A stretch of DNA of 60,058 bases, from NCBI RefSeq assembly GCF_016595415.1, contig NZ_JAENIO010000024.1, positions 1 through 60,058 on the forward strand, written 5' to 3'. Source of the DNA: Roseibacillus ishigakijimensis. Lineage in GTDB: Bacteria > Verrucomicrobiota > Verrucomicrobiia > Verrucomicrobiales > Akkermansiaceae. A model generated the notes under the pieces. The model ran no database searches and was not told where the DNA came from. It worked only from the letters and a program-made list of their open reading frames with translations. Shown piece by piece: positions 1-60,058 of this stretch. The stretch's first letter is position 1. Each line of letters opens with the position of its first letter. A program made the translations under genes and the position numbers.

Positions 1-2
1 AC

Positions 3-815
3 GGTAGTTGGTTTGGTTTGGTTTTTGCGACCTCACGCTCACGCGTGGGCCGACAAACTACCACCTCTATTTTAACGATGACGGGGACACTTCCAACAGT
101 CACCTTCCCCGATGGTAAGCAGAGTAAAAAAGACTTTGATGGACCGCTTGCCCTTATACCCCGAGATTTCCAGGAATGGGTCAGCAACATTCTTCCACAG
201 GTCATTGACCGCAGCCGCATGGAGCGCAGCAAGTCCGTCGATCTCCCATTCGAGATGATCCGGGAAGGCGTCGTCAATGCCCTCGTCCACCGCGACTACG
301 AAATCTCGGGAGCAAAGTGCCAAATCTCTATCGACGCGGATAAGATCGTCATTCTCAGTCCGGGAGCTCCCCTACCTCCCATCACGTTGGAGCAAATGCA
401 GGAATTCAAGGCCCAGATGCTGAGCCGGAATCCCGCCTTACATTACCTCTTCCAGAGAATGGACCTCGCTGAAGAGCGCGGAATCGGGCTTCGAAGCATC
501 AAAGAACAAGCCGAGAAACTCGGCCTTCCTCTTCCCCGCTTTGAATACCGCGAACCCTACCTCCGCCTGACGATTTACCGGTCTCGCCAAGCGGCCAGCC
601 GGGTGATTCCCAAAACATTGCGCGAGACTCTCAGCAGTGACGAAATCAAGGGCTGGGAGTGGATTTCCACCAGAGAATCCTTCACCTCCAAGGAATATGA
701 AGAGGCTGTCGAAATCAGCAATCGCACCGGCCTGCGACATCTAAAGCAGTTTATTGAAATGGGATTACTGCGAAAGACCGGCCGTGGTCCTTCGACTCGC
801 TATGAGGTGACCTAA
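3..815 (+). CDS. ATP-binding protein, AlbA/Schlafen-associated GHKL type, 5'-truncated by window edge
   Basis: The reading frame is open from base 3, so the gene begins before the window; the TTG at 18 and the ATG at 78 are only in-frame possibilities. The visible part resembles the GHKL-type ATPase region of proteins usually annotated as AlbA_2/'RecG-like' ATP-binding proteins: an N-box E-x-x-x-x-NAxxHRDY, a D-K-I-V-I-L-S-P-G strand, and a G-I-G-L loop before an amphipathic helix. The last ~60 residues look like a winged helix. The N-terminal AlbA DNA/RNA-binding domain would lie upstream. It sits 144 bases before hsdR in the same direction. Such ATPases are often carried inside type I restriction operons, so hsdM/hsdS are expected outside the window (inference). 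Its role there is not established. Confidence 0.75.
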   Translation, partial: GSWFGLVFATSRSRVGRQTTTSILTMTGTLPTVTFPDGKQSKKDFDGPLALIPRDFQEWVSNILPQVIDRSRMERSKSVDLPFEMIREGVVNALVHRDYEISGAKCQISIDADKIVILSPGAPLPPITLEQMQEFKAQMLSRNPALHYLFQRMDLAEERGIGLRSIKEQAEKLGLPLPRFEYREPYLRLTIYRSRQAASRVIPKTLRETLSSDEIKGWEWISTRESFTSKEYEEAVEISNRTGLRHLKQFIEMGLLRKTGRGPSTRYEVT

Positions 816-826
816 AGAATGAAGCG

Positions 827-961
827 AATCCCGCCAATACTCCGCCAATTTGGCGGGATTGCCAACTAACCTCGGACAATCAAACTAAATTCCGCCAATT
901 CCCCGCCAATCTGGCGGAAATTCAAGAAAACCGCAGCAGCCTTACCCCGATCCCCGCCAAT
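827..961. repeat. Cluster of five CCGCCAAT repeats with two inverted repeats between the ATPase gene and hsdR
   Basis: CCGCCAAT occurs at 831-838, 842-849, 892-899, 903-910 and 954-961. The last copy runs into the hsdR ATG. Two inverted repeats use the same unit: 827-837 with 850-860 (11 bases exact), and 890-897 with 912-919 (8 bases exact). Each encloses another copy of the unit. Such dense clustering in 135 bases is not expected by chance. It may act as an operator array, an RNA structure controlling hsdR translation, or decayed coding repeats. Confidence 0.7.
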
Positions 962-3900
962 GATCAACGAAGACCAACTCGAACAACTCGCCATCCAATG
1001 GTTTCAGGATACGGGTTGGAGCTACCTGCCCGGCAAGGACATCGCACCCGATAGCGAGGCTCCCGAACGCTCCGATTTTCGTGAAGTGGTCCTGCAGGGG
1101 CGTCTCACTTCGGCCATCGCGAGGCTCAATCCGGGTCTCTCCCCTTCGGCAGTGGCAGAGGTGGTGCAAACGGCCACCAAATTGCCCGAGCCCACGGTGG
1201 CGCAGAACAACCGCGTCTTTCACCGCCTGCTGACCCAGGGCGTGCCCGTCACCTACACCAATACCGACGACGAGCTCGAACACGACCACGCCCGCTTGAT
1301 CGACTTTCAAAATCCAGCCCACAACGACCTCCTCGTCGTCAGCCAGTTCACCATCACGGGCACCAAGCAACCGCGCCGCCCCGACTTGGTGGTCTTCATC
1401 AATGGACTGCCCCTCGCAGTCGTCGAGCTGAAGAATCCTGCCGACGAAAACGCCGACATCTGGAAGGCCTATCATCAGATCGAAACCTATAAAAACGAGA
1501 TCGGGGATCTCTTTCACTTCAACGAGGCCCTCATAATCAGCGATGGCAGCAACGCCCGCTTGGGCTCCCTCACCGCCACCGCCGAACGCTTCATGCCCTG
1601 GCGCACGATTGAGAACGAGGACGACAAGCCGAAGCTGGAGTTCCAGTTGGAGACGCTCATTCGGGGATTCTTCCGCCCGGATTTCCTCCTCGACTATCTG
1701 CGCTACTTTGTCCTCTTCGAGCAAGACAGCGATCGCCTCATCAAGAAAATTGCCGGCTACCATCAGTTCCATGGAGTGCGCGCGGCCGTGCGCACCACCC
1801 TCATTGCGGCAAAGGAGGAAGCCAAGGATGGGCAGGTGAAGGAACCACGCGCCCCCTACGGCCAAGAAGTCGTGCCGGGTTCCAAGAAGGCGGGGGTCTT
1901 TTGGCACACCCAGGGATCGGGCAAGAGCATCTCTATGGCCTGCTATGCGGGCATGCTCCTCCAGCAGCCGGAGATGAACAACCCTACGCTGGTCGTAGTC
2001 ACCGACCGCAACGACCTCGACGGTCAGCTTTTTCAACAGTTCTGCTCGGCCCAGGACCTCCTCAAGCAGACCCCCGAACAAGCCGACAGTCGCGACGAGC
2101 TGCGCGAGAAACTCGCCTCCCGGCAATCGGGCGGCATCATCTTCACCACCGTGCAGAAATTCTCCCTGCCCGAGGGCGAGACCAGCCACCCCGAACTCTG
2201 CGCCCGTCACAACGTGGTCGTCATTTCCGATGAAGCCCACCGCAGCCAGTATGGCCTGACCGCCCGCCTCGACAAAAAGACCGGAACTTACAAATTCGGC
2301 TATGCCAAGCACATGCGCGACGCCCTGCCGAATGCCTCCTTCATCGGCTTCACCGGCACACCCATCGCGCTGGAGGACAAAGACACGCGCGGGACCTTCG
2401 GGGACTACGTGAGCATCTACGACATTCAGGACGCCGTCGATGATGGAGCGACGGTCGAGATTTTTTACGAAAGCCGCTTGGCCAAGCTCGATATCAACCG
2501 GGCCGAAATTGAGGCTCTTAATAAAGAGGTTGAGGAAATCATGGAAGACGAGGAGGACACCGCCTCCCGCGAAAAAGCGAAAGGCAAGTGGACCCAGCTC
2601 GCCAAGCTCGTCGGGGCCGAACCCCGAATCAAGGAAGTCGCCGCCGACCTGGTTCAGCACTTCGAGACCCGCAATGAAGCGATGGAGGGCAAGGCCATGA
2701 TCGTCTGCATGAGCCGCGAAATCTGCGTTTCGCTCTTTAATGAATTGATGGCTCTCCGTCCCGACTGGGCCGGGTCCCGGCGGGAAAAGAATGGCAAGAA
2801 CAGCGGATACGATCCCGAGGACGGGGCCGTCCGCATCGTGATGACCGGCACGGCATCCGACCGGAAGGAGCTGCAGGACCACGTCTTTACCAAGCAAGAG
2901 AAGAAGCGGCTGGAAAAGCGCTTCAAGGACGCGAACGACCCGCTCAAGCTCGTCATCGTGCGCGACATGTGGTTGACGGGATTTGACGCCCCCTGCTGCC
3001 ACACGATGTATGTCGACAAGCCCATGAAAGGCCACAACCTCGCGCAGTCCATTGCGCGCGTGAACCGGGTCTTCAAGGACAAGCCCGGTGGTCTGGTCGT
3101 GGACTACATTGGCATTGCCGGAGACCTCAAACGCGCGGTCAAAACCTACACCGATGCCAAAGGCAAAGGCCAGCCCACCGTTCAGGCCGAAGACGCCCTT
3201 GCCATTCTACTCGAAAAAATCGACATCGTGCGCGGCCTCTATCACGGCTTCGACTACTCCGCCTACGCCACCGATCCGCTCTCCATTCTTTGCGAAGCGG
3301 CCAACCACCTTCTCGGTCTGCCGGACGGCAAGAAGCGCTATGCCGACGTGATGGCCAGCGTCTCGAAAGCCTACTCCCTCTGTAGCACGCTCGATGAGGC
3401 CGCCGCCTTGCGGGAAGAAATTGCCTTCTTCAATGCGGTGAAGGCGATCATCGTGAAAGATGGCACCACCCCGAAGAAAATCGCCAAGGAAAACAAGGAC
3501 TCAGTGCTGAGGCAAATCCTCAACAATGCCGTGCTCTCCGAGGGGGTCGTCGACGTCTTCAACTTGGCCGGGCTCGATAAGCCCAACATCGGCCTTCTCT
3601 CTGACGACTTCCTCGAAGACGTCAAGAACCTGAAAACCCAGAACCTCGCCGTCGAGCTCTTGCAACGTCTTCTGCAGGACAAAATCCGGGCCAATACCCG
3701 CACCAACGTCGTCCAGGAAAAGAAATACAGCGACCGCCTCCTGGAGACCTTGCGCCAATACAACAACCGCGCCATCGAGACCGCTCAAGTTATTGAAGAG
3801 CTCATCCAGATGGCCAAGGACCTGCAAGCGGCCATGCAGCGCGACGAAGAACTCGGCCTCGCACCCGACGAGATCGCCTTTTACGACGCCCTCGCCGAGA

Positions 3901-4139
3901 AGCCGGAAGTCCTGAAGGCGATGGGCGACGAAACGCTGAAGAGCCTCGCCACCGAACTCACCGAGAAATTGCGCGCCAGCACCACGGTAGATTGGCAAGT
4001 GCGTGATTCCGTGCGCGCCAAAATGCGCCTGCTCGTCAAGCGCCTGCTTCGGAAATACAAATATCCCCCGGAAGGCCAAGAGGAAGCCATCGCCCGGGTG
4101 GTGGAGCAGGCGGAAGTTCTGGCTGATAGCTGGACCTAG
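960..4139 (+). CDS. hsdR: Type I restriction enzyme, R (endonuclease/translocase) subunit HsdR
   Basis: This 1059-residue protein is the motor and nuclease subunit of a type I restriction-modification complex, which translocates and cleaves unmethylated DNA. The PD-(D/E)xK nuclease is visible as D142 in R-R-P-D followed by E156-L-K158. The SF2 helicase motor has Walker A with the GSGKS core near residues 318-322, DEAH at 424-427, a G-F-T-G-T-P motif III near 466, and an arginine-rich motif VI (Q-S-I-A-R-V-N-R) near 697. Length is normal for the family and no break is seen. The start codon overlaps the last CCGCCAAT repeat and there is no clear Shine-Dalgarno sequence, which suggests unusual translational control. 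HsdM and HsdS are not in the window and should lie upstream. Confidence 0.95.
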   Translation: MINEDQLEQLAIQWFQDTGWSYLPGKDIAPDSEAPERSDFREVVLQGRLTSAIARLNPGLSPSAVAEVVQTATKLPEPTVAQNNRVFHRLLTQGVPVTYTNTDDELEHDHARLIDFQNPAHNDLLVVSQFTITGTKQPRRPDLVVFINGLPLAVVELKNPADENADIWKAYHQIETYKNEIGDLFHFNEALIISDGSNARLGSLTATAERFMPWRTIENEDDKPKLEFQLETLIRGFFRPDFLLDYLRYFVLFEQDSDRLIKKIAGYHQFHGVRAAVRTTLIAAKEEAKDGQVKEPRAPYGQEVVPGSKKAGVFWHTQGSGKSISMACYAGMLLQQPEMNNPTLVVVTDRNDLDGQLFQQFCSAQDLLKQTPEQADSRDELREKLASRQSGGIIFTTVQKFSLPEGETSHPELCARHNVVVISDEAHRSQYGLTARLDKKTGTYKFGYAKHMRDALPNASFIGFTGTPIALEDKDTRGTFGDYVSIYDIQDAVDDGATVEIFYESRLAKLDINRAEIEALNKEVEEIMEDEEDTASREKAKGKWTQLAKLVGAEPRIKEVAADLVQHFETRNEAMEGKAMIVCMSREICVSLFNELMALRPDWAGSRREKNGKNSGYDPEDGAVRIVMTGTASDRKELQDHVFTKQEKKRLEKRFKDANDPLKLVIVRDMWLTGFDAPCCHTMYVDKPMKGHNLAQSIARVNRVFKDKPGGLVVDYIGIAGDLKRAVKTYTDAKGKGQPTVQAEDALAILLEKIDIVRGLYHGFDYSAYATDPLSILCEAANHLLGLPDGKKRYADVMASVSKAYSLCSTLDEAAALREEIAFFNAVKAIIVKDGTTPKKIAKENKDSVLRQILNNAVLSEGVVDVFNLAGLDKPNIGLLSDDFLEDVKNLKTQNLAVELLQRLLQDKIRANTRTNVVQEKKYSDRLLETLRQYNNRAIETAQVIEELIQMAKDLQAAMQRDEELGLAPDEIAFYDALAEKPEVLKAMGDETLKSLATELTEKLRASTTVDWQVRDSVRAKMRLLVKRLLRKYKYPPEGQEEAIARVVEQAEVLADSWT

Positions 4140-4204
4140 TTAAACAGGTTGTGGAGTTCGCGAAATGGAGGGACGACACTCATGCCCTCTTGGGCCGAAC
4201 GTCC

Positions 4205-4233
4205 AGCGGCAGGAGTGCCGCTGCTCCTTTTTT
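4205..4233 (+). terminator. Hairpin with T-tract between convergent hsdR and SLBB gene; possibly an interspersed repeat
   Basis: A perfect 7-bp stem (4205-4211 with 4216-4222, loop GGAG) is followed five bases later by six Ts (4228-4233). The position suits termination of hsdR. The T-tract is offset from the stem, and the stem-loop has the look of an intergenic repeated element, so the terminator role is moderately supported. Confidence 0.5.
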
Positions 4234-4269
4234 GACGAGATTGCGGAAGCACAGAAGCTGACAAGCACG

Positions 4270-4884
4270 CTATTCCGGCCATAGAAAAAGCAGCTTCTCC
4301 GACACACAGCGGACAGGTTGAGGGCGGAACCATTGCCACGGGCTCTGACAAATGACTGCGAGATCATCCCCCGGATAGATGCGCTCAAGCCCAAACTTTG
4401 TCCCGGTAACAAGAACCAGCGAATGAACCACCCGATCCCGCGTCACTCGCACCTCGAGGGGACCCCAATTTTCCACTTTCAACTCCGCCGCAGCGAGAAT
4501 CTCGGCTAACCTGAAGCCTTTTCCACAGGCCACCATTCCGGGGTTCGCGACGTGCCCGGTCACCTGAACCAGATATCTGTATTCCCCACTATCGCTATTG
4601 TCTTTGAACAACACCACTGGCTCAGCGAAAACATCCTGTTCCTTCAATCTCTCCTCAATCAAATGGGCCAACTGAAGCTGTCTTCGTCCCGCCGCTGTGA
4701 TGTGACCCACTTCTGCGAAGTGTAAATGACCTTGAGGATCGACTTGGTAATCGCCGTTCAAACGCATCTGGTCCTCAATCGGGGTTCCCATCAGAGAAAT
4801 TCGAAGCTTCTGGTTGGCTTGAATCTGCCCCCAGAGAGCATTGAGCGAGAGCAGCCAAAAGAACACGGATTGCCAAAAAGTCAT
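4270..4884 (-). CDS. Small exported polysaccharide-export / SLBB-domain protein (Wza-like fold)
   Basis: The protein has about 204 residues from ATG 4884; a GTG directly upstream (4887) is also possible. A hydrophobic N-terminus of ~20 residues looks like a signal peptide. Residues ~27-90 follow the Poly_export pattern: L-x-I-S-x-x-G-x-P, then L-N-G-x-Y-x-V-D, G-H-L, G-x-I-x-A-A-G and a following helix. Residues ~105-180 contain an SLBB-like pattern (V-x-V-T-G-x-V-x-x-P-G, then A-E-I-L-A-A-A). Family members form periplasmic/outer-membrane rings for polysaccharide export. This one is short and has no tyrosine kinase, glycosyltransferase or flippase gene nearby, so it may be a stand-alone verrucomicrobial variant. 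It converges on hsdR and diverges from the oxidoreductase. Confidence 0.7.
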   Translation of the reverse strand: MTFWQSVFFWLLSLNALWGQIQANQKLRISLMGTPIEDQMRLNGDYQVDPQGHLHFAEVGHITAAGRRQLQLAHLIEERLKEQDVFAEPVVLFKDNSDSGEYRYLVQVTGHVANPGMVACGKGFRLAEILAAAELKVENWGPLEVRVTRDRVVHSLVLVTGTKFGLERIYPGDDLAVICQSPWQWFRPQPVRCVSEKLLFLWPE

Positions 4885-5017
4885 CACTCAAGAAAGCCCT
4901 GCCGGATAGAAATTTTGTTTCAAAAAACAGGGTTACCCAAAAATGGCAAAGATTTGGCCGTGACCTCGCCTCCTTGCTTGTTCCAAACTGGGCCAGACAT
5001 TTATCACACGACCATTT

Positions 5018-6061
5018 ATGAAATTCGGAATCATCGGCGCCGGCATGATCGGCCACTTTCACGCCAAAGCAATCACCGCCATGGAGGGAGGCTCCCTGCA
5101 CTCGGTCTTTGACCTCAATCAGGAACGCGCGGACAAGCTCGCGGACGAATACGGAGCGAAGGGCTTCTCCAACATGGAGGAATTCCTCGCCGATCCCGAA
5201 CTGGAAATCGTGACCGTGGGCACGCCCAGCGGGGCCCACCTCGAGCCCACTCTGGCGGCCCTCAATGCCGGCAAGCACGCCATTGTAGAAAAGCCCTTGG
5301 AAGTCACTCTCGAAAAATGTGACCAGCTCATCGCGGCGGCGGAAGCCAATGGCAAGACCCTCGCAGCCGTCCTCAACCGTCGTTTCCACCCCGGTATGGA
5401 CGCCTTCAAGGCGGCGGTGGAAGCGGGCCGTTTTGGCAAACTGACCAGTGCCTCGGCTTACATCAAGTGGTATCGCGACCAGGCCTACTACGATTCCGCT
5501 GGCTGGCGCGGCACCTGGGCCCTCGACGGCGGCGGCGCGCTCATGAACCAGTCCATCCACACCGTGGACGCGCTGCTTCACCTCGCGGGCCCCATCAAGT
5601 CCGTGCAGGCCAATACTGCTCTGCTGGCCCACGAGAACATCGAAGTCGAGGACCACTGCGTCGCGATTGTGGAGTTCGAGAACGGAGCCCGGGGCGTCAT
5701 CGAGGCCTCCACCTGCACCTGGTCCAAGGACGGCCACCCGGCCCGCGTGCAACTGGCGGGCACCGAAGGCTCGGTTTTCCTCGCCGACGAGGCCTTCGAA
5801 ATCTGGGACTTCATGAAGGAAGAGCCCGGCGACGCCGAAATCCTCGCCAAATACATGAAAGGCCAGGAGGCGGGATTGGGCGCCAATGACCCTTCCGCCA
5901 TCAACTTCTACCAACACCAACGGAACTTCGAGGAAGTGGTGCAAGCCATCGCGGAAGGCCGCGAGCCCAGCACCTCCTCAGCGGAAGCCCGCAAATCGGT
6001 TGAGGTCATTCGCGCCATTTACGAGAGTGCGCAAAACAACGGAGCTAAGATCGAGCTCTAA
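5018..6061 (+). CDS. Gfo/Idh/MocA family NAD(P)-dependent oxidoreductase
   Basis: This is a 347-residue protein of typical family length. The N-terminal Rossmann fold is shown by G-I-I-G-A-G-x-I-G at residues 4-12. The E-K-P triad characteristic of this family follows near residue 91, and the C-terminal alpha/beta domain has the G-G-G-A-L-x-N-Q-x-I-H-x-V-D signature with its catalytic-type histidine. Members oxidise or reduce sugars, inositols and related polyols. The substrate cannot be read from the sequence. No signal peptide, so cytoplasmic. It is a single-gene unit: divergent from the SLBB gene and closed by a strong intrinsic terminator at 6092-6125. Confidence 0.9.
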   Translation: MKFGIIGAGMIGHFHAKAITAMEGGSLHSVFDLNQERADKLADEYGAKGFSNMEEFLADPELEIVTVGTPSGAHLEPTLAALNAGKHAIVEKPLEVTLEKCDQLIAAAEANGKTLAAVLNRRFHPGMDAFKAAVEAGRFGKLTSASAYIKWYRDQAYYDSAGWRGTWALDGGGALMNQSIHTVDALLHLAGPIKSVQANTALLAHENIEVEDHCVAIVEFENGARGVIEASTCTWSKDGHPARVQLAGTEGSVFLADEAFEIWDFMKEEPGDAEILAKYMKGQEAGLGANDPSAINFYQHQRNFEEVVQAIAEGREPSTSSAEARKSVEVIRAIYESAQNNGAKIEL

Positions 6062-6091
6062 TTCCTTTTCCCCCTCACCACACACAATCCG

Positions 6092-6125
6092 GCGACCGGG
6101 GCCCCCTTCCCCGGTCGCTTTTTTT
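6092..6125 (+). terminator. Intrinsic terminator after the Gfo/Idh/MocA gene
   Basis: Perfect 10-bp GC-rich stem (6092-6101 with 6109-6118), 7-base loop, followed directly by seven Ts (6119-6125). It lies 30 bases after the stop codon. Confidence 0.9.
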
Positions 6126-6163
6126 GCTTGGTCCGAGCAGTCTCCCGACAAAAGGTGCCTGCC

Positions 6164-7597
6164 GTGCGCCTGCTCCTAGCCGTCATCCTCCTGGCTCTCG
6201 CCGCCTGCTCCACCGTTCCGGAAGCTCCGCCCTTACCCACTTCGACGGGCTACCTCACCCAACGCACCACCCGGCAACTGGTCGAACACTGGGTGGGCGA
6301 GGCCTATCCGGAGCAAATCAAGGGGCGGCCGATCCGCTTCCGCAACCGGCATCGAGGAATGCCCCAGATCGTCAGCCTGACTCCGGCGGAGGAATTTTCC
6401 AAAGATGATCCCGATTCCGCTCACCTCGGCACGGTCGTGATGGCCCACGGACGACCGGATCGCAGTCCTCTCGCCCTCACTTCCCACGCCTGGCAATTTT
6501 CCAGTCAACCGGCCACCATCGTCGCCCGTAGTGAGAAAGATGGCTCGCTGAGCTTAACCGCGCTCGACTTTCGCGAGGACCGCGAGCGGAGTGGACTCCC
6601 GGTGGCCAGCAACTACCGCCTGCCCTTTCACTATGTCAAAAAAACGGAGCGGAATCCTCTCGCCCATCTTTTCGCCCTCATGGATCCGGTGGGCTGGTCG
6701 GACCGACGCGGTTTCTACTTGGCCACCGAATACGATCCGGAAAAGATTCCCCTCATTTTCATCCATGGGCTGCTCTCCACCCCCACGGACTTCGAGACCC
6801 TGGCCGCCACTCTGGCGAGCAAGCCCGACCTCTGGGAGCGCTATCAATTCTGGTTCTACTTCTACCCCACGGGCGATCCCTGGGTGGTAGCGGCTGCGAA
6901 CTTCCGGGAAGACTTCCGCAAACTGGTCCGCACCCTCGACCCCGAGCAGGACGACCGGCCCCTGCGCCAAGAGACCACCCTCATCGCCCATTCCATGGGC
7001 GGGCTCATCAGCCGCCTCTCTCTCTCTGAGCAACCGGAGATACTCTATCAGCAGTATTTCAACCGCCCCTTGGAAGAGATACGGCTGCTGCCCTATCAGA
7101 AAAAGCGCCTGCGCGAACAGCTTCTCTTCGAGCCTCTGGAAGAGCCTGCGCGAGTCATCTTTCTCGCCGTCCCCCACCAGGGTTCGGGCCTGGCCCGGGG
7201 CCCCCTCCTCTGGCTGACCGAAAAGCTGGTGCGAGCGCCCGCCCGCATCTTGGGCACCACCCTCGGCGCGGCCCAGAGTCTGGCCTTTGCCGAGCCCGGT
7301 CTCCTCACCCAGCAGGGCTCTCGCTTGCTGGCTGGCAACGCGGTCTCCGTCTCCGGGCTCGGCCCGAAGAGCCCGGCCCTGCAAGCACTCAGGGAGATGC
7401 CCATTCGTGACGGGGTCGAACTCCACAACATCGTGGCCACCCTCACCGGCAACGAGCGCGGCCTGGGCGACTGGGTCGTGCCCTACACCTCGGCCGCCTT
7501 CGAACAAGCAGACAGCCAAACCATTGTGCGCAGTGGCCACTGGTTGATCCGAGACAAGCAAACTGCCGAGGTTGTGGCTCGTATTTTGCGCAACTGA
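6164..7597 (+). CDS. Alpha/beta-hydrolase lipoprotein
   Basis: I prefer GTG 6164 as the start: it is preceded by an AAAGGTG Shine-Dalgarno-like sequence and gives an immediate lipoprotein signal (hydrophobic run ending L-A-A-C). The in-frame TTG at 6128 would only add unconserved residues. The 477-residue protein has an I-F-I-H-G-L oxyanion-type motif and a nucleophile elbow A-H-S-M-G-G with S277. A further motif V-P-H-Q-G-S-G follows as in lipase/esterase-like hydrolases that act on large or membrane substrates. Substrate unknown. It lies between two terminator-like hairpins and is probably its own unit. Confidence 0.8.
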   Translation: MRLLLAVILLALAACSTVPEAPPLPTSTGYLTQRTTRQLVEHWVGEAYPEQIKGRPIRFRNRHRGMPQIVSLTPAEEFSKDDPDSAHLGTVVMAHGRPDRSPLALTSHAWQFSSQPATIVARSEKDGSLSLTALDFREDRERSGLPVASNYRLPFHYVKKTERNPLAHLFALMDPVGWSDRRGFYLATEYDPEKIPLIFIHGLLSTPTDFETLAATLASKPDLWERYQFWFYFYPTGDPWVVAAANFREDFRKLVRTLDPEQDDRPLRQETTLIAHSMGGLISRLSLSEQPEILYQQYFNRPLEEIRLLPYQKKRLREQLLFEPLEEPARVIFLAVPHQGSGLARGPLLWLTEKLVRAPARILGTTLGAAQSLAFAEPGLLTQQGSRLLAGNAVSVSGLGPKSPALQALREMPIRDGVELHNIVATLTGNERGLGDWVVPYTSAAFEQADSQTIVRSGHWLIRDKQTAEVVARILRN

Positions 7598-7599
7598 AT

Positions 7600-7627
7600 G
7601 CCCGCAAGAAAGGTTCCGCCCTGCGGG
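7600..7627 (+). other. Short inverted repeat between the lipoprotein gene and the PSD1 gene
   Basis: CCCGCA (7600-7605) pairs with TGCGGG (7622-7627). There is no T-tract, so termination is doubtful. It could be a weak stem in the PSD1 leader. Confidence 0.3.
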
Positions 7628-7638
7628 TATTCCTCGCA

Positions 7639-10548
7639 ATGGTGACGCGTGCCTTCTTTTTCATCGCCCTTTCTTTCTCTCCACTAGCAGGAAAGGAAGC
7701 CATTTCCTTTGCCCGCGATATTCGGCCCATTCTCTCGGATCGCTGTTTCAAATGCCACGGGTTCGACGACCAAACTCGCGAAGCGGGCCTGGGTCTGCAC
7801 ACCTTTGCGGAGGCCACTCGGGACTTGGGAGGCTATCAAGCCATCAAGCCCGGTCACCCCGAGGAGAGCGAGTTCATGGTTCGCATCCTGAGCCACGATC
7901 CTGACGAAGTCATGCCCACCCCGCAGGCGAACAAACCCCGCTTGAGCGAGGAAGAAGCCGCTCTCTTCCACCAATGGATTGCCGAAGGGGCCTCCTACGA
8001 GAAACACTGGGCCTTTGAATTTCCACAACGTCCCGCCGTGCCGGAGGAAGACGATGGCTGGGCCCGCAATGCCATCGACCACTTTGTCAGCCAACGCCTG
8101 CGCGAGCAGAATCTCTTCCCGCAAGACGAGGCCGATCCGATCACTTTACTCCGCCGGGTGAGCTTCGACCTCACCGGGCTTCCTCCCACCCTTGCCGAAT
8201 CCGATCCCTTCCTCGCCGCTTGGGAAAAGGATCCCGAGGCCGCGTGGAGCGCGCTCCTCGATCGCTTGTTGGCCAGCCCGGCCTATGGCGAGCGCTGGGC
8301 CCGGCAGTGGCTCGATCTCGCCCGCTACGCCGACACCAATGGTTATGAAAAAGACCGCGCCCGCAGCATCTGGCCTTGGCGCGACTGGGTCATCAATGCT
8401 CTCAACGCGGACATGCCCTATGACCAGTTCTCCATCGAACAACTGGCGGGCGACATGCTGCCCGATGCCACTTTGGAGCAAAAAATCGCCACCGGATTCC
8501 ACCGCAACACCATGCTCAATGAGGAAGGCGGCATCGACCCCCTGGAATACCGTTACCATGCCCTCGTCGACCGGGTGGCCACCACAGGGACAGTCTGGAT
8601 GGGGCTGACCACGGGCTGTGCCCAGTGCCACACCCACAAGTTCGATCCCATTCTCCACAGCGACTACTTCGGCCTGATGGCGCTCCTCAATCAAAGCGAT
8701 GAGCCCGCCCTCGCCGTTCCCGATGCGGAATTTCGACAAAAGCAAAAGAAGCACGACGAGCAAATCGCCGCCGAGGAAACTTCCTTGCTGGCACAAATTG
8801 GGGAAGAGGATTTTGCCCAATGGCTCGCGGAGGCCCGGAAAAATGCCGCCCCTTGGACGACCTTACAGCCCGCCACCGCCGAAGCGGACAACCTCCGCCT
8901 CAACCTTGAGGACGAAGGTGTTGTCTTCGCCAGCGGAGACTTTACCAAACGCGATCGCTATCGTCTGAGCTACCCCTTGGGCGAGCTCGGCCACCCCGTC
9001 ACCTCGCTGCGATTGGAAGCCCTTACCGACGAACGCTTGCCCGGGCAAGGACCCGGAGCCTGCTACTACGAAGGACGTCACGGAACTTTTCACCTCAGTG
9101 AGATCACTCTCACTCATCAGGGTCGCAAAGTCGCCGTGGCCTCCGCCTCCGACCCCTTGGCGATTGATGGCAACAGCTCATCGGGATGGGGCCAGGGTCA
9201 AGCCCCCGGGAAAGCCCATGACCTCATCCTCACTCTCTCCCAACCCCTTCCCCCAGAGGGTGATTTGCAAGTGAAACTCCTCTTCGAGCGGCACTTTGTC
9301 GCCGCTCTCGCCAAGTTCCGTCTCAGCGCCACCCCTACTGAACAGGTGCCCCAACCCCGACAAGTGCCCACCCTCGATCTTCTCACCGCCACCCCGGCGG
9401 AGCTACGACAGATCTACCTGCGCACCGCCCCGGCCATGGCCGAAGCCCGAAAGCCTCTTCTCGCCCTCGAAGAGGCTCGCCCGCAGGCCCCCACCACCCT
9501 CGTCATGCAGGAGCGCCCCGCCGATCACCAGCGCGTGACCCACCTCCGCAATCGCGGCGAATACCTGCAACCCCGCGAGGCGATCGCGCCCCACACCCCG
9601 GAATTTTTGCCCGGTTTACCCGCCGGCGTTGAGCCCGACCGCCTCGCCCTGGCTCGCTGGTTGGTCGATCCCGAGCGCAATCCCCTCATCGGCCGGGTCA
9701 CCGTCAATCGCGCCTGGCAATCCTTCTTCGGCCGCGGCTTCATCATCAGCCCCGCCGACTTTGGCTATCAATCCGATCTCCCCAGCCACCCCGAACTCCT
9801 CGACTGGCTGGCGGTCGAATTTGTCAAAAACGGCTGGTCGCTCAAGTCCCTGCATCGCCTCATCGTGGATAGCGCCACCTACCGGCAGAGCTCCTCCGCC
9901 TCGCCCTCCTCTTGGCAAGCGGATCCGCAGAATCGCTGGCTGAGCCGTGGTCCGCGCCTGCGCTTGGAAGCCGAGATGATTCGCGACGCGGCCCTGAAGT
10001 CCTCCGGCCTCCTCACCCAAAAAATCGGAGGACCGAGTGTGCGACCGCCCCAGCCCGCCAGCGTCTCGGGGGCCGCCTACGGCAGCCCACCCTGGCCCGC
10101 CGCCACCGGACCCGATCGCTACCGCCGCAGTCTCTACACCTTTGCCAAGCGCACCGCCCCCTTCGCGGCCTACCTCACCTTCGATGGTCCTAGTAGCGAA
10201 GTCTGCCTTCCCGCCCGCGAACGAAGCAACACCCCGCTGCAAGCTCTCACCCTCCTCAATGACGAAATGTTCACCGAAGCCGCTGTGGGATTGGTCCAGA
10301 ATCACGCCCCAACCCTGACTACCCAGGACCCGGCGGACAGCGTTACTTTTCTCTTCCGCCACATCCTGACGCGCCATCCTGAGCCCTCGGAAAAAACAGC
10401 ACTGTTAGACTTTTTCCAACGGCAACACGAGCGCTTCGCGAGCGGCGAACTCAATCCCAGGCCTTTTGGCGAAAGCCCCACCCTCGCGGCTTGGACTCTC
10501 CTTGCCCGCAGCCTTTTCAATCTCGACGAAGCGGTCACTAAAAACTAA
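7639..10548 (+). CDS. PSD1-type planctomycete/verrucomicrobial cytochrome c protein (DUF1549/DUF1553)
   Basis: This is a 969-residue exported protein. After a signal peptide (~1-18) comes a cytochrome-c-like domain (PSCyt1) with haem motif C36-x-x-C39-H40 and an M-P-T-P segment that could supply the methionine ligand. A DUF1549 domain (PSCyt2) follows, with the typical W-A-R[11 protein letters not shown] motif and a second C327-x-x-C330-H331. The C-terminal third is PSD1/DUF1553 (N-P-L-x-x-R-V-x-V-N-R motif). Between them is a ~200-residue beta-rich region that may be carbohydrate-binding-like. The family is hugely expanded in Planctomycetes and Verrucomicrobia, its reaction is not established, and it is usually encoded directly before a DUF1501 protein, as here (2-base gap). 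Confidence 0.9.
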
Positions 10549-10550
10549 TC

Positions 10551-11972
10551 ATGAACACTCTCCACCACCGAACCCGCCGCCAGTTCTTCGACACTTGTGG
10601 CATTGGCTTGGGAAAAATCGCCCTCGCCTCACTCCTGAGCCGCAGCGCCAGCGCAAGCAGCCTGGCCACTCCCTTTGCACCCCAGGCAACCCACTTTGCT
10701 CCCAAGGCCAAGCGCGTGATTTACCTCTTCATGGCCGGGGCCCCCAGTCAACTCGACCTCTTCGACTACAAGCCAAAACTCCACGAATTGGCCGGAAAAC
10801 CGATCCCCCCCTCCGTCATTGCGGGACAGCGTTACGCCTTCATCCAGCCCGATGCGGCCGTGCTCGCTCCCTGCTTCGACTTTGCCCGGCACGGCCAATC
10901 CGGCGCGGAATTCTCCGACCGCTTGCCCCATCTTGCCAAAGTGGCCGACGAACTGGCCATCATCAAGTCGGTCCATACCGACCAGTTCAACCATTCGCCG
11001 GCTCAGCTTTTCATGAATACCGGTAGCATTCTACCCGGTCGACCAGCGATGGGTTCCTGGCTGAGCTACGGCATTGGCAGTCAGTCCAGCGACTTACCTT
11101 CCTTTGTCGTGCTCAAGAGCGGAGGCAGTCTCAGTGGGGGAGCCGCGATGTGGAGCTCGGGCTTCATTCCCACCAGCCACGCGGGGGTGCCCTTCCGCTC
11201 CTCGGGCGATCCCATTCTCCACATTGCCACGCCCCAAGGCCTCGATGCCGAGGCTCAGCGTGACTCCCTCGACCTCATCAACACTCTCAACCGCCGACGA
11301 CAACCCCTCGTCAATGATCCGGAAATCCAAACCCGCATCAATGCCTACGAGATGGCCTGGCGCATGCAATCCGCCGCTCCGGAGCTGATGGACTTCCGCC
11401 AGGAATCCCAAGCCACCCTCGACCTCTACGGGGCCGAGCCAGGCAATGGTGAAAAGAGCTTCGCCAACAATTGCCTCCTCGCCCGCCGCATGATCGAGCG
11501 TGGGGTGCGCTTTGTGCAACTCTACGAAAGTGACTGGGACCACCACTCGCAGGTTAAGGCCGGGGTCGAGCGCAAGAGCGCCATCATCGATCAACCTTGC
11601 GCCGCTCTCATCGCGGACCTCAAACAACGCGGCCTGTTAGAAGACACCCTCGTCGTCTGGGGAGGCGAATTCGGCCGCACCCCGATGGTGGAAGCCAGCG
11701 CCGCCCTGGGACGGTCCCAAGGCCGTGACCACCATCCCCAAGCCTTCACCATGTGGATGGCGGGAGGAGGAGTGAAGCCCGGTCTCACCTACGGAGCCAC
11801 CGACGAGCTGGGCTTCCACATCGCGGAAAATCCCGTCCACGTGCACGATCTCCAAGCCACCATTCTGCATCTTCTCGGCCTCGATCACGAGAAGTTGACC
11901 TACCGCTTCCAAGGCCGCGACTTCCGCCTCACTGATGTCCACGGTCATATCGTGAAAGATATTCTCGCCTAG
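10551..11972 (+). CDS. DUF1501 domain-containing exported protein (sulfatase-fold related)
   Basis: This 473-residue protein begins with a twin-arginine-like signal (T-R-R-Q-F-F, hydrophobic region, A-S-A). The body shows DUF1501 hallmarks: [17 protein letters not shown] near residue 60, and near the C-terminus W-G-G-E-F-G-R-T-P followed by G-R-D-H-H-P. These residues resemble the metal-binding shell of the alkaline phosphatase/sulfatase superfamily. It starts 2 bases after the PSD1 stop codon, so the two are very likely co-translated, and a sulfatase follows 30 bases downstream. Function in polymer degradation is inferred from genomic association only. The probable Tat export suggests folding or cofactor loading in the cytoplasm. 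Confidence 0.9.
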
Positions 11973-12002
11973 GCCCCGCCAGCTTTTCCATCCTCCCTTC
12001 TC

Positions 12003-13364
12003 ATGAAATTCCTCTTTTTCCTCCTCTCCCTCCCTTCTTTCGCTCTCGCGAAGCCCAATGTGATCTACGTCCTCGCCGACGACCTCGGCTATGGCGACCT
12101 CTCCTGCTATGGGCAGGAAAAATTCACCACTCCGAACCTCGACCGCTTGGCCACCGAGGGCATGAAGTTCACCAATCATTACTCGGGCAACACCGTCTGC
12201 TCCCCCTCGCGGGCAGTGCTCATGACCGGTATCGAGTCCGGCAAATGCTACCTGCGCGGCAATGTGCCGGGAGAAGAAAACGCGGCCTTGCCCACGGAAC
12301 TGGTTACCGTTCCCGAGATCTTCCAGGCAGCAGGCTACCGCACGGGAGCCTTCGGCAAATGGGGTCTCGGGCGCACTCATCAGGAAGGGGCCGAGAATCC
12401 CCTCCACCACGGCTTTGACGAATTCCTCGGTTGGAAAAGCCAAACCATTGCCCACACCTACTACCCGAGTAGTTACGTTCACAATGGCCGGGAAATTCCC
12501 CTCGCGGAAGGGACCTACCTGCACCCACTCGTCATGAAAGCCGCGCGGGACTTCATCGCCTCCAGCGCCGAGGCCGGGGAACCATTCTTCTGCTACCTGC
12601 CCACCGCCATTCCCCACGCCGCCATGCACGCCCCCCCGGAATTGCACGAGAAATGGCGCAAAGTCTTTCCCCAATTCGATCAACGCATCGGCAAATACGG
12701 GGCCGGTCCCACCGAAAGCGCGCCTGATGTGGTCAACCCCATCGCCGGTTTCGCCGCCATGATGGAACACCTCGATAACGAAGTGGGAGCCATTCTCGCC
12801 CTGTTGGAGCGACTGGATATCGACGACGAAACCCTCATCTTTTTCGCCAGCGACAATGGCGCCCATCGCGAAGGAGGGCATGACCCGGAGTTCTTCAACT
12901 CCACGGGCGGTCTGCGCGGGCACAAACGCGACATGCACGAAGGCGGCATCCGCAGTCCCTTCCTCGCCCGCTGGCCCGGCCACATTGCGGCGGGAAGCTC
13001 CTCGGACCATCTCAGCGGTTTCCACGACCTTCTCCCCACCATCTGCGAGCTGCTCGACACCGACATTCCTGCCCAAAATACAGGACTCTCTTTCCTCCCC
13101 ACCCTCACCGGCCAAGGCCAGCAGGAAAAGCACGACTATCTGCATATCGAATTCACCCAAGGCCTCGCGCAGAAGCGCCATTCCCAAGCGCTCCGCTTTG
13201 GTCCTTGGAAAGCCTACCGACGAGCCGGAAAAGCCCTGGAACTCTACCATCTCGGCAACGATCCCTTTGAGGAGAACGATCTCGCCAGCGACCCCGGACA
13301 GCGTGAAATCGTGAGCAAAGCCCGGCAACTCCTCGATATCGCCTCCGCGCCTTTGGCTCCTTGA
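12003..13364 (+). CDS. Arylsulfatase-type sulfatase (S1 family)
   Basis: The protein has 453 residues with a short signal peptide ending A-L-A. D26-D27 in L-A-D-D-L-G-Y-G-D form part of the calcium site. The signature C66-S-P-S-R supplies the cysteine that is matured to formylglycine, and F-G-K-W-G-L-G and the later D-N-G-A-H motif complete the active site. Such enzymes remove sulfate esters from sulfated polysaccharides or glycans in the periplasm. No formylglycine-generating enzyme is seen in the window, so maturation must come from elsewhere. Third gene of the PSD1-DUF1501-sulfatase group, all in the same direction with small gaps. Confidence 0.92.
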   Translation: MKFLFFLLSLPSFALAKPNVIYVLADDLGYGDLSCYGQEKFTTPNLDRLATEGMKFTNHYSGNTVCSPSRAVLMTGIESGKCYLRGNVPGEENAALPTELVTVPEIFQAAGYRTGAFGKWGLGRTHQEGAENPLHHGFDEFLGWKSQTIAHTYYPSSYVHNGREIPLAEGTYLHPLVMKAARDFIASSAEAGEPFFCYLPTAIPHAAMHAPPELHEKWRKVFPQFDQRIGKYGAGPTESAPDVVNPIAGFAAMMEHLDNEVGAILALLERLDIDDETLIFFASDNGAHREGGHDPEFFNSTGGLRGHKRDMHEGGIRSPFLARWPGHIAAGSSSDHLSGFHDLLPTICELLDTDIPAQNTGLSFLPTLTGQGQQEKHDYLHIEFTQGLAQKRHSQALRFGPWKAYRRAGKALELYHLGNDPFEENDLASDPGQREIVSKARQLLDIASAPLAP

Positions 13365-13386
13365 GCCGCCCACCGCCACGGCCTTC

Positions 13387-13949
13387 GTGCAATCTCATAA
13401 CTATCTTTCGCTAGGGACAAACACCTCTTATTCGGGAGGCACTCTCTCCGATGATGATGGAGTCAACCGCCGGCAAAGCTTCACCTTGGCCTCTTGCGCT
13501 ACTACGACGGGGCCCCCTTCCAAATACGTTTCTTTTCCGTCCCGAATGTCGCCTCAGGCATTGGGGGCCCTGCGGATCCGGGACCAGAAGTCGCCTCCTT
13601 CACAATTCCAATCAGTGGGATGTCGGCGGGAGACGTCAGTCAAATCGTCACCATCGCCTTGGACCCAGGGGAACAGTTCGACTTGGCGGCCAGCGTCGGT
13701 TCCTCCGGATACGCGATGGAGATTCGAGCCATCAACGGCGATCCAGAGGGAGACGGCTGGATCATGCAATGGGGCGGCACGGGCGGAGACAGCTACCCCG
13801 ACGGCTATCACGGAGAGCCTTGGGACGGCGGTCGGAGCTTGGCCTTCCGAGACATGAGCTTCGCCCTAACCGGCTCCCCCATCCCCGAGCCCTCCGCAGT
13901 CTTTCTTTCTGCTCTCGGGCTTCTCGCCCTCGGCCGCCGCCGGAGGTGA
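13387..13949 (+). pseudogene. Broken PEP-CTERM exported protein gene
   Basis: The 3' part (from ~13494, no good start codon) encodes a beta-rich segment and a full PEP-CTERM tail (P-E-P-S-A, hydrophobic helix, G-R-R-R-R stop). The likely upstream coding sequence, including G-V-N-R-R-Q-S-F-T-L-A, is in a different frame (13387-13490). No signal peptide is present in any frame, although PEP-CTERM sorting requires one. I therefore read this as a remnant that lost its 5' end and suffered an indel near 13485-13495. A sequencing or assembly error could explain the frame change but not the missing signal peptide. Confidence 0.6.
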
Positions 13950-13979
13950 TCCGCTCTCCCGCTTTCGTGATTCATCAAG

Positions 13980-14012
13980 AAAAGGCTCGCCGCACCCCGC
14001 AGCGAGCCTTTT
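13980..14012. terminator. Bidirectional intrinsic terminator between convergent genes
   Basis: Perfect 11-base inverted repeat (13980-13990 with 14002-14012) whose arms begin with A-runs and end in T-runs, so it can terminate both strands. It lies between the PEP-CTERM remnant (plus) and the 802-residue protein gene (minus). Confidence 0.85.
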
Positions 14013-14075
14013 TGCTCTATTTAACCATGAAATAGGGAAGAGCCTAATGCGATCAATTTGAAAGCAACCCACCTC

Positions 14076-16484
14076 TCATTCCTCTGAAATCCGGAAGAAT
14101 TGTTTCGGCCGAGCCGCCAGATTCACCGTGAGCGAGAAAAGCCCCCAGCCTTCGCCATCCGTGGTCACCCTCACCTCGGGTAAGGTCTCGAAACCGTCCA
14201 GCAAAGAAACACTGCTTTGCAAGACATACTCCTGATGAGCCAAGGCCTGGAAAGAAAGCTCGAAGGTATCGGGCGGGATGACTTCCGCGCGCACGATATC
14301 AATCGTGGCCTCTGGCCTGTCGACCACCGGGATAATCTGCAATCCCTGCAAAGTCCCGAAGGCGGCATTGGTCGGATCCACATTGACTACGACAAATTCA
14401 TCATCGGAAAGAGTGACGATTTCACTAAAATAGTTCTGCCCCTCCGTCCACTCCGCGGGAGCACCCGCAATCCCGACCTGAGCCGGGCCGAGCAGAGGCT
14501 CGCTCGAACCATCGCCGGGCTGGGTGCCAAAGGCGACATCGTAGGTGCGCCCTGGCTGGCTGCCTTCCCGAACGAGTGCCACCACGCGATAGCTACCTGC
14601 GGCCAGCCCCTTCACGCGCGCGACGAGATTCTTGTCGCCGCGGGTGAACAGCCAGTCAGACATGAGAGCCGTCTCATAGAGATTGGACCCATCCGGGGCT
14701 CCGTCGCCAGATTCCTCCGGCTCGTCATCGAAGTCGAAAGCTCCGTCCATCAGGGTGCCAAAGTCGATCTCCAAGCCCGGGAGAGGCTCCCCGGTGGTTG
14801 AGACAAGGGTTTTGCCGCTATCACCATGCAGGGAATTGAAAACAACCTCCTCCGCGCCGAGCCAGGCAAGGGCGTGAGCCGGAGTCTGGCCTTCCCCCGC
14901 TGCCGGGGCATAGCTTCCTGCATACTTCAAAGTGTTGCCCACCGAGGTCTCCACATCAAACTGCACCGCTGCCACCACAGGCTCTACCACGGGAACGCTG
15001 TTGGCGTCATCAGGGTCACTGCCATAAGAGACCTCTACCCCGTCACCATACCCATCCTCATCCGAATCGAACTCAGTGGGATCGGAACGGTAAGGGGCGC
15101 TCGCGCTTGACCCGGTATCAGGATTTTCCTCCCCATCGAGGAGACCATCACCATCGGTATCGGGCAGAAGGGGGTTGGACCCGGTTTCATTCACACTGCC
15201 CCACGCACCATAGTTATCCTCCGCGCCATCGGAATACCCGTCCTTATCGGTATCAGGGTCTTGTGGACGAGTGCCAATGGAGAACTCCTCGAAGTTATCC
15301 AGTCCATCATTGTCTGGATCCCCCGTATCCCCAAAAGGACCGCTATCAGAGGTCGGGTCCAGCCCTTCTGCAATCTCCCAGGCATCGGGGAGTTCATCAT
15401 CATCAGTATCCTCCCAGTTGGGATTGGTCACGAAGCCATCTTCTCCGGCCACGATTTCCTCCCCGTCTGGGATACCGTCATTGTCGCTATCAGCCGACAA
15501 GGGATTAGTGAGATCTCCCGGGGCCGAGCCCAAGACATCATTCTGGTAAGGGTTCAAGTTGTTGACCGGAGACGCTTCTTCCCCATCGCTCAATCCGTCG
15601 TCATCCGAATCGGAGTCGGCGGGATTCGTGCCCGCGAGATATTCTTCCAGGTTTTCCAGCCCATCTGCATCAAAGTCGGCCCCGGCATCATCTTCCCCCA
15701 CAAGCAAGCCATAGGTATCCTCCCAGGCATCATTCATCCCGTCATTATCGCTATCGACAAACACCGGCACGACATCGAGATAACTGGTTCCAATACGAAT
15801 CTCGTCAACCTCGTGGGAACTTCCTTGGAAGCTCCCGAAGCCAAGCAAATCAAAGGAGAGATCTTGATAAGTGACCGAACCGGAACTCACCTCGGGCTCA
15901 ACGGCCCCGGGGTCGAGATACACCGAAATGGTGTCTTGATCGTCAGCTCCGAAATCGAGACGGAAGACAACCAAGCGTTCGCTGTCACTCGCTTCTCCCG
16001 TCTCAACGGCAACGGCAGTAGCCGCGTTCTTATCCACGAGCAGACCATAATCTGGAGCCGCCGGATTGGTGTCCACTCCAAAAGAGAAAACAGTGTTATT
16101 GTCAGCTTGGGAACCGCGCCAGAATTCAAGAATCTGAGAGCGGGGAATATCGATAAAGTTGAGTTTGTGAAGGAAACTCACGTAAATTGTGGTTCCTTCC
16201 ACACCCGGGGCGACCTCACTGCCCAGCGGCAAGAAAGCCCGCGCGCTGGCAGTGGATTGCACCGCCCGGCCCCCGGCGGAGAGAAAGCCCTCCGGCTCGT
16301 TCACTACCAGGCTGCTGGTGCCCACGGCATTGTCTGTCGTGCCTCCCGCCTGTAGAGTCCAGGCAAAACCATTGTTGATCTGCCCGGCCAGCGAGCCTTC
16401 GGGGTAATCAAAGGGCTCGTAAAACTTAAGTTCACCCCATGCGCTAGTGGCCAGTCCCAGTATGAGAAAGGTGTTTTTCGTCAT
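14076..16484 (-). CDS. Exported LamG-like / thrombospondin type 3 repeat protein
   Basis: The protein has 802 residues with a signal peptide ending S-A-W-G. Residues ~20-240 form a LamG/concanavalin-like beta-sandwich (starts F-Y-E-P-F-D-Y, ends D-L-S-F-D-L-L-G-F-G-S-F-Q-G, then V-V-P). Residues ~245-510 are acidic repeats of the D-x-D-x-D-G-x-x-D type (thrombospondin type 3/EF-hand-like calcium repeats). The C-terminal ~290 residues include another beta-rich domain and end F-F-R-I-S-E-E, a tail style also seen in other large exported proteins here. Probably secreted or surface-attached and calcium-stabilised. No enzymatic motif was seen. The LamG-like module recurs in the next two genes. Confidence 0.8.
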   Translation of the reverse strand: MTKNTFLILGLATSAWGELKFYEPFDYPEGSLAGQINNGFAWTLQAGGTTDNAVGTSSLVVNEPEGFLSAGGRAVQSTASARAFLPLGSEVAPGVEGTTIYVSFLHKLNFIDIPRSQILEFWRGSQADNNTVFSFGVDTNPAAPDYGLLVDKNAATAVAVETGEASDSERLVVFRLDFGADDQDTISVYLDPGAVEPEVSSGSVTYQDLSFDLLGFGSFQGSSHEVDEIRIGTSYLDVVPVFVDSDNDGMNDAWEDTYGLLVGEDDAGADFDADGLENLEEYLAGTNPADSDSDDDGLSDGEEASPVNNLNPYQNDVLGSAPGDLTNPLSADSDNDGIPDGEEIVAGEDGFVTNPNWEDTDDDELPDAWEIAEGLDPTSDSGPFGDTGDPDNDGLDNFEEFSIGTRPQDPDTDKDGYSDGAEDNYGAWGSVNETGSNPLLPDTDGDGLLDGEENPDTGSSASAPYRSDPTEFDSDEDGYGDGVEVSYGSDPDDANSVPVVEPVVAAVQFDVETSVGNTLKYAGSYAPAAGEGQTPAHALAWLGAEEVVFNSLHGDSGKTLVSTTGEPLPGLEIDFGTLMDGAFDFDDEPEESGDGAPDGSNLYETALMSDWLFTRGDKNLVARVKGLAAGSYRVVALVREGSQPGRTYDVAFGTQPGDGSSEPLLGPAQVGIAGAPAEWTEGQNYFSEIVTLSDDEFVVVNVDPTNAAFGTLQGLQIIPVVDRPEATIDIVRAEVIPPDTFELSFQALAHQEYVLQSSVSLLDGFETLPEVRVTTDGEGWGLFSLTVNLAARPKQFFRISEE

Positions 16485-16520
16485 TGTTTCGTATGATCAA
16501 AAGCTAACACAGCCCCCTTC

Positions 16521-17348
16521 TCAGGCCCGCTTGCGACGGAAAGCAGCTGCCACCCCACCAAGGGCCAACAGTGTCGTAGCAGGCTCGGGCACGGGAGAGA
16601 CATCCACCCAGGAATCCCCCATGCGCAACTCATCCAAGACCATGGTTTGATTATTGGAAAACATCCCGATGCGAAGACGGTCAAAGGTGAAGTCCTGGGT
16701 GCCACTGGCAACCGATTGAAAACTCCCGCCAGTGGGTGTTGCCCCATTCCCCAAACTGGAGGAATCGGGGTCCACCCACACATTGAAGACCGGGACCGTC
16801 TGGGTCATATCGAATTGCGCCACCATGAAGTGAGTGCCGGAATCAAATGCGGTCGCGGTGGAGTTGAACTGATTGCCAGTCATCGGAGTTCCCGCCCCAC
16901 TGTAGAGACGATGGCTATACCCTCCATTGATGGCGCCAAAGAAAGTAGCTTCGGTAGAGCCAAAGAGGGAAAGGCCCGCCGTGGACGTGGTTGCCTGAAT
17001 CAAAAAGCTCATCCACACCTCGGAGCCATCCCCGCCCATCGTGACAGCCAGGTCGCGATACATGGCCACGTTGTCGTTCGAGCGCGTTCCCGAGGCCGCG
17101 TTTCCACTAGTTAGGAGAGGGCCGTAGGTGAGGGAACCAGCGGAGACAGTCAAGTTGCCGGGCGTGGAACCAGCGCTCGAGCCTACATCCCAAGCGTCCC
17201 CCCCACCGGCAAAGCCCGAGCCTCCACTTTGTCCGGAGAGCCCGGAGTTCTCTGCATAGTCAAAGCCTTCATAGAGGGTCAAGGCTCCGAAGGCAGAGAG
17301 GGGGCCGATTGCAAAGAAGGCCAGAACAAGGTTTTTTGTAGTCGTCAT
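16521..17348 (-). CDS. PEP-CTERM sorting-domain exported protein with LamG-like module
   Basis: The frame stays open upstream to 17435, but ATG 17348 is preferred because it gives an immediate signal peptide. From there the protein has 275 residues. The mature part is a glycine/serine-rich LamG-like sandwich (L-Y-E-G-F-D-Y near its start, T-F-D-R-L-R-I-G-M-F near its end). The C-terminus is a PEP-CTERM signal: V-P-E-P-A, hydrophobic segment, R-R-K-R-A. Such tails are recognised by exosortase-type systems, usually together with exopolysaccharide. No exosortase is in the window. The gene ends 36 bases before the 802-residue protein gene on the same strand and may be co-transcribed with it. Confidence 0.85.
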   Translation of the reverse strand: MTTTKNLVLAFFAIGPLSAFGALTLYEGFDYAENSGLSGQSGGSGFAGGGDAWDVGSSAGSTPGNLTVSAGSLTYGPLLTSGNAASGTRSNDNVAMYRDLAVTMGGDGSEVWMSFLIQATTSTAGLSLFGSTEATFFGAINGGYSHRLYSGAGTPMTGNQFNSTATAFDSGTHFMVAQFDMTQTVPVFNVWVDPDSSSLGNGATPTGGSFQSVASGTQDFTFDRLRIGMFSNNQTMVLDELRMGDSWVDVSPVPEPATTLLALGGVAAAFRRKRA

Positions 17349-17475
17349 GAGTGTGAAATGAGTTGTGGTGTTGATGAGAATCCGGGGACTTCCCAGAGTG
17401 GGGACGAAGAAAGAGAGTTTTTTGCCATTTGCCATCTGGCCATTAGTCTAGGTGCTTAAAGGAGAACCTAGACCA

Positions 17476-20400
17476 ATGGCCAGTTCCCTCTCCTGCCGCC
17501 CATCCGCCATGCTCCCCCTCATGTTGACGCAATGCCCCTGTCCCGCCCGCCCGCTGCATTTGGCGGCCCTGGCGCTTTCTCTCCTCACCACCGCTCTCCC
17601 GGCGCAGAGCGACGAGGAAGGTTTCACCTTTCGCCTTTTCGACATTCAGGAAGAAATGGATCGCCTCTATCCCCTTCGGGAAGGCCAGTCCCCCAATGTG
17701 GACGAAAAGCATGCCGTAATCGATTATGAAAGCACCCAATCCTTCGCGGGCTTTGCCGACCAATTTCTAGTCGAGCTCAGTGGCCGTCTCCGCATCACGA
17801 CCCCAGGGCTCTATCAGTTCCGGCTCACCTCGGACGACGGCTCCACCCTGCACCTCAACGAGACCCTTCTCATTGCCAATGACGGCGTCCATGCTGCCGT
17901 GGCGGAGGTGGGCGAGGTCGAGCTGGAAAGCGGTGACCACGACTTTGCCATCAGATACTTCGAGAATGCCGGGGGTCAACGCCTCCTCTTAGAATGGCAG
18001 CTCCCGGGCGCGAGTGCCTTTGTCCGAGTTCCTGCCGAAACCTTTCGCACCTTGGCCAACGTCACCCGGGTGGTGGCTCCCGGAAAGAAAGAAATCATCC
18101 GCCCCGGCGGTCAGGAAAGACCAGGCAACGGACAAGCCTTGGCCGGCATCCACCCCTCCTGGTCCCTACGCATGGCGCGTCCCGCCGACTTCACCCCCAA
18201 GGTTGGGGCCCTCGCCCTCCACAACGATGGCCGACTCTTCGTCGCCACCTTCGAGCCCAATCAATTCGGCTTTCCCGAGCCTTCCCCCGGAGGCGACGGC
18301 AAAGTCTATGCTCTCACCAATCCCGACCATCCCGACCCCAGCCAAATCGAGGTCACCGAAATCGCAAACGGGCTTTCCGAACCGCTGGGAATGACCTTTG
18401 TCGACGGCGACCCGGTGGTCAGCGAACGCCTCGCCATCACCCGCCTCCTGGACGAGGACGGAGACGGCTTCTATGAAACCCACGAAACACTGACCGAGGG
18501 GTGGACCTCAGACAATTACCATCACTTCCATTTCGGTTTGTTGGAAAAAGAAGGATTCCTTTACTCCGCACTCTCCACCGCCATCAATCGCTCCAGCGAC
18601 TTCCCGGGGCAGGAAGGTCAACACCGGGGCCTTAACGGGGCCAACCCACCCCATCGAGGTTCCCTTATGAAAACCAATTTGCTCACCGGAGAACACCAAT
18701 TCATCGCGGGGGGACTGCGCACTCCCAACGGTTTTGCTCTGGGGCCGGAAGGGACCATTCTGAATGCCGACAATCAAGGAGGCTGGGTTCCCACGAGCAA
18801 AATTCAAGTTCTCGAAGAAGGCCGCTTCTACGGATTCTACAATGACACCCAACTCACCAATAGCAACTATCCCGAGGGTGGCGCCCCCAGTGACTTTGCG
18901 GACCAACCAGTGACTCCGCCCGCACTCTGGCTCCCGCACAGCGAAGTCGCCAAGTCGCCCTCCCAAATCGTGCCTTTGGAAAGTGGAATCTACGCCGGGC
19001 ACTATCTCTTCGGCGAAGTGACCTTGGGAGGAATCCGCCGCGCTTCCTTGGAAAAAGTCAACGGCGTCTGGCAGGGCTGCGCCTATCGCTTCAGCCAAGG
19101 CTTCGAGGGCGGAGTCAACCGCTTGCTCTGGTCCCCGGAGGGCTCGCTCTACGTGGGCTGTATCGGAGCAACCTCCAATTGGTCCTGGCGGGGCACGACC
19201 TCGGGCTTGCAACGGCTCGAACCCAGGGCGGATGGCACCATCGCCTATGATGTCAAGCAGGTGCGCGCCCTGCCCGATGGCTTTGAGATCGAATACACCA
19301 AGCCCATCGACCCCAGCTATGCCCGACACGCCTCCAACTTCGCGGTGCAGCAATGGACTTATACCCCCACGCCCGACTACGGTGGACCCAAGCAGCAGCA
19401 GGCTTCCCTGCTGGTGACCGCCGCCACCCTTTCTGCCGACGGTCGCCGGGTGCAACTGCAGGTCAACGGGCTGCGTGAAGGCTTCGTCCATCATCTCGTG
19501 GCCGATCCCCCTTCCGCCACGGGAGAGACCCTCTGGACGACAGAGGCCTGGTATACCCTCAATGCCATTCCCACCAAAGCGGCCGAAGCCATTCGCGAGG
19601 TCACCCTGTCCCCCTCCTCGGTGTTGGAAAACCAAGAAGCGGGAACAGTGGTGGGAACATTTTCCGCCACCCATGAGGATGCGGAGGCCGTGCTCACCTT
19701 CACCCTGCCGGAGGGCCAATCCGACAACGAGCATTTCTATCTCGAAGACCGCACCCTGCTTACCGCGACTTCCTTCGACTTCGAGCGCTGCTCCGACTAC
19801 TCCCTGCTCCTGCGCGTCAATGACGAGCTCGGCAACTTCAAGATCCTCCATTTTGAGGTCTCCGTTTTGGACGACCCCGAGGAGCACGCCCCCAATGCCT
19901 TGGCCTTGAGCTCGCACCTCATCCCCCTACCCCACCCGACCAGCTATCAAATTGCGGAGGTCGGGGTCAGCGACCCCGACCCGGGCGATATCGACTCGGA
20001 CAATACCCTGAGCCTGGACGATACCGCCAACCTCCTGGCCGCCGAGAGCTTCAACTATTCCGATGGCTCCCTCGCCGGACAAAGCGGAGGCCAGGGCTTC
20101 TCCGGCCCTTGGAACAACGTCAGCGGGACCACCAGCACGAGCAATCAGGCAGCCTACCAGAGCAGCGAAAGCGCACGTATCGTGCGACTCCTCGACACCT
20201 CCCCCAGCAGCCCCCTGGCCACCTACCTCGATAGCGCGGGCAATCTGGGCAAAGATGGCACGACCCTCTATCTCTCCTACCTGCAGCAGCTCCCCCAGGG
20301 CGGTCTCAACAGCACTGGCATCGTTGAAATGCGTCGCGATGGCAATGGAGACAACAACACCCAATTCAATACCGGGGTGGACACCAGCCCCGCCCCCGCC

Positions 20401-21831
20401 AGCTACGGCCTGCGCCTGAAACGAAACGCCTCCCTCACCCTACCCGCCCCTTCGGGAGCGACCAGCGAGCGCCACCGCTTGGTCTTGAAAATCGAATTCG
20501 GCCCCGCCAACGAGGACCGCATCTCTTTCTACCAAGACCCCACGGCCGGAGAAGAAAGCAACCCTATTGGCAGCCTGAGCGCCACCGACCTATCCTTTGA
20601 CCGCATTGGCTTCGGCTCCTTTCAAGGCGGGCAACTCCTCGTCGGCGATATTCGCCTCGCTGATAGTTTCGCCGCCGTAGTCCCCCAGACCACCCAGGGC
20701 AGTCATCTCCTCACCGTGGCAGCGGGAGAGGGAGATGAAGACAACCAACGCTTCAAACTCCTCGACAAGCGACTCCTCACTGGCACCAATCTCTCCTCCG
20801 GCACCTACCGCATCCGCCTCCAGGCCACCGACAGCGCCGGCCTTTCCCATCAACAATCCTTCCTTCTCTATGCCGGCGATGGTCTAGCCGACGACGATGG
20901 GGACGGCCTCAACAACCGCGACGAAGTGCGCCACGGCCTCGACCCTTCCAACGGCACCGACGCGAGCCTGGACCGCGATGGCGACGGCCAGGACGACCGG
21001 GCCGAGATTCTGGCCGGGAGCGATCCCTTGGACCCCCAATCGCGCTGGCAAGCCTCTCTCGGACACCGCGAGAGTCAACTCGTGCTGGCAGGGACCACCC
21101 GCCGAGGGCACTTCTATGCCCTGCAAGAAAGCGACGACCTGCTCACCTGGGCTCCCCGGGGAGAAAGCATCGTGGCCCATGGTGAGCTCACCGAATGGCT
21201 GCTCCCTATCGGGCTCTCCTCCCCCACCCGCCGCTTTCTCCGACTCTCGGCGGATCCTTTCGCGGGAACAGCCATCGACCTCCTTGCCAACGGCTTGTCA
21301 GATTGGCGTTTTGTTAATAGCGACCCTGCAGAATGGAATTTCGAGAAAAGCAGCGGCATCCTCAAGCACGTCCGCTCTCTCTCCAGCGGATTCATCGCAT
21401 ACCCGGGCACATTCCGTAATTTCATCCTTCGCTTACAGTTCAAGACCACTCCCGGCACCAACGCGGGGATCTTCACGCGCGCCGATCCCGCCAGTACCCA
21501 ACCCTGGGTCGATGGCAACGAGATTCAGATTGACAATATCGACCCGGAGGGACCAGACCGGGAAACGGGCTCGGTCTACCGCCGCATTGCCGCCTCCCCC
21601 CCCTTCGATCCCGCCGACGGGGTCTGGCACAGCCTGGAGATCCGCCAAATCGAGAACAGCATCCGAGTGACCATCGACGGCCTGGTGCTGGTCGACGCTC
21701 TCGACACCAAGCTCTCCCACCCCGGGTTCGACTGGCGCGACGAGGGATTCATCGGACTTCAGGACTCCCACCACAATCCACTCGGAACCACCATCGAGTA
21801 TCGGAACCTCCACCTCTTTCCCCTCCCCTAA
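17476..21831 (+). CDS. Giant exported multidomain protein: PA14, beta-propeller, cadherin with inserted LamG, TSP3, DUF1080
   Basis: ATG 17476 is chosen because AAAGGAG lies 11 bases upstream and the product then begins with a signal peptide (A-L-P-A-Q-S). The product is 1451 residues. Approximate domains: PA14-like 65-190; DUF7133/glucose-sorbosone-dehydrogenase-like propeller 215-560; cadherin-like repeat ~700-800; second cadherin-like repeat split by a LamG-like domain (~850-1072); calcium-binding D-x-D-x-D-G repeats ~1140-1190; C-terminal DUF1080 (3-keto-disaccharide hydrolase-like, jellyroll) ~1266-1451. PA14 and DUF1080 domains are carbohydrate-related in Planctomycetes and Verrucomicrobia, so a surface polysaccharide-binding or -degrading role is likely. 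The exact reaction is unknown. It is divergent from the PEP-CTERM gene and convergent with the response regulator. Confidence 0.85.
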   Translation: MASSLSCRPSAMLPLMLTQCPCPARPLHLAALALSLLTTALPAQSDEEGFTFRLFDIQEEMDRLYPLREGQSPNVDEKHAVIDYESTQSFAGFADQFLVELSGRLRITTPGLYQFRLTSDDGSTLHLNETLLIANDGVHAAVAEVGEVELESGDHDFAIRYFENAGGQRLLLEWQLPGASAFVRVPAETFRTLANVTRVVAPGKKEIIRPGGQERPGNGQALAGIHPSWSLRMARPADFTPKVGALALHNDGRLFVATFEPNQFGFPEPSPGGDGKVYALTNPDHPDPSQIEVTEIANGLSEPLGMTFVDGDPVVSERLAITRLLDEDGDGFYETHETLTEGWTSDNYHHFHFGLLEKEGFLYSALSTAINRSSDFPGQEGQHRGLNGANPPHRGSLMKTNLLTGEHQFIAGGLRTPNGFALGPEGTILNADNQGGWVPTSKIQVLEEGRFYGFYNDTQLTNSNYPEGGAPSDFADQPVTPPALWLPHSEVAKSPSQIVPLESGIYAGHYLFGEVTLGGIRRASLEKVNGVWQGCAYRFSQGFEGGVNRLLWSPEGSLYVGCIGATSNWSWRGTTSGLQRLEPRADGTIAYDVKQVRALPDGFEIEYTKPIDPSYARHASNFAVQQWTYTPTPDYGGPKQQQASLLVTAATLSADGRRVQLQVNGLREGFVHHLVADPPSATGETLWTTEAWYTLNAIPTKAAEAIREVTLSPSSVLENQEAGTVVGTFSATHEDAEAVLTFTLPEGQSDNEHFYLEDRTLLTATSFDFERCSDYSLLLRVNDELGNFKILHFEVSVLDDPEEHAPNALALSSHLIPLPHPTSYQIAEVGVSDPDPGDIDSDNTLSLDDTANLLAAESFNYSDGSLAGQSGGQGFSGPWNNVSGTTSTSNQAAYQSSESARIVRLLDTSPSSPLATYLDSAGNLGKDGTTLYLSYLQQLPQGGLNSTGIVEMRRDGNGDNNTQFNTGVDTSPAPASYGLRLKRNASLTLPAPSGATSERHRLVLKIEFGPANEDRISFYQDPTAGEESNPIGSLSATDLSFDRIGFGSFQGGQLLVGDIRLADSFAAVVPQTTQGSHLLTVAAGEGDEDNQRFKLLDKRLLTGTNLSSGTYRIRLQATDSAGLSHQQSFLLYAGDGLADDDGDGLNNRDEVRHGLDPSNGTDASLDRDGDGQDDRAEILAGSDPLDPQSRWQASLGHRESQLVLAGTTRRGHFYALQESDDLLTWAPRGESIVAHGELTEWLLPIGLSSPTRRFLRLSADPFAGTAIDLLANGLSDWRFVNSDPAEWNFEKSSGILKHVRSLSSGFIAYPGTFRNFILRLQFKTTPGTNAGIFTRADPASTQPWVDGNEIQIDNIDPEGPDRETGSVYRRIAASPPFDPADGVWHSLEIRQIENSIRVTIDGLVLVDALDTKLSHPGFDWRDEGFIGLQDSHHNPLGTTIEYRNLHLFPLP

Positions 21832-21862
21832 TCGCGCAAGGAATATCCCTCCCTTGCAGCAC

Positions 21863-22498
21863 TCAGTCGTCCAGGTGAATCAGCCCCCGCCGCACGGCGG
21901 TGACTGCGGCCTGGGTGCGGTCTTCCACGTCCAGCTTGGCCAGGAGGTTGGAAATGTGCAGCTTCACCGTGGCCAGGGAGAGGCTCAATCTATCCCCAAT
22001 CTCCTTGTTGCTGAGTCCTTCAACCAGAAGAACAAGCACCTCATGCTCTCGCTCCGTCAGAGGTCGCCGCTGCTGTTGACGCTGAAGCTTGTTTCGCAAC
22101 TCTGTTGGCAAATAGCACTCCCCCCGCGCCACCGTGGAGATAGCATCCAGCAGTTCCTCGGTCTCCGCATTCTTGGAGAGATAGCCCTTGGCCCCCGCCT
22201 GCAGAGCCCGTCCGATGTCATCCTCGCCATCATAGACACTGAGGAAGAGAACCCGGGCCCCGGGAAAAGCCGCCAGCAAGTCCCGCGTACTCGCCACCCC
22301 GTCCCGGCCCGTGAGGCGATAATCCATCAACACCACATCGGGCCGCAAGTCCCCATATCTTTCCACGATATTCTCTCCCCCCGACAACTCCCCCACTACC
22401 TCCATCGTAGGCTCGGAAGCAATCGCCTCAATGGTGCCAATACGCACGATGATGTGATCATCAACTAACAGAATGCGAAGACGGCGGGTAGTTGTCAT
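21863..22498 (-). CDS. NarL/LuxR-type DNA-binding response regulator
   Basis: The protein has 211 residues. The receiver domain has the acidic pair D13-D14, phospho-acceptor D59 in L-M-D-Y, and a lysine in G-Y-L-S-K. The C-terminal LuxR helix-turn-helix (~147-190) begins L-T-E-R-E and contains G-L-S-N-K-E-I and V-K-L-H-I-S-N-L-L-A-K-L. It follows the histidine kinase gene with a 9-base gap, so the two form a two-component system. The most likely targets are nearby exported proteins (inference). Confidence 0.95.
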   Translation of the reverse strand: MTTTRRLRILLVDDHIIVRIGTIEAIASEPTMEVVGELSGGENIVERYGDLRPDVVLMDYRLTGRDGVASTRDLLAAFPGARVLFLSVYDGEDDIGRALQAGAKGYLSKNAETEELLDAISTVARGECYLPTELRNKLQRQQQRRPLTEREHEVLVLLVEGLSNKEIGDRLSLSLATVKLHISNLLAKLDVEDRTQAAVTAVRRGLIHLDD

Positions 22499-22507
22499 AG
22501 CCAGAAA

Positions 22508-24562
22508 TCAATTGGGCAACCACACCCGCACCAGAGTGCCCACTCCAACTTTGCTTTCAATGGAAATCTCCGCCCCAATCGACCTCGCTCGTTCGCGCAT
22601 CCCCTGCAGCCCGAACCGTCCCCGCCCAACTCCATTCGAGACCTCGAATCCCCGCCCCTCATCCAGGATCGTCAACTCCATTCCCTTGGGCAACTCCCGA
22701 CGACGGACCTCCACCCGCCGGGCTCCCCCATGCCGCAGGGCATTGTAGCTCGCCTCCCGCACTATCTTCGTGAGGTTCCGTTCCACCCGCGCATCACGCT
22801 CCACCCGAGGCCCATCCTCCCTGAAGTCGATAACGGCCCCCAACTGGGCGGCTTCCGCCAAGAGAACCTGATCCTCACCATAGTTCGACTTCCCCATCCG
22901 CTGATTTTGCCGCAAATCCTGAATCGATTCCCGCGACTCCTTCTGGCAATGCTCGGCCATCCGTCGGGCCAGGAAAACCCCATCCTTCACCGCTGCCATT
23001 TCCCCCGACCGCAATCGGCGCTCGACGTTGCTCAATTGACGCCCCAGCCCCGCAATGGTCTGCTCCAGAGAATCATGCAAATCCCGCGCCAACCGCTCAC
23101 GCTCCCGCATAGTGACCTCCCGCTCCACCTGCTGGTGTATCAAAGCCGTCTGCTCCCTCACCTTGCGCTTGAGAAGGACAACCCATCCCAGAAAGATCAA
23201 GATCGCCATCAACAGCAGCGAAGCCAGCAACAAGACACGACCCGAAGTCCACCACGAGGGCCGGCTGAGAACCTCCACATCTCCGAGATGGCGCAAAAGA
23301 AGGGAAAAGCGATCCGCTTGATAGACATGAGCCACCGCTTGGCTGGACGCGAGCAAGCAAATACCCCTCATCCGCACGAGAGAATCCGGAACCAAGGAAT
23401 CAGGCACCTCCTGCGGCCCATGCACGTTCGCCACAAAGCGCTGATCTTCACTTTCACAAAGCAGCTCCAGCCCCTCCTCGTTCACCGCCACCGACAACAA
23501 TCGAGCTTGAATGGCGACTAAACTCTGATGGTAATCCACCTCAAAAACCTCTTGCCCGGCGCGGAACTCCCGCACCGCCAGGGGCTGCCCCGCCCCCCGG
23601 CGAGTCACGGTCAGACTATTTACCACCGGAGCAAAAGGCTCGTAAACCACCGTGCCCAGAACCTCCACTTCCTCCCCCAAGGGTAAGGCCTCTTCCTCGC
23701 GCAACCGCACCATCAGCGAATTCTTTCTATCCTGGAGGTAAAGCTCCTTGCCCTCACTGTGAGCGACCACCCCGCGCACCCGCACCGAGTGGGTAGCACT
23801 GGTCTCCAACCGCATCAATTGATCCAGCGGCACCAGCGGCACGGGAGTTCCCCGCCCGCTCAACACCGTGATATCCTTCAGCGAATGAAGCTGGAAAATG
23901 CGTCCCGTCATTTGACGACGGGAGTTCCACTGCGTGGCCGCCACCCCCCGGCATCGGACGGCCTGATTGACCAATCCTTCGGCCGCAGCCTCCACCTCCG
24001 CCGTCCGGGGCAGAACCAGATTGTAAACTGCACCCAGGCAAGCCAAGCGCAGCGAGAGCACTTGCCCGGTTCGAACCGTCTCCAGAACCACCCCTGAGAA
24101 CTCCATCCACTGACAATCGCTGTAGGGGTCGGCCAACAGCTCTCGTGTCGCCACCATCGGACGCGGAAGAGGCTGGGGAGCCAGTTTGCGGAGCTCCCTG
24201 GCATCGATGTGGGGCAGGAAGTGACCGGGATTACTCGTTCCGCTCACCAGCACAACATCGCCCTGTTCGAGTTGCACCCGTTCCCGCAGTCTCTCGGCCA
24301 ATGAGACGTAAATGCCCACTTCCCCATCGTGGGCGAAGAAGCCATGCCTCTCTGGACCGAACTTCAACACCTGCACCTCCACTCGCACCGGCATTTTCTC
24401 CGCAGCCTTCCCGGTGGTGAGAGCCCGCACCCCGGCGAGGGATCGCAGTAATTCTTTCCCTGACGCGGAGCCGACAACCAGCCCCCACATCACCATTAGC
24501 AGCCCCGCCCGGCGCAAGCGCCCGAAGTAGCTTCTCAACCCACCTCCCGATTCCGCACTCAT
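22508..24562 (-). CDS. Sensor histidine kinase (HisKA_3/NarX type) with tandem OB-like sensor domains
   Basis: The start is ATG 24562, with GTG 24565 directly before it and GGAGGGG just upstream; the product has about 684 residues. A signal/anchor segment (~20-35) is followed by a ~400-residue extracytoplasmic region that appears to hold up to four OB-fold-like repeats, each with a V-x-V-x-G-x-V pattern. A transmembrane helix follows (~445-468), then a short coiled coil and a HisKA_3 box R-E-R-L-A-R-D-L-H-D with H496. The HATPase has an N-box-like E-A-x-Y-N-A-L-R-H and G-R-F-G-L-Q-G-M. OB-like sensor arrays of this sort are seen mainly in PVC bacteria and their ligand is unknown. Upstream partner of the response regulator. 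Confidence 0.9.
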   Translation of the reverse strand: MSAESGGGLRSYFGRLRRAGLLMVMWGLVVGSASGKELLRSLAGVRALTTGKAAEKMPVRVEVQVLKFGPERHGFFAHDGEVGIYVSLAERLRERVQLEQGDVVLVSGTSNPGHFLPHIDARELRKLAPQPLPRPMVATRELLADPYSDCQWMEFSGVVLETVRTGQVLSLRLACLGAVYNLVLPRTAEVEAAAEGLVNQAVRCRGVAATQWNSRRQMTGRIFQLHSLKDITVLSGRGTPVPLVPLDQLMRLETSATHSVRVRGVVAHSEGKELYLQDRKNSLMVRLREEEALPLGEEVEVLGTVVYEPFAPVVNSLTVTRRGAGQPLAVREFRAGQEVFEVDYHQSLVAIQARLLSVAVNEEGLELLCESEDQRFVANVHGPQEVPDSLVPDSLVRMRGICLLASSQAVAHVYQADRFSLLLRHLGDVEVLSRPSWWTSGRVLLLASLLLMAILIFLGWVVLLKRKVREQTALIHQQVEREVTMRERERLARDLHDSLEQTIAGLGRQLSNVERRLRSGEMAAVKDGVFLARRMAEHCQKESRESIQDLRQNQRMGKSNYGEDQVLLAEAAQLGAVIDFREDGPRVERDARVERNLTKIVREASYNALRHGGARRVEVRRRELPKGMELTILDEGRGFEVSNGVGRGRFGLQGMRERARSIGAEISIESKVGVGTLVRVWLPN

Positions 24563-24633
24563 CACCCCTCCAGTCTGGGCAAGCGCAGCCTTCCGGGCAA
24601 TTTTTTCCCACTCCGACCGCTTATATCGGAATT

Positions 24634-24654
24634 CACTTACAGCTCATTTAAGTG
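24634..24654. promoter_or_regulatory. Candidate operator palindrome in the divergent region kinase / DNRLRE gene
   Basis: CACTTA (24634-24639) is mirrored by TAAGTG (24649-24654) with a 9-base spacer in an AT-richer part of the 164-base divergent intergenic region. The geometry fits a dimeric NarL-type regulator, but no second copy was found. Confidence 0.35.
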
Positions 24655-24726
24655 ACAATATTGACCCCAATCAATCTTGGCCTTGGATGGAACAAATCGG
24701 CATAAGCCGGGACTTTTCACTCATAC

Positions 24727-26037
24727 ATGAAGACCACCCTATTTTCCACGCTTTTGATCTCCCTCGGAGCCAGTTCCTTACCGGGAGCATTGAGCGAAGT
24801 CACCTACAGCCTGCAGGAAGGCGAAGACGGCTATGCAGGCAGCGCCCAATTGCGCATCCGGGCCAACGGTGACGTCAACGATGGTGCCGCCGTGGATACC
24901 GGCCACCCCGACCCCTCCCAACGACAGACCTTTTACCTCGATGGCGGCTTCGATGCCGAGAGCAACCGTGCGGACATGCTCTTTCGCTTTGAGAACGCCC
25001 TCGCAGACCTCCCCGCCGGAGCGGTGATTACCCAGGCCCGCTTCGAGCTCACCACCTCCGATGTCACCACTTCCAATCCCTCGGGCGGCACCTTCAATGT
25101 CTACCGCCTCACCAACGGCTTCGACCCCGGCAGCACGACCTACGCGAATCTCTCCGCTGCAGGTGGCGTCCAGATGGGTGAGTCCGCAGATATGCTCTCG
25201 GGCTCTTTCTCCGGCATGACTGCCAATGGCACCACCGTCTCCGCCGACGTCACCCGCATCGTCCAATCCTGGGTCAATGGCGACCCGGTCCATGGCTTCG
25301 GCGTGCGCAGCGACCGCTCCAACGATGGCTGGAGTGTGGAAACGGTCTCTTCGAGCCAAACCAGCGGTCGCCCCAAGCTGGTCATCAGCTACACCACCGA
25401 TCCGGTCCAGCTCCACGAGTACCAACAGGGCAAAAATGGCTACGCGGGAGGCCGCCATGCCCTCATCAGCTCCAATTCCCCGACCGAAATGGTCGCCACT
25501 GCGGCGCAGGTTTTCCTCGATGGCAGCGATGGAGACCAATCTTACGATGATCCTTATCTCCTGGCCTTCGACGGGGTGGAAAACGACATCGCCGGTCAAC
25601 AGGTCGAGCTCGGGGAGCTGACGCTGGTCACCGGATTTGCCAGCAGTGCGGCCGACTCGGGTGGTCCCTACACCATCCACCAGCTCTTGCTGCCCTTCGA
25701 CCAGTCGACCGTGGTTTACGACGACTTCGCCGGAGACGTGACCGCCATGATGGCCGCCAACCAGATTGGACCCGCCGTGGCCGCCTTCACCGGGATGTCC
25801 GATACCGAAGTGGTCACTGCTGATGTCTCGGCCATCCTGCAGAACTGGGCGGATGGCGAGGCCAACTACGGCTTCTACATCGCAGCCGACGGAACGTCCA
25901 ATGGCTGGCAAATCTTTTCCAACGACGATCCGGAATTTGCTCCCTATCTGCGCATCATCACCAGCCAGATTCCCGAGCCCTCCACCACTCTCTTCGCCGC
26001 CATGGCGCTCGTTCCCCTTTTGCGCCGTCGCCGCTAG
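24727..26037 (+). CDS. DNRLRE-domain PEP-CTERM exported protein
   Basis: The protein has 436 residues with a signal peptide (~1-22). It contains two DNRLRE-like jellyroll domains (~25-225 and ~228-410). Each has an L-x-E/Q-x-x-x-G-Y-A-G strand near its start and D-V-T/S-x-I-x-Q-x-W-x-x-G near its end. The C-terminus is a PEP-CTERM signal: I-P-E-P-S, hydrophobic segment, L-R-R-R-R. DNRLRE modules are surface beta-sandwiches often attached to other extracellular domains; here they are the whole protein. It is divergent from the two-component system, which suggests a regulatory link, and is closed by a terminator at 26066. Confidence 0.85.
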   Translation: MKTTLFSTLLISLGASSLPGALSEVTYSLQEGEDGYAGSAQLRIRANGDVNDGAAVDTGHPDPSQRQTFYLDGGFDAESNRADMLFRFENALADLPAGAVITQARFELTTSDVTTSNPSGGTFNVYRLTNGFDPGSTTYANLSAAGGVQMGESADMLSGSFSGMTANGTTVSADVTRIVQSWVNGDPVHGFGVRSDRSNDGWSVETVSSSQTSGRPKLVISYTTDPVQLHEYQQGKNGYAGGRHALISSNSPTEMVATAAQVFLDGSDGDQSYDDPYLLAFDGVENDIAGQQVELGELTLVTGFASSAADSGGPYTIHQLLLPFDQSTVVYDDFAGDVTAMMAANQIGPAVAAFTGMSDTEVVTADVSAILQNWADGEANYGFYIAADGTSNGWQIFSNDDPEFAPYLRIITSQIPEPSTTLFAAMALVPLLRRRR

Positions 26038-26065
26038 CCCGCCTGGCGACTTCCTTCCTCACAAG

Positions 26066-26096
26066 CGCGGCCGGGGCCTCCCCTGCCGCGTTTTTT
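26066..26096 (+). terminator. Intrinsic terminator after the DNRLRE gene
   Basis: An 11-base stem with one mismatch (26066-26076 with 26080-26090), 3-base loop, followed by six Ts (26091-26096). Confidence 0.85.
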
Positions 26097-26150
26097 CTTT
26101 TCTCCTGCCAGAATTCACCATTCCCCCGGGGTCGTCATCCCGCTAGGCTG

Positions 26151-27008
26151 ATGCCCGTGCCACACACCGCTGACAGCCCCCCCCGCAAGCGCCCCAGCTT
26201 TTTCTGGTGGGCCCTCGTCAATCTGCTGGCCCTGGCTTTCGCCGTGCTCACTTGGACCGGCTGCTATTTCCTTTTTCAATTTCCCGAAAAGCCTTGGAAC
26301 TATTCCCTCCTCGAGCGCCTGGGCCGCTTGCCGGAAATTTCATTCTTTGACGGCAAAGACCTCCCCAAGGGCAGCACCTTGACCCCAGAGCAGCTCTACG
26401 GGCTCATCTATGCCCGCAAGAGCCCGGGCGCGCCCGGCCAGCCAGGGCTCCTCGATGCCACCACCCTCAAGACGCTCAACGAGCAATTGAAGCGCAACTA
26501 CATCACCAATTTTTCCTCGCCGCTTAATGTCAACTACATCAGAGGAACCTGGCGCATTCTGTCAGTTCGGGAGTTGACTGAAGCGGATTTTGCCAGCGAA
26601 GGCTTTGCGGTCCTGGCACAAGCCCTCGCCGTTCCTGCCGATCAGCTCGATACCAGCAATCCCCAGCTGCTCCCCTTTCCGGTGGAATTGGAGATCATCC
26701 TTCCCACCGCCCCCGGGGTCACCATTCCGGCTGATACCCAAATCACCACCGACAACTCCTTCGAAATTGATCGCGCCCGCTACGGCCTGGCGATCCTTCA
26801 CGTCACCGCCACTGGCACCGTGGACGAGCCGGTGAGCCGCATCACCTGCATCCCGCTCCTCGATCGCGACTTTCGCCTCAGTAAAGACACTCGGATCAAG
26901 CTCACCGCCCCCTCCCAGCTCAATCCCTCGGGAATCTTTCCCCTCTTTAAAGATGCGAAGAGAACCCCTCCCGCACCCGAGAGGGGCGAGCTTCCAAAGA
27001 ACCGGTGA
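26151..27008 (+). CDS. Membrane-anchored protein of unknown function
   Basis: This is a 285-residue protein with a basic, proline-rich start and one transmembrane helix (~19-42, W-W-A-L-V-N-L-L-A-L...). The rest, about 240 residues, would face the periplasm. The soluble part is mixed alpha/beta and has no motif I recognise. A region near residues 115-150 and a later beta-rich part look ordered rather than simple linker. It stands between a terminator and the convergent FtsB-like gene, whose stop is 7 bases away. A cell-envelope role is plausible but unsupported. Confidence 0.65.
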   Translation: MPVPHTADSPPRKRPSFFWWALVNLLALAFAVLTWTGCYFLFQFPEKPWNYSLLERLGRLPEISFFDGKDLPKGSTLTPEQLYGLIYARKSPGAPGQPGLLDATTLKTLNEQLKRNYITNFSSPLNVNYIRGTWRILSVRELTEADFASEGFAVLAQALAVPADQLDTSNPQLLPFPVELEIILPTAPGVTIPADTQITTDNSFEIDRARYGLAILHVTATGTVDEPVSRITCIPLLDRDFRLSKDTRIKLTAPSQLNPSGIFPLFKDAKRTPPAPERGELPKNR

Positions 27009-27015
27009 AAGAGCT

Positions 27016-27399
27016 TCAGTCCCGCCGGATGCGAATGACGGTCTCTCCCGGGCGATAGAGATCGAGCAAGTCCCGGCCGCGCAACTCTTGGAATTCACGG
27101 TCATCACGGAGAGCGCGCAGCTCCCGCTCTTTCTGATCTTCGAGGGCCAGCGCTTCCTTTTCAAGAGCCTCCACGGCAGCCAGGTCTCCCTCCAGCCGTT
27201 GCAACTCCTTCCACTGAGGATAGGCGGTCACCCCCACCGCGACGCAGATGAGAAAAAGCAACAGGACCAGGGCGCAGCGATTGAGAAAAGCAATGCTCTG
27301 CGTGCGCGCTTCCATGACCTGACGGCTGGGCACGCGCTTGCGGGCAGTCGCCTTCGAACGGCCAGCACGCCGGGCAGTGGTTTTTTTGCGGGCAGCCAT
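27016..27399 (-). CDS. FtsB/DivIC-family septum formation protein
   Basis: ATG 27399 gives 127 residues; a GTG at 27450 in the same frame would add 17 residues and overlap the leader just after the TPR stop. A highly basic cytoplasmic N-terminus (A-R-K-K-T-T-A-R-R...) is followed by one transmembrane helix (~40-60), a coiled coil rich in L/E/K/R, and the family end motif E-x-x-G-R-D-x-x-x-x-Y-R-P-G-E. Proteins of this family form the FtsQBL-type divisome complex. It is the last gene of a minus-strand run BamA, EIIA-like, TPR, FtsB-like. Confidence 0.8.
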   Translation of the reverse strand: MAARKKTTARRAGRSKATARKRVPSRQVMEARTQSIAFLNRCALVLLLFLICVAVGVTAYPQWKELQRLEGDLAAVEALEKEALALEDQKERELRALRDDREFQELRGRDLLDLYRPGETVIRIRRD

Positions 27400-27453
27400 G
27401 GCGGCAGATTGCGCCAACTGCTTCACAAAAGCAAAATAAAACCGAGACACTGA

Positions 27454-28122
27454 CTAGCTTGCCTGCGAAACAATCTTCAATGCCTCCTCAATGGTCTCAT
27501 CTCCCGGATTGAGCTTTCTGGCTTCGAGAAAGCACTCTTTGGCCGCTGTCACCTTGTCCTGCAGATGGAGAATCATGCCCTTCTCATACCAGACCAAGGA
27601 CCGGGAAGGGTCCAATGCCAAAGCTCGCTCAAAAGCCTCCAGGGCCTCGTCATGCTGGTCACTGAGGCGAAGGATACGTCCCCGCAAATACCAGACCTGC
27701 CCCTCCTCCGGCAGCAGCTCGGCGGCCTTCGCCGAGGCTTCCAGGGCGTCCTTGCGGTAATCTCCTTCCATCAGATTGGCCGCGTAGGAGGCCCAGATTT
27801 CGCCCCGCTCGGGAGCCAGATCCAAGGCTCGCTCGCAAGCGGTGACGGCCTTGTTCCAGTTGCGTTCGGCCGCCGCTTCCGCCGCTTTCATGAGCAAGGT
27901 GTCCACCTCGTCGAGCCCGCATTCCTCGGCCCGGAGCTTGGCCTTGGCGGCATCCTCGACCCGACCGGCCTGGGCGAGAAGGATGGAGTAAAGTTGCCAG
28001 TAGCCGCTATCCTTGGAGTCGCTCATCAGCGCGGATTCCACACACTGCAGCGCAGTGCTCAGGTCGCCTGCTTCCAAGGCGTCGAGGGCGCGGTTGTAAT
28101 CATCATCTCCCACTTTGGACAT
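27454..28122 (-). CDS. Tetratricopeptide repeat protein
   Basis: The protein has 222 residues with no signal peptide, so it is probably cytoplasmic. It consists of about six TPR-like helical pairs. Clear repeat signatures include A-L-x-x-G-D-x-x-x-A, W-x-L-Y-x-x-L-L-A-Q-A-G-R-x-x-D-A and A-L-E-A-F-E-R-A-L-A-L-D-P. TPR proteins mediate protein-protein contacts and the partner cannot be deduced. It lies between the EIIA-like gene and the FtsB-like gene (3- to 54-base gap depending on the FtsB start), probably as one transcription unit. Confidence 0.85.
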   Translation of the reverse strand: MSKVGDDDYNRALDALEAGDLSTALQCVESALMSDSKDSGYWQLYSILLAQAGRVEDAAKAKLRAEECGLDEVDTLLMKAAEAAAERNWNKAVTACERALDLAPERGEIWASYAANLMEGDYRKDALEASAKAAELLPEEGQVWYLRGRILRLSDQHDEALEAFERALALDPSRSLVWYEKGMILHLQDKVTAAKECFLEARKLNPGDETIEEALKIVSQAS

Positions 28123-28191
28123 GCCCTATTCCCCGCCGGATCAGTCGCCGCGACAAGGAAAAAAGCCCCCTCTCTCTCGCGGTGACAGGAA

Positions 28192-28641
28192 TCAGGCCAG
28201 GATGGAAAGCACCGTTTGGGCGTCGGGAGCGGCCGCGAGAGCTTGCCGCGTTTCGCAGCTCAGGAAGCGCTTGCCGACATCGGCAAGGGTGAGGAGATGC
28301 TGACCACGCTTGGCCTCGGGGATGAGCATCATCACCACGAAGTGCACAGGAGCGTGGTCGCAGGCATCGAACTCCACCCCCTCGGCGGATCGGCCAAAGA
28401 CCGCCACCGGTTCCGCCAAATCTTCCAGATAAGCATGGGGGATGGCCACGCCACAGCCCACTCCAGTGCTGATTTCCTCCTCCCGGCAACGCAGCGCTTC
28501 CAAAGCGCGATCGCGCATCCCGTTGAGAAGGATGCCCTGCTCCGCAAGGTGACCGACCAGTTCTTCCATCACTTCCGTGCAGGTGGTCGCCTGCAAGCTC
28601 AGGAAGACACGCTCTTCAGTGAGTAATTTCGCTAATTTCAT
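28192..28641 (-). CDS. PTS EIIA (fructose/nitrogen-type) regulatory phosphotransfer protein
   Basis: ATG 28641 gives 149 residues, the usual EIIA(Ntr/Fru) size; the upstream open frame to 28698 is proline-rich and unlike the family. The active-site histidine is in G-V-A-I-P-H-A, preceded by E-x-x-x-S-T-G-V-G. The downstream F-x-V-M-M-L-I-P and H-L-x-x-L-A-D-V motifs are also typical. No EIIB/EIIC or HPr gene is nearby, so a regulatory PtsN-like role is more likely than sugar transport. It is downstream of bamA on the same strand. Confidence 0.85.
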   Translation of the reverse strand: MKLAKLLTEERVFLSLQATTCTEVMEELVGHLAEQGILLNGMRDRALEALRCREEEISTGVGCGVAIPHAYLEDLAEPVAVFGRSAEGVEFDACDHAPVHFVVMMLIPEAKRGQHLLTLADVGKRFLSCETRQALAAAPDAQTVLSILA

Positions 28642-28714
28642 AGCCCAAGGGGGGATTACGGGGGGGCTCGGGACGACCGGACCCGCCGCCGCCATCACCA
28701 GATATAACGGAGAA

Positions 28715-28739
28715 CGCTCCGGCTTTCAAGCACGGAGCG
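28715..28739. other. Inverted repeat downstream of bamA
   Basis: CGCTCCG (28715-28721) and CGGAGCG (28733-28739) form a 7-bp stem with an 11-base loop, about 35 bases after the bamA stop. No T-run follows on either strand, so it may be an RNA-stabilising stem rather than a terminator. Confidence 0.4.
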
Positions 28740-28772
28740 CAACTTCTTCATCAGGAAAGTTTTTTACCAATC

Positions 28773-31121
28773 TTAATATTGATAATTGATGTAGAAATTG
28801 AATTGGCCTCCCTTGTCGGCTTCGTCGTCCTCCCCGGGCACAACCACCGGGATGGCGTAGTCGAGAGCGAGCGGCCCGATGCCGGGGATGTCCAGGCGCA
28901 AGCCCATCCCGGCGTCCGCATAAATATCTTCGGGGGCGAAGTCCCAAGCCTCGACATTGACGAAGCCCGCATCAAAGAAGCCCGCCCCGCGCACGTTCTC
29001 AAAGATGGGAAAGGTGACCTCCGCCGACAAGTAGCCCGAGGTCTGTCCCCCGAGGGCTTCATCAGTAGCCAAGGCTCCTTCGCTATCCCGCTCGCCCAAG
29101 TCCCGATACTCGAATCCGCGCAAATCGCGCTGACCGCCCAGGAAGAGACGGTCGAAGATGGGCACGTCACCATCGCCATAAGAGTCCACTGTCGCCAACG
29201 AGCCACTGAGATTGAAAATCATGTCGAGCGGCAGCCCCCAATGCTTGGAACCCGCCATCTCGAAGGTGTAGGTCTCGACATCGCCGCCAATTCCCAGGGT
29301 CACACCGGCATCGAATTTGTGCCCTTTGCGGGGCATTACAATGCTGTCCCGGCTATCGTAAACATAGGAAACCCCCAGCGCGGAACGGACATACTCGCCG
29401 TCCTCGGCCAAGAAGGCGGGCGAACTGTCGCTATCCACATCGAGTTCGATGTTTTCCAAGCGGTATTCTCCCCGAATGTAGGAGCGCCGTCCGATGGCTT
29501 TCCGTAGGAAAATCGCGCCCCCAAGGTTCAGCTGATCGTATTCTGGACTCAGGAAGTAACGGTTCTGATAGTAAAGCTCGCCGCCCAAGGAAAGGCGTCG
29601 GCCCAGGAACCAGGGCTCGACCAGAGAGACCTTGAAGTCCTGGCGCTCGCTACCCAACTTGAGCTGGGCGGAGAAGCGCTGGCCACCCCCCGTGAACTTC
29701 CAGGGATTGCGGATATCAAAGTTGCGTTGCTCGAGATTGATATAACCGACAATGCTGTCGATGGAACTGAACCCGGCCCCGAAGTTCACCTCCCCGGTTT
29801 TGCCTTCCTGCACCGCGATGTTGAGATCGCGATACCCCGCCCGGGAGCTGCTCTCGCCAGTGACCTGCACCCCATTGAAGTAGCGCAAGTTCTCCAACCG
29901 CTTCTGGGTGGTTTCCACTTCCACGGAGTTAAAATACTCGCCCGGCTTCATGGGCACTTCCTGGCGAATGACGCGGTCTTTGGTCTTGGTATTGCCCACG
30001 ATGTTGACGCGGCCAACCTTGAAGCGTTTGCCCTCGGAAACACGATAAATGATGTTCACCAATCCCGCGCCCGCATCCTTCACTTCCGCAGTCACATTGG
30101 CATCGGCATAGCCCCGGGAGCCGTAGTAGCTGCGGATGGCCCGGCGGTCGTCGTTCACTTTTTTCGCCGAGTAGGGATCACCCGCGATCAGGCTGAGAGC
30201 GGGAGTCAGCTCCTCAGGCTTGAAGACAGTCATGGGACCGAACTGAATCTGGTTGATCAGGTATTTGCCGCCCTCATCGACGTTGATGACCAGGTCCACG
30301 CGCTCGTCGCGCACAGCCACCCGATCGGCACTGATGATTTCCGCCCGCAAGTAGCCATTGTTTTGGTAGAAGCCCCGCACAGCCTCAAGGTCACGCTGCA
30401 GCTGCTGGTTGTCGATGCGACCGGACTTGGTGATGAACGAGAAGATTCCCTTTTGCTTGGTCTCCATCTCGCGTCGCAATTCCACGTCCGAGAAGGCTTG
30501 GTTGCCTTCAAAGAGAATCTTGCGCACTTCGCTTTTGACTCCTTCGTTGATGAGAAAAATGAGCGCCGTCACCCCGTCCCCTTCATCTTGCAGGCGATGG
30601 GTCACGGTGACATCGGGGTATCCATAGCCCCGGTAGTAATCCTGCAAATTGCGGCGGGCCGCGAGAATCTTGGCATCGCTGAGAATTTCTCCGGCCGACA
30701 TCTTGATTTCCTTCGCCAGCTTGCCGTCCGAAAAGACCGTATTGCCCTCAAAGCCCACGGTATCGATGGAGCCTTGCGTCACCACCTCGAAGATGACCTT
30801 CACCCCCCCGTCGATTTCCTCACCCAGCACCTGCACATCCTGCACCAGACCACTCTCGTAGAGGCGCTTGACGTCTTCGTCGACCACGCCGGCATCGAAA
30901 TTCTGTCCCACTTTGGTCTCAGTGAAGCTCCGCAGACGAGATTCGGCCACCGATTTGGGTCCATTGTAGCGAAAGACCACTTCGGTCACTTTGACCTCCG
31001 GTTCCTCCAGAAAGTCCTGAGCCCGGACTTGGGGCGATAAAATCATCGCCAGCGCTGTCATCACGCACAAAGAAGCTAAGCCCAACCAGCTTTGGTGTCG
31101 TCCCAATCTCATCCCCGCCAT
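28773..31121 (-). CDS. bamA: Outer membrane protein assembly factor BamA
   Basis: This is a 782-residue protein (ATG 31121; GTG 31124 and ATG 31112 are alternatives). A signal peptide ends V-R-A-Q. Five POTRA domains span ~38-430, with repeated F-x-G-N-x-x-F/I-x-D motifs. The C-terminal 16-strand barrel contains the conserved loop-6 motif G-G-Q-R-D-L-R-G-F and a final beta-signal ending in tyrosine. BamA inserts beta-barrel proteins into the outer membrane, so the organism is diderm. In many bacteria Skp/OmpH follows bamA; here an EIIA-like gene follows instead. Its divergent neighbour encodes a large exported protein. Confidence 0.95.
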   Translation of the reverse strand: MAGMRLGRHQSWLGLASLCVMTALAMILSPQVRAQDFLEEPEVKVTEVVFRYNGPKSVAESRLRSFTETKVGQNFDAGVVDEDVKRLYESGLVQDVQVLGEEIDGGVKVIFEVVTQGSIDTVGFEGNTVFSDGKLAKEIKMSAGEILSDAKILAARRNLQDYYRGYGYPDVTVTHRLQDEGDGVTALIFLINEGVKSEVRKILFEGNQAFSDVELRREMETKQKGIFSFITKSGRIDNQQLQRDLEAVRGFYQNNGYLRAEIISADRVAVRDERVDLVINVDEGGKYLINQIQFGPMTVFKPEELTPALSLIAGDPYSAKKVNDDRRAIRSYYGSRGYADANVTAEVKDAGAGLVNIIYRVSEGKRFKVGRVNIVGNTKTKDRVIRQEVPMKPGEYFNSVEVETTQKRLENLRYFNGVQVTGESSSRAGYRDLNIAVQEGKTGEVNFGAGFSSIDSIVGYINLEQRNFDIRNPWKFTGGGQRFSAQLKLGSERQDFKVSLVEPWFLGRRLSLGGELYYQNRYFLSPEYDQLNLGGAIFLRKAIGRRSYIRGEYRLENIELDVDSDSSPAFLAEDGEYVRSALGVSYVYDSRDSIVMPRKGHKFDAGVTLGIGGDVETYTFEMAGSKHWGLPLDMIFNLSGSLATVDSYGDGDVPIFDRLFLGGQRDLRGFEYRDLGERDSEGALATDEALGGQTSGYLSAEVTFPIFENVRGAGFFDAGFVNVEAWDFAPEDIYADAGMGLRLDIPGIGPLALDYAIPVVVPGEDDEADKGGQFNFYINYQY

Positions 31122-31226
31122 CACGCCTCTGCCGGGCGCCTTTCGTCAAGTTTAATGACCGTCAAAGGTAAAAAGCTCCCCCCCAATCGACAGCCCCCTT
31201 CCCGGGGAGAGCCCCTCTTTCCTTCC

Positions 31227-31256
31227 TTGACGCCAGAGGAACGAATGCCCTTATTA
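31227..31256 (+). promoter_or_regulatory. Candidate sigma-70 promoter for the 810-residue exported protein
   Basis: TTGACG (31227-31232) is separated by 18 bases from TTATTA (31251-31256) in an AT-rich patch of the 194-base divergent region with bamA. It lies 60 bases before the ATG at 31316. Confidence 0.4.
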
Positions 31257-31315
31257 ATTATCGGAAAACCGCAATCTCATTACGTTTTTCAGATAAAACC
31301 CAAGTCAACCAACTC

Positions 31316-33748
31316 ATGAAGAAAACCCTACCTTCGCTCTTCCTTCTCACTGCGGGACTACCCGCTCCGCTCTTCGCGCAATGGACTCTCGTCGATGATA
31401 TGGAATCAGGCAACAAATGGACCGGCACGGGCACTCTGGTCACCGATCCAGCAGAAGAAACCAACCAGGTTTACAGTCTCGCCAACACCACCGCGCTGGC
31501 CGAAGCATATCAAGCCCTTCCCGCCATCGCCGAAGGGACGACTGCCACCCTTTTCTTCCGCATCCGGGCTTCCGCGACGGCCGTGGACTTCGCCTGGGGC
31601 TCCTCCGACTTGGCCGTCCCCGCCGATTGGGGCCACTACGAGGGCTATGGCCGCTTGCAAGGGGCCGTGGGCGACGTCGATATCGATGTCCGCAATGCGG
31701 GGGCCTTCTCCGAAGTGGTCGACAACACCAACCCGGCGGAGTGGCACAGCATCTGGCTGGTCCTCAATAACGCCGCCGACACCACCGATATCTACATCCG
31801 GCGCGGAACCAATCTTCCGGCGAGCTTTGCCGGTAGTATTTCCTCCACGGGCAATCCCTTCCGCAACGGAACCACCGATCCGTTGATCAATTTTTTCATT
31901 CGCAACAACTCCGGTGGCAGCACCGGCTATATCGACGACATTTACCTCGATCTTTCGGGCCAAAACCTGGGCCACCCCCTCTTCCTCGATAGCGATGGCG
32001 ACAACCTGAGCGACGAATTCGAACAAGTCATCATCGACGCCGACCCAGAGGACGACATCACCTCCCTGGAGGATGTCTTGCCCGGAGATGACTTCGACAA
32101 TGACGGCTCGACCAACGAGGCGGAGCAACAAAATGGCACCGATGCCACCAACCCAGATAACGATGGCGACGGTCTCCTCGACGGACCCGAGCTGGCGGGC
32201 ACCGACAACGAAGGAAACTCCCACGGCTTCGGGCCGACCAACCCATTCGCCGCCGACTCCGATGGCGATGGCGTCAATGACAACAACGAGGCCAGCGGAG
32301 CCCTCAACACCGCCTTCGCCAACGCCCCGACCAATCCCAATGCCGCGGATACCGACGGCGACCAAATCCCTGATGGCTACGAGCTCGCCAACAACACCCC
32401 GGGCACAGCCCTCGACCCCAATGACGACGGCACCACCGACCCCGAGCAAGCCTTCAACGGTGATGTCGATGGAGATGGCCGCACCAATGATGACGAATAC
32501 ACCGGCAATGGCGTCACCGGAGCCATCCAAACCCGCGCCGACCTGGCCGATACCGATGGCGATGGCTTGGGCGATGGCGCCGAGGACAACGTGGGCAGCT
32601 GGGACAGCCTCGCCTTCACTGGCACCAATCCCATCCTGCCCGACACCGATGGCGATGGCCTCCTCGACGGTCAGGAAAATCCTGATCTGGCCTCCTTTCC
32701 CGGCTTGGGAGTGCTTCCCACCAACTCGAACCCCAACTTTGCCGATACCGATCTGGATGGTTGGCTGGATAGTTATGAAGTCAATGGGGCGGGAACCGAT
32801 CCGGCCTCCAGCGGCGACACCCCTCCCGCGCAGACGGCTGGCTTCGTGAAAATCGAAGACTTCGAGGGCGAGGGGATGGTGATTGGCGAATCCTTCGCTG
32901 GCATCAATGGCTGGATCGCCTCGGTGCCCGAGAGCGCTCTCGTTCTCGAGGAGCCCATCGCAGGCGGCGATCAAATCGGTCAGCAACTGTTCGTGGGCGG
33001 CCCTCATGCTCCCCTATACAAGTCCCTGGCCCAACTCGGCCTCCAGCTCGCCGAGGGAAGCAAGGGCACTCTCTTCTTCCAGCTCTATTCTCCCACCACC
33101 GGGGTGAACCACAGTGTCGGTCTTTCCGACGAACTCACTCCCGTGACCTATCCCAGCTACGAATCCCAGCTGATCATTCGCGGGGATACCAATGAACTCG
33201 TCGTTCGCGATGGCGACGCCTTCCGCCTCGCGGACGCCCATCCGGTGGGTCGCTGGATGAATGTCTGGATGGTGATCGACAACGAAACCGATCTCACCGA
33301 GGTCTATGTCGAATCCCCTGCGGGAAAAACCGGCGTGGTGCCCCTCGTCAATCCCGAGACCTCGACGACCACCTTCGGATTCCGCAACGGAGCTGCCACC
33401 AACCCTCTCACCACTCTGTATTTGCAGGAGAACGTGCCGCTGGATCGCCCGGCCTACATCGACAACATCTACTTCGACCCCATCGCGGAAAACCTCACCA
33501 AACCCGCAGCGGACAAACCCCTGCCAGCCGCCAATCCCGAAATCACCGCCATCTTCTTTGACGGCGCCGACCTCAAGATCGCCTTCTCTCCCGGGGGACC
33601 CGGCTACGTGCTCAGCTCCTCGGATGATTTGGTGACTCCCTTTGCCGCTGTCGCCGAGGCCACTTACGATGGCACCGATACCTTCACCGTGCCCGCTTCA
33701 GCCCTTACCGAAGACAAGGACTTCTTCCGCGTGGAAGAATCCCAATAA
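31316..33748 (+). CDS. Exported thrombospondin type 3 repeat protein with two beta-sandwich modules
   Basis: The protein has 810 residues with signal peptide M-K-K-T...L-F-A-Q. Residues ~23-220 form a beta-sandwich module ending F-R-N-G-T-T-D-P-L...Y-I-D-D-I-Y-L-D. Residues ~223-510 are acidic calcium-type repeats with at least eight D-x-D-G-D-G-x-x-D units. Residues ~515-720 are a second copy of the same sandwich type (W-M-N-V-W-M-V-I-D-N-E, then F-R-N-G...Y-I-D-N-I-Y-F-D). The tail ends D-F-F-R-V-E-E-S-Q. Probably a long calcium-stiffened surface protein. The same sandwich occurs a third time at the N-terminus of the next protein. No catalytic motif was seen. Confidence 0.8.
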   Translation: MKKTLPSLFLLTAGLPAPLFAQWTLVDDMESGNKWTGTGTLVTDPAEETNQVYSLANTTALAEAYQALPAIAEGTTATLFFRIRASATAVDFAWGSSDLAVPADWGHYEGYGRLQGAVGDVDIDVRNAGAFSEVVDNTNPAEWHSIWLVLNNAADTTDIYIRRGTNLPASFAGSISSTGNPFRNGTTDPLINFFIRNNSGGSTGYIDDIYLDLSGQNLGHPLFLDSDGDNLSDEFEQVIIDADPEDDITSLEDVLPGDDFDNDGSTNEAEQQNGTDATNPDNDGDGLLDGPELAGTDNEGNSHGFGPTNPFAADSDGDGVNDNNEASGALNTAFANAPTNPNAADTDGDQIPDGYELANNTPGTALDPNDDGTTDPEQAFNGDVDGDGRTNDDEYTGNGVTGAIQTRADLADTDGDGLGDGAEDNVGSWDSLAFTGTNPILPDTDGDGLLDGQENPDLASFPGLGVLPTNSNPNFADTDLDGWLDSYEVNGAGTDPASSGDTPPAQTAGFVKIEDFEGEGMVIGESFAGINGWIASVPESALVLEEPIAGGDQIGQQLFVGGPHAPLYKSLAQLGLQLAEGSKGTLFFQLYSPTTGVNHSVGLSDELTPVTYPSYESQLIIRGDTNELVVRDGDAFRLADAHPVGRWMNVWMVIDNETDLTEVYVESPAGKTGVVPLVNPETSTTTFGFRNGAATNPLTTLYLQENVPLDRPAYIDNIYFDPIAENLTKPAADKPLPAANPEITAIFFDGADLKIAFSPGGPGYVLSSSDDLVTPFAAVAEATYDGTDTFTVPASALTEDKDFFRVEESQ

Positions 33749-33774
33749 ATCACCCTGTTGATTCGTTTCTCAAG

Positions 33775-33807
33775 GGCGGGCCTGGCATATTGCAGGTCCG
33801 CCTTTTT
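33775..33807 (+). terminator. Intrinsic terminator after the 810-residue protein gene
   Basis: A 10-base stem with one mismatch (33775-33784 with 33793-33802), 8-base loop, then five Ts (33803-33807). Confidence 0.8.
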
Positions 33808-33844
33808 GCAAGACCCCTTTCCCGACTCCCCCAGCCCCTCCTCC

Positions 33845-36800
33845 ATGAATCGCTCACTTTCCGCCTTCGCGTTGTCCACCCTCCTCGCCCTTCCTACCCA
33901 GGCGCAATGGCAAGAGCTCGACACCTTCGAGTCCAATGACACGCCCGGAAATTCCATCGACGGGCAAAACGGCTGGTCCTCCGACTTTCCTGACGAAGCA
34001 GTCACCGCCCTCGATCCAGCGGACTCCGGGCGGGGCACCACCCTGCTTCTCCGGCGCGGCAGCGTCAATGGCGCTACCACTCGCAGGGCCCTCGATACGC
34101 TCGAAATCCCCGAGGGGCAAACCGGGACCCTGTTCTTCGAGCTCTTCATCGCCGACAATGGTATTAACCCCAACCTCAATCTCGGCCTCTCCGACCGCTT
34201 CTTTCCCACCGAATACGGTGACTTCGAAGCCCAATTCCGCGTCGAACAACACAACATCTCTCCCCGCAGCGGTGGCGGATTTATCGACTCCAGTTACAAT
34301 GCCCTCGATGCCGCGTGGATGAAGGTCTGGATGGTCGTCGATAACGAAATCGATCGAACCGATTTCTATGTGGAAAGCCCCGTCGGCGAAAGCGGGCTCG
34401 TGCTGGTGGCCTCCGGCCACAACTTCCGCAATGGCACCAGCGATCCCCTGCGCACTCTCCAGGTGATGCAGGGAGCCGGTCGTGATTTCTACCTCGACAA
34501 TATCTACCTGTCCACCGGGGAAAACCTCAGCGACCCCACCGCCCAGCCTGCCGAGGCCGAGGACGATGCCATCACCGTCGCCATCACTGGCTCCCTCGCC
34601 TTTGATCCCCTGGCAAACGATTCCCACAATCCGACTGCGGTGACTGTCGCCAGTCAACCCACCCAAGGCTCGGCCTCCTGGGACGCCGAACGCGGAGTCC
34701 TCATTTACAAACACAGCGGCTCCTCTGCCGGGAGCGACAGCTTCACCTACACCGCCAGCAATGCCGTGGGGGCCAGCACGGCGACAGTATCGGTGACCAT
34801 TGCGGAGGCCTCCCGCCTCGCCGCAGAGACCGTGGCCGTGCCCCTCACCCCGCCCGCCGTGCCCGCTGGGGCTCTCGTCATTGAGGAAGCCCTTCCCGGC
34901 GAGCAATTCCCCGGCGCAGTGGCCCTCGCCCCGGTTCCGGGCAGCCCCGAATCCCTTCTCATCGCTTCGGTAACGGGCAAGATCTGGCTCATTGCCGACA
35001 CCACCGAAGAATCCCCCGAACCCCTCGAAGTGCTGGACCTCAGTGGCCTCTCCAACTTCGTCAATAGCCGCAGCATTTACTCCGTGGCCTGCTTCCCCGA
35101 CTTTGCCACCACCGGCCACATCGTGGTGAATTACCAAGGAGACAAAGGCCGCCTCCCCCTTCCGCTCGACGACATTCCCCACCTCGATAAAAACGGCGTC
35201 ACCCAGAGCGGCAACAGCATCACCTGCGACCTCCGGGTCTCCCGCTTCACCCTCTCCCCCGCCCACCTCGCCGCTTGCCAAGACGGGCTCAGCAACAGCG
35301 AGAACACCGCCGCCCTCCTCACCGAGCTGCCTTACCTGAATCTCGCCGAGCAACACAACTTCCACAGTATCAATGACGCCAAATTCGGCCCGGATGGCTA
35401 CCTCTACGTCTCCTTTGGCGACGAGGGCGACCAAGGCTCCCCCTACCGCAACACCCAAACCATCACCAAGGACCAATACAGCGCCCTCATCCGCATCGAC
35501 GTCGACCCCTCCTCCACCCATCCCAAGCCCAACCCCCACTACGCCATCGCGGTAGGCGGAATCAACTACGCAGGCCCTGCCGACCCGGGTAACAACGAAC
35601 TCCCCAACACCCCTTTCACCGACGCCGCCACGCAGGAGCCGAACTTCCGGGTCCCCGCCGACAATCCCTTTGTCTCTCCCGGCAAAGGCGGCTCTTGGGA
35701 CGGCTTTTTCAACGGCCGCGACCACCAGGCCCAGCTGGACCAGGTCCGTGACGAAATCTGGGCCGTGGGCATGCGCAATCCCTTCAAGTTTTCCATTGAG
35801 AGCGAACCCGGCACCGGCGAGACCATGGTCCTCTACGGCGACATCGGCAAAGACGACCGCGAAGAATTCACCGCCATCAAGTCCGGCGGCAACGGCGGCT
35901 GGGCCTACTACGAGGGCGACATCATCACCCCCGGGCTATCGGCGGGCAACACCCCGGAAGCCCCCGCAGGCACCACTCCCCACACCGCCCCCTTCTTCTC
36001 CTACCCCCACTCGCTGGGGAATTCCGCCACCGGAGGAATGATCTATCGCGGTAGCAAGCTGACCGAGTTCGTCGACCGCTATCTCTGCGCGGACTTTGGC
36101 TCGGGCCGCATCTGGAGCATGAACCCCGATGGCTCCGCGCGGGTGGAGCACTCCGCCCTGCGCCAAGGCGGAAACAAGATTGTCGCCTTCCAAACCGACG
36201 AAGCCACCGGCGACGTCTTCGTGCTGGAGAACAACACCTGGTCCGGCGGCAATTCCCGCCTTCTCCGCATCACTTACGAAGGCGGTGAGCAAGAGGACTA
36301 CCCCCAAGCGTTGGCAGAGCTGGGCCTCTTCGCCGACCTGAGCGACTTTTCCCCCAATCCCGGCGTCCTGCCCTATCAACCCATCCTCAAATTCTGGTCC
36401 GATGGCGCCGACAAGTCCCGCTGGTTCACCCTCCCCGATCCCGCCGACTCCATGGAGTTCTCCACCGACGGCCCTTGGCAATTCCCCGTCGGCACCATCT
36501 GGGTGAAGCATTTCAACTTCGACCTTGATCGAGAAAACCCCGGAACGTCCGTCAAGCGCCTGGAAACCCGCGTTTTGGTGCAGAACGAGGACGGCGGCTA
36601 CGGCGTTTCCTACCAATGGAATGAGGACGACACCACCGCCACCCTGGTGCCTACCGAGGGCGTGGACTTCGACCTCACTTTTCAGGATAAAAATGGGGAA
36701 AGCCACACTCAGAGCTGGCGCATTCCCTCCCGCGCGGAGTGCATGACCTGCCACAATGCCACCGCCGGCGTGGGCCTTTCCTTCAACACCCGGCAGCTGA

Positions 36801-38005
36801 ATCACGACGGCACCTTGCAGGGGGAAAGCGGCAACTTTCTCACCCTCCTCGCCCAGAGTGGCTACCTCGGCAACTTCCCCGGCAATCCCGAGAGCCTTCC
36901 CCACCACTTCCGTCCGGACGAGGAAACCATCGATCTGGAAGCCCGCGTGCGCTCCTATCTCGACGTTAATTGCGCCTACTGCCACCAGCCCGGCGGCGGC
37001 GTGCCTCCCGGCTCCTGGGACGGTCGCGCCCACCTCAGCCTGCCCGAGACCGGCCTCCTCTACGGCCAACCCGTCAGCGAAGGAACCGCCCACCCCGAGC
37101 ACGTTTTCGTCCGCCCCGGCGACAAGGACCACTCCGTCCTTTGGAATCGTCTCAACGCGCGCACCGCCACTAACGGCAACTACAATGGCGAAAGCCAAAT
37201 GCCTCCTCTGGCCACCAACGTCCCCGACCCCGAGGGCCTGGCCCTCCTCGCGGAATGGATCGACCACCACGCCAATACCGCCCCCGTCCTGCCCGAGAGC
37301 CTGACCGTGCCCGAGAACTCGCCCCTCGGCCACATCCTGAGCTCCACCCTCGCCAGCGACGCCGATCTGCGGGCGGGAGTGAGCGATCAATCGCAGTTGA
37401 GCTATCAAATCACCGGCGGCAATGAGGCGGGGTTCTTCCACCTCGACCCCTCCACCGGCGCAGTCACCGTCACCGGCTGGCTGGACTTCGAAGCCACCCC
37501 CACTTATCTGCTCCAAGTCACCGCCCACGACAACTTCGCCGGCAATCCCCTCAGCACGAGCGGAACCGTTCGTATCGAACTGAGTGACGAAGACCCGGAA
37601 GACCACAACGACAACGGCCTTCCCGATCCGTGGGAAAGCGCCTTCGCACTCGCCGACGGCGCGGCTACCATCGACAGCGACGGTGATGGGGTGAACAACT
37701 TCTTTGAATGGCTCACCGGAAGCGATCCTACCTCAGCGAGCGACCCCGGCCCCACCTACCTCACCATCGCCCCTCATGAGGACGACGGGCATCATTTCAC
37801 TTGGCAAGTCCTCAACGGACTGCAAGCCGGCGTCCACTACCAGGTCCAAAGCGGCAACAATCTGCAAGGCTGGGAGACCTTGACGGCGGGAGAAGACTAC
37901 GAAGTGGTCTCGCAGGTGAGCACTGCCCCTGGGAAAGTCTCGCTCACCATCCGCCTCCTCGCCGCCCCCGGCGACCGCCACTTCCTCCGCCTCAGCTCAG
38001 AGTAA
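33845..38005 (+). CDS. Exported glucose/sorbosone-dehydrogenase-like propeller protein with two haem-c motifs, cadherin and TSP3 regions
   Basis: ATG 33845 is chosen because it gives an immediate signal peptide (A-L-P-T-Q-A-Q); the frame is open upstream across the terminator. The product has 1386 residues. Approximate layout: beta-sandwich 22-230; Ig/Big_9-like module 235-325; GSDH-type six-bladed propeller 345-815 (H-N-F-H-S-I-N-D-A-K-F-G-P-D-G-Y-L-Y type motif and M-R-N-P-F-K); domain with C966-x-x-C969-H970 and C1043-x-x-C1046-H1047; cadherin-like repeat ~1147-1245; short calcium repeat ~1260-1290; C-terminal beta region. GSDH propellers can bind PQQ and oxidise sugars; the haems could pass electrons on. 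It is a likely periplasmic or surface oxidoreductase whose substrate is unknown. Confidence 0.85.
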   Translation: MNRSLSAFALSTLLALPTQAQWQELDTFESNDTPGNSIDGQNGWSSDFPDEAVTALDPADSGRGTTLLLRRGSVNGATTRRALDTLEIPEGQTGTLFFELFIADNGINPNLNLGLSDRFFPTEYGDFEAQFRVEQHNISPRSGGGFIDSSYNALDAAWMKVWMVVDNEIDRTDFYVESPVGESGLVLVASGHNFRNGTSDPLRTLQVMQGAGRDFYLDNIYLSTGENLSDPTAQPAEAEDDAITVAITGSLAFDPLANDSHNPTAVTVASQPTQGSASWDAERGVLIYKHSGSSAGSDSFTYTASNAVGASTATVSVTIAEASRLAAETVAVPLTPPAVPAGALVIEEALPGEQFPGAVALAPVPGSPESLLIASVTGKIWLIADTTEESPEPLEVLDLSGLSNFVNSRSIYSVACFPDFATTGHIVVNYQGDKGRLPLPLDDIPHLDKNGVTQSGNSITCDLRVSRFTLSPAHLAACQDGLSNSENTAALLTELPYLNLAEQHNFHSINDAKFGPDGYLYVSFGDEGDQGSPYRNTQTITKDQYSALIRIDVDPSSTHPKPNPHYAIAVGGINYAGPADPGNNELPNTPFTDAATQEPNFRVPADNPFVSPGKGGSWDGFFNGRDHQAQLDQVRDEIWAVGMRNPFKFSIESEPGTGETMVLYGDIGKDDREEFTAIKSGGNGGWAYYEGDIITPGLSAGNTPEAPAGTTPHTAPFFSYPHSLGNSATGGMIYRGSKLTEFVDRYLCADFGSGRIWSMNPDGSARVEHSALRQGGNKIVAFQTDEATGDVFVLENNTWSGGNSRLLRITYEGGEQEDYPQALAELGLFADLSDFSPNPGVLPYQPILKFWSDGADKSRWFTLPDPADSMEFSTDGPWQFPVGTIWVKHFNFDLDRENPGTSVKRLETRVLVQNEDGGYGVSYQWNEDDTTATLVPTEGVDFDLTFQDKNGESHTQSWRIPSRAECMTCHNATAGVGLSFNTRQLNHDGTLQGESGNFLTLLAQSGYLGNFPGNPESLPHHFRPDEETIDLEARVRSYLDVNCAYCHQPGGGVPPGSWDGRAHLSLPETGLLYGQPVSEGTAHPEHVFVRPGDKDHSVLWNRLNARTATNGNYNGESQMPPLATNVPDPEGLALLAEWIDHHANTAPVLPESLTVPENSPLGHILSSTLASDADLRAGVSDQSQLSYQITGGNEAGFFHLDPSTGAVTVTGWLDFEATPTYLLQVTAHDNFAGNPLSTSGTVRIELSDEDPEDHNDNGLPDPWESAFALADGAATIDSDGDGVNNFFEWLTGSDPTSASDPGPTYLTIAPHEDDGHHFTWQVLNGLQAGVHYQVQSGNNLQGWETLTAGEDYEVVSQVSTAPGKVSLTIRLLAAPGDRHFLRLSSE

Positions 38006-38030
38006 AAATCGTCCTAATAGGGCGATTTTT
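38004..38030 (+). terminator. Intrinsic terminator overlapping the stop codon of the propeller gene
   Basis: The 11-base arms 38004-38014 and 38020-38030 pair (one G-T wobble) around a TAATA loop. The arms begin with AAAAA and end with TTTTT, so it could work in both directions. Confidence 0.8.
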
Positions 38031-38081
38031 AACACAACTTTGACACAAGGCGGAGAGAAAGTCGCTAGCTTGGGAGGTGCT

Positions 38082-38807
38082 ATGAAACTGAAATCTTATC
38101 TCTGCACCTCCCTCCTCGCCTTAACCCTCTCCTCTGCTTTCGGACAGGGCACCCTTCACGGCCAATCCACGAACGATCCCTTCCGCTCGACCTCGAAGCC
38201 AGATAACGTAGAAAAACCGGAGGAAAACGATCAAATGATCAGCTTCTGTATGGAGATCTTCAGCCTGCCCCTGGCCGATGCCGCCCGCCTGCAGCGGAAA
38301 AACCTGCCCGACCCCGAATTCTACCAAACTCTCGTCAAAATGGTAGAAGCGGAGGAATGCACCCAAGAGCAACTCATCATGCTACGGGCGCGTTCAAAAG
38401 AGACCGCAACCGTCGAAAGCGTCCTAGAAGAAATTTACCCCACTCAGTATGAACTCACTACAACTTCAGATAACACCTCTATAATGCCAGCCATCGCCAC
38501 CGCTTTCGAAACCCGGCATACCGGTGCAAGCATTGAAATTCAGCCGGCTTTAAAAAATAGCAACACTATCGAACTCCGTATGGCTTCAGATTTTGTATTC
38601 ATGGTAGAGAACAGTCAATGGGGCTCCAACTCCCATAAAGTAGAAATGCCTACCTTCGAATCCCAACGCTTCACCACCGGTATCACAACAAAAGATTCAC
38701 AATCCACATTCGTTGGCACCCTCAATCGCCCTCCGAATTCCGAAATCGATCCCGAAGGAGCGAAGAAAGTCTGGCTCGCCTTTGTCACCCTCAATTTGCT
38801 TGAATAA
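38082..38807 (+). CDS. Exported protein of unknown function
   Basis: ATG 38082 is preferred: GGGAGG lies about 4 bases upstream and it yields a signal peptide (M-K-L-K-S-Y-L-C...A-F-G-Q). The product has 241 residues. The middle is helical and charged. The C-terminal half is beta-rich (A-S-I-E-I-Q-P, N-T-I-E-L-R-M-A-S-D-F) and ends with a strand-rich V-W-L-A-F-V-T-L. The pattern recalls the beta segment of secretin-like proteins seen in this phylum but is too weak for assignment. The 3' half is visibly richer in A/T than its neighbours. The kinase gene begins 6 bases after its stop, so it probably belongs to the same operon and could provide or sense the signal. Confidence 0.7.
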   Translation: MKLKSYLCTSLLALTLSSAFGQGTLHGQSTNDPFRSTSKPDNVEKPEENDQMISFCMEIFSLPLADAARLQRKNLPDPEFYQTLVKMVEAEECTQEQLIMLRARSKETATVESVLEEIYPTQYELTTTSDNTSIMPAIATAFETRHTGASIEIQPALKNSNTIELRMASDFVFMVENSQWGSNSHKVEMPTFESQRFTTGITTKDSQSTFVGTLNRPPNSEIDPEGAKKVWLAFVTLNLLE

Positions 38808-38813
38808 GGAAGG

Positions 38814-40394
38814 ATGCGACTTGCCGCTCTCACTCTCCTGCCCATGGCGCTCGTGGCCCTGCTCGTTCTGCTGGGTGGCGAGCGCTTGGCCCGGCGCAGC
38901 GACGAAACCCGACAGGCGCTCGACCGCGACCGCTTGCTGGATTTCTCGCAATCCCTCCGCCGCGAACTGACCCGGCTCGATGAACTCTACGAAGGGCATC
39001 TCGCTCGGCTGGCTGCCGCCAGCACTGAGCTGAACGAGCGAGAGTTCCGTCCCCTGCTGGCAGAAGTCACCGCCATTGAAGCCTGCCGCGTCTTTCGCCA
39101 AACCGGGCCTGAGCTGGAAGTGTTCGTGCCTTCCCAACGAGCGAACTTGCCGGAAATCACTCTCGCCGAACGCCGACGCCCCCTCAATCCTGAGAAAGCG
39201 GTCGTTCTGCCCCAAGACTACTTGGACGAACCTCTGCCAGCCGCCGGTCATTGGCTGAGAGCCCCCGATGGCCGCCATCTCGTCCATTGCCGCCCTGTCC
39301 AGAGCGGGCAAGCGGGACATTTCGTGGCCTTCTTGATTGACGAACAAGCCTTGCGCGCTCGGGTCAATGACCACCTTGCCGAGTGGTTACCCGCCATCGC
39401 CCGTCCCCTATCCGAAGGCGGCGAGCAAGTCGCTCTCCTCAGCCCCACCGGACAAACCCTCGCCCGCTACGGCCCCGACCAGAAAGGCATTGCCGCTGCC
39501 CTCATCCCCGAGCGCACCCACTTCGGCATCTACGAGTTGCGCGGCTGGGACCGCGTCACCAGCGTCACCCGCCACGACCCGGCCACCCTGGCGGCCTCCA
39601 TCGCCCTCTCCGCTCTCCTTCTCGCCGCAGGCGGTGCCCTCTTTCTCCAACAACGCCGCTCTCTCCGCCTCGCCGCCCAACGGGTCTCCTTCGTCAATCG
39701 CGTGTCCCACGAGCTGGGCAGCCCCTTGACCAATCTGACCCTCAATCTCGACCTCGCCAGGGAGGCCCTCGCCCGCGATCCCGCCCAAACCCGCCGCCGC
39801 CTGCAATTGGTCACCGAGGAGACGGAACGCCTCGCCCGCCTGGTGGGCAATGTCCTCAGCTTTTCCCGCCGCGAACGCGATTGCCTGACGGTGCAAGCGG
39901 AAGTCTGCCAACCCACCGTCCTCACCCGCCAGGTGCTGGAGACCTTTCGCCCAGCCCTCGAACGCCGGGGAATGAGTCTGGAAAGTGACGTAGCCGAACT
40001 GCCTCCGCACAAGCTCGATCCCGATGCCTTTTGCCAAATTCTCGCCAACCTGCTCTCCAATTGCGAAAAATACGCCGCCTCCGGGCAGTGGGTGCGGGTC
40101 AGCTTGCGGGAGGAGAAAGACGCTCTCGTTCTCGAAGTCGCCGACCGCGGACCAGGCATTCCTTCGCGGGCCCGGGAGCGCATCTTCCGTCCCTTTGAGC
40201 GCGTTCACGACGACACTGCCGAGGGTTCCAGCGGCACCGGACTGGGCCTCACCATCGCTCGCGACCTCGCCCGCCGCATGGAGGGCGATCTCGTCTTCTG
40301 CCCGGCCCGCGCTCCATCCGGCTGCCTCTTTCGGCTCACTCTCCCGCTCCGCCCCGTTCTGTCTCTTCTTCCCTCCCAAGAAAAATCCGCATGA
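38814..40394 (+). CDS. Membrane sensor histidine kinase (HisKA/HATPase)
   Basis: This is a 526-residue protein. A transmembrane helix (~5-22) and a second (~260-280) bracket a periplasmic sensor region of ~240 residues with coiled-coil character at its start. The dimerisation box carries H299 in S-H-E-L-G-S-P-L, where most kinases have R-T-P-L. N-box is N-L-L-S-N-C-E-K-Y, G1 is D-R-G-P-G-I-P, and G2 is G-T-G-L-G-L-T-I-A. All catalytic boxes are intact. Its stop codon overlaps the start of the response regulator by 4 bases (ATGA), indicating translational coupling. Confidence 0.93.
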   Translation: MRLAALTLLPMALVALLVLLGGERLARRSDETRQALDRDRLLDFSQSLRRELTRLDELYEGHLARLAAASTELNEREFRPLLAEVTAIEACRVFRQTGPELEVFVPSQRANLPEITLAERRRPLNPEKAVVLPQDYLDEPLPAAGHWLRAPDGRHLVHCRPVQSGQAGHFVAFLIDEQALRARVNDHLAEWLPAIARPLSEGGEQVALLSPTGQTLARYGPDQKGIAAALIPERTHFGIYELRGWDRVTSVTRHDPATLAASIALSALLLAAGGALFLQQRRSLRLAAQRVSFVNRVSHELGSPLTNLTLNLDLAREALARDPAQTRRRLQLVTEETERLARLVGNVLSFSRRERDCLTVQAEVCQPTVLTRQVLETFRPALERRGMSLESDVAELPPHKLDPDAFCQILANLLSNCEKYAASGQWVRVSLREEKDALVLEVADRGPGIPSRARERIFRPFERVHDDTAEGSSGTGLGLTIARDLARRMEGDLVFCPARAPSGCLFRLTLPLRPVLSLLPSQEKSA

Positions 40395-41062
40395 CCATTC
40401 TCCTCGCCGATGATGATCCCCTCACCCTCGAAGCTCTCTCCGCCTGCATGGAAAGCGAGGGCTTCCGCACTCTGCAAGCGGCGGATGGTCGACAGGCGCT
40501 CCAACGCTGGCGCGAGGAGAAACCCGACCTCGCCTGCCTCGACATCATGATGCCGGGGCTCTCGGGCTACGAAGTCTGCCGTCGCATCCGCCAAAGCGAT
40601 CGCGAGCTGCCCATTCTTTTTCTGTCTGCCAAAAACCAGGAAATCGATATCGTGGCCGGACTCGATCTCGGAGCGGACGACTTCGTGCGCAAGCCCTTCA
40701 CCCGTCGCGAAGTGATGGCTCGCATCCGAGCCATTCTCCGCCGGAGCAGGCCAGACTCAGCTCGCGAAAGCTACCTCCTCGGCGACCTGGAAGTGCAGCC
40801 CAAGGCCCTTCTGGCCAGAAGAGGAGAGCAAATCATCGAACTGACCGCGCGCGAGGTTTCCATCCTGACTCTTCTGCACCAGCACCGTGGCGAAGCTGTC
40901 ACCCGCGACGCCCTTCTCGACACCTGCTGGGGGCAAGATTACTTCCCCGACTCCCGCACCCTCGATCAGCACATCCACCAGCTGCGCAAAAAAATCGAGC
41001 CCGACTCCGCACACCCCACCCTCATCGAAACCGTCCGCGCCGTCGGCTACCGCCTCCGCTAG
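40391..41062 (+). CDS. OmpR/PhoB-family response regulator
   Basis: The protein has 223 residues. The receiver domain has acidic residues D7-D8-D9, phospho-acceptor D51 in C-L-D-I-M-M-P-G, and a lysine in V-R-K-P-F. The C-terminal winged helix has E-L-T-A-R-E-V-S-I-L, the D-Q-H-I-H-Q-L-R-K-K-I recognition helix and the terminal V-R-A-V-G-Y-R-L wing. It overlaps the kinase gene by 4 bases. It is convergent with the GTPase gene, 36 bases away. The most likely local target is the preceding secreted protein gene (inference). Confidence 0.95.
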   Translation: MTILLADDDPLTLEALSACMESEGFRTLQAADGRQALQRWREEKPDLACLDIMMPGLSGYEVCRRIRQSDRELPILFLSAKNQEIDIVAGLDLGADDFVRKPFTRREVMARIRAILRRSRPDSARESYLLGDLEVQPKALLARRGEQIIELTAREVSILTLLHQHRGEAVTRDALLDTCWGQDYFPDSRTLDQHIHQLRKKIEPDSAHPTLIETVRAVGYRLR

Positions 41063-41098
41063 GCCCGGCGGCTCGCCGCGCCACCCTACCGGATGTGA

Positions 41099-42574
41099 TC
41101 AACTTCTCTCCTGATCGAAGTCACTCAGCACCCGGTTCAAGGCCGTGAAGACTTCAGGCTCGAGACCGCGATCCACTTTGCCTTTGGCGCAACTGGCAAA
41201 CCACTTCTGAAGAATCCGTCTATCCTCCCCCTTGATGGTCTGGACGATTCCGCCTTCCATCGCTTTGTGATCGAGCACCAGCTCCTCCCGCTTGCCGTGC
41301 GCGCGACTGACAATCTCACGATAATGCCCCAAAACGCTATCAAGGAGAATCCAGGCAAAATTCTCGTTCTTGGGTGGGCCGAGGCGAAGAGCCGTTCCCT
41401 CCCCTTTGGCAAACTTGGCTCCCTTTTGTAGATCCAGAGCGAGATCGGGCAATTCACTGCCTTTCCAAAAGGCCGCCGCCGCTCCCCCGACTGCTCCGAT
41501 GAAGGTTCCCAGACCGTGGGTGAGAAATCCGGTGCTGGCATCGATGGCCAGGCCGCCCGTGCCGCCAGTCACTCCCCCGGCGATGGCGAGTTGGCTTCGG
41601 GAGAGCCCCCACTTTTGCCACGTTTCTTCCTGCTCAAGATCAATGCCCGTGAAGTCGGTGGCAGTCACCTCCACCCGACCGAGGTGATGGCGGTAGAGAT
41701 GGAGAACTTTCTCCACCGTCTCCTTCTCCATCTTGGCAATCTTCTCGTAATATTGCTTGGTCAGCTCCTTGCCGAGCTTCTCGCGGCGATGGGGCACCTC
41801 CATGTCGCGTTCCTCGACCCGCTTTTCGATGCGGTAGCCGAGGCATTTTTCCAAAAAGGTGATGATTGCTTCCACACTCTCATCGCGGCGCTGACTCCAT
41901 TCGTCTTCCAGGAAGGCGATGGTCTCTTCGATCAGCGCGCGATGATCTTCGTCGATTTCGAGGAGGGACTTGAGCAAGCGGCGGCGCTCTTCGAAGCGGG
42001 CTTCGTGGGCATCGAAGGTGCGAACGAGATTGAAATAGCTGCCGAGGCGGTTCTTCCATTCGTCGCGAAACTCAGGGTCATCGCCTTTCTCATTGAGCAA
42101 GGCCATGCGCTGGCGACCGGTCCAGCGAAGAATCTCCATCTCGGCGATGAAGGTGTCGCGCAGGGGCTTGCTGGGGTCGATGACGTAGAGCAAACCGGCC
42201 CCGGCGACCAAGGGGCGAAGGAGCTGGACCTCGTCCTCGAACTCACCCGAGCCCGCATACTCTTCCACAAAGGCCTCGATGGCAGCCAATCCGGGAGAGC
42301 CCGAGCCGCCGGCCTCGGCATGGAGCTGCTCGATGGCCCGCATCGCTTCCAAGGGGCGGGCAAAGCCGGGAGTATCGATGAAGCGGATCATCTCGCGACC
42401 ATCGAACTCCACGGGTAAGGGCTGGCAGCGGGTGGTCTCGCCAGGGGTGGCGGAGACGCGGATAATCTGGTCGTCATCCACCTCCAGGAGAGTGGCCAGG
42501 ACGGACGACTTTCCCATGTTCACCTTGCCCACCACGGCAAAGGTCGGGATATCTTTGGGAACCAGATCGCTCAT
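41099..42574 (-). CDS. DUF3482-type Era-like GTPase
   Basis: The protein has 491 residues. The N-terminal G domain has G1 at V-N-M-G-K-S-S, a T-x-x-E-T-T-R switch, and G3 at D-T-P-G-F. The expected N-K-x-D G4 is represented by N-E-K-G-D, a non-standard spacing. The middle is a long helical region. Near residues ~320-370 there are two glycine/alanine-rich hydrophobic segments, as in DUF3482 proteins, that may insert in a membrane. The family is often called a 50S-ribosome-binding-type GTPase, but its function is not established. It lies upstream of nothing on its strand except an 89-base gap after trkA (trkA is transcribed before it). Confidence 0.75.
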   Translation of the reverse strand: MSDLVPKDIPTFAVVGKVNMGKSSVLATLLEVDDDQIIRVSATPGETTRCQPLPVEFDGREMIRFIDTPGFARPLEAMRAIEQLHAEAGGSGSPGLAAIEAFVEEYAGSGEFEDEVQLLRPLVAGAGLLYVIDPSKPLRDTFIAEMEILRWTGRQRMALLNEKGDDPEFRDEWKNRLGSYFNLVRTFDAHEARFEERRRLLKSLLEIDEDHRALIEETIAFLEDEWSQRRDESVEAIITFLEKCLGYRIEKRVEERDMEVPHRREKLGKELTKQYYEKIAKMEKETVEKVLHLYRHHLGRVEVTATDFTGIDLEQEETWQKWGLSRSQLAIAGGVTGGTGGLAIDASTGFLTHGLGTFIGAVGGAAAAFWKGSELPDLALDLQKGAKFAKGEGTALRLGPPKNENFAWILLDSVLGHYREIVSRAHGKREELVLDHKAMEGGIVQTIKGEDRRILQKWFASCAKGKVDRGLEPEVFTALNRVLSDFDQERS

Positions 42575-42663
42575 GTTCGGGGAACGGGGGCAGAGTTATC
42601 GAAACAGGTGAAAACTAAAGCGGAAAAATGCGAAATGCCAGTTTGCACCACGGGGAGAAGGCT

Positions 42664-44007
42664 TCAGCCCAGTAATTTGACAAAGGGCTTGAGCGATTTG
42701 CGATCGACCATGGCGTAGAGGACATCCCCGGCTTCGAGCACGTCCTGGGGGCCGGGCACTTCGGCTTGCAAGCCCCGCAACCACCCGACAAGCACCACGC
42801 CGGGCGGCCACTTGATTTCGCCCACCGGCTGGTCGACCAAGGCCGAATCCGCCTCGATGCGGGTCTCGATAATCTGCCCGGGGCCGAGCTTTTTCACCAC
42901 ATGATACTTCTCCGAGGTGAGGTAGCGCTCGATATCGCGCCGGGTGGCCTCCCGGGGACTGACTGCGGCGATGACGCCAAAGTGGCGGCCGCTGCTCCCA
43001 ATGGCCCGGGCATAGTCGGCCCGGTGAATGATGGTGAGGCAGTTTTTGACGCCAATGTTGTTGGCCTGCAGACAAGTCATCACGTTGTCCTCATCACTAT
43101 CACTGGTCGCGACGAAGAAATCGGCATCACCCACCTGCTCGTCTTCCAGCTCCGCCAAAATAGTCGCATCGACATTGATGATGGTGGTGTTGGCGAGTCG
43201 ATCGGCGAGGTCCTGGCAGACCTCCTCGTCTTTTTCAAAGATGCGCACCTTGCAATTCCAGCTTTCCAGCATTTGTGCGAGGGCGAAGCCATACTCCCCG
43301 CCGCCGAAGATGACCACCTTGAGCCCTTCCAGCCCTCCGTCGGTCTTTTGCAAATTGGCCGCCAGCTTCCGCAGTCTTCGTGGCTCCCCGAAAATGGTCG
43401 CGATATCGCCCGCCTCCAGCGTGCTGTCGGCGTGGGGAATGAGATGGACGTCTTCGCGAGAGATAGCGGCGATCCGAGTGCGCTCGGGTAGCTTGAGGTC
43501 GCGCAGACGCTTGCCCACCACCCCGCTTTTCTCGTGCACCTTGACCTGCTGCAATTCGATCTTTCCCCGCGCCAGCTCCTCCACGGTGAGGGAGTCGGGA
43601 TTACGAATGAACTTCGCCAGCTCGATGGCAGTGAGCCGCTCGGAACTGAACGTGTGGTCGATATTGAAATGCCCGCGATAGTCGAAGAGCCATTCTTCCC
43701 GTTGCAAGCCGGGATGGACCCGGGCAATGACGCGCTCCACCCCCATCGCCTTGGCCATGGAAGCACTCATCAGATTGGCGTTGTTATTCGAAGTCAGTCC
43801 CAGAAAAAGTTCGCATTCGCCCACATTGGCTTCCGCGAGCGCGTTGACCGAATTGCCATCACCCCGAACGACATTGGCATCGATGGTCTGCTCCATATCG
43901 GCCGCCAGCTTGCTATCCAGCTCAATGACGGACAGGTCGTGGGACTTGGACAATTCTTTGGCCAAGTGCCGACCGATTTCTCCCGCTCCTACGATGATGA
44001 TATTCAT
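42664..44007 (-). CDS. trkA: Trk potassium uptake regulatory subunit TrkA
   Basis: ATG 44007 gives 447 residues and starts directly with the Rossmann strand M-N-I-I-I-V-G-A-G-E-I-G; the open frame above it is not conserved-looking. Two RCK_N domains are visible: G-A-G-E-I-G near the start, and F-G-G-G-E-Y-G near residue 235 with an R-I-F-E-K-D strand. Each is followed by an RCK_C domain. TrkA binds NAD(H)/nucleotides and gates the TrkH/TrkG potassium channel at the inner membrane. No trkH is in the window. Confidence 0.93.
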   Translation of the reverse strand: MNIIIVGAGEIGRHLAKELSKSHDLSVIELDSKLAADMEQTIDANVVRGDGNSVNALAEANVGECELFLGLTSNNNANLMSASMAKAMGVERVIARVHPGLQREEWLFDYRGHFNIDHTFSSERLTAIELAKFIRNPDSLTVEELARGKIELQQVKVHEKSGVVGKRLRDLKLPERTRIAAISREDVHLIPHADSTLEAGDIATIFGEPRRLRKLAANLQKTDGGLEGLKVVIFGGGEYGFALAQMLESWNCKVRIFEKDEEVCQDLADRLANTTIINVDATILAELEDEQVGDADFFVATSDSDEDNVMTCLQANNIGVKNCLTIIHRADYARAIGSSGRHFGVIAAVSPREATRRDIERYLTSEKYHVVKKLGPGQIIETRIEADSALVDQPVGEIKWPPGVVLVGWLRGLQAEVPGPQDVLEAGDVLYAMVDRKSLKPFVKLLG

Positions 44008-44058
44008 AAACTGATAATTTCTAGAAAACTCCGCTGATGGCAAGAACGGGCGAGGACC

Positions 44059-45387
44059 TCATTTCCCGATACAAAACTGGCTGAAAATACTGCCGAGAAT
44101 TTCCTCGGTATCGATGCGCCCGGCTATCTCGCCCACCGCCTGCAGGGCCTCACGCAAGGGCAAGCTGACGAACTCGGGCTCTTCTCCCCCCGCCAGCATG
44201 GCGCGCGCCTCGGCCAGCAGCTCTTCCGCCCGGCGCAGACAATCCTGGTGCCGCGCGTTGATGGAAAGAAGAGCACTGCCGGAATTCTCCCCCGCCCCGC
44301 CCAAGTGCCCGGCCACGGCGGCGCGCAATTCCTCCAGACCATCCCCCTGCAAAGCTGAAATTCGCAAGGCGGGCTCTCCCGCCCAGTCGGGATGTTCGCC
44401 CCGATCCACTTTATTGAGCACCAGCAACGCCGCTTCGGCATGACGGCGGGCGGGAGGCTCGGTGGCATCGACCAGCTCGACAATCAAGTCGGCATCTTCC
44501 ATGCGCTGCCGGGCCCGGGCCATTCCCTGCTTCTCGATATCACTGCCTTCCTCGCGCAAGCCGGCGGTATCGATGAGCCGGACGGGAAAACCGTTGAAAT
44601 CGAGCACCTCCTCCACAGTGTCGCGGGTGGTGCCCGCCTCCGCGCTCACGATGGCGCGGTCGAAGCCGAGCAGGGCATTGAGCAGACTGGATTTCCCGGC
44701 ATTGGGAGCTCCCACAATGGCCACGCGAGCCCCTTCCCGCAGCAGGCGCCCCCGTTTGGCGGTGCCGAGGAGACTAGCAATGGACTCCTGGAGATTGGCG
44801 AACGACTTCTCCAGCGCAGCGCCCGTTTCGGGGGAAATATCCTCCTCGGGAAAGTCGATGTAAGCCTCCACATGGGCGACCAGGCTGATGATTTCCTCCC
44901 GCACCTCGCCCACGGCGGCGCCCAGATTACCGGAGAGCTGCTCCCGGGCCGCTTTGGCCGCGAGGTCGGTCTGGGCCGAGATCAAATCCATCACCGCCTC
45001 CGCCTGGGTGAGATCGAGTTTGCTATTTAAAAAGGCGCGCAGACTGAACTCGCCCGCTTCCGCCAGCCGGGCCCCGCATTCGAGACAGCGCTCAAGGACC
45101 AGGCGGGTGACATGAATGCCCCCGTGGCCACTGATCTCGACCACATCTTCCCCCGTGTAGCTCCGGGGTCCGCGGTAACAAACCACCAGGACATCATCGA
45201 TGGATTGCCCGCCCGCATCCACGACATCGTCGCGAAAGGTGTAGCGAGGGCGCACCGCCCCGGCCTGGAAGCGCGCCAGGGCTTTCTCCGCCACTTGAAA
45301 CACGCCCGGCCCCGAGAGACGCAAGAGAGAGACCGCCCCCACCCCCGGTGGACTGGCAATGGCGGCGATGACGTCGTTACTGCTCAT
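44059..45387 (-). CDS. mnmE: tRNA uridine-5-carboxymethylaminomethyl modification GTPase MnmE
   Basis: ATG 45387 gives 442 residues with the canonical start D-V-I-A-A-I-A-S-P-P-G; the much longer open frame above it only mirrors hisC. N-terminal folate-binding domain has G-H-G-G. G domain has G1 G-A-P-N-A-G-K-S-S, the T-T-R-D switch, G3 D-T-A-G and G4 N-K-V-D. The protein ends with the obligatory C-I-G-K. It works with MnmG on the wobble uridine of several tRNAs. It ends 51 bases before trkA and starts 70 bases after the hisC stop. Confidence 0.96.
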   Translation of the reverse strand: MSSNDVIAAIASPPGVGAVSLLRLSGPGVFQVAEKALARFQAGAVRPRYTFRDDVVDAGGQSIDDVLVVCYRGPRSYTGEDVVEISGHGGIHVTRLVLERCLECGARLAEAGEFSLRAFLNSKLDLTQAEAVMDLISAQTDLAAKAAREQLSGNLGAAVGEVREEIISLVAHVEAYIDFPEEDISPETGAALEKSFANLQESIASLLGTAKRGRLLREGARVAIVGAPNAGKSSLLNALLGFDRAIVSAEAGTTRDTVEEVLDFNGFPVRLIDTAGLREEGSDIEKQGMARARQRMEDADLIVELVDATEPPARRHAEAALLVLNKVDRGEHPDWAGEPALRISALQGDGLEELRAAVAGHLGGAGENSGSALLSINARHQDCLRRAEELLAEARAMLAGGEEPEFVSLPLREALQAVGEIAGRIDTEEILGSIFSQFCIGK

Positions 45388-45457
45388 GAAGACATTTTTT
45401 TCCCAAGCAGCAGCCAGGGATGCCAAGGCATCGCACGCTGGCCGCTGGTTGCTGGCT

Positions 45458-46549
45458 TTAGCCCAAAACTTCCCGCAAGACCGCCAGGCACCGCTCATTC
45501 TCAGCCGGAGTGCCCACCGAGATCCGCACCCACTCCGGTAATTTGTAACCCCGCATCGCCCGCACAATGACTCCACGCTTGAGCATTTCCGCAAAGACAC
45601 GATCGCCATCGCCCACTTTGACGAGCACGAAATTGGCGTGACTGGGGACAAACGCGAGCCCCATTTCGGCAAAGGACTTCTCAAAAAAGTCCCGCCCGAG
45701 GCGATTGTTGGCCACCGTGGCGGCGATGTGCTCTTCGTCGGCCAGCGAGGCCAGGGCCGCCATCTGGGCGAGCTCGTTGGTATTGAACGGCTGGCGGGCT
45801 TTTTGGAGAATGCCGGTGATGTGTGCCGGGGCAAGGCCATAGCCGATGCGAAGTCCGGCCAAGCCCTGCGCCTTGGAAAAGGTGCGCATCACAACCACGT
45901 TGCGCCCCTCTTTCACGTATTTGATGGTATCAGGCGCATCTTCCAAAAACTCAAAGTAGGCCTCATCGAAGACCGCAATGACGTGGTCAGGCAATTGATC
46001 CAGAAAGCGCTCGATCTCCTCCGCCCCCACCAGGGTGCCGGTGGGATTGTTGGGATTGGCCACGAAGACGAGCCGGGTTTCTGGGGTCACCGCCGCCGCC
46101 ATGGCGTCCAGATCATGCACGAAGTCGGGATCGGGCACTTTCACATAATTGGCGCCAAAAAGAGTGGCCATCAGCTTGTAAACAACGAAGGCATGCTCGG
46201 CCGCGATGAGGGCTGCGTTTTTGTTCAAGAAGCAATGGCAGAGCAGTTCGATAATCTCATTGGAGCCATTGCCCAGCACCACATTTTCCATAGCCAGGCC
46301 GTGCTTCTCCGCCAAGGCTGAGCGCAGACGCACGCCCCCGCCATCGGGATAAATGTGCATGTGACGGCTGGCATCGGCCATCGCCTGCTGGGCCTTGGGA
46401 GAGGGCCCGAGAGGATTCTCATTGCTCGCCAGCTTCACAATAGAAGCCGGATCCAGCCCCAGCTCACGGGCTGTTTCTTCGATGGGCTTGCCGGGCTCGT
46501 AAGCCACCAGATCACAGACAAATTGGTTCGCGTAGGACTCCATGGACAT
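45458..46549 (-). CDS. hisC: Histidinol-phosphate aminotransferase
   Basis: ATG 46549 (or 46543 two codons later) gives ~363 residues, normal for HisC; the open frame extends further upstream without conserved sequence. It is a fold-type I PLP enzyme: N-E-N-P-L-G-P near residue 45, Y-P-D-G-G at the substrate/PLP loop, N-P-N-N-P-T-G, D-E-A-Y-x-E-F, the PLP lysine in T-F-S-K-A-Q-G-L-A-G-L-R-I-G-Y, and R-I-S-V-G at the C-terminus. It converts imidazole-acetol phosphate and glutamate to histidinol phosphate. An aromatic amino acid side activity is possible. No other his genes are nearby. Confidence 0.93.
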   Translation of the reverse strand: MSMESYANQFVCDLVAYEPGKPIEETARELGLDPASIVKLASNENPLGPSPKAQQAMADASRHMHIYPDGGGVRLRSALAEKHGLAMENVVLGNGSNEIIELLCHCFLNKNAALIAAEHAFVVYKLMATLFGANYVKVPDPDFVHDLDAMAAAVTPETRLVFVANPNNPTGTLVGAEEIERFLDQLPDHVIAVFDEAYFEFLEDAPDTIKYVKEGRNVVVMRTFSKAQGLAGLRIGYGLAPAHITGILQKARQPFNTNELAQMAALASLADEEHIAATVANNRLGRDFFEKSFAEMGLAFVPSHANFVLVKVGDGDRVFAEMLKRGVIVRAMRGYKLPEWVRISVGTPAENERCLAVLREVLG

Positions 46550-46686
46550 TTGCCGGAGTCTCAACCTAGCTTGCCAGAAAAACAAATCCCAAATTGCGCC
46601 GGGGGGAGCCGTCCGGAGACCAGAGAACAGTGGAAGGCGAAGCGGGCCCCTCAAATTCGGGTTGGAAAAGTTCGCAAGATTCTTTC

Positions 46687-46715
46687 TTGCCATCGGGGAG
46701 GAAAGGGCCTAGGTT
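46687..46715 (+). promoter_or_regulatory. Candidate sigma-70 promoter for the small basic protein
   Basis: TTGCCA (46687-46692), 17-base spacer, TAGGTT (46710-46715). The start codon at 46745 would follow a ~23-base leader. It lies in the 195-base divergent region with hisC. Confidence 0.35.
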
Positions 46716-46744
46716 CCCGCCCCCCAGAACAGCCCGAATTTCTC

Positions 46745-46900
46745 ATGTCGAAGCACAACAGTCTCAAAGCATCCGGTTCCGCCAGCGGAAAACGCTCGGT
46801 AATGAAGCGTTTCGAACGCATTAAAGTCCTCCGCGAGCGCGGTCACTGGAAAGAAGGCCAGAGCCCCATCGGCCTCCCCAAGACCAAGGGAGAAGTCTAA
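46745..46900 (+). CDS. Small basic protein, PVC-type (TIGR04137-like)
   Basis: The 51-residue product is very basic and matches my memory of the short basic protein conserved in Chlamydiae, Verrucomicrobia and relatives. It has an M-S-K-H-N-S-L-K start, K-R-x-V-x-K-R-F-E-R-I-K-V-L in the middle, then G-x-W-K-E-G and a final L-P-K-T-K. Its function is not established; the size and charge suggest an RNA/ribosome-associated protein. Alone between hisC (divergent) and a strong terminator, which suggests a separate and possibly highly expressed unit. The family match is from pattern recognition and should be searched. Confidence 0.85.
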   Translation: MSKHNSLKASGSASGKRSVMKRFERIKVLRERGHWKEGQSPIGLPKTKGEV

Positions 46901-46928
46901 GCTCCAACCCTTTCGATTTTTTTCTCTG

Positions 46929-46982
46929 AGCGGAACCCCCGCGAGGCTTTCTCTGGCCTTGCTTGCGCGGTTCCGCTTTTTT
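46929..46982 (+). terminator. Long intrinsic terminator between the small basic protein and pseudouridine synthase genes
   Basis: Outer 9-bp stem 46929-46937 with 46969-46977, plus an inner stem 46941-46947 with 46956-46962 (one wobble), followed by Ts (46977-46982). It ends only 12 bases before the next start codon at 46995, so the next gene's promoter must overlap it or lie upstream with read-through. Confidence 0.85.
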
Positions 46983-46994
46983 GTCCCTACGCCG

Positions 46995-47726
46995 ATGGAA
47001 GAAATCCGCCTCAATAAATTTGTCGCCTCCTGCACCGAACTTTCCCGCCGGGAAGCCGATCGCATCATTCAGGAAGGCGAAGTGAGCGTCAACGGCTCCA
47101 TCACCATCAATCCCGCCGTGCGGGTCACCGACGAAGACACGGTGCGGCTGGGACGAAAAATCCTGAGCCGGCGGAATATTCTCGTGGTCGCCCTGCACAA
47201 GCCCCGCGGGGTGGTCTGCTCCCGGAGTGATGAGCGCGGCCGGAAGACCATCTACCACCTCCTCCCCCACAAATATCATCATCTCAAGCATGTCGGCCGC
47301 CTCGACCTCGATTCCGAGGGGCTGCTCATCATGACCAATGACGGCGAGTTGGCGCAAAAGTTGACCCATCCGTCCAAGAAACTGGAGAAGGAGTATCTCG
47401 TCACCGTCGACCAGCACTTCGAGCCTCAAGTTTTGCTGCAGCTGGTGAAAGGAGTGCACATCCCGGAAGTGGGACAAGCCAAAGCCAAGTTTGCCCGCCG
47501 GGTCTCCTCCCGTCGCCTCACCATTGTGCTGGAATCGGGGCTCAAGCGCCAAATCCGTCTCATGCTGGAAACCTTGGGCCTGCGGGTGACCAAACTGGTG
47601 CGCACCCGGGTGGGCTCCCTGACCATGGGCGAACTGCCCAGCGGAGCCACCGAGGAGCTGCGCAAGGAAGACATCGCCCACCTGCTGACAAATCCCGAAC
47701 CCAAGGCCAAGCCAGCCGGAGAATAG
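46995..47726 (+). CDS. Pseudouridine synthase, RsuA/RluB/RluF family
   Basis: ATG 46995 gives 243 residues. The S4 RNA-binding domain is at 1-60 (I-R-L-N-K-F-V-A-S-C, S-R-R-E-A-D-x-x-I-x-x-G-x-V-x-V-N-G). The catalytic domain carries the family motif G-R-L-D-x-D-S-E-G-L-L-I with the catalytic aspartate near residue 101. Further motifs are K-E-Y-L-V and G-x-K-R-Q-I-R-L-M-L. It isomerises a specific uridine in 16S or 23S rRNA; the target base cannot be read. Length is that of a basic RsuA/RluB enzyme. The GH1 gene starts 58 bases downstream in the same direction. Confidence 0.92.
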   Translation: MEEIRLNKFVASCTELSRREADRIIQEGEVSVNGSITINPAVRVTDEDTVRLGRKILSRRNILVVALHKPRGVVCSRSDERGRKTIYHLLPHKYHHLKHVGRLDLDSEGLLIMTNDGELAQKLTHPSKKLEKEYLVTVDQHFEPQVLLQLVKGVHIPEVGQAKAKFARRVSSRRLTIVLESGLKRQIRLMLETLGLRVTKLVRTRVGSLTMGELPSGATEELRKEDIAHLLTNPEPKAKPAGE

Positions 47727-47784
47727 ACTTCTGTCGCGATTTCCAGTTGAGCGCGTGCCAGGATTCTGAACAAACTCCGCGGCC

Positions 47785-49989
47785 GTGCCCTACCCTCCCC
47801 ACTTCCTCTTTGGAGTTGCCAATGCCGATCATCAGGTGGAAGCCCATGATCCGGAACGGGAAGACGTCTGGGACCTCTGGGAGCGCAGCCAGAATCTGAC
47901 CCCGCGCAAGCAAGCAGTCGACTTCTGGAACCGCTATCCCGAGGATATCGACCGTGCGGCGGAACTCGGCTGCCAGATTTTCCGCTTTTCCATCGCCTGG
48001 GCCCGCGTGCAGCCCGGTCGCGACAAGTGGGATGAGTCTGCGATTCAACACTATCGGGAATTGGCGGAATACATCCGAGGGAAAGGAATGAAGGTGATGA
48101 TCACCCTCGTTCACTTCACCTGGCCGGTGTGGCTAGAGCGCGAAGGCGGACTCATCGGCCCCCATTTTCCTGATCGCTTTGCCGACTATGGCGAAAAAAT
48201 GGCGCGGGAGCTCGGTGACCTCGCCGATTACTGGATCACCTTCAACGAGCCCACCCAGCTGGTTTACGGCTTCATCAAGCCCTGGTGGCAGAACCGCTAC
48301 TACATGCCTCCGGGCTTGCCCGAGGGCACGGGAGCCAGCGGGGAGGCCGAAGCCATTGGCAAACTGGTCCACAACCTCTTCTCGGCCCATGCCCGGGCCC
48401 GTGTCCGCATCAAGGGCCTGCACCCAGAGGCCAAGGTGGGGAGCAATCCTCTCGTCACGGGTTTCCCCCCTTGGTTACAGCACATTCTCGACAATCAGGC
48501 CCACTCCCGCTGGTTGCTCAAGGCCACCTATCGCTTCAGCATGGCCGAACCCCTGATCTCCGGAAAAGGGAAAGTGGACCTCGTCATCGGCGGCATCACC
48601 CACGAGAGCCACGCCAACCTGAGCTTCAGCGATCCCTATCTGACCTCGGGCAAGGCGATTCTCGTGCGCAACGACAATACCATCTTCAGCCTCGCCGATC
48701 TGGAGCACACCACGGCGGGCTATGTGGGTCCGGCAGCCGACCGCGCCCTCGCCAGCACCCACCTTCCCGAGGAGTGCCAGCTGCGGGCCTTTGCCAGCTA
48801 TGAGGAAGGCCGGACCGCTCTCCTGGAGGGCTCGATCTGCGCTCTCTACGGAGACGAGATGTTTCTTTATCCGCCCCAGTTACCGGCCCAAAGTCGCTTC
48901 CGCCTGCTCAAAAACGGCATCACCCGCGAAGCCCACACCATCGGGATGCCACTTGGTCACAATGGCTTGCTCTCTCTCCTCAATCGCGTCATTGCCACCT
49001 TCAATTGCGAGGAATACGGGGCCTGCGCGCCCGACCGGCCCGAACAGGCCGTGGGCAAACCCCTCCAACCACTCTCTCTGGGAGACTTTTTTGCCAACGA
49101 CTCGCGCCCTGGTCACAAGCGGCTCATCGATGGCGAAGGCCTGCGCCGCATCCGCCGCCGGGGCCGCTTGAAAGTAGGCATCCATGCCGATGCACCCGGA
49201 ATCTGTCCCGGTTGTCCCGAAGAAGGAGTGGAGGTCGGGCTCGTGCGCCAAGTGGCCCAAAAAATCTTCAACGACCCCGACAAGATCGAGTTCGTCCCCC
49301 TCGATGCCAACAAGCCCTTGCGCGTGCTGGAGACCAAGGCCAGCCCACTCAACCGGCTCTGGCGCTTTGCGGGCGCGGCCGGACTCATCGCCAACTCCAA
49401 TTGGTGGTATCTCGGCATTCGCGGCAAGCTCCCGGAAACTCTCTGCCCGGAGGAAGCCCACCAGGCCCAGGATTTTGTGGGCCTGGACTACTACTGGGGC
49501 CTCCCCACCAGCCGGATTCTCCAGTTCAATCGCCTCGTGGAAGCTGGAGAAGGGCGCTTTCTCAATGCCCCGGTCTGGCCGGAAGGCCTCGGCCACGCGC
49601 TGCGCCGCTATCACCGCTGGTTCCCGGAGCAGGAGATCCTCATTGTCGAAAACGGATCCGTGCCCCTCGCCGACGGGCTCACCCGGGGAGAATACCTCAA
49701 GGCCCATCTCGCCGAGGTGGAAAAAGCCTGCGCCGAAGGCGTGCCGGTAAGCGCCTACTTCCTCTGGTCGCTGACCTCCAACCGCGAGTGGGGCCACCCC
49801 TTCAACGACCAGACCGACTTCGGCCTCTATCACGTTGCGCTGGAGACCGATCCCGACCTCAAGCGAGAGCCCACCCCCGAAGTCGAATTCTACCGCAACT
49901 ACATCGCGGAAAAGCTCGGCCGCGAAGCGTTCACTCCCCCTCAGTCAGACGAGCATCCAGTTCATCCAGACGAAAACGAACCGACTTGA
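47785..49989 (+). CDS. GH1 glycosidase with a circularly permuted SBP_bac_3-like domain inserted in the barrel
   Basis: The GTG start at 47785 gives 734 residues and no signal peptide. Residues 1-~250 are the first half of a GH1 barrel (F-L-F-G-V-A-N-A-D-H-Q-V-E at the start, acid/base E155 in T-F-N-E-P). Residues ~520-720 are the second half (F-V-G-L-D-Y-Y, nucleophile E622 in V-E-N-G). In between is a type-3 periplasmic-binding-protein sequence in swapped order. First its C-part (V-D-L-V-I-G-G at 264, F-S-D-P-Y at 281-285, then lobe 2 to ~410). Then a ~40-residue linker. Then its N-part (R-R-G-R-L-K-V-G-I from ~457, K-I-E-F-V-P at 500-505). The join points correspond to the helix-to-strand loop before V-D-L-V. 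Removing the insert leaves ~470 residues, normal GH1 size. A ligand-gated cytoplasmic glycosidase is the simplest reading (inference). Confidence 0.85.
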   Translation: MPYPPHFLFGVANADHQVEAHDPEREDVWDLWERSQNLTPRKQAVDFWNRYPEDIDRAAELGCQIFRFSIAWARVQPGRDKWDESAIQHYRELAEYIRGKGMKVMITLVHFTWPVWLEREGGLIGPHFPDRFADYGEKMARELGDLADYWITFNEPTQLVYGFIKPWWQNRYYMPPGLPEGTGASGEAEAIGKLVHNLFSAHARARVRIKGLHPEAKVGSNPLVTGFPPWLQHILDNQAHSRWLLKATYRFSMAEPLISGKGKVDLVIGGITHESHANLSFSDPYLTSGKAILVRNDNTIFSLADLEHTTAGYVGPAADRALASTHLPEECQLRAFASYEEGRTALLEGSICALYGDEMFLYPPQLPAQSRFRLLKNGITREAHTIGMPLGHNGLLSLLNRVIATFNCEEYGACAPDRPEQAVGKPLQPLSLGDFFANDSRPGHKRLIDGEGLRRIRRRGRLKVGIHADAPGICPGCPEEGVEVGLVRQVAQKIFNDPDKIEFVPLDANKPLRVLETKASPLNRLWRFAGAAGLIANSNWWYLGIRGKLPETLCPEEAHQAQDFVGLDYYWGLPTSRILQFNRLVEAGEGRFLNAPVWPEGLGHALRRYHRWFPEQEILIVENGSVPLADGLTRGEYLKAHLAEVEKACAEGVPVSAYFLWSLTSNREWGHPFNDQTDFGLYHVALETDPDLKREPTPEVEFYRNYIAEKLGREAFTPPQSDEHPVHPDENEPT

Positions 49990-51085
49990 TGAAGGGCTTG
50001 CTGGCATCGTCCCAAGTGCCGTAGGTGGTGACCACGAAGGTGCCATCGGGCAACAATTCCACGCCGGGATAGGTGGAATCGAGACCTTTCTTATTATCCA
50101 ATAGCCGCACCAGCATCTCGCCCGAGCCCCCACTCTGCAAATCCTCCCAAGTGCCGACCCAGAGCGCGCAATCACCAACGGTGGGCAACTCACCACGGGC
50201 CTCCCCTTGCGAGAAAAATTCCTGTTTCCCCGGCAAAACTCCCCGGAAGACCACAACCAGCCGCCCGTCGGGCGCATACCGCACCGTGTGCCGATCACCT
50301 GTCAATTCCCGCGCCAAGGGCCGGGGTTCGCTCCAAGTTTCGCCCTCATCTTGGGAAAAAATGATCTGGGAATTCTGCTGGCGCGAGTTCTCCCGCAAGA
50401 GCAGAGCGATGGTCCCGCCATCGGGAGAACGCACCGCCCCGGGCTCGCAAAGATCCAGCTCGCCCCCGGTCCAAATCACCTCCGGCTCTTCCCAGGTGAC
50501 CCCGCCATCGCGGGTGCGGCTTTGATAAAGGGTGAAGTCCCCGCGCTCTCCGCCTTGGCGAAAGAACCGGCCATCGTCATGGAAGTAGCAAGCGTAGTGA
50601 CCTGGCCCGGTTTTCAGGGAGAGATGCGCCCCCATGACCACGATTCCGCCCCAATCTCCCGCCGGGTGCAGCTCGCTCCAGCTCTTCCCCTCATCCTCAC
50701 TCAAGGCATAGCGGGCGGGATACATGCCCGACCACAGCACGATGCGCTTGCGCCCGTCCGCGTCAGTCATGCGGTGCAAAGTAGGAACCTCCTGCGATGT
50801 GGCCCACGAATCGGGAGTCGCCAGCCGCTCCGACCAAGTCTTCCCCCCGTCCTCGCTGCGCTTATAAACGATGCCACCCCGGCCGTGCCCCTTGGGATAA
50901 ACCGCCAAAATCGTCTTCCCGTCATCGAGAAGACAGGTGGTCACATGCCCGAGGTATTGCCCCTCCTCGCGATCCACCGTCACCTGCCGCTCCCTCTCAC
51001 CCGCTAAGTCCAGAAAAGGAACCGCAACTGCGGTGCCTGCAACCAACCCCACAGAAACAGCAAACAAAGAACAAATATTGACCAT
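49931..51085 (-). CDS. Exported sialidase/BNR-repeat (Asp-box) protein
   Basis: ATG 51085 gives 384 residues and a signal peptide (S-L-F-A-V-S-V-G-L-V-A-G). At least four Asp-box motifs of the S-x-D-x-G-x-T-W type are visible (S-E-D-G-G-K-T-W, S-E-D-E-G-K-S-W, R-D-G-G-V-T-W, S-Q-D-E-G-E-T-W), which is the signature of the six-bladed sialidase propeller. Arginine-triad residues cannot be assigned with confidence, so it may be a sialidase or a non-sialidase glycan hydrolase/lyase of the same fold. Its 3' end overlaps the 3' end of the GH1 gene by 59 bases on the opposite strand. It is divergent from the next sulfatase. Confidence 0.85.
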   Translation of the reverse strand: MVNICSLFAVSVGLVAGTAVAVPFLDLAGERERQVTVDREEGQYLGHVTTCLLDDGKTILAVYPKGHGRGGIVYKRSEDGGKTWSERLATPDSWATSQEVPTLHRMTDADGRKRIVLWSGMYPARYALSEDEGKSWSELHPAGDWGGIVVMGAHLSLKTGPGHYACYFHDDGRFFRQGGERGDFTLYQSRTRDGGVTWEEPEVIWTGGELDLCEPGAVRSPDGGTIALLLRENSRQQNSQIIFSQDEGETWSEPRPLARELTGDRHTVRYAPDGRLVVVFRGVLPGKQEFFSQGEARGELPTVGDCALWVGTWEDLQSGGSGEMLVRLLDNKKGLDSTYPGVELLPDGTFVVTTYGTWDDASKPFIKSVRFRLDELDARLTEGE

Positions 51086-51189
51086 AGCGACGATACTCCC
51101 CAAGATTGGCCAACCTTTCTGCAAAGAAGCCAGCTTCTTGCAATTCGGTGGCAGCTTCCTCCGTTAGCAACACATTACCCGACATTCTT

Positions 51190-52746
51190 ATGCGTGCTCT
51201 TCTCATTTTTCTCACCCTCACCTGTTCCCTTTGGGCCGAAAAAAAGCCCAACATCGTCTTCTTCCTCGTCGACGACCTGGGTATCCGCGATCTCTCCGGC
51301 GAAGGCTCTTCATTTTATGAGACGCCACGCATCGACGCCTTGGCGCAAAAGTCGCTGCGCTTCACCAACGGCTACTCCACTTGCCAGGTCTGCTCCCCTT
51401 CGCGGGCGTCCATCTTGACCGGCAAATACCCGCCACGCATCGGCATCACCGATTGGATTGGCGCGGCCACTGGCGAGAACTGGAAGCGCAATGACAAGAT
51501 TCTTCCCGCCCCCAATGCCAATGCGCTGCCTGCCGAAGACACCACCCTGGCGGAGGCCCTCGCGGCGGAAGGCTACGCCACTTGGTTTTTTGGCAAATGG
51601 CATCTCGGCGGCAAGGGCTCCTTCCCCGAGGATCACGGCTTTCAGCTCAATGTGGGCGGCCATCATGCGGGCTCACCTCCAGGGGGCTTCTTCGCGCCCT
51701 TCACCAATCCCAAGATCTCGGAAGAAATCCCCGCCGGGACTTCCCTCACCCTCTGGCTCGCCGAGAGAACGGCGCAGGAAATCCGCAACCACCAGGTCAA
51801 CGAGCCTGAGAAACCCTTCCTCGCCTACCTTTCCTTCTACGCCGTGCACGGGCCCATCCAGACCACCCCGGAGCTTTGGAAAAAGTATCAGCAAAAAGCC
51901 GCGGCCAACTCCCAGGCCGACGAGCGCTTCGGAATCGATCGCACCTTGCCCGTGCGCCAGGTGCAGGACAATCCCATCTACGCGGGCATGATGGAAACCC
52001 TCGACCAAGCAATCGGCACCGTCCTCGACACCCTCGAGGAGCTGGAGCTAAGCAATGACACCATCGTCGTCTTCACGGGCGATAACGGCGGGGTGACCAG
52101 CGGCGACGCTTTTGCCACCGCCGCTCTCCCTCTGCGCGGCGGCAAAGGACGGCAATGGGAGGGCGGACTGCGCGCTCCCTACTACCTCTATGTGCCCGGC
52201 AAAACCCAGGCCGGAGCGACCGACGACACCCCGGTGACGGGCACGGACTTCTACCCCACCTTGCTGGACCTGGCCGGACTGGATCTGCTCCCTGAGCAAC
52301 ACCTCGACGGTCTCTCCCTGCGCCCCTTGCTGGAGGGCAAGCCTCTCGCCGACCGCCCCCTCTTCTGGCACTACCCGCACTACGGAAACCAGGGTGGCGA
52401 GCCCTCCTCCATCCTTCGCCAAGGCGAGTGGAAGCTCATCCAGTATCTCGAAGACGGCCGTCTCGAGCTCTACCACTTGTCCAAGGACTCCGGCGAACAA
52501 CGGAACCTCGCCGCCGAACATCCCGAGCGGGCACACGCGATGCTCGTCATCCTGCAACGATTGCAAAAAGAAACCGGAGCCCTTCTCCCCGAGAAAGATC
52601 CCCGCTTCGACCCCGCCAAGAAAAAGCAACAAATCGAAAACTGGCACACCGGGCTGAAGGAACGCCTCGAAAAGCAGCACGCCCGCTACCTCGACCCCTC
52701 CTTCCAGCCTAACAAGAACTGGTGGGGCGCTCTCCCGCAGGATTGA
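51190..52746 (+). CDS. Sulfatase (S1 family)
   Basis: ATG 51190 gives 518 residues with signal peptide ending L-W-A. Metal ligands D28-D29 lie in L-V-D-D-L-G. The formylglycine-type signature is C68-S-P-S-R, followed by F-G-K-W-H-L-G and the later T-G-D-N-G-G motif. The C-terminal extension ends [12 protein letters not shown]. It differs from the other sulfatase in the window (I-R-D-L instead of Y-G-D-L after the first motif), so a different substrate is likely. Together with the sialidase and GH1 neighbours it suggests sulfated glycan breakdown. Confidence 0.92.
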
Positions 52747-52778
52747 ATGGAACAAGCCGAAGGGCTAGCCTCCCTCGC

Positions 52779-54114
52779 ATGCCTCCCTCCGCCCCTCCCT
52801 TCCAAACCCTCATTACGCGGGAGGCCAATGAGTTGGAAAAACGGCTCGCCCAAGTCGCCCGCGAGGCAGGGCTGGCCGTGGAAGTCATCCCAGCCCTGGC
52901 CAATGATGAGGCCACAGACGAAGTGACAGAGGCCAATGCCGCTCTCGCCAGCGCCGATGGAGTCATTGTTTTTCACGAATCTCACACTGACTTGAAGGAC
53001 CCCGAAAAGTCGGCTCTCAGCAACCACCTCCTCGCCAAAGCCAAAGAATCTGGCAAAGCCACGCTCGTGATGACCGGGGGCACCTGGCATCCCGAAGAAG
53101 CCCTCAAGGCCCTGCAAACCTGGCTAAACCAGAAAAAGCCTACCAAGATCTACCTGACAGGACCAGACTGCTCGCAAGACCGGTTCAGTCCGCACTTTGC
53201 CGATCACCTCCTGCGCCGGCTCCTCGGTCTCTTACCTTCTCCCCAACACGATCGCCTCCTCACTGTCACCGCTTTGACCCTTGCGGGCGGCAGCTGCCTC
53301 CAAGCAGCCGTCAATGACCAGATGTTGGGAGAGAAGGACTACGGAACGGCCATTTTTTTAACAATTGCCGCCGCTCTCTTTTGGAGCGGCAGCCAGAGCG
53401 CCCTTCGCTTCGCCAGCTTCCTCATGGGATGGAGCGCCCTCGTTCAACTGTCGATGGTCGCCTACCACCTCCTTTTATGGCGACCCTATCGCTTGAACCA
53501 TTCAAACGACTTTTACCCACCGGACAGCTTCCCCTTTTGGCAGGGCTTCGTCGGCTCTGCCATGGTGGGCGTGGCACTCACCGCTCTCCTAGCGGCCGTT
53601 CACCACAAAAGGCGGATTCAATTTTGGACCAGGACGGTGAAAATCTGGTCCGTGGTGTTCGGCTTCCTAATCCTACTTGGCTTGACTGCCTGGACGGTGG
53701 AGCTTCTGCGAACCCAAGAGGTGACCGAACTCTCGCCATCAGAGCGAGCCCCCTACGAAGCGGTGATCGCTTTTTACCAAAAACAAGGCACCAAAGCCCC
53801 GCCTACGGTGGAAGAATCCTTCCTGAAATCCGTGAACCAAAACGGTCAAATCGGCTTTATTGCAGGGGAAAAATGCTCAAGGCGAGCAACTCAGCCATCA
53901 CGGGCAAACCCTCTTTCCCGAGCAATTTTCCTACTCAATGAGATGGCCCCATGGAGAGCCTGGGGAAATCTTCGAGATCACGGGCGGCGCCGATCAAGCC
54001 GTCTTTTGGCGAGGCAGGTTGTTCAAAAAAACCGTCCGCACGGACACAGGCGAATGGCTGGAACTCATGATTGCAATCGGCGGACGAGTCGACCACGAGG
54101 CCGGGACCGAGTGA
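52779..54114 (+). pseudogene. Polytopic membrane protein of unknown function, interrupted by a frameshift
   Basis: From ATG 52779 the protein begins with a cytoplasmic alpha/beta region (~1-130; strands [17 protein letters not shown]). About four transmembrane segments follow (~185-330). The frame then changes at a run of five As (53869-53873). Removing one A joins G-F-I-A-G-E to N-A-Q-G-E-Q-L and continues in the second frame for ~80 sensible residues to the TGA at 54112-54114 (a beta-rich tail, [14 protein letters not shown]). Without the correction the first frame runs on, arginine-rich and meaningless, into the cyclophilin gene. It may be a sequencing error, a real mutation, or slippage on the A-run. 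Confidence 0.65.
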
Positions 54115-54164
54115 GGAAAATTCGCTCTGGACTCCGGGCTCTGGTTTCTAGAGGCTTCGCCACC

Positions 54165-54659
54165 ATGGACGACATCAAAATCACCATCCACACCAACAAG
54201 GGCGACATCGATCTCACTCTTTTCCCCGACGACGCTCCAGTCACCGTCGCCTCCTTCCTGCACCTCGCTTCCCGCGGCTTCTACGACGGCCTCACCTTCC
54301 ACCGCGTGATCAGCAACTTCATGATCCAGGGCGGCTGCCCCCTCGGCACCGGCACTGGCGGCCCCGGCTACAAGTTTGAGTGCGAATGCAAAGCCAACCG
54401 CCGCCATGACAAGGCCGGCATTCTCTCCATGGCCAACGCCGGACCCAACACCAATGGCTCCCAGTTCTTCATCACCCACGGCCCCACTCCCCACCTCGAC
54501 GGCAAGCACACCGTCTTTGGCGAGACCACCAAGGGTCAGGACGTCATCGATTCCATTCGCAAAAACGACGTCATTGAGAACATCACCATCCACGGCTCCA
54601 CGGACGAACTCTTCGCCGCTCACGCCGACCGCATCGCAGACTGGAAAGCGGCAGCCTGA
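54165..54659 (+). CDS. Cyclophilin-type peptidyl-prolyl cis-trans isomerase
   Basis: ATG 54165 gives 164 residues, standard for bacterial PpiB-like enzymes. The active-site pattern is complete: F-H-R-V-I-x-x-F-M-I-Q-G-G, then [20 protein letters not shown], then L-D-G-K-H-T-V-F-G. No signal peptide, so cytoplasmic. The same frame is open far upstream because of the frameshifted membrane gene, but the fusion is not real: the intervening residues are arginine-rich and non-conserved. It assists protein folding. Confidence 0.93.
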
Positions 54660-54750
54660 GCCCTGCTCGGCCACCTGAATTCATTTTCCCACCCTGCGGG
54701 CAAGGTTCTCACTCCCGGCGAGTTGACACCGCTGCCAGCAGGGTTTCTTT

Positions 54751-55056
54751 ATGCTCATGCATCCGGATTGCCCGCTCGCGGACTTCACGGCCAAACTGGC
54801 CCGCATCCCCTTGGGCTCCTCCACCGGCTGGGCCCATGGCCGCAGGTATCTCCTCACACGCCTGCAAGTGGCCGGGGGCGGAGGCGAAAAGCTCATCGGC
54901 GAAGCCGCCGATGGTTCGGATTACATCAGCCTCAATCTCTACCACCTGAGAAAAGGAAAACTCCTCAGACCTTGCGAAATGTCTGCCCGCAAGGTCATCG
55001 ACTTCGTCCAAGGATTGGAGTTCTCCCCCCCCGGCACCACAGGCCAACCGGATTGA
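54751..55056 (+). CDS. Small protein of unknown function
   Basis: The protein has 101 residues (ATG 54751, or ATG 54757 two codons on). A TTGACA box at 54723-54728 lies just upstream, but a matching -10 would overlap the start codon, so transcription is unclear. The composition is balanced with ordered-looking segments (Y-I-S-L-N-L-Y-H-L-R-K-G-K-L-L-R-P-C-E-M, K-V-I-D-F-V). It has no signal peptide and no recognised domain. Codon use resembles the neighbours. Likely a genuine conserved small protein. Confidence 0.6.
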   Translation: MLMHPDCPLADFTAKLARIPLGSSTGWAHGRRYLLTRLQVAGGGGEKLIGEAADGSDYISLNLYHLRKGKLLRPCEMSARKVIDFVQGLEFSPPGTTGQPD

Positions 55057-55102
55057 GAACCTCGCTCTTCCCCTTTCTCGCTCTCTTTGCTAAACTGACG
55101 AA

Positions 55103-55558
55103 ATGCTCCGACTTGTTGCCTCCCTGTCCCTTCTGACGGCCCTGGTTTCCTGTGCCGATCACCCTCCCGTGGTGGAAAGTGCGAAAGCCTCCTCTCCTCC
55201 TCCGGCCGAAAAGAAAGTCGTCAAACCCAAACTCATCGCGGGCAAATACATCGTCGCCTCCACCCAGCGCGGGAAAATGTCCTGGTATTCCGTAAAAACC
55301 AACGGAGGCACCAAAACAGCCTCGGGCAAGCGCTTCACAAACGCCGGAGCCACTGCCGCACACCGCACCTTGGCTTTCGGCTCCAAAGTGCGCGTCACCA
55401 ATCTCCGCAACAACCGTTCCCAAATCGTCACCATCACCGACCGGGGCCCCTTCATCAAAGGACGTATCATCGACGTCTCCATCGGGACCGCGCGCAAACT
55501 GGGCTTCGTCAATGCCGGTGTGGTATCCTGCAAAGTGGAAGTCTTGAAGACTCCCTGA
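55103..55558 (+). CDS. rlpA: RlpA-like lipoprotein (double-psi beta-barrel)
   Basis: The protein has 151 residues with a lipoprotein signal ending L-V-S-C (~17). After a proline/lysine linker comes a DPBB domain at ~50-150: G-K-M-S-W-Y-S, T-A-S-G-K-R-F, A-A-H-R-T-L-A-F-G-S-K-V-R-V-T-N, V-T-I-T-D-R-G-P-F and D-V-S. It has the shape of a lytic transglycosylase-like RlpA that acts on glycan strands at the septum, without the C-terminal SPOR domain. It is convergent with the MFS gene, 3 bases apart. Confidence 0.9.
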   Translation: MLRLVASLSLLTALVSCADHPPVVESAKASSPPPAEKKVVKPKLIAGKYIVASTQRGKMSWYSVKTNGGTKTASGKRFTNAGATAAHRTLAFGSKVRVTNLRNNRSQIVTITDRGPFIKGRIIDVSIGTARKLGFVNAGVVSCKVEVLKTP

Positions 55559-55561
55559 TCC

Positions 55562-56776
55562 TCAGTCGTCTTTTCTCAAGCTCTCCTTGAACTGAGGCAA
55601 AATCATAAAAGTGGAGAGCGTCATCAAAGTCGCTCCAATGATGCCAACCACCTGGGGCGAAAAAGCTGCCGCCACCGTGAAACCAATGAAAGGGGCCGCC
55701 GTCCCCCGGCAGCCGGTCAGGAAGGTGTGCACACTCATATACTCCGCCACATGGTCCTCGTGGGCGAACTTGGTAACCCAGAGACTCCAAGCCACATTTC
55801 CTCCCGCCTTCCCGATGCCATGGAGGGCCAATCCAAGATAGAGCGCCCAAACCGCGCCCCCGAGAAAGAAGACCAACACGGCCGCGATGAAAAAGAGATT
55901 GATGATGATGCGAACGGAGAAAAAGTTCACGCGGTCAAAGACCACCCCCCACAGAAACACCGTCACCAGGAAGCAAGCTTCCGGCGTGGTCGTCGTGATC
56001 AAGCTCACCTGATCCGCACTGAGCCCGTAGCCGTAATCGGGATTCGCGACGAATTCGACAAAGATCCCGAAGCACAGGAGATTCCCGAAGCCCAAGACCA
56101 TCCAAGCGATGAGCAGCTTGCGAAAAGGCGCATCACTGCGGACATGACCGAAGGCATCAAAGAGCCGCACCCCGACGGTTTTGCGTAGCTTGATCGGAGC
56201 CATCGCCATCACACAGACGGCCATCAACACGCAGCAGAGAGCATAGCAAGAGAGCAGCCAAGGATAGTCATCCGGACGCTCCCGCAACCAGAAACCGAAA
56301 GCCAAACCAGTCAGCACGGCCGCCAACTTGCGAAAAATCGCTGTAAAAGCAAAAAGCTGGCCTCGATTGAGGTCCGGATAATGCCGCCGATAAATTTGCG
56401 AAAAGAGCGGCATGGAAAGGGTCAATCCCAACTGCGCGCCACACATGCCCACCAGATACCAGAGCAGGCTTTCGGGTTGGCAAGCGGCGAGGAGAAAACC
56501 CGCTGCCGCAAAGAAGGAAAGGCCACAGATGGCGGCATTGACGCTACAGCCCAAGCGCCGCACGAACTGCACCACGAACAAGCTGAGCAAAAGGCCCACA
56601 CTAGCCGAGGCCACCAGCACGGCCTTCTGCGTCTGGCTCGCCCCAAAAACCGACACCGCCAGAAAGACCGCAAAGGTGGTCCCCACCGTCTCGATCACTC
56701 CTGCCGGCAGTGAGCGCACGAGCTCCAGCCGAAACGTGCGCCGGTTCCATTGGCTATCACTGGGAAGATTGAACAC
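55562..56776 (-). CDS. Major facilitator superfamily transporter
   Basis: The start is GTG 56776; the product has 404 residues with about twelve hydrophobic segments in two halves. A loop between segments 2 and 3 has R-R-L-G, and one between 4 and 5 has Y-R-R-H-Y-P-x-x-x-R-G-Q. Substrate cannot be assigned. It starts 10 bases after the ctaA stop on the same strand, so it is probably transcribed with ctaA. The charged cytoplasmic loop in the middle (R-K-T-V-G-V-R-L-F...) is typical. Confidence 0.85.
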   Translation of the reverse strand: MFNLPSDSQWNRRTFRLELVRSLPAGVIETVGTTFAVFLAVSVFGASQTQKAVLVASASVGLLLSLFVVQFVRRLGCSVNAAICGLSFFAAAGFLLAACQPESLLWYLVGMCGAQLGLTLSMPLFSQIYRRHYPDLNRGQLFAFTAIFRKLAAVLTGLAFGFWLRERPDDYPWLLSCYALCCVLMAVCVMAMAPIKLRKTVGVRLFDAFGHVRSDAPFRKLLIAWMVLGFGNLLCFGIFVEFVANPDYGYGLSADQVSLITTTTPEACFLVTVFLWGVVFDRVNFFSVRIIINLFFIAAVLVFFLGGAVWALYLGLALHGIGKAGGNVAWSLWVTKFAHEDHVAEYMSVHTFLTGCRGTAAPFIGFTVAAAFSPQVVGIIGATLMTLSTFMILPQFKESLRKDD

Positions 56777-56786
56777 GGGGCTGTTT

Positions 56787-57776
56787 CTAATTTTTTGCCC
56801 GTTGCAGGACCAGGCTCCAGTCGCAAAGCACCGTCACCATGAGGCCCGCCACCCCGACATGAAGCACTTGCACCCAGGCATAGACCCCCACCTGAGCCAA
56901 GATGAGGCCCATGACCATCATGGCCAGCACAAGACCAGCCATCACCTTGGCGCGCAACTCCACGACCCCCAACTGCCGGGCCTTCCAAAAGACCAAGCCC
57001 ATCAACAAAACGATGAGCCAAGAAAAACTACGGTGCACGAGATAGATCGCACTCTGCTCCAATTCCCAGATCCAATCTGCCCGGGCCTCTCCCTTGTGCG
57101 ACCGCGCGAGGACATCGGTCAACTCCCGCACTTGCGAGCCAAAGATTCCCTCCGCCAGCACAAGCGCCAAAAGCGCCCACACCCAGGGAGCCAGCTTTTT
57201 CCCAACCACAAAAGAAGGTTGGGCCGAAACCTCCCGTCGACAGTAGACGAGGATAAAGATCAGGGCCATGGCTAGCGCGAGGTGCAAAGAAATGATGCCG
57301 GGCTTTAATCCCGAATAAACCACCATCGCACCCATGACCGCATTGAGCAAAATGATGAAAAGCGAAAGCGCGGACAGGGTGATGAGCTTTTTCCGTCTAT
57401 TGTCTTTTGGCAAATAGAAGGCCGCCACCAGAGCCGCGAGCGCAAGAAATCCCAGTGGAAGAGCCACCAGCCGATTCGCAAACTCGGTCCAAGTGTGCAC
57501 CGGATTGAAACTCTCGAGAATGTGCTCCGGAGTCACCGTGTCCAAATCACGCCCCAAACGCTCCGCCTTTTGCTCAAAGCGTTCATAGTTGATTTTAGAC
57601 AAGTCGACCTGCTCTACTTTCCACGGAGGGATCAGCTGCCCCCAACACTTCGGCCAATCGGGACAACCCAGCCCGGCCCCGCTGGCACGCACAATGGCTC
57701 CCACAAAGACCAAAAGCAGAAGAAAGACCAGCACTCCAGTCACCAATCTGCCAAACCACACCTCCCCTTTCGTCAT
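56787..57776 (-). CDS. ctaA: COX15/CtaA-family haem A synthase
   Basis: The protein has 329 residues with about eight transmembrane helices. Family features: R-L-V-T-G at the start, G-A-I-V-R-A-S-G-A-G-L-G-C-P-D-W-P-x-C-W-G in the first loop with its conserved cysteine pair, E-F-x-N-R-L-V-A after helix 1, histidine in S-L-H-L-A, and V-H-R-S-F in the second half. It oxidises haem O to haem A for cytochrome c oxidase in the inner membrane. No cox genes are beside it. It is followed by the MFS gene on the same strand. Confidence 0.92.
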   Translation of the reverse strand: MTKGEVWFGRLVTGVLVFLLLLVFVGAIVRASGAGLGCPDWPKCWGQLIPPWKVEQVDLSKINYERFEQKAERLGRDLDTVTPEHILESFNPVHTWTEFANRLVALPLGFLALAALVAAFYLPKDNRRKKLITLSALSLFIILLNAVMGAMVVYSGLKPGIISLHLALAMALIFILVYCRREVSAQPSFVVGKKLAPWVWALLALVLAEGIFGSQVRELTDVLARSHKGEARADWIWELEQSAIYLVHRSFSWLIVLLMGLVFWKARQLGVVELRAKVMAGLVLAMMVMGLILAQVGVYAWVQVLHVGVAGLMVTVLCDWSLVLQRAKN

Positions 57777-57820
57777 CAGGGGGAGACTTTAGCGCGCGGT
57801 GCCCATTCGTCGAGTGCGAT

Positions 57821-59020
57821 TCAGCTCTCCGTCGCGGTCTCCCGGACAGACGACCCGTCGGCCTCCTGCACCGCAGTGCGCAATTCCTCAACGCGCGCTT
57901 TCATATTGACCCGATCCTCTTTGCTCATCGCTACCGCCAGCCAACGGAAATCTTCACTGTTGAGCATGGCCACCTTCATCAACATGGTCAGCGGAACCGC
58001 CAAAAGCATCCCCACCGGCCCCCAAAGCCAACCCCAGAACATCACGGAAAGTATCACCATCAAAGTCGACAAACCAAACCGGCTGCCCATCAGCATCGGC
58101 TCTATAAAATTGCCAATAAAAACATTAATCGCAGTGTAACCAGTCGCCACCGCGAGAGCTTGGGGTCCTCCACTGACGATGAGCGCGAGCACGGTGGGCG
58201 GCACCCCGGCAATGACAGAACCGATCACCGGGACATAGTTCAAGGCATAGGCCAAGATTCCCCAGAGAATGAAAAAATCCAAATCCGCGATCCAGCAAAG
58301 CAATCCAGCCAACAAGCCCGTCACCAGACTGACCACCGTTTTGATTCCCAAAAAACGTTGAATATCGCGGGTCGCACTGAAGATGCGTTCAAAGTCAGGA
58401 CCTTTAGCCTCACAAATAGCACTGATACGACGGCCATACATCCGGGCTTCAGTCAGCATGAAGATAGTCATCAGAAGCACGAAGAAGGTCGTGCCGAAGA
58501 AGGAGGCCACCCGACCGACAACCCCAGTGCCCAGACTCCAAACTTGTCCAAAATCAATCTGCTCCAACTGATCCAGGGCCTTGCTCCGGAAATAACTATC
58601 GACGGTTTCGCGAGCATTCTCAAACTCCCGCTTCTCCAATTGCTCGACGATGAACAGGGAGACATCCCCAATCTTTTTCTCCACCAGGCTCTTGTAAGAA
58701 CTCGGATCAGCCGGACCGGTTCCCGCCCACTTCTCGCTAAAATCTCCCACCAGAATCACCGCGATCACCACCACTCCGGCCAAAAACGCGAAATCGACCA
58801 AGACCGTCAGCAAAACTGCCAGCCAACGGGGAACGCGGTGCTCGCGGAGCCAATTGGTGATGGGAAACGACACCGTTGCGATGAAAAACGCCAAAAGGAC
58901 CGGGACAAAAATGCTGGCTGCGGCCTTGAGCCCAGCGATGACAATCACAGTGGCGGCTGCCAGAAACATGAACTTAAGCCCGCCACTGGGCTCGCCATAA
59001 CCGCCTTTTGTCAACTTCAT
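57821..59020 (-). CDS. AI-2E family (PerM/TqsA-like) permease
   Basis: ATG 59020 (GTG 59023 just before it) gives 399 residues. There are two N-terminal membrane helices, two more before a soluble loop (~100-165), and four or more in the C-half. Family motifs include G-x-x-x-x-L-N-Y-V-P-x-I-G near residue 265 and N-x-x-E-P-x-L-M-G near 305. The C-terminus is hydrophilic. Family members transport small molecules or ions, and the AI-2 exporter name does not prove AI-2 as substrate. It is divergent from queE. Confidence 0.9.
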   Translation of the reverse strand: MKLTKGGYGEPSGGLKFMFLAAATVIVIAGLKAAASIFVPVLLAFFIATVSFPITNWLREHRVPRWLAVLLTVLVDFAFLAGVVVIAVILVGDFSEKWAGTGPADPSSYKSLVEKKIGDVSLFIVEQLEKREFENARETVDSYFRSKALDQLEQIDFGQVWSLGTGVVGRVASFFGTTFFVLLMTIFMLTEARMYGRRISAICEAKGPDFERIFSATRDIQRFLGIKTVVSLVTGLLAGLLCWIADLDFFILWGILAYALNYVPVIGSVIAGVPPTVLALIVSGGPQALAVATGYTAINVFIGNFIEPMLMGSRFGLSTLMVILSVMFWGWLWGPVGMLLAVPLTMLMKVAMLNSEDFRWLAVAMSKEDRVNMKARVEELRTAVQEADGSSVRETATES

Positions 59021-59150
59021 CACCTGTATGACGGGAGCCTAACCCAACTACCGCCATTCCTCCAATGACTTCCTGAAGGAATTTTATTCCTCTCCCTATC
59101 CTGCCCCCGTAAAGCTGTCCTCCAACCCCACGGCCCCTCGAAACTCACTC

Positions 59151-59891
59151 ATGAAACTTGCTCGCTTCGCTCATGGAGAACCGGAAATTTTTCGCACCTT
59201 GCAAGGCGAAGGCCCCTCCCTGGGCTGTCCTGCTGTCTTTCTCCGGCTTTCCCTATGCAATCTCCACTGCCACTGGTGCGACACCCCCTTCACCTGGAAC
59301 TGGGAAGGCACTCCCTGGGCCCACCAGGATGAGCACAAATTCTCAAAAGAAGAACAGATTGTCGAACTGAGTCCCGAAGAAGTCGCCCACCAACTCTCAG
59401 ACCATCTTCAACCCGGCGATCGTTTGGTCCTCACAGGTGGAGAACCGCTTCTCCAACAGAGCGAGCTGTTCTCCCTCCTCCAATTGCTTTCCGCGAAGGA
59501 GCAAGTGGTCGAAATCGAAACAAATGGCACCCAATTGCCTACTCAAGAGCTGGATGCTTGCATCAGCCAATACAATGTCTCCCCGAAATTATCAAATTCA
59601 CGCAACTCGAAATCACTGCGGGAAAAGGCGACCGCGCTCGAATTTTACGCCTCTTGCAACCGGGCCTACTTCAAGTTTGTCGTGCAATCACGGGACGATT
59701 TGGAGGAAGTGAAAAACCTGCAAGAGCGTTATCGGATCCCCAAAGACAGACTTTTGCTCATGCCCGAGGGCCGCAGCCCGGAGGCGTTGCAGAACAATCG
59801 GCTCTGGCTAGCAGAAGAATGCCTCCGGCATGGCTACCGTCTCACCGACCGCCTGCACGTGCTCCTTTGGGGCGACGAACGCGGTAAGTAG
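59151..59891 (+). CDS. queE: 7-carboxy-7-deazaguanine synthase
   Basis: The protein has 246 residues. It is a radical-SAM enzyme with C36-x3-C40-x2-C43 binding the 4Fe-4S cluster, L-Q-G-E-G before it, and V-L-T-G-G-E-P-L and E-I-E-T-N-G for SAM and substrate binding. It makes CDG from 6-carboxytetrahydropterin in preQ0/queuosine synthesis. It sits apart from other que genes (none in window). The C-terminal segment N-V-S-P-K-L-x-N-S is complete. Confidence 0.93.
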   Translation: MKLARFAHGEPEIFRTLQGEGPSLGCPAVFLRLSLCNLHCHWCDTPFTWNWEGTPWAHQDEHKFSKEEQIVELSPEEVAHQLSDHLQPGDRLVLTGGEPLLQQSELFSLLQLLSAKEQVVEIETNGTQLPTQELDACISQYNVSPKLSNSRNSKSLREKATALEFYASCNRAYFKFVVQSRDDLEEVKNLQERYRIPKDRLLLMPEGRSPEALQNNRLWLAEECLRHGYRLTDRLHVLLWGDERGK

Positions 59892-59912
59892 GAGCGAGCC
59901 ACTGGCTTGCTC
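59892..59912. repeat. Stem-loop at the 3' edge after queE
   Basis: GAGCGAGCC (59892-59900) pairs with the GGCTTGCTC arm (59904-59912), one wobble, 3-base loop. The queE stop is inside the first base pairs. No T-tract follows. The remaining bases to the end of the window show no gene I can support. Confidence 0.35.
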
Positions 59913-60058
59913 TCCGGTGTCGCCGGGCCTCCGGTCTGGCCCAGAACTCCGTCCTGATACGTCTCTGCCTCTCCGCCACGCGGGACGCGTCTTCCCTTTC
60001 TGGCAGCCGACTTCCCCTGTCCTCCTTCCAGTCCCTCTTCGCGGACAAAAAAAGAGCC

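Follow-up and report, generated by a model that had tools for sequence, protein, structure and literature searches.

The gene described here raises the question of what separates the two catalytic motifs of a glycosidase that lie 467 residues apart, and whether the intervening material controls the enzyme. The gene lies in a stretch of 60,058 nucleotides from Roseibacillus ishigakijimensis (hereafter the window), and its translation is a single 734-residue protein that starts with the GTG at 47785, the stop codon ending at 49989. An earlier note, made from the letters alone, had proposed a glycosidase of family GH1 carrying a circularly permuted binding-protein (SBP) domain. We conclude with high confidence that this architecture is correct: the GH1 enzyme is interrupted by a circularly permuted SBP_bac_3 domain of about 260 residues (Table 1).

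Table 1. Features of the GH1-SBP gene, in positions of the window.
Feature	Coordinates	Strand	Remarks
Whole gene: GH1 glycosidase with inserted circularly permuted SBP_bac_3	47785..49989	+	734 aa, GTG start, stop included
GH1 N-terminal part	47785..48549	+	Residues 1-255; barrel until the segment aligning with F-L-D-P-I-F-K-G-K of solved GH1
E155, predicted acid/base (T-F-N-E-P)	48247..48249	+	Invariant, 29 rows
SBP lobe 1, middle part	48568..48642	+	Residues 262-286; K-V-D-L-V-I-G-G ... F-S-D-P-Y, first hinge
SBP lobe 2	48643..48930	+	Residues 287-382; absent from L006/L047, L007/L048, L050
D357, at the position of the ligand-ammonium Asp in amino-acid SBPs	48853..48855	+	38/38 lobe-2 carriers counted
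SBP lobe 1, last part	48931..49014	+	Residues 383-410; second hinge, L-L-x-L-L-N-R-V-I helix
Variable linker, old SBP C-terminus to old N-terminus	49015..49146	+	Residues 411-454; mean pairwise identity 0.38
SBP lobe 1, original N-terminal part	49147..49335	+	Residues 455-517; beta1-alpha1-beta2-alpha2
GH1 C-terminal part	49342..49986	+	Residues 520-734; remaining barrel, beta6 onward
E622, predicted nucleophile (V-E-N-G)	49648..49650	+	Invariant, 29 rows

The Pfam GH1 model (PF00232) matches the protein at 177.4 bits against a cut-off of 22.6 (E 4.5e-52), in two stretches of which the best covers residues 3-243, and the NCBIfam model TIGR03356 (BGL) matches at 181.9 bits, far under its equivalog cut-off of 478.5. 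The family motifs T-F/L-N-E-P and (T/V)-E-N-G are both present, and W-S-x-x-x-N-x-E-W can be aligned with solved GH1 enzymes. The motif glutamates E155 and E622, which we take to be the acid/base and the nucleophile, are invariant in all 29 aligned rows, window included, in agreement with the earlier note, which had described both motifs as intact. In the same alignment Q17, H110, N154 and W661 are also invariant and E668 and W669 nearly so, and all eight residues presumably have their usual active-site roles. Judged from these residues, the GH1 active site looks complete, and retaining beta-glycosidase activity is predicted. A full AlphaFold model built from the 29-row alignment is of moderate quality (pLDDT 75.7, pTM 0.66), so the relative placement of insert and barrel is unsure; over residues 1-713 it aligns 375 residues with the solved GH1 structure 9j4a (Z 36.5, rmsd 3.2) and contains the (beta/alpha)8 barrel. 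As a separate observation, F111 occupies the position of a Trp in many GH1, and D568 replaces the Asn of N-Y-Y.

The interruption lies in the connection between beta5 and beta6. With the insert removed, phmmer pairs the residues just ahead of it, R-F-S-M-A-E-P-L-I-S-G-K, with Q-F-N-N-W-F-L-D-P-I-F-K-G-K in 6z1h, an ancestral GH1, and what follows the insert with the stretch leading to G-L-N-Y-Y on beta6. This locates the insert in this connection; the model strands flanking it are 217-226 and 564-572. The first half of the insert is SBP_bac_3, as had been claimed, with a PF00497 match of 30.0 bits at residues 261-406 of the window protein (cut-off 26.4). The proposal that each half should be recognisable to Pfam separately held for this half and failed for the other (455-517), which by itself gave no Pfam match. 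Searched with Pfam and NCBIfam, the insert is called above chance level as binding-protein families only.

Structure prediction, suggested in the earlier note as a check, found the binding-protein fold as well as that of GH1. A model of the insert alone (24 rows; pLDDT 80.5, pTM 0.78) has the two-lobe fold of amino-acid SBPs, with a top Z of 13.5 over 160 residues to 2ia4, and its best Foldseek match is 8eyz, a glutamine-binding protein (E 1.1e-9, TM-score by query 0.48). In these matches mainly model residues 1-168 are aligned in sequence with the chain beyond about residue 56-78. Among the 50 matches listed, most start at model residue 1-13 and stop at 154-171; on the matched chain they start at about residue 50-107 and run almost to the end, leaving the first part of the chain unmatched. 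Some extend to model residues 227-238. This pattern is the one expected of a sequential aligner that meets a permutation. Furthermore, the model ends with a helix (197-206), a strand (209-214), a helix (229-242) and a strand (248-253), which is the order expected for the missing SBP N-terminal part. AncCDT-1, a cyclohexadienyl dehydratase precursor, is also found among the fold matches of the insert.

The canonical order beta1-alpha1-beta2-alpha2-beta3 is not that of the insert, where beta3 onward comes first and beta1 to alpha2 last. The identification of the second half as the original N-terminal part of an SBP had rested on motifs. It was borne out, as was the claim that both junctions fall in a single SBP loop, by re-ordering, a rotation scan and shuffles. 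Putting the halves in canonical order raised the PF00497 score in each of the three members so treated, from 33.6 to 43.2 bits for the window, from 29.4 to 37.5 for L004, and from no match to 33.9 bits for L045. In the hhalign rotation scan, which compared the 29-row family profile with a profile of 21 ordinary verrucomicrobial SBPs, the native order scored 136.1 and covered template columns 116-266, rotation points 414-478 scored 152.0-152.2 and covered the template from 57-81 to 266 (once 290), and the minimum of 65.3 was reached when the cut fell in lobe 2. The moved second half alone maps to template columns 57-106, directly preceding column 116. None of 100 column shuffles of the second half reached the true score of 152.1 (mean 138.2, best 148.4), and eight GH1 segments substituted for it gave 135.6-143.2. 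Taken alone in profile comparison, the second half scored 22.3 (E 0.0058-0.0069) against 20.8 for the best shuffle; 23 of the 100 shuffled halves still aligned before template column 100, all scoring lower than the real one. When the single window sequence was rotated against an HMM built from 21 verrucomicrobial SBPs of the ordinary kind, the gain was small, from 45.5 to 46.2 bits. Family profiles and the Pfam model thus show the permutation, and that HMM does not. Collectively, these results support the placement of both new SBP ends in the alpha2-beta3 loop of lobe 1.

Homologues with the same architecture, which the earlier note had proposed to look for, are present in other genomes. A scan of genome_contigs by six short peptide patterns, which may overlook remote relatives outside the phylum, found 33 loci, all of them verrucomicrobial by record title, including the three named isolates Roseibacillus persicicus KCTC 12988, Luteolibacter marinus NBU1238 and Haloferula luteola YC6886; the architecture is also found on the single-contig genome G021. 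At E 1e-60 the order has 42 matching genomes among 386; they belong to 4 of 50 genera, and all lie within the family of the window. By match range, 37 of these are two-lobe, three are without lobe 2 (G008, G030, G292) and two are contig-end fragments (G020, G288). A fragment in G006 represents a fifth genus. A phylum-wide draw gave 8 matching genomes out of 387 at E 1e-50, again all of this family. At E 0.001 or better, P0001 has matches in 30 of 58 relatives, but many of these matches are to GH1 or SBP genes of the usual kind. The insert is absent from six ordinary GH1 genes found in this order (L116-L121), which are 33-37% identical to the window protein in the best piece. No match was found in viral_contigs, and none of the 878 matching plasmid records covers 80% or more of the query. 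The GH1-SBP gene is the sole SBP_bac_3 profile match in the Roseibacillus ishigakijimensis genome, and in one draw of 36 genomes of its family 27 have no match to this profile. That profile missed the GH1-SBP gene itself in G001 and G003, so absence of a profile match is not absence of the SBP fold; in G000 the score was 24.9, under the cut-off.

The absence of a signal peptide, claimed in the earlier note, holds. Only five further codons are open upstream of the GTG (open frame 739), which leaves no space for one, and the protein begins directly at the GH1 domain, with no sign of the signal-peptide export typical of SBPs. The enzyme should accordingly act in the cytoplasm. Its gene neighbourhood indicates no pathway: in the loci compared, no adjacent gene is conserved throughout the family. 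In the window, a sulfatase lies downstream, as in L021 and L045, and a pseudouridine-synthase gene lies 58 bases upstream, with one other homologue in the open frames of L001-L053 (L029, non-adjacent). Among the loci compared, three have a LysM-type protein immediately upstream, two have a WS/DGAT-like ORF on the upstream side, and six have an M23 peptidase downstream on the opposite strand. These neighbourhood gene calls are crude, 5 of 34 loci (L026, L037, L049, L050, L053) having no GH1 call by that method, and the Pfam check of neighbours covered one copy per kind (two for the sulfatase), the rest being assigned as cluster mates. Promoter and terminator scans gave 1 and 2, near the shuffle means of 0.5 and 3.7.

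The distal lobe of the insert has been lost at least two times independently. Counting non-redundant fetched rows that run through the insert, and leaving out the fragments L008, L009 and L049 and the second window copy L084, we have 43: 40 with two lobes, three without lobe 2 and none without the whole insert. In the three (L006=L047, L007=L048 and L050), 11-14 residues replace the 96 of lobe 2, with cuts near both hinges, and lobe 1 and both junctions are kept. As no fetched insert-spanning row is without lobe 1, this lobe appears to belong to the functional enzyme, and lobe 2 to be an add-on. In a tree built from the GH1 portions with the insert excluded (42 rows, 3 lobe-2-less and 39 two-lobe), the three lobe-2-less rows fall in two places, and forcing them into one clade costs 99 log-likelihood units (p-AU 6.4e-5, for a group chosen after the first tree). 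We treat two lobes as the ancestral condition, since this is what homologous SBPs have and two-lobe rows occur on either side of the tree; the two places then correspond to two losses. Such repeated loss argues that lobe 2 is dispensable in some lineages. An earlier tree, with lobe-2-less rows and outgroup GH1 only, was uninformative on the number of losses.

Otherwise invariant lobe-1 positions are changed at 2, 4 and 4 of 13 in the lobe-2-less rows and at 0-1 of 13-14 in seven other rows. Changes at invariant GH1 positions are raised too (8, 6 and 7 of 156, against 0-5 of 156-161 in the others), the lobe-2-less branches simply being longer, and the extra lobe-1 changes are therefore weak evidence. 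A Fisher p of 7e-4 on these changes was set aside since it treats sister rows as independent and ignores branch length, and the GH1 change at C63 that the two lobe-2-less lineages share by convergence is, by a rough estimate, about what chance would give.

The insert is subject to purifying selection. In nine close pairs analysed with a Nei-Gojobori script, with dS near or above 1 in several, the dN/dS ranges were 0.06-0.12 (GH1), 0.02-0.19 (lobe 1) and 0-0.40 (lobe 2). For lobe 2 the value stays below 0.2 in seven of the nine pairs, and the maximum comes from the window's own pair with L002. Mean pairwise identity is 0.60 and 0.57 for the lobes versus 0.75-0.76 for GH1.

Conservation is also high in the putative ligand cleft. 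Twelve canonical contact positions, taken from the ligand contacts of LAO and placed by eye via the hhalign alignment, average 0.879 in conservation across 38 lobe-2 carriers (the truncated rows L037 and L042 excluded), where lobe positions as a whole average 0.699, and only 42 of 20000 random sets are as high; D357 and G270 occur in all 38. Compared with LAO, the commonest letters turn D11 into R, Y14 into A, F52 into P, S-S-x-S into G-G-x-T, R77 into T and S-T-Q into N-Q-P, and leave D161 as D; the aromatic contact positions of amino-acid SBPs are thus replaced in the family. We take R77 and D161 of LAO to hold the ligand carboxylate and ammonium, respectively, and D357 to have the canonical role of the latter. 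Of this pair the Asp is kept and the Arg is missing from the window protein: the column aligned with R77 has T in 32 of 38 carriers and A in the window, and a site one column away has R in 29 of 38 and N in the window. The window and its sister diverge further, with H467 and no Arg at 272-282. We read the contact positions as a conserved predicted binding site of new specificity, although pure structural constraint may also account for them.

At about even odds (a probability of roughly 0.48), we favour the reading that the protein is a cytoplasmic GH1 beta-glycosidase whose activity responds to a small ligand, probably a non-classical one. The two-lobe SBP_bac_3 domain sits in the beta5-beta6 segment, its old ends joined by the variable linker. 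In SBP folds the alpha2-beta3 loop is on the side of lobe 1 that faces away from the cleft, so that with the new ends in this loop lobe 1 would be anchored in the barrel and tethered at both ends, and lobe 2 would be free to swing. The ligand would be a small polar metabolite rather than an ordinary alpha-amino acid in the usual binding mode. It would close lobe 2 onto lobe 1, and this closure would be transmitted via the two lobe-1 linkers to the beta5 and beta6 strands carrying active-site residues, tuning the glycosidase activity up or down. The lobe-2-less members would be unregulated forms. The conserved contact positions and the purifying selection favour gating, which the earlier note had proposed, and the invariant catalytic pair and the presence of both lobes in 40 of 43 rows fit the reading as a whole. 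The absence of the carboxylate Arg from the window, the replaced aromatic contacts and the loss of lobe 2 at least two times speak against a simple amino-acid gate, and the lobe-2 dN/dS of 0.40 in the window's pair with L002 and the lack of a conserved neighbourhood also count against the reading. Somewhat more tentatively, a single verrucomicrobial family may have evolved and retained a ligand-gated glycosidase on the plan that protein engineers use, a permuted binding protein within an output domain, with the cleft adapted to a new ligand; ungated forms may have arisen at least two times by clean removal of the distal lobe.

The permuted SBP could instead be a structural or oligomerisation domain, with lobe 1 completing the enzyme, a cleft that binds nothing, and lobe 2 drifting and being lost. 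In its favour are the loss of lobe 2 at least two times (p-AU 6.4e-5 versus one clade), the replacement of the classical amino-acid contacts, lobe identities of 0.60/0.57 under those of GH1 and a lobe-2 dN/dS of 0.40 in the window pair. Against it, the contact positions beat other lobe positions in conservation, with D357 and G270 in 38 of 38, both lobes are retained in nearly all rows, and the lobe-2 dN/dS is under 0.2 in most pairs. We consider this explanation rather doubtful. Improbable in our view is that the SBP module influences substrate supply with no allostery, capturing the substrate or aglycone or presenting it, as a carbohydrate-binding module would, or that it has catalysis of its own like cyclohexadienyl dehydratase: SBPs have yielded enzymes, as an excerpt of PMC7683729 describes, and AncCDT-1 is among the fold matches, yet binding-protein families are the only ones called on the insert above chance. 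An assembly chimera is ruled out by the recurrence of the architecture in three named isolates and on the single-contig genome, and a chance motif match of the second half by the re-ordering, rotation scan and column shuffles, so that either is given practically no weight.

If the insert gates the enzyme, as we favour, the family would be a natural example of how an allosteric enzyme originates via domain insertion. In this protein a binding-protein fold that is usually extracytoplasmic has been turned inward as part of an enzyme, and it may let that enzyme respond to a metabolite. The loss of lobe 2 is a natural experiment that makes gating testable, and the two-lobe and one-lobe homologues are ready pairs for such testing and could serve as a first scaffold from which switchable glycosidases and sensors are made.

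GH1 and SBP_bac_3 are each well known, and their combination by insertion and circular permutation did not appear in the literature searched. Among the matches listed, from a scope with most subscription-journal papers and preprints outside it, there is no natural glycosidase with an inserted SBP, and the words periplasmic and solute-binding are absent from the main text of a domain insertion survey (PMC13114784). Permuted glycosidases are known, among the matches listed, in GH3, GH13 and GH70, where, as far as the excerpts describe, the enzyme's own domains are permuted.

With GH1 enzymes (PF00232; TIGR03356) the protein shares the fold, the catalytic pair and W-S-x-x-x-N-x-E-W, and it differs by the roughly 260 extra residues in beta5-beta6. 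With SBP_bac_3 (PF00497) it shares the profile, the amino-acid-SBP fold and the Asp at the ammonium position, whereas here the halves are reversed, lie within an enzyme, have no signal peptide and carry altered contact residues. A natural point of comparison is the lytic transglycosylase MltF, whose regulatory domain we take to be of the SBP_bac_3 type and whose catalytic fold presumably differs from that of GH1. In this glycan-cleaving enzyme, according to an excerpt of PMC10746161, an N-terminal regulatory domain switches activity on when engaging muropeptides. MltF, as described there, is an end-to-end fusion, neither inserted nor permuted, and acts on the cell wall. Among engineered proteins, a xylanase became ligand-stimulated when fused with a xylose-binding protein (XBP-XynA), in the excerpts of PMC4536891 and PMC4896006, which indicates that coupling of an SBP to an enzyme is physically possible; in MBP-cpBLA RG13, an MBP-beta-lactamase fusion, the bound SBP alters enzyme activity (excerpt of PMC6335823). 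These proteins share with ours the insertion fusion and, should gating hold, the ligand-altered activity, but as described in those excerpts they are man-made, have the enzyme inside the binding protein and come from other families. A further engineered protein is based on GltI, which we take to be of the SBP_bac_3 type. This sensor, R(ncp)-iGluSnFR1, carries a circularly permuted GltI in a non-permuted red fluorescent protein (excerpt of PMC6335823). Compared by topology, with permutation sites left aside, it has the same design, a permuted SBP in an intact output domain; that sensor is man-made and its output is fluorescence, whereas the GH1-SBP enzyme may be a natural counterpart of such laboratory-built switch proteins.

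Next to the GH1 gene, the window carries a sialidase-like gene and a sulfatase gene (see table), and by locus comparison a sulfatase similar to the latter is found downstream of the GH1 gene in two homologous loci, L021 (Roseibacillus persicicus KCTC 12988) and L045. By eye, a further window ORF at 52722-54659 (+) has a C-terminal stretch resembling cyclophilin-type peptidyl-prolyl isomerase, fused to unrelated upstream sequence.

On the 5′ side, loci L028, L039 and L043 each have a co-directional gene for a LysM-type protein, separated from the GH1 start by 4-49 bases; the LysM-type identity comes from a Pfam scan of the L039 copy, of which the other two are cluster mates. The upstream extension of the GH1 frame in L029 and L052 may encode an additional domain fused to the N-terminus, or the frame may be open there by chance.

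Features around the GH1 gene in the window and in homologous loci
Feature	Location	Strand or length	Position	Basis
BNR-repeat sialidase-like protein	window 49931-51124	(-)	adjoins GH1 gene	
Sulfatase (SGSH_C)	window 51106-52746	(+)	near GH1 gene, beside sialidase-like gene	
Condensation/WS-DGAT-like ORF, weak	L027 6750-7961	same strand as GH1 gene	immediately 5′	Pfam scan, below cut-offs
Condensation/WS-DGAT-like ORF, weak	L032 6739-7959	same strand as GH1 gene	immediately 5′	cluster mate of scanned L027 copy
Extended GH1 open frame	L029 6012-10154	1381 aa	hundreds of codons open 5′ of GH1 part	
Extended GH1 open frame	L052 7170-10124	985 aa	hundreds of codons open 5′ of GH1 part	

A search of the window's genome with the SBP_bac_3 profile (PF00497) found no match besides the GH1 gene. 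Among the genomes drawn from the organism's family (f1; G000 and others) matches were absent in 27 of 36, whereas the same search gave a match in 12 of the 14 control genomes.
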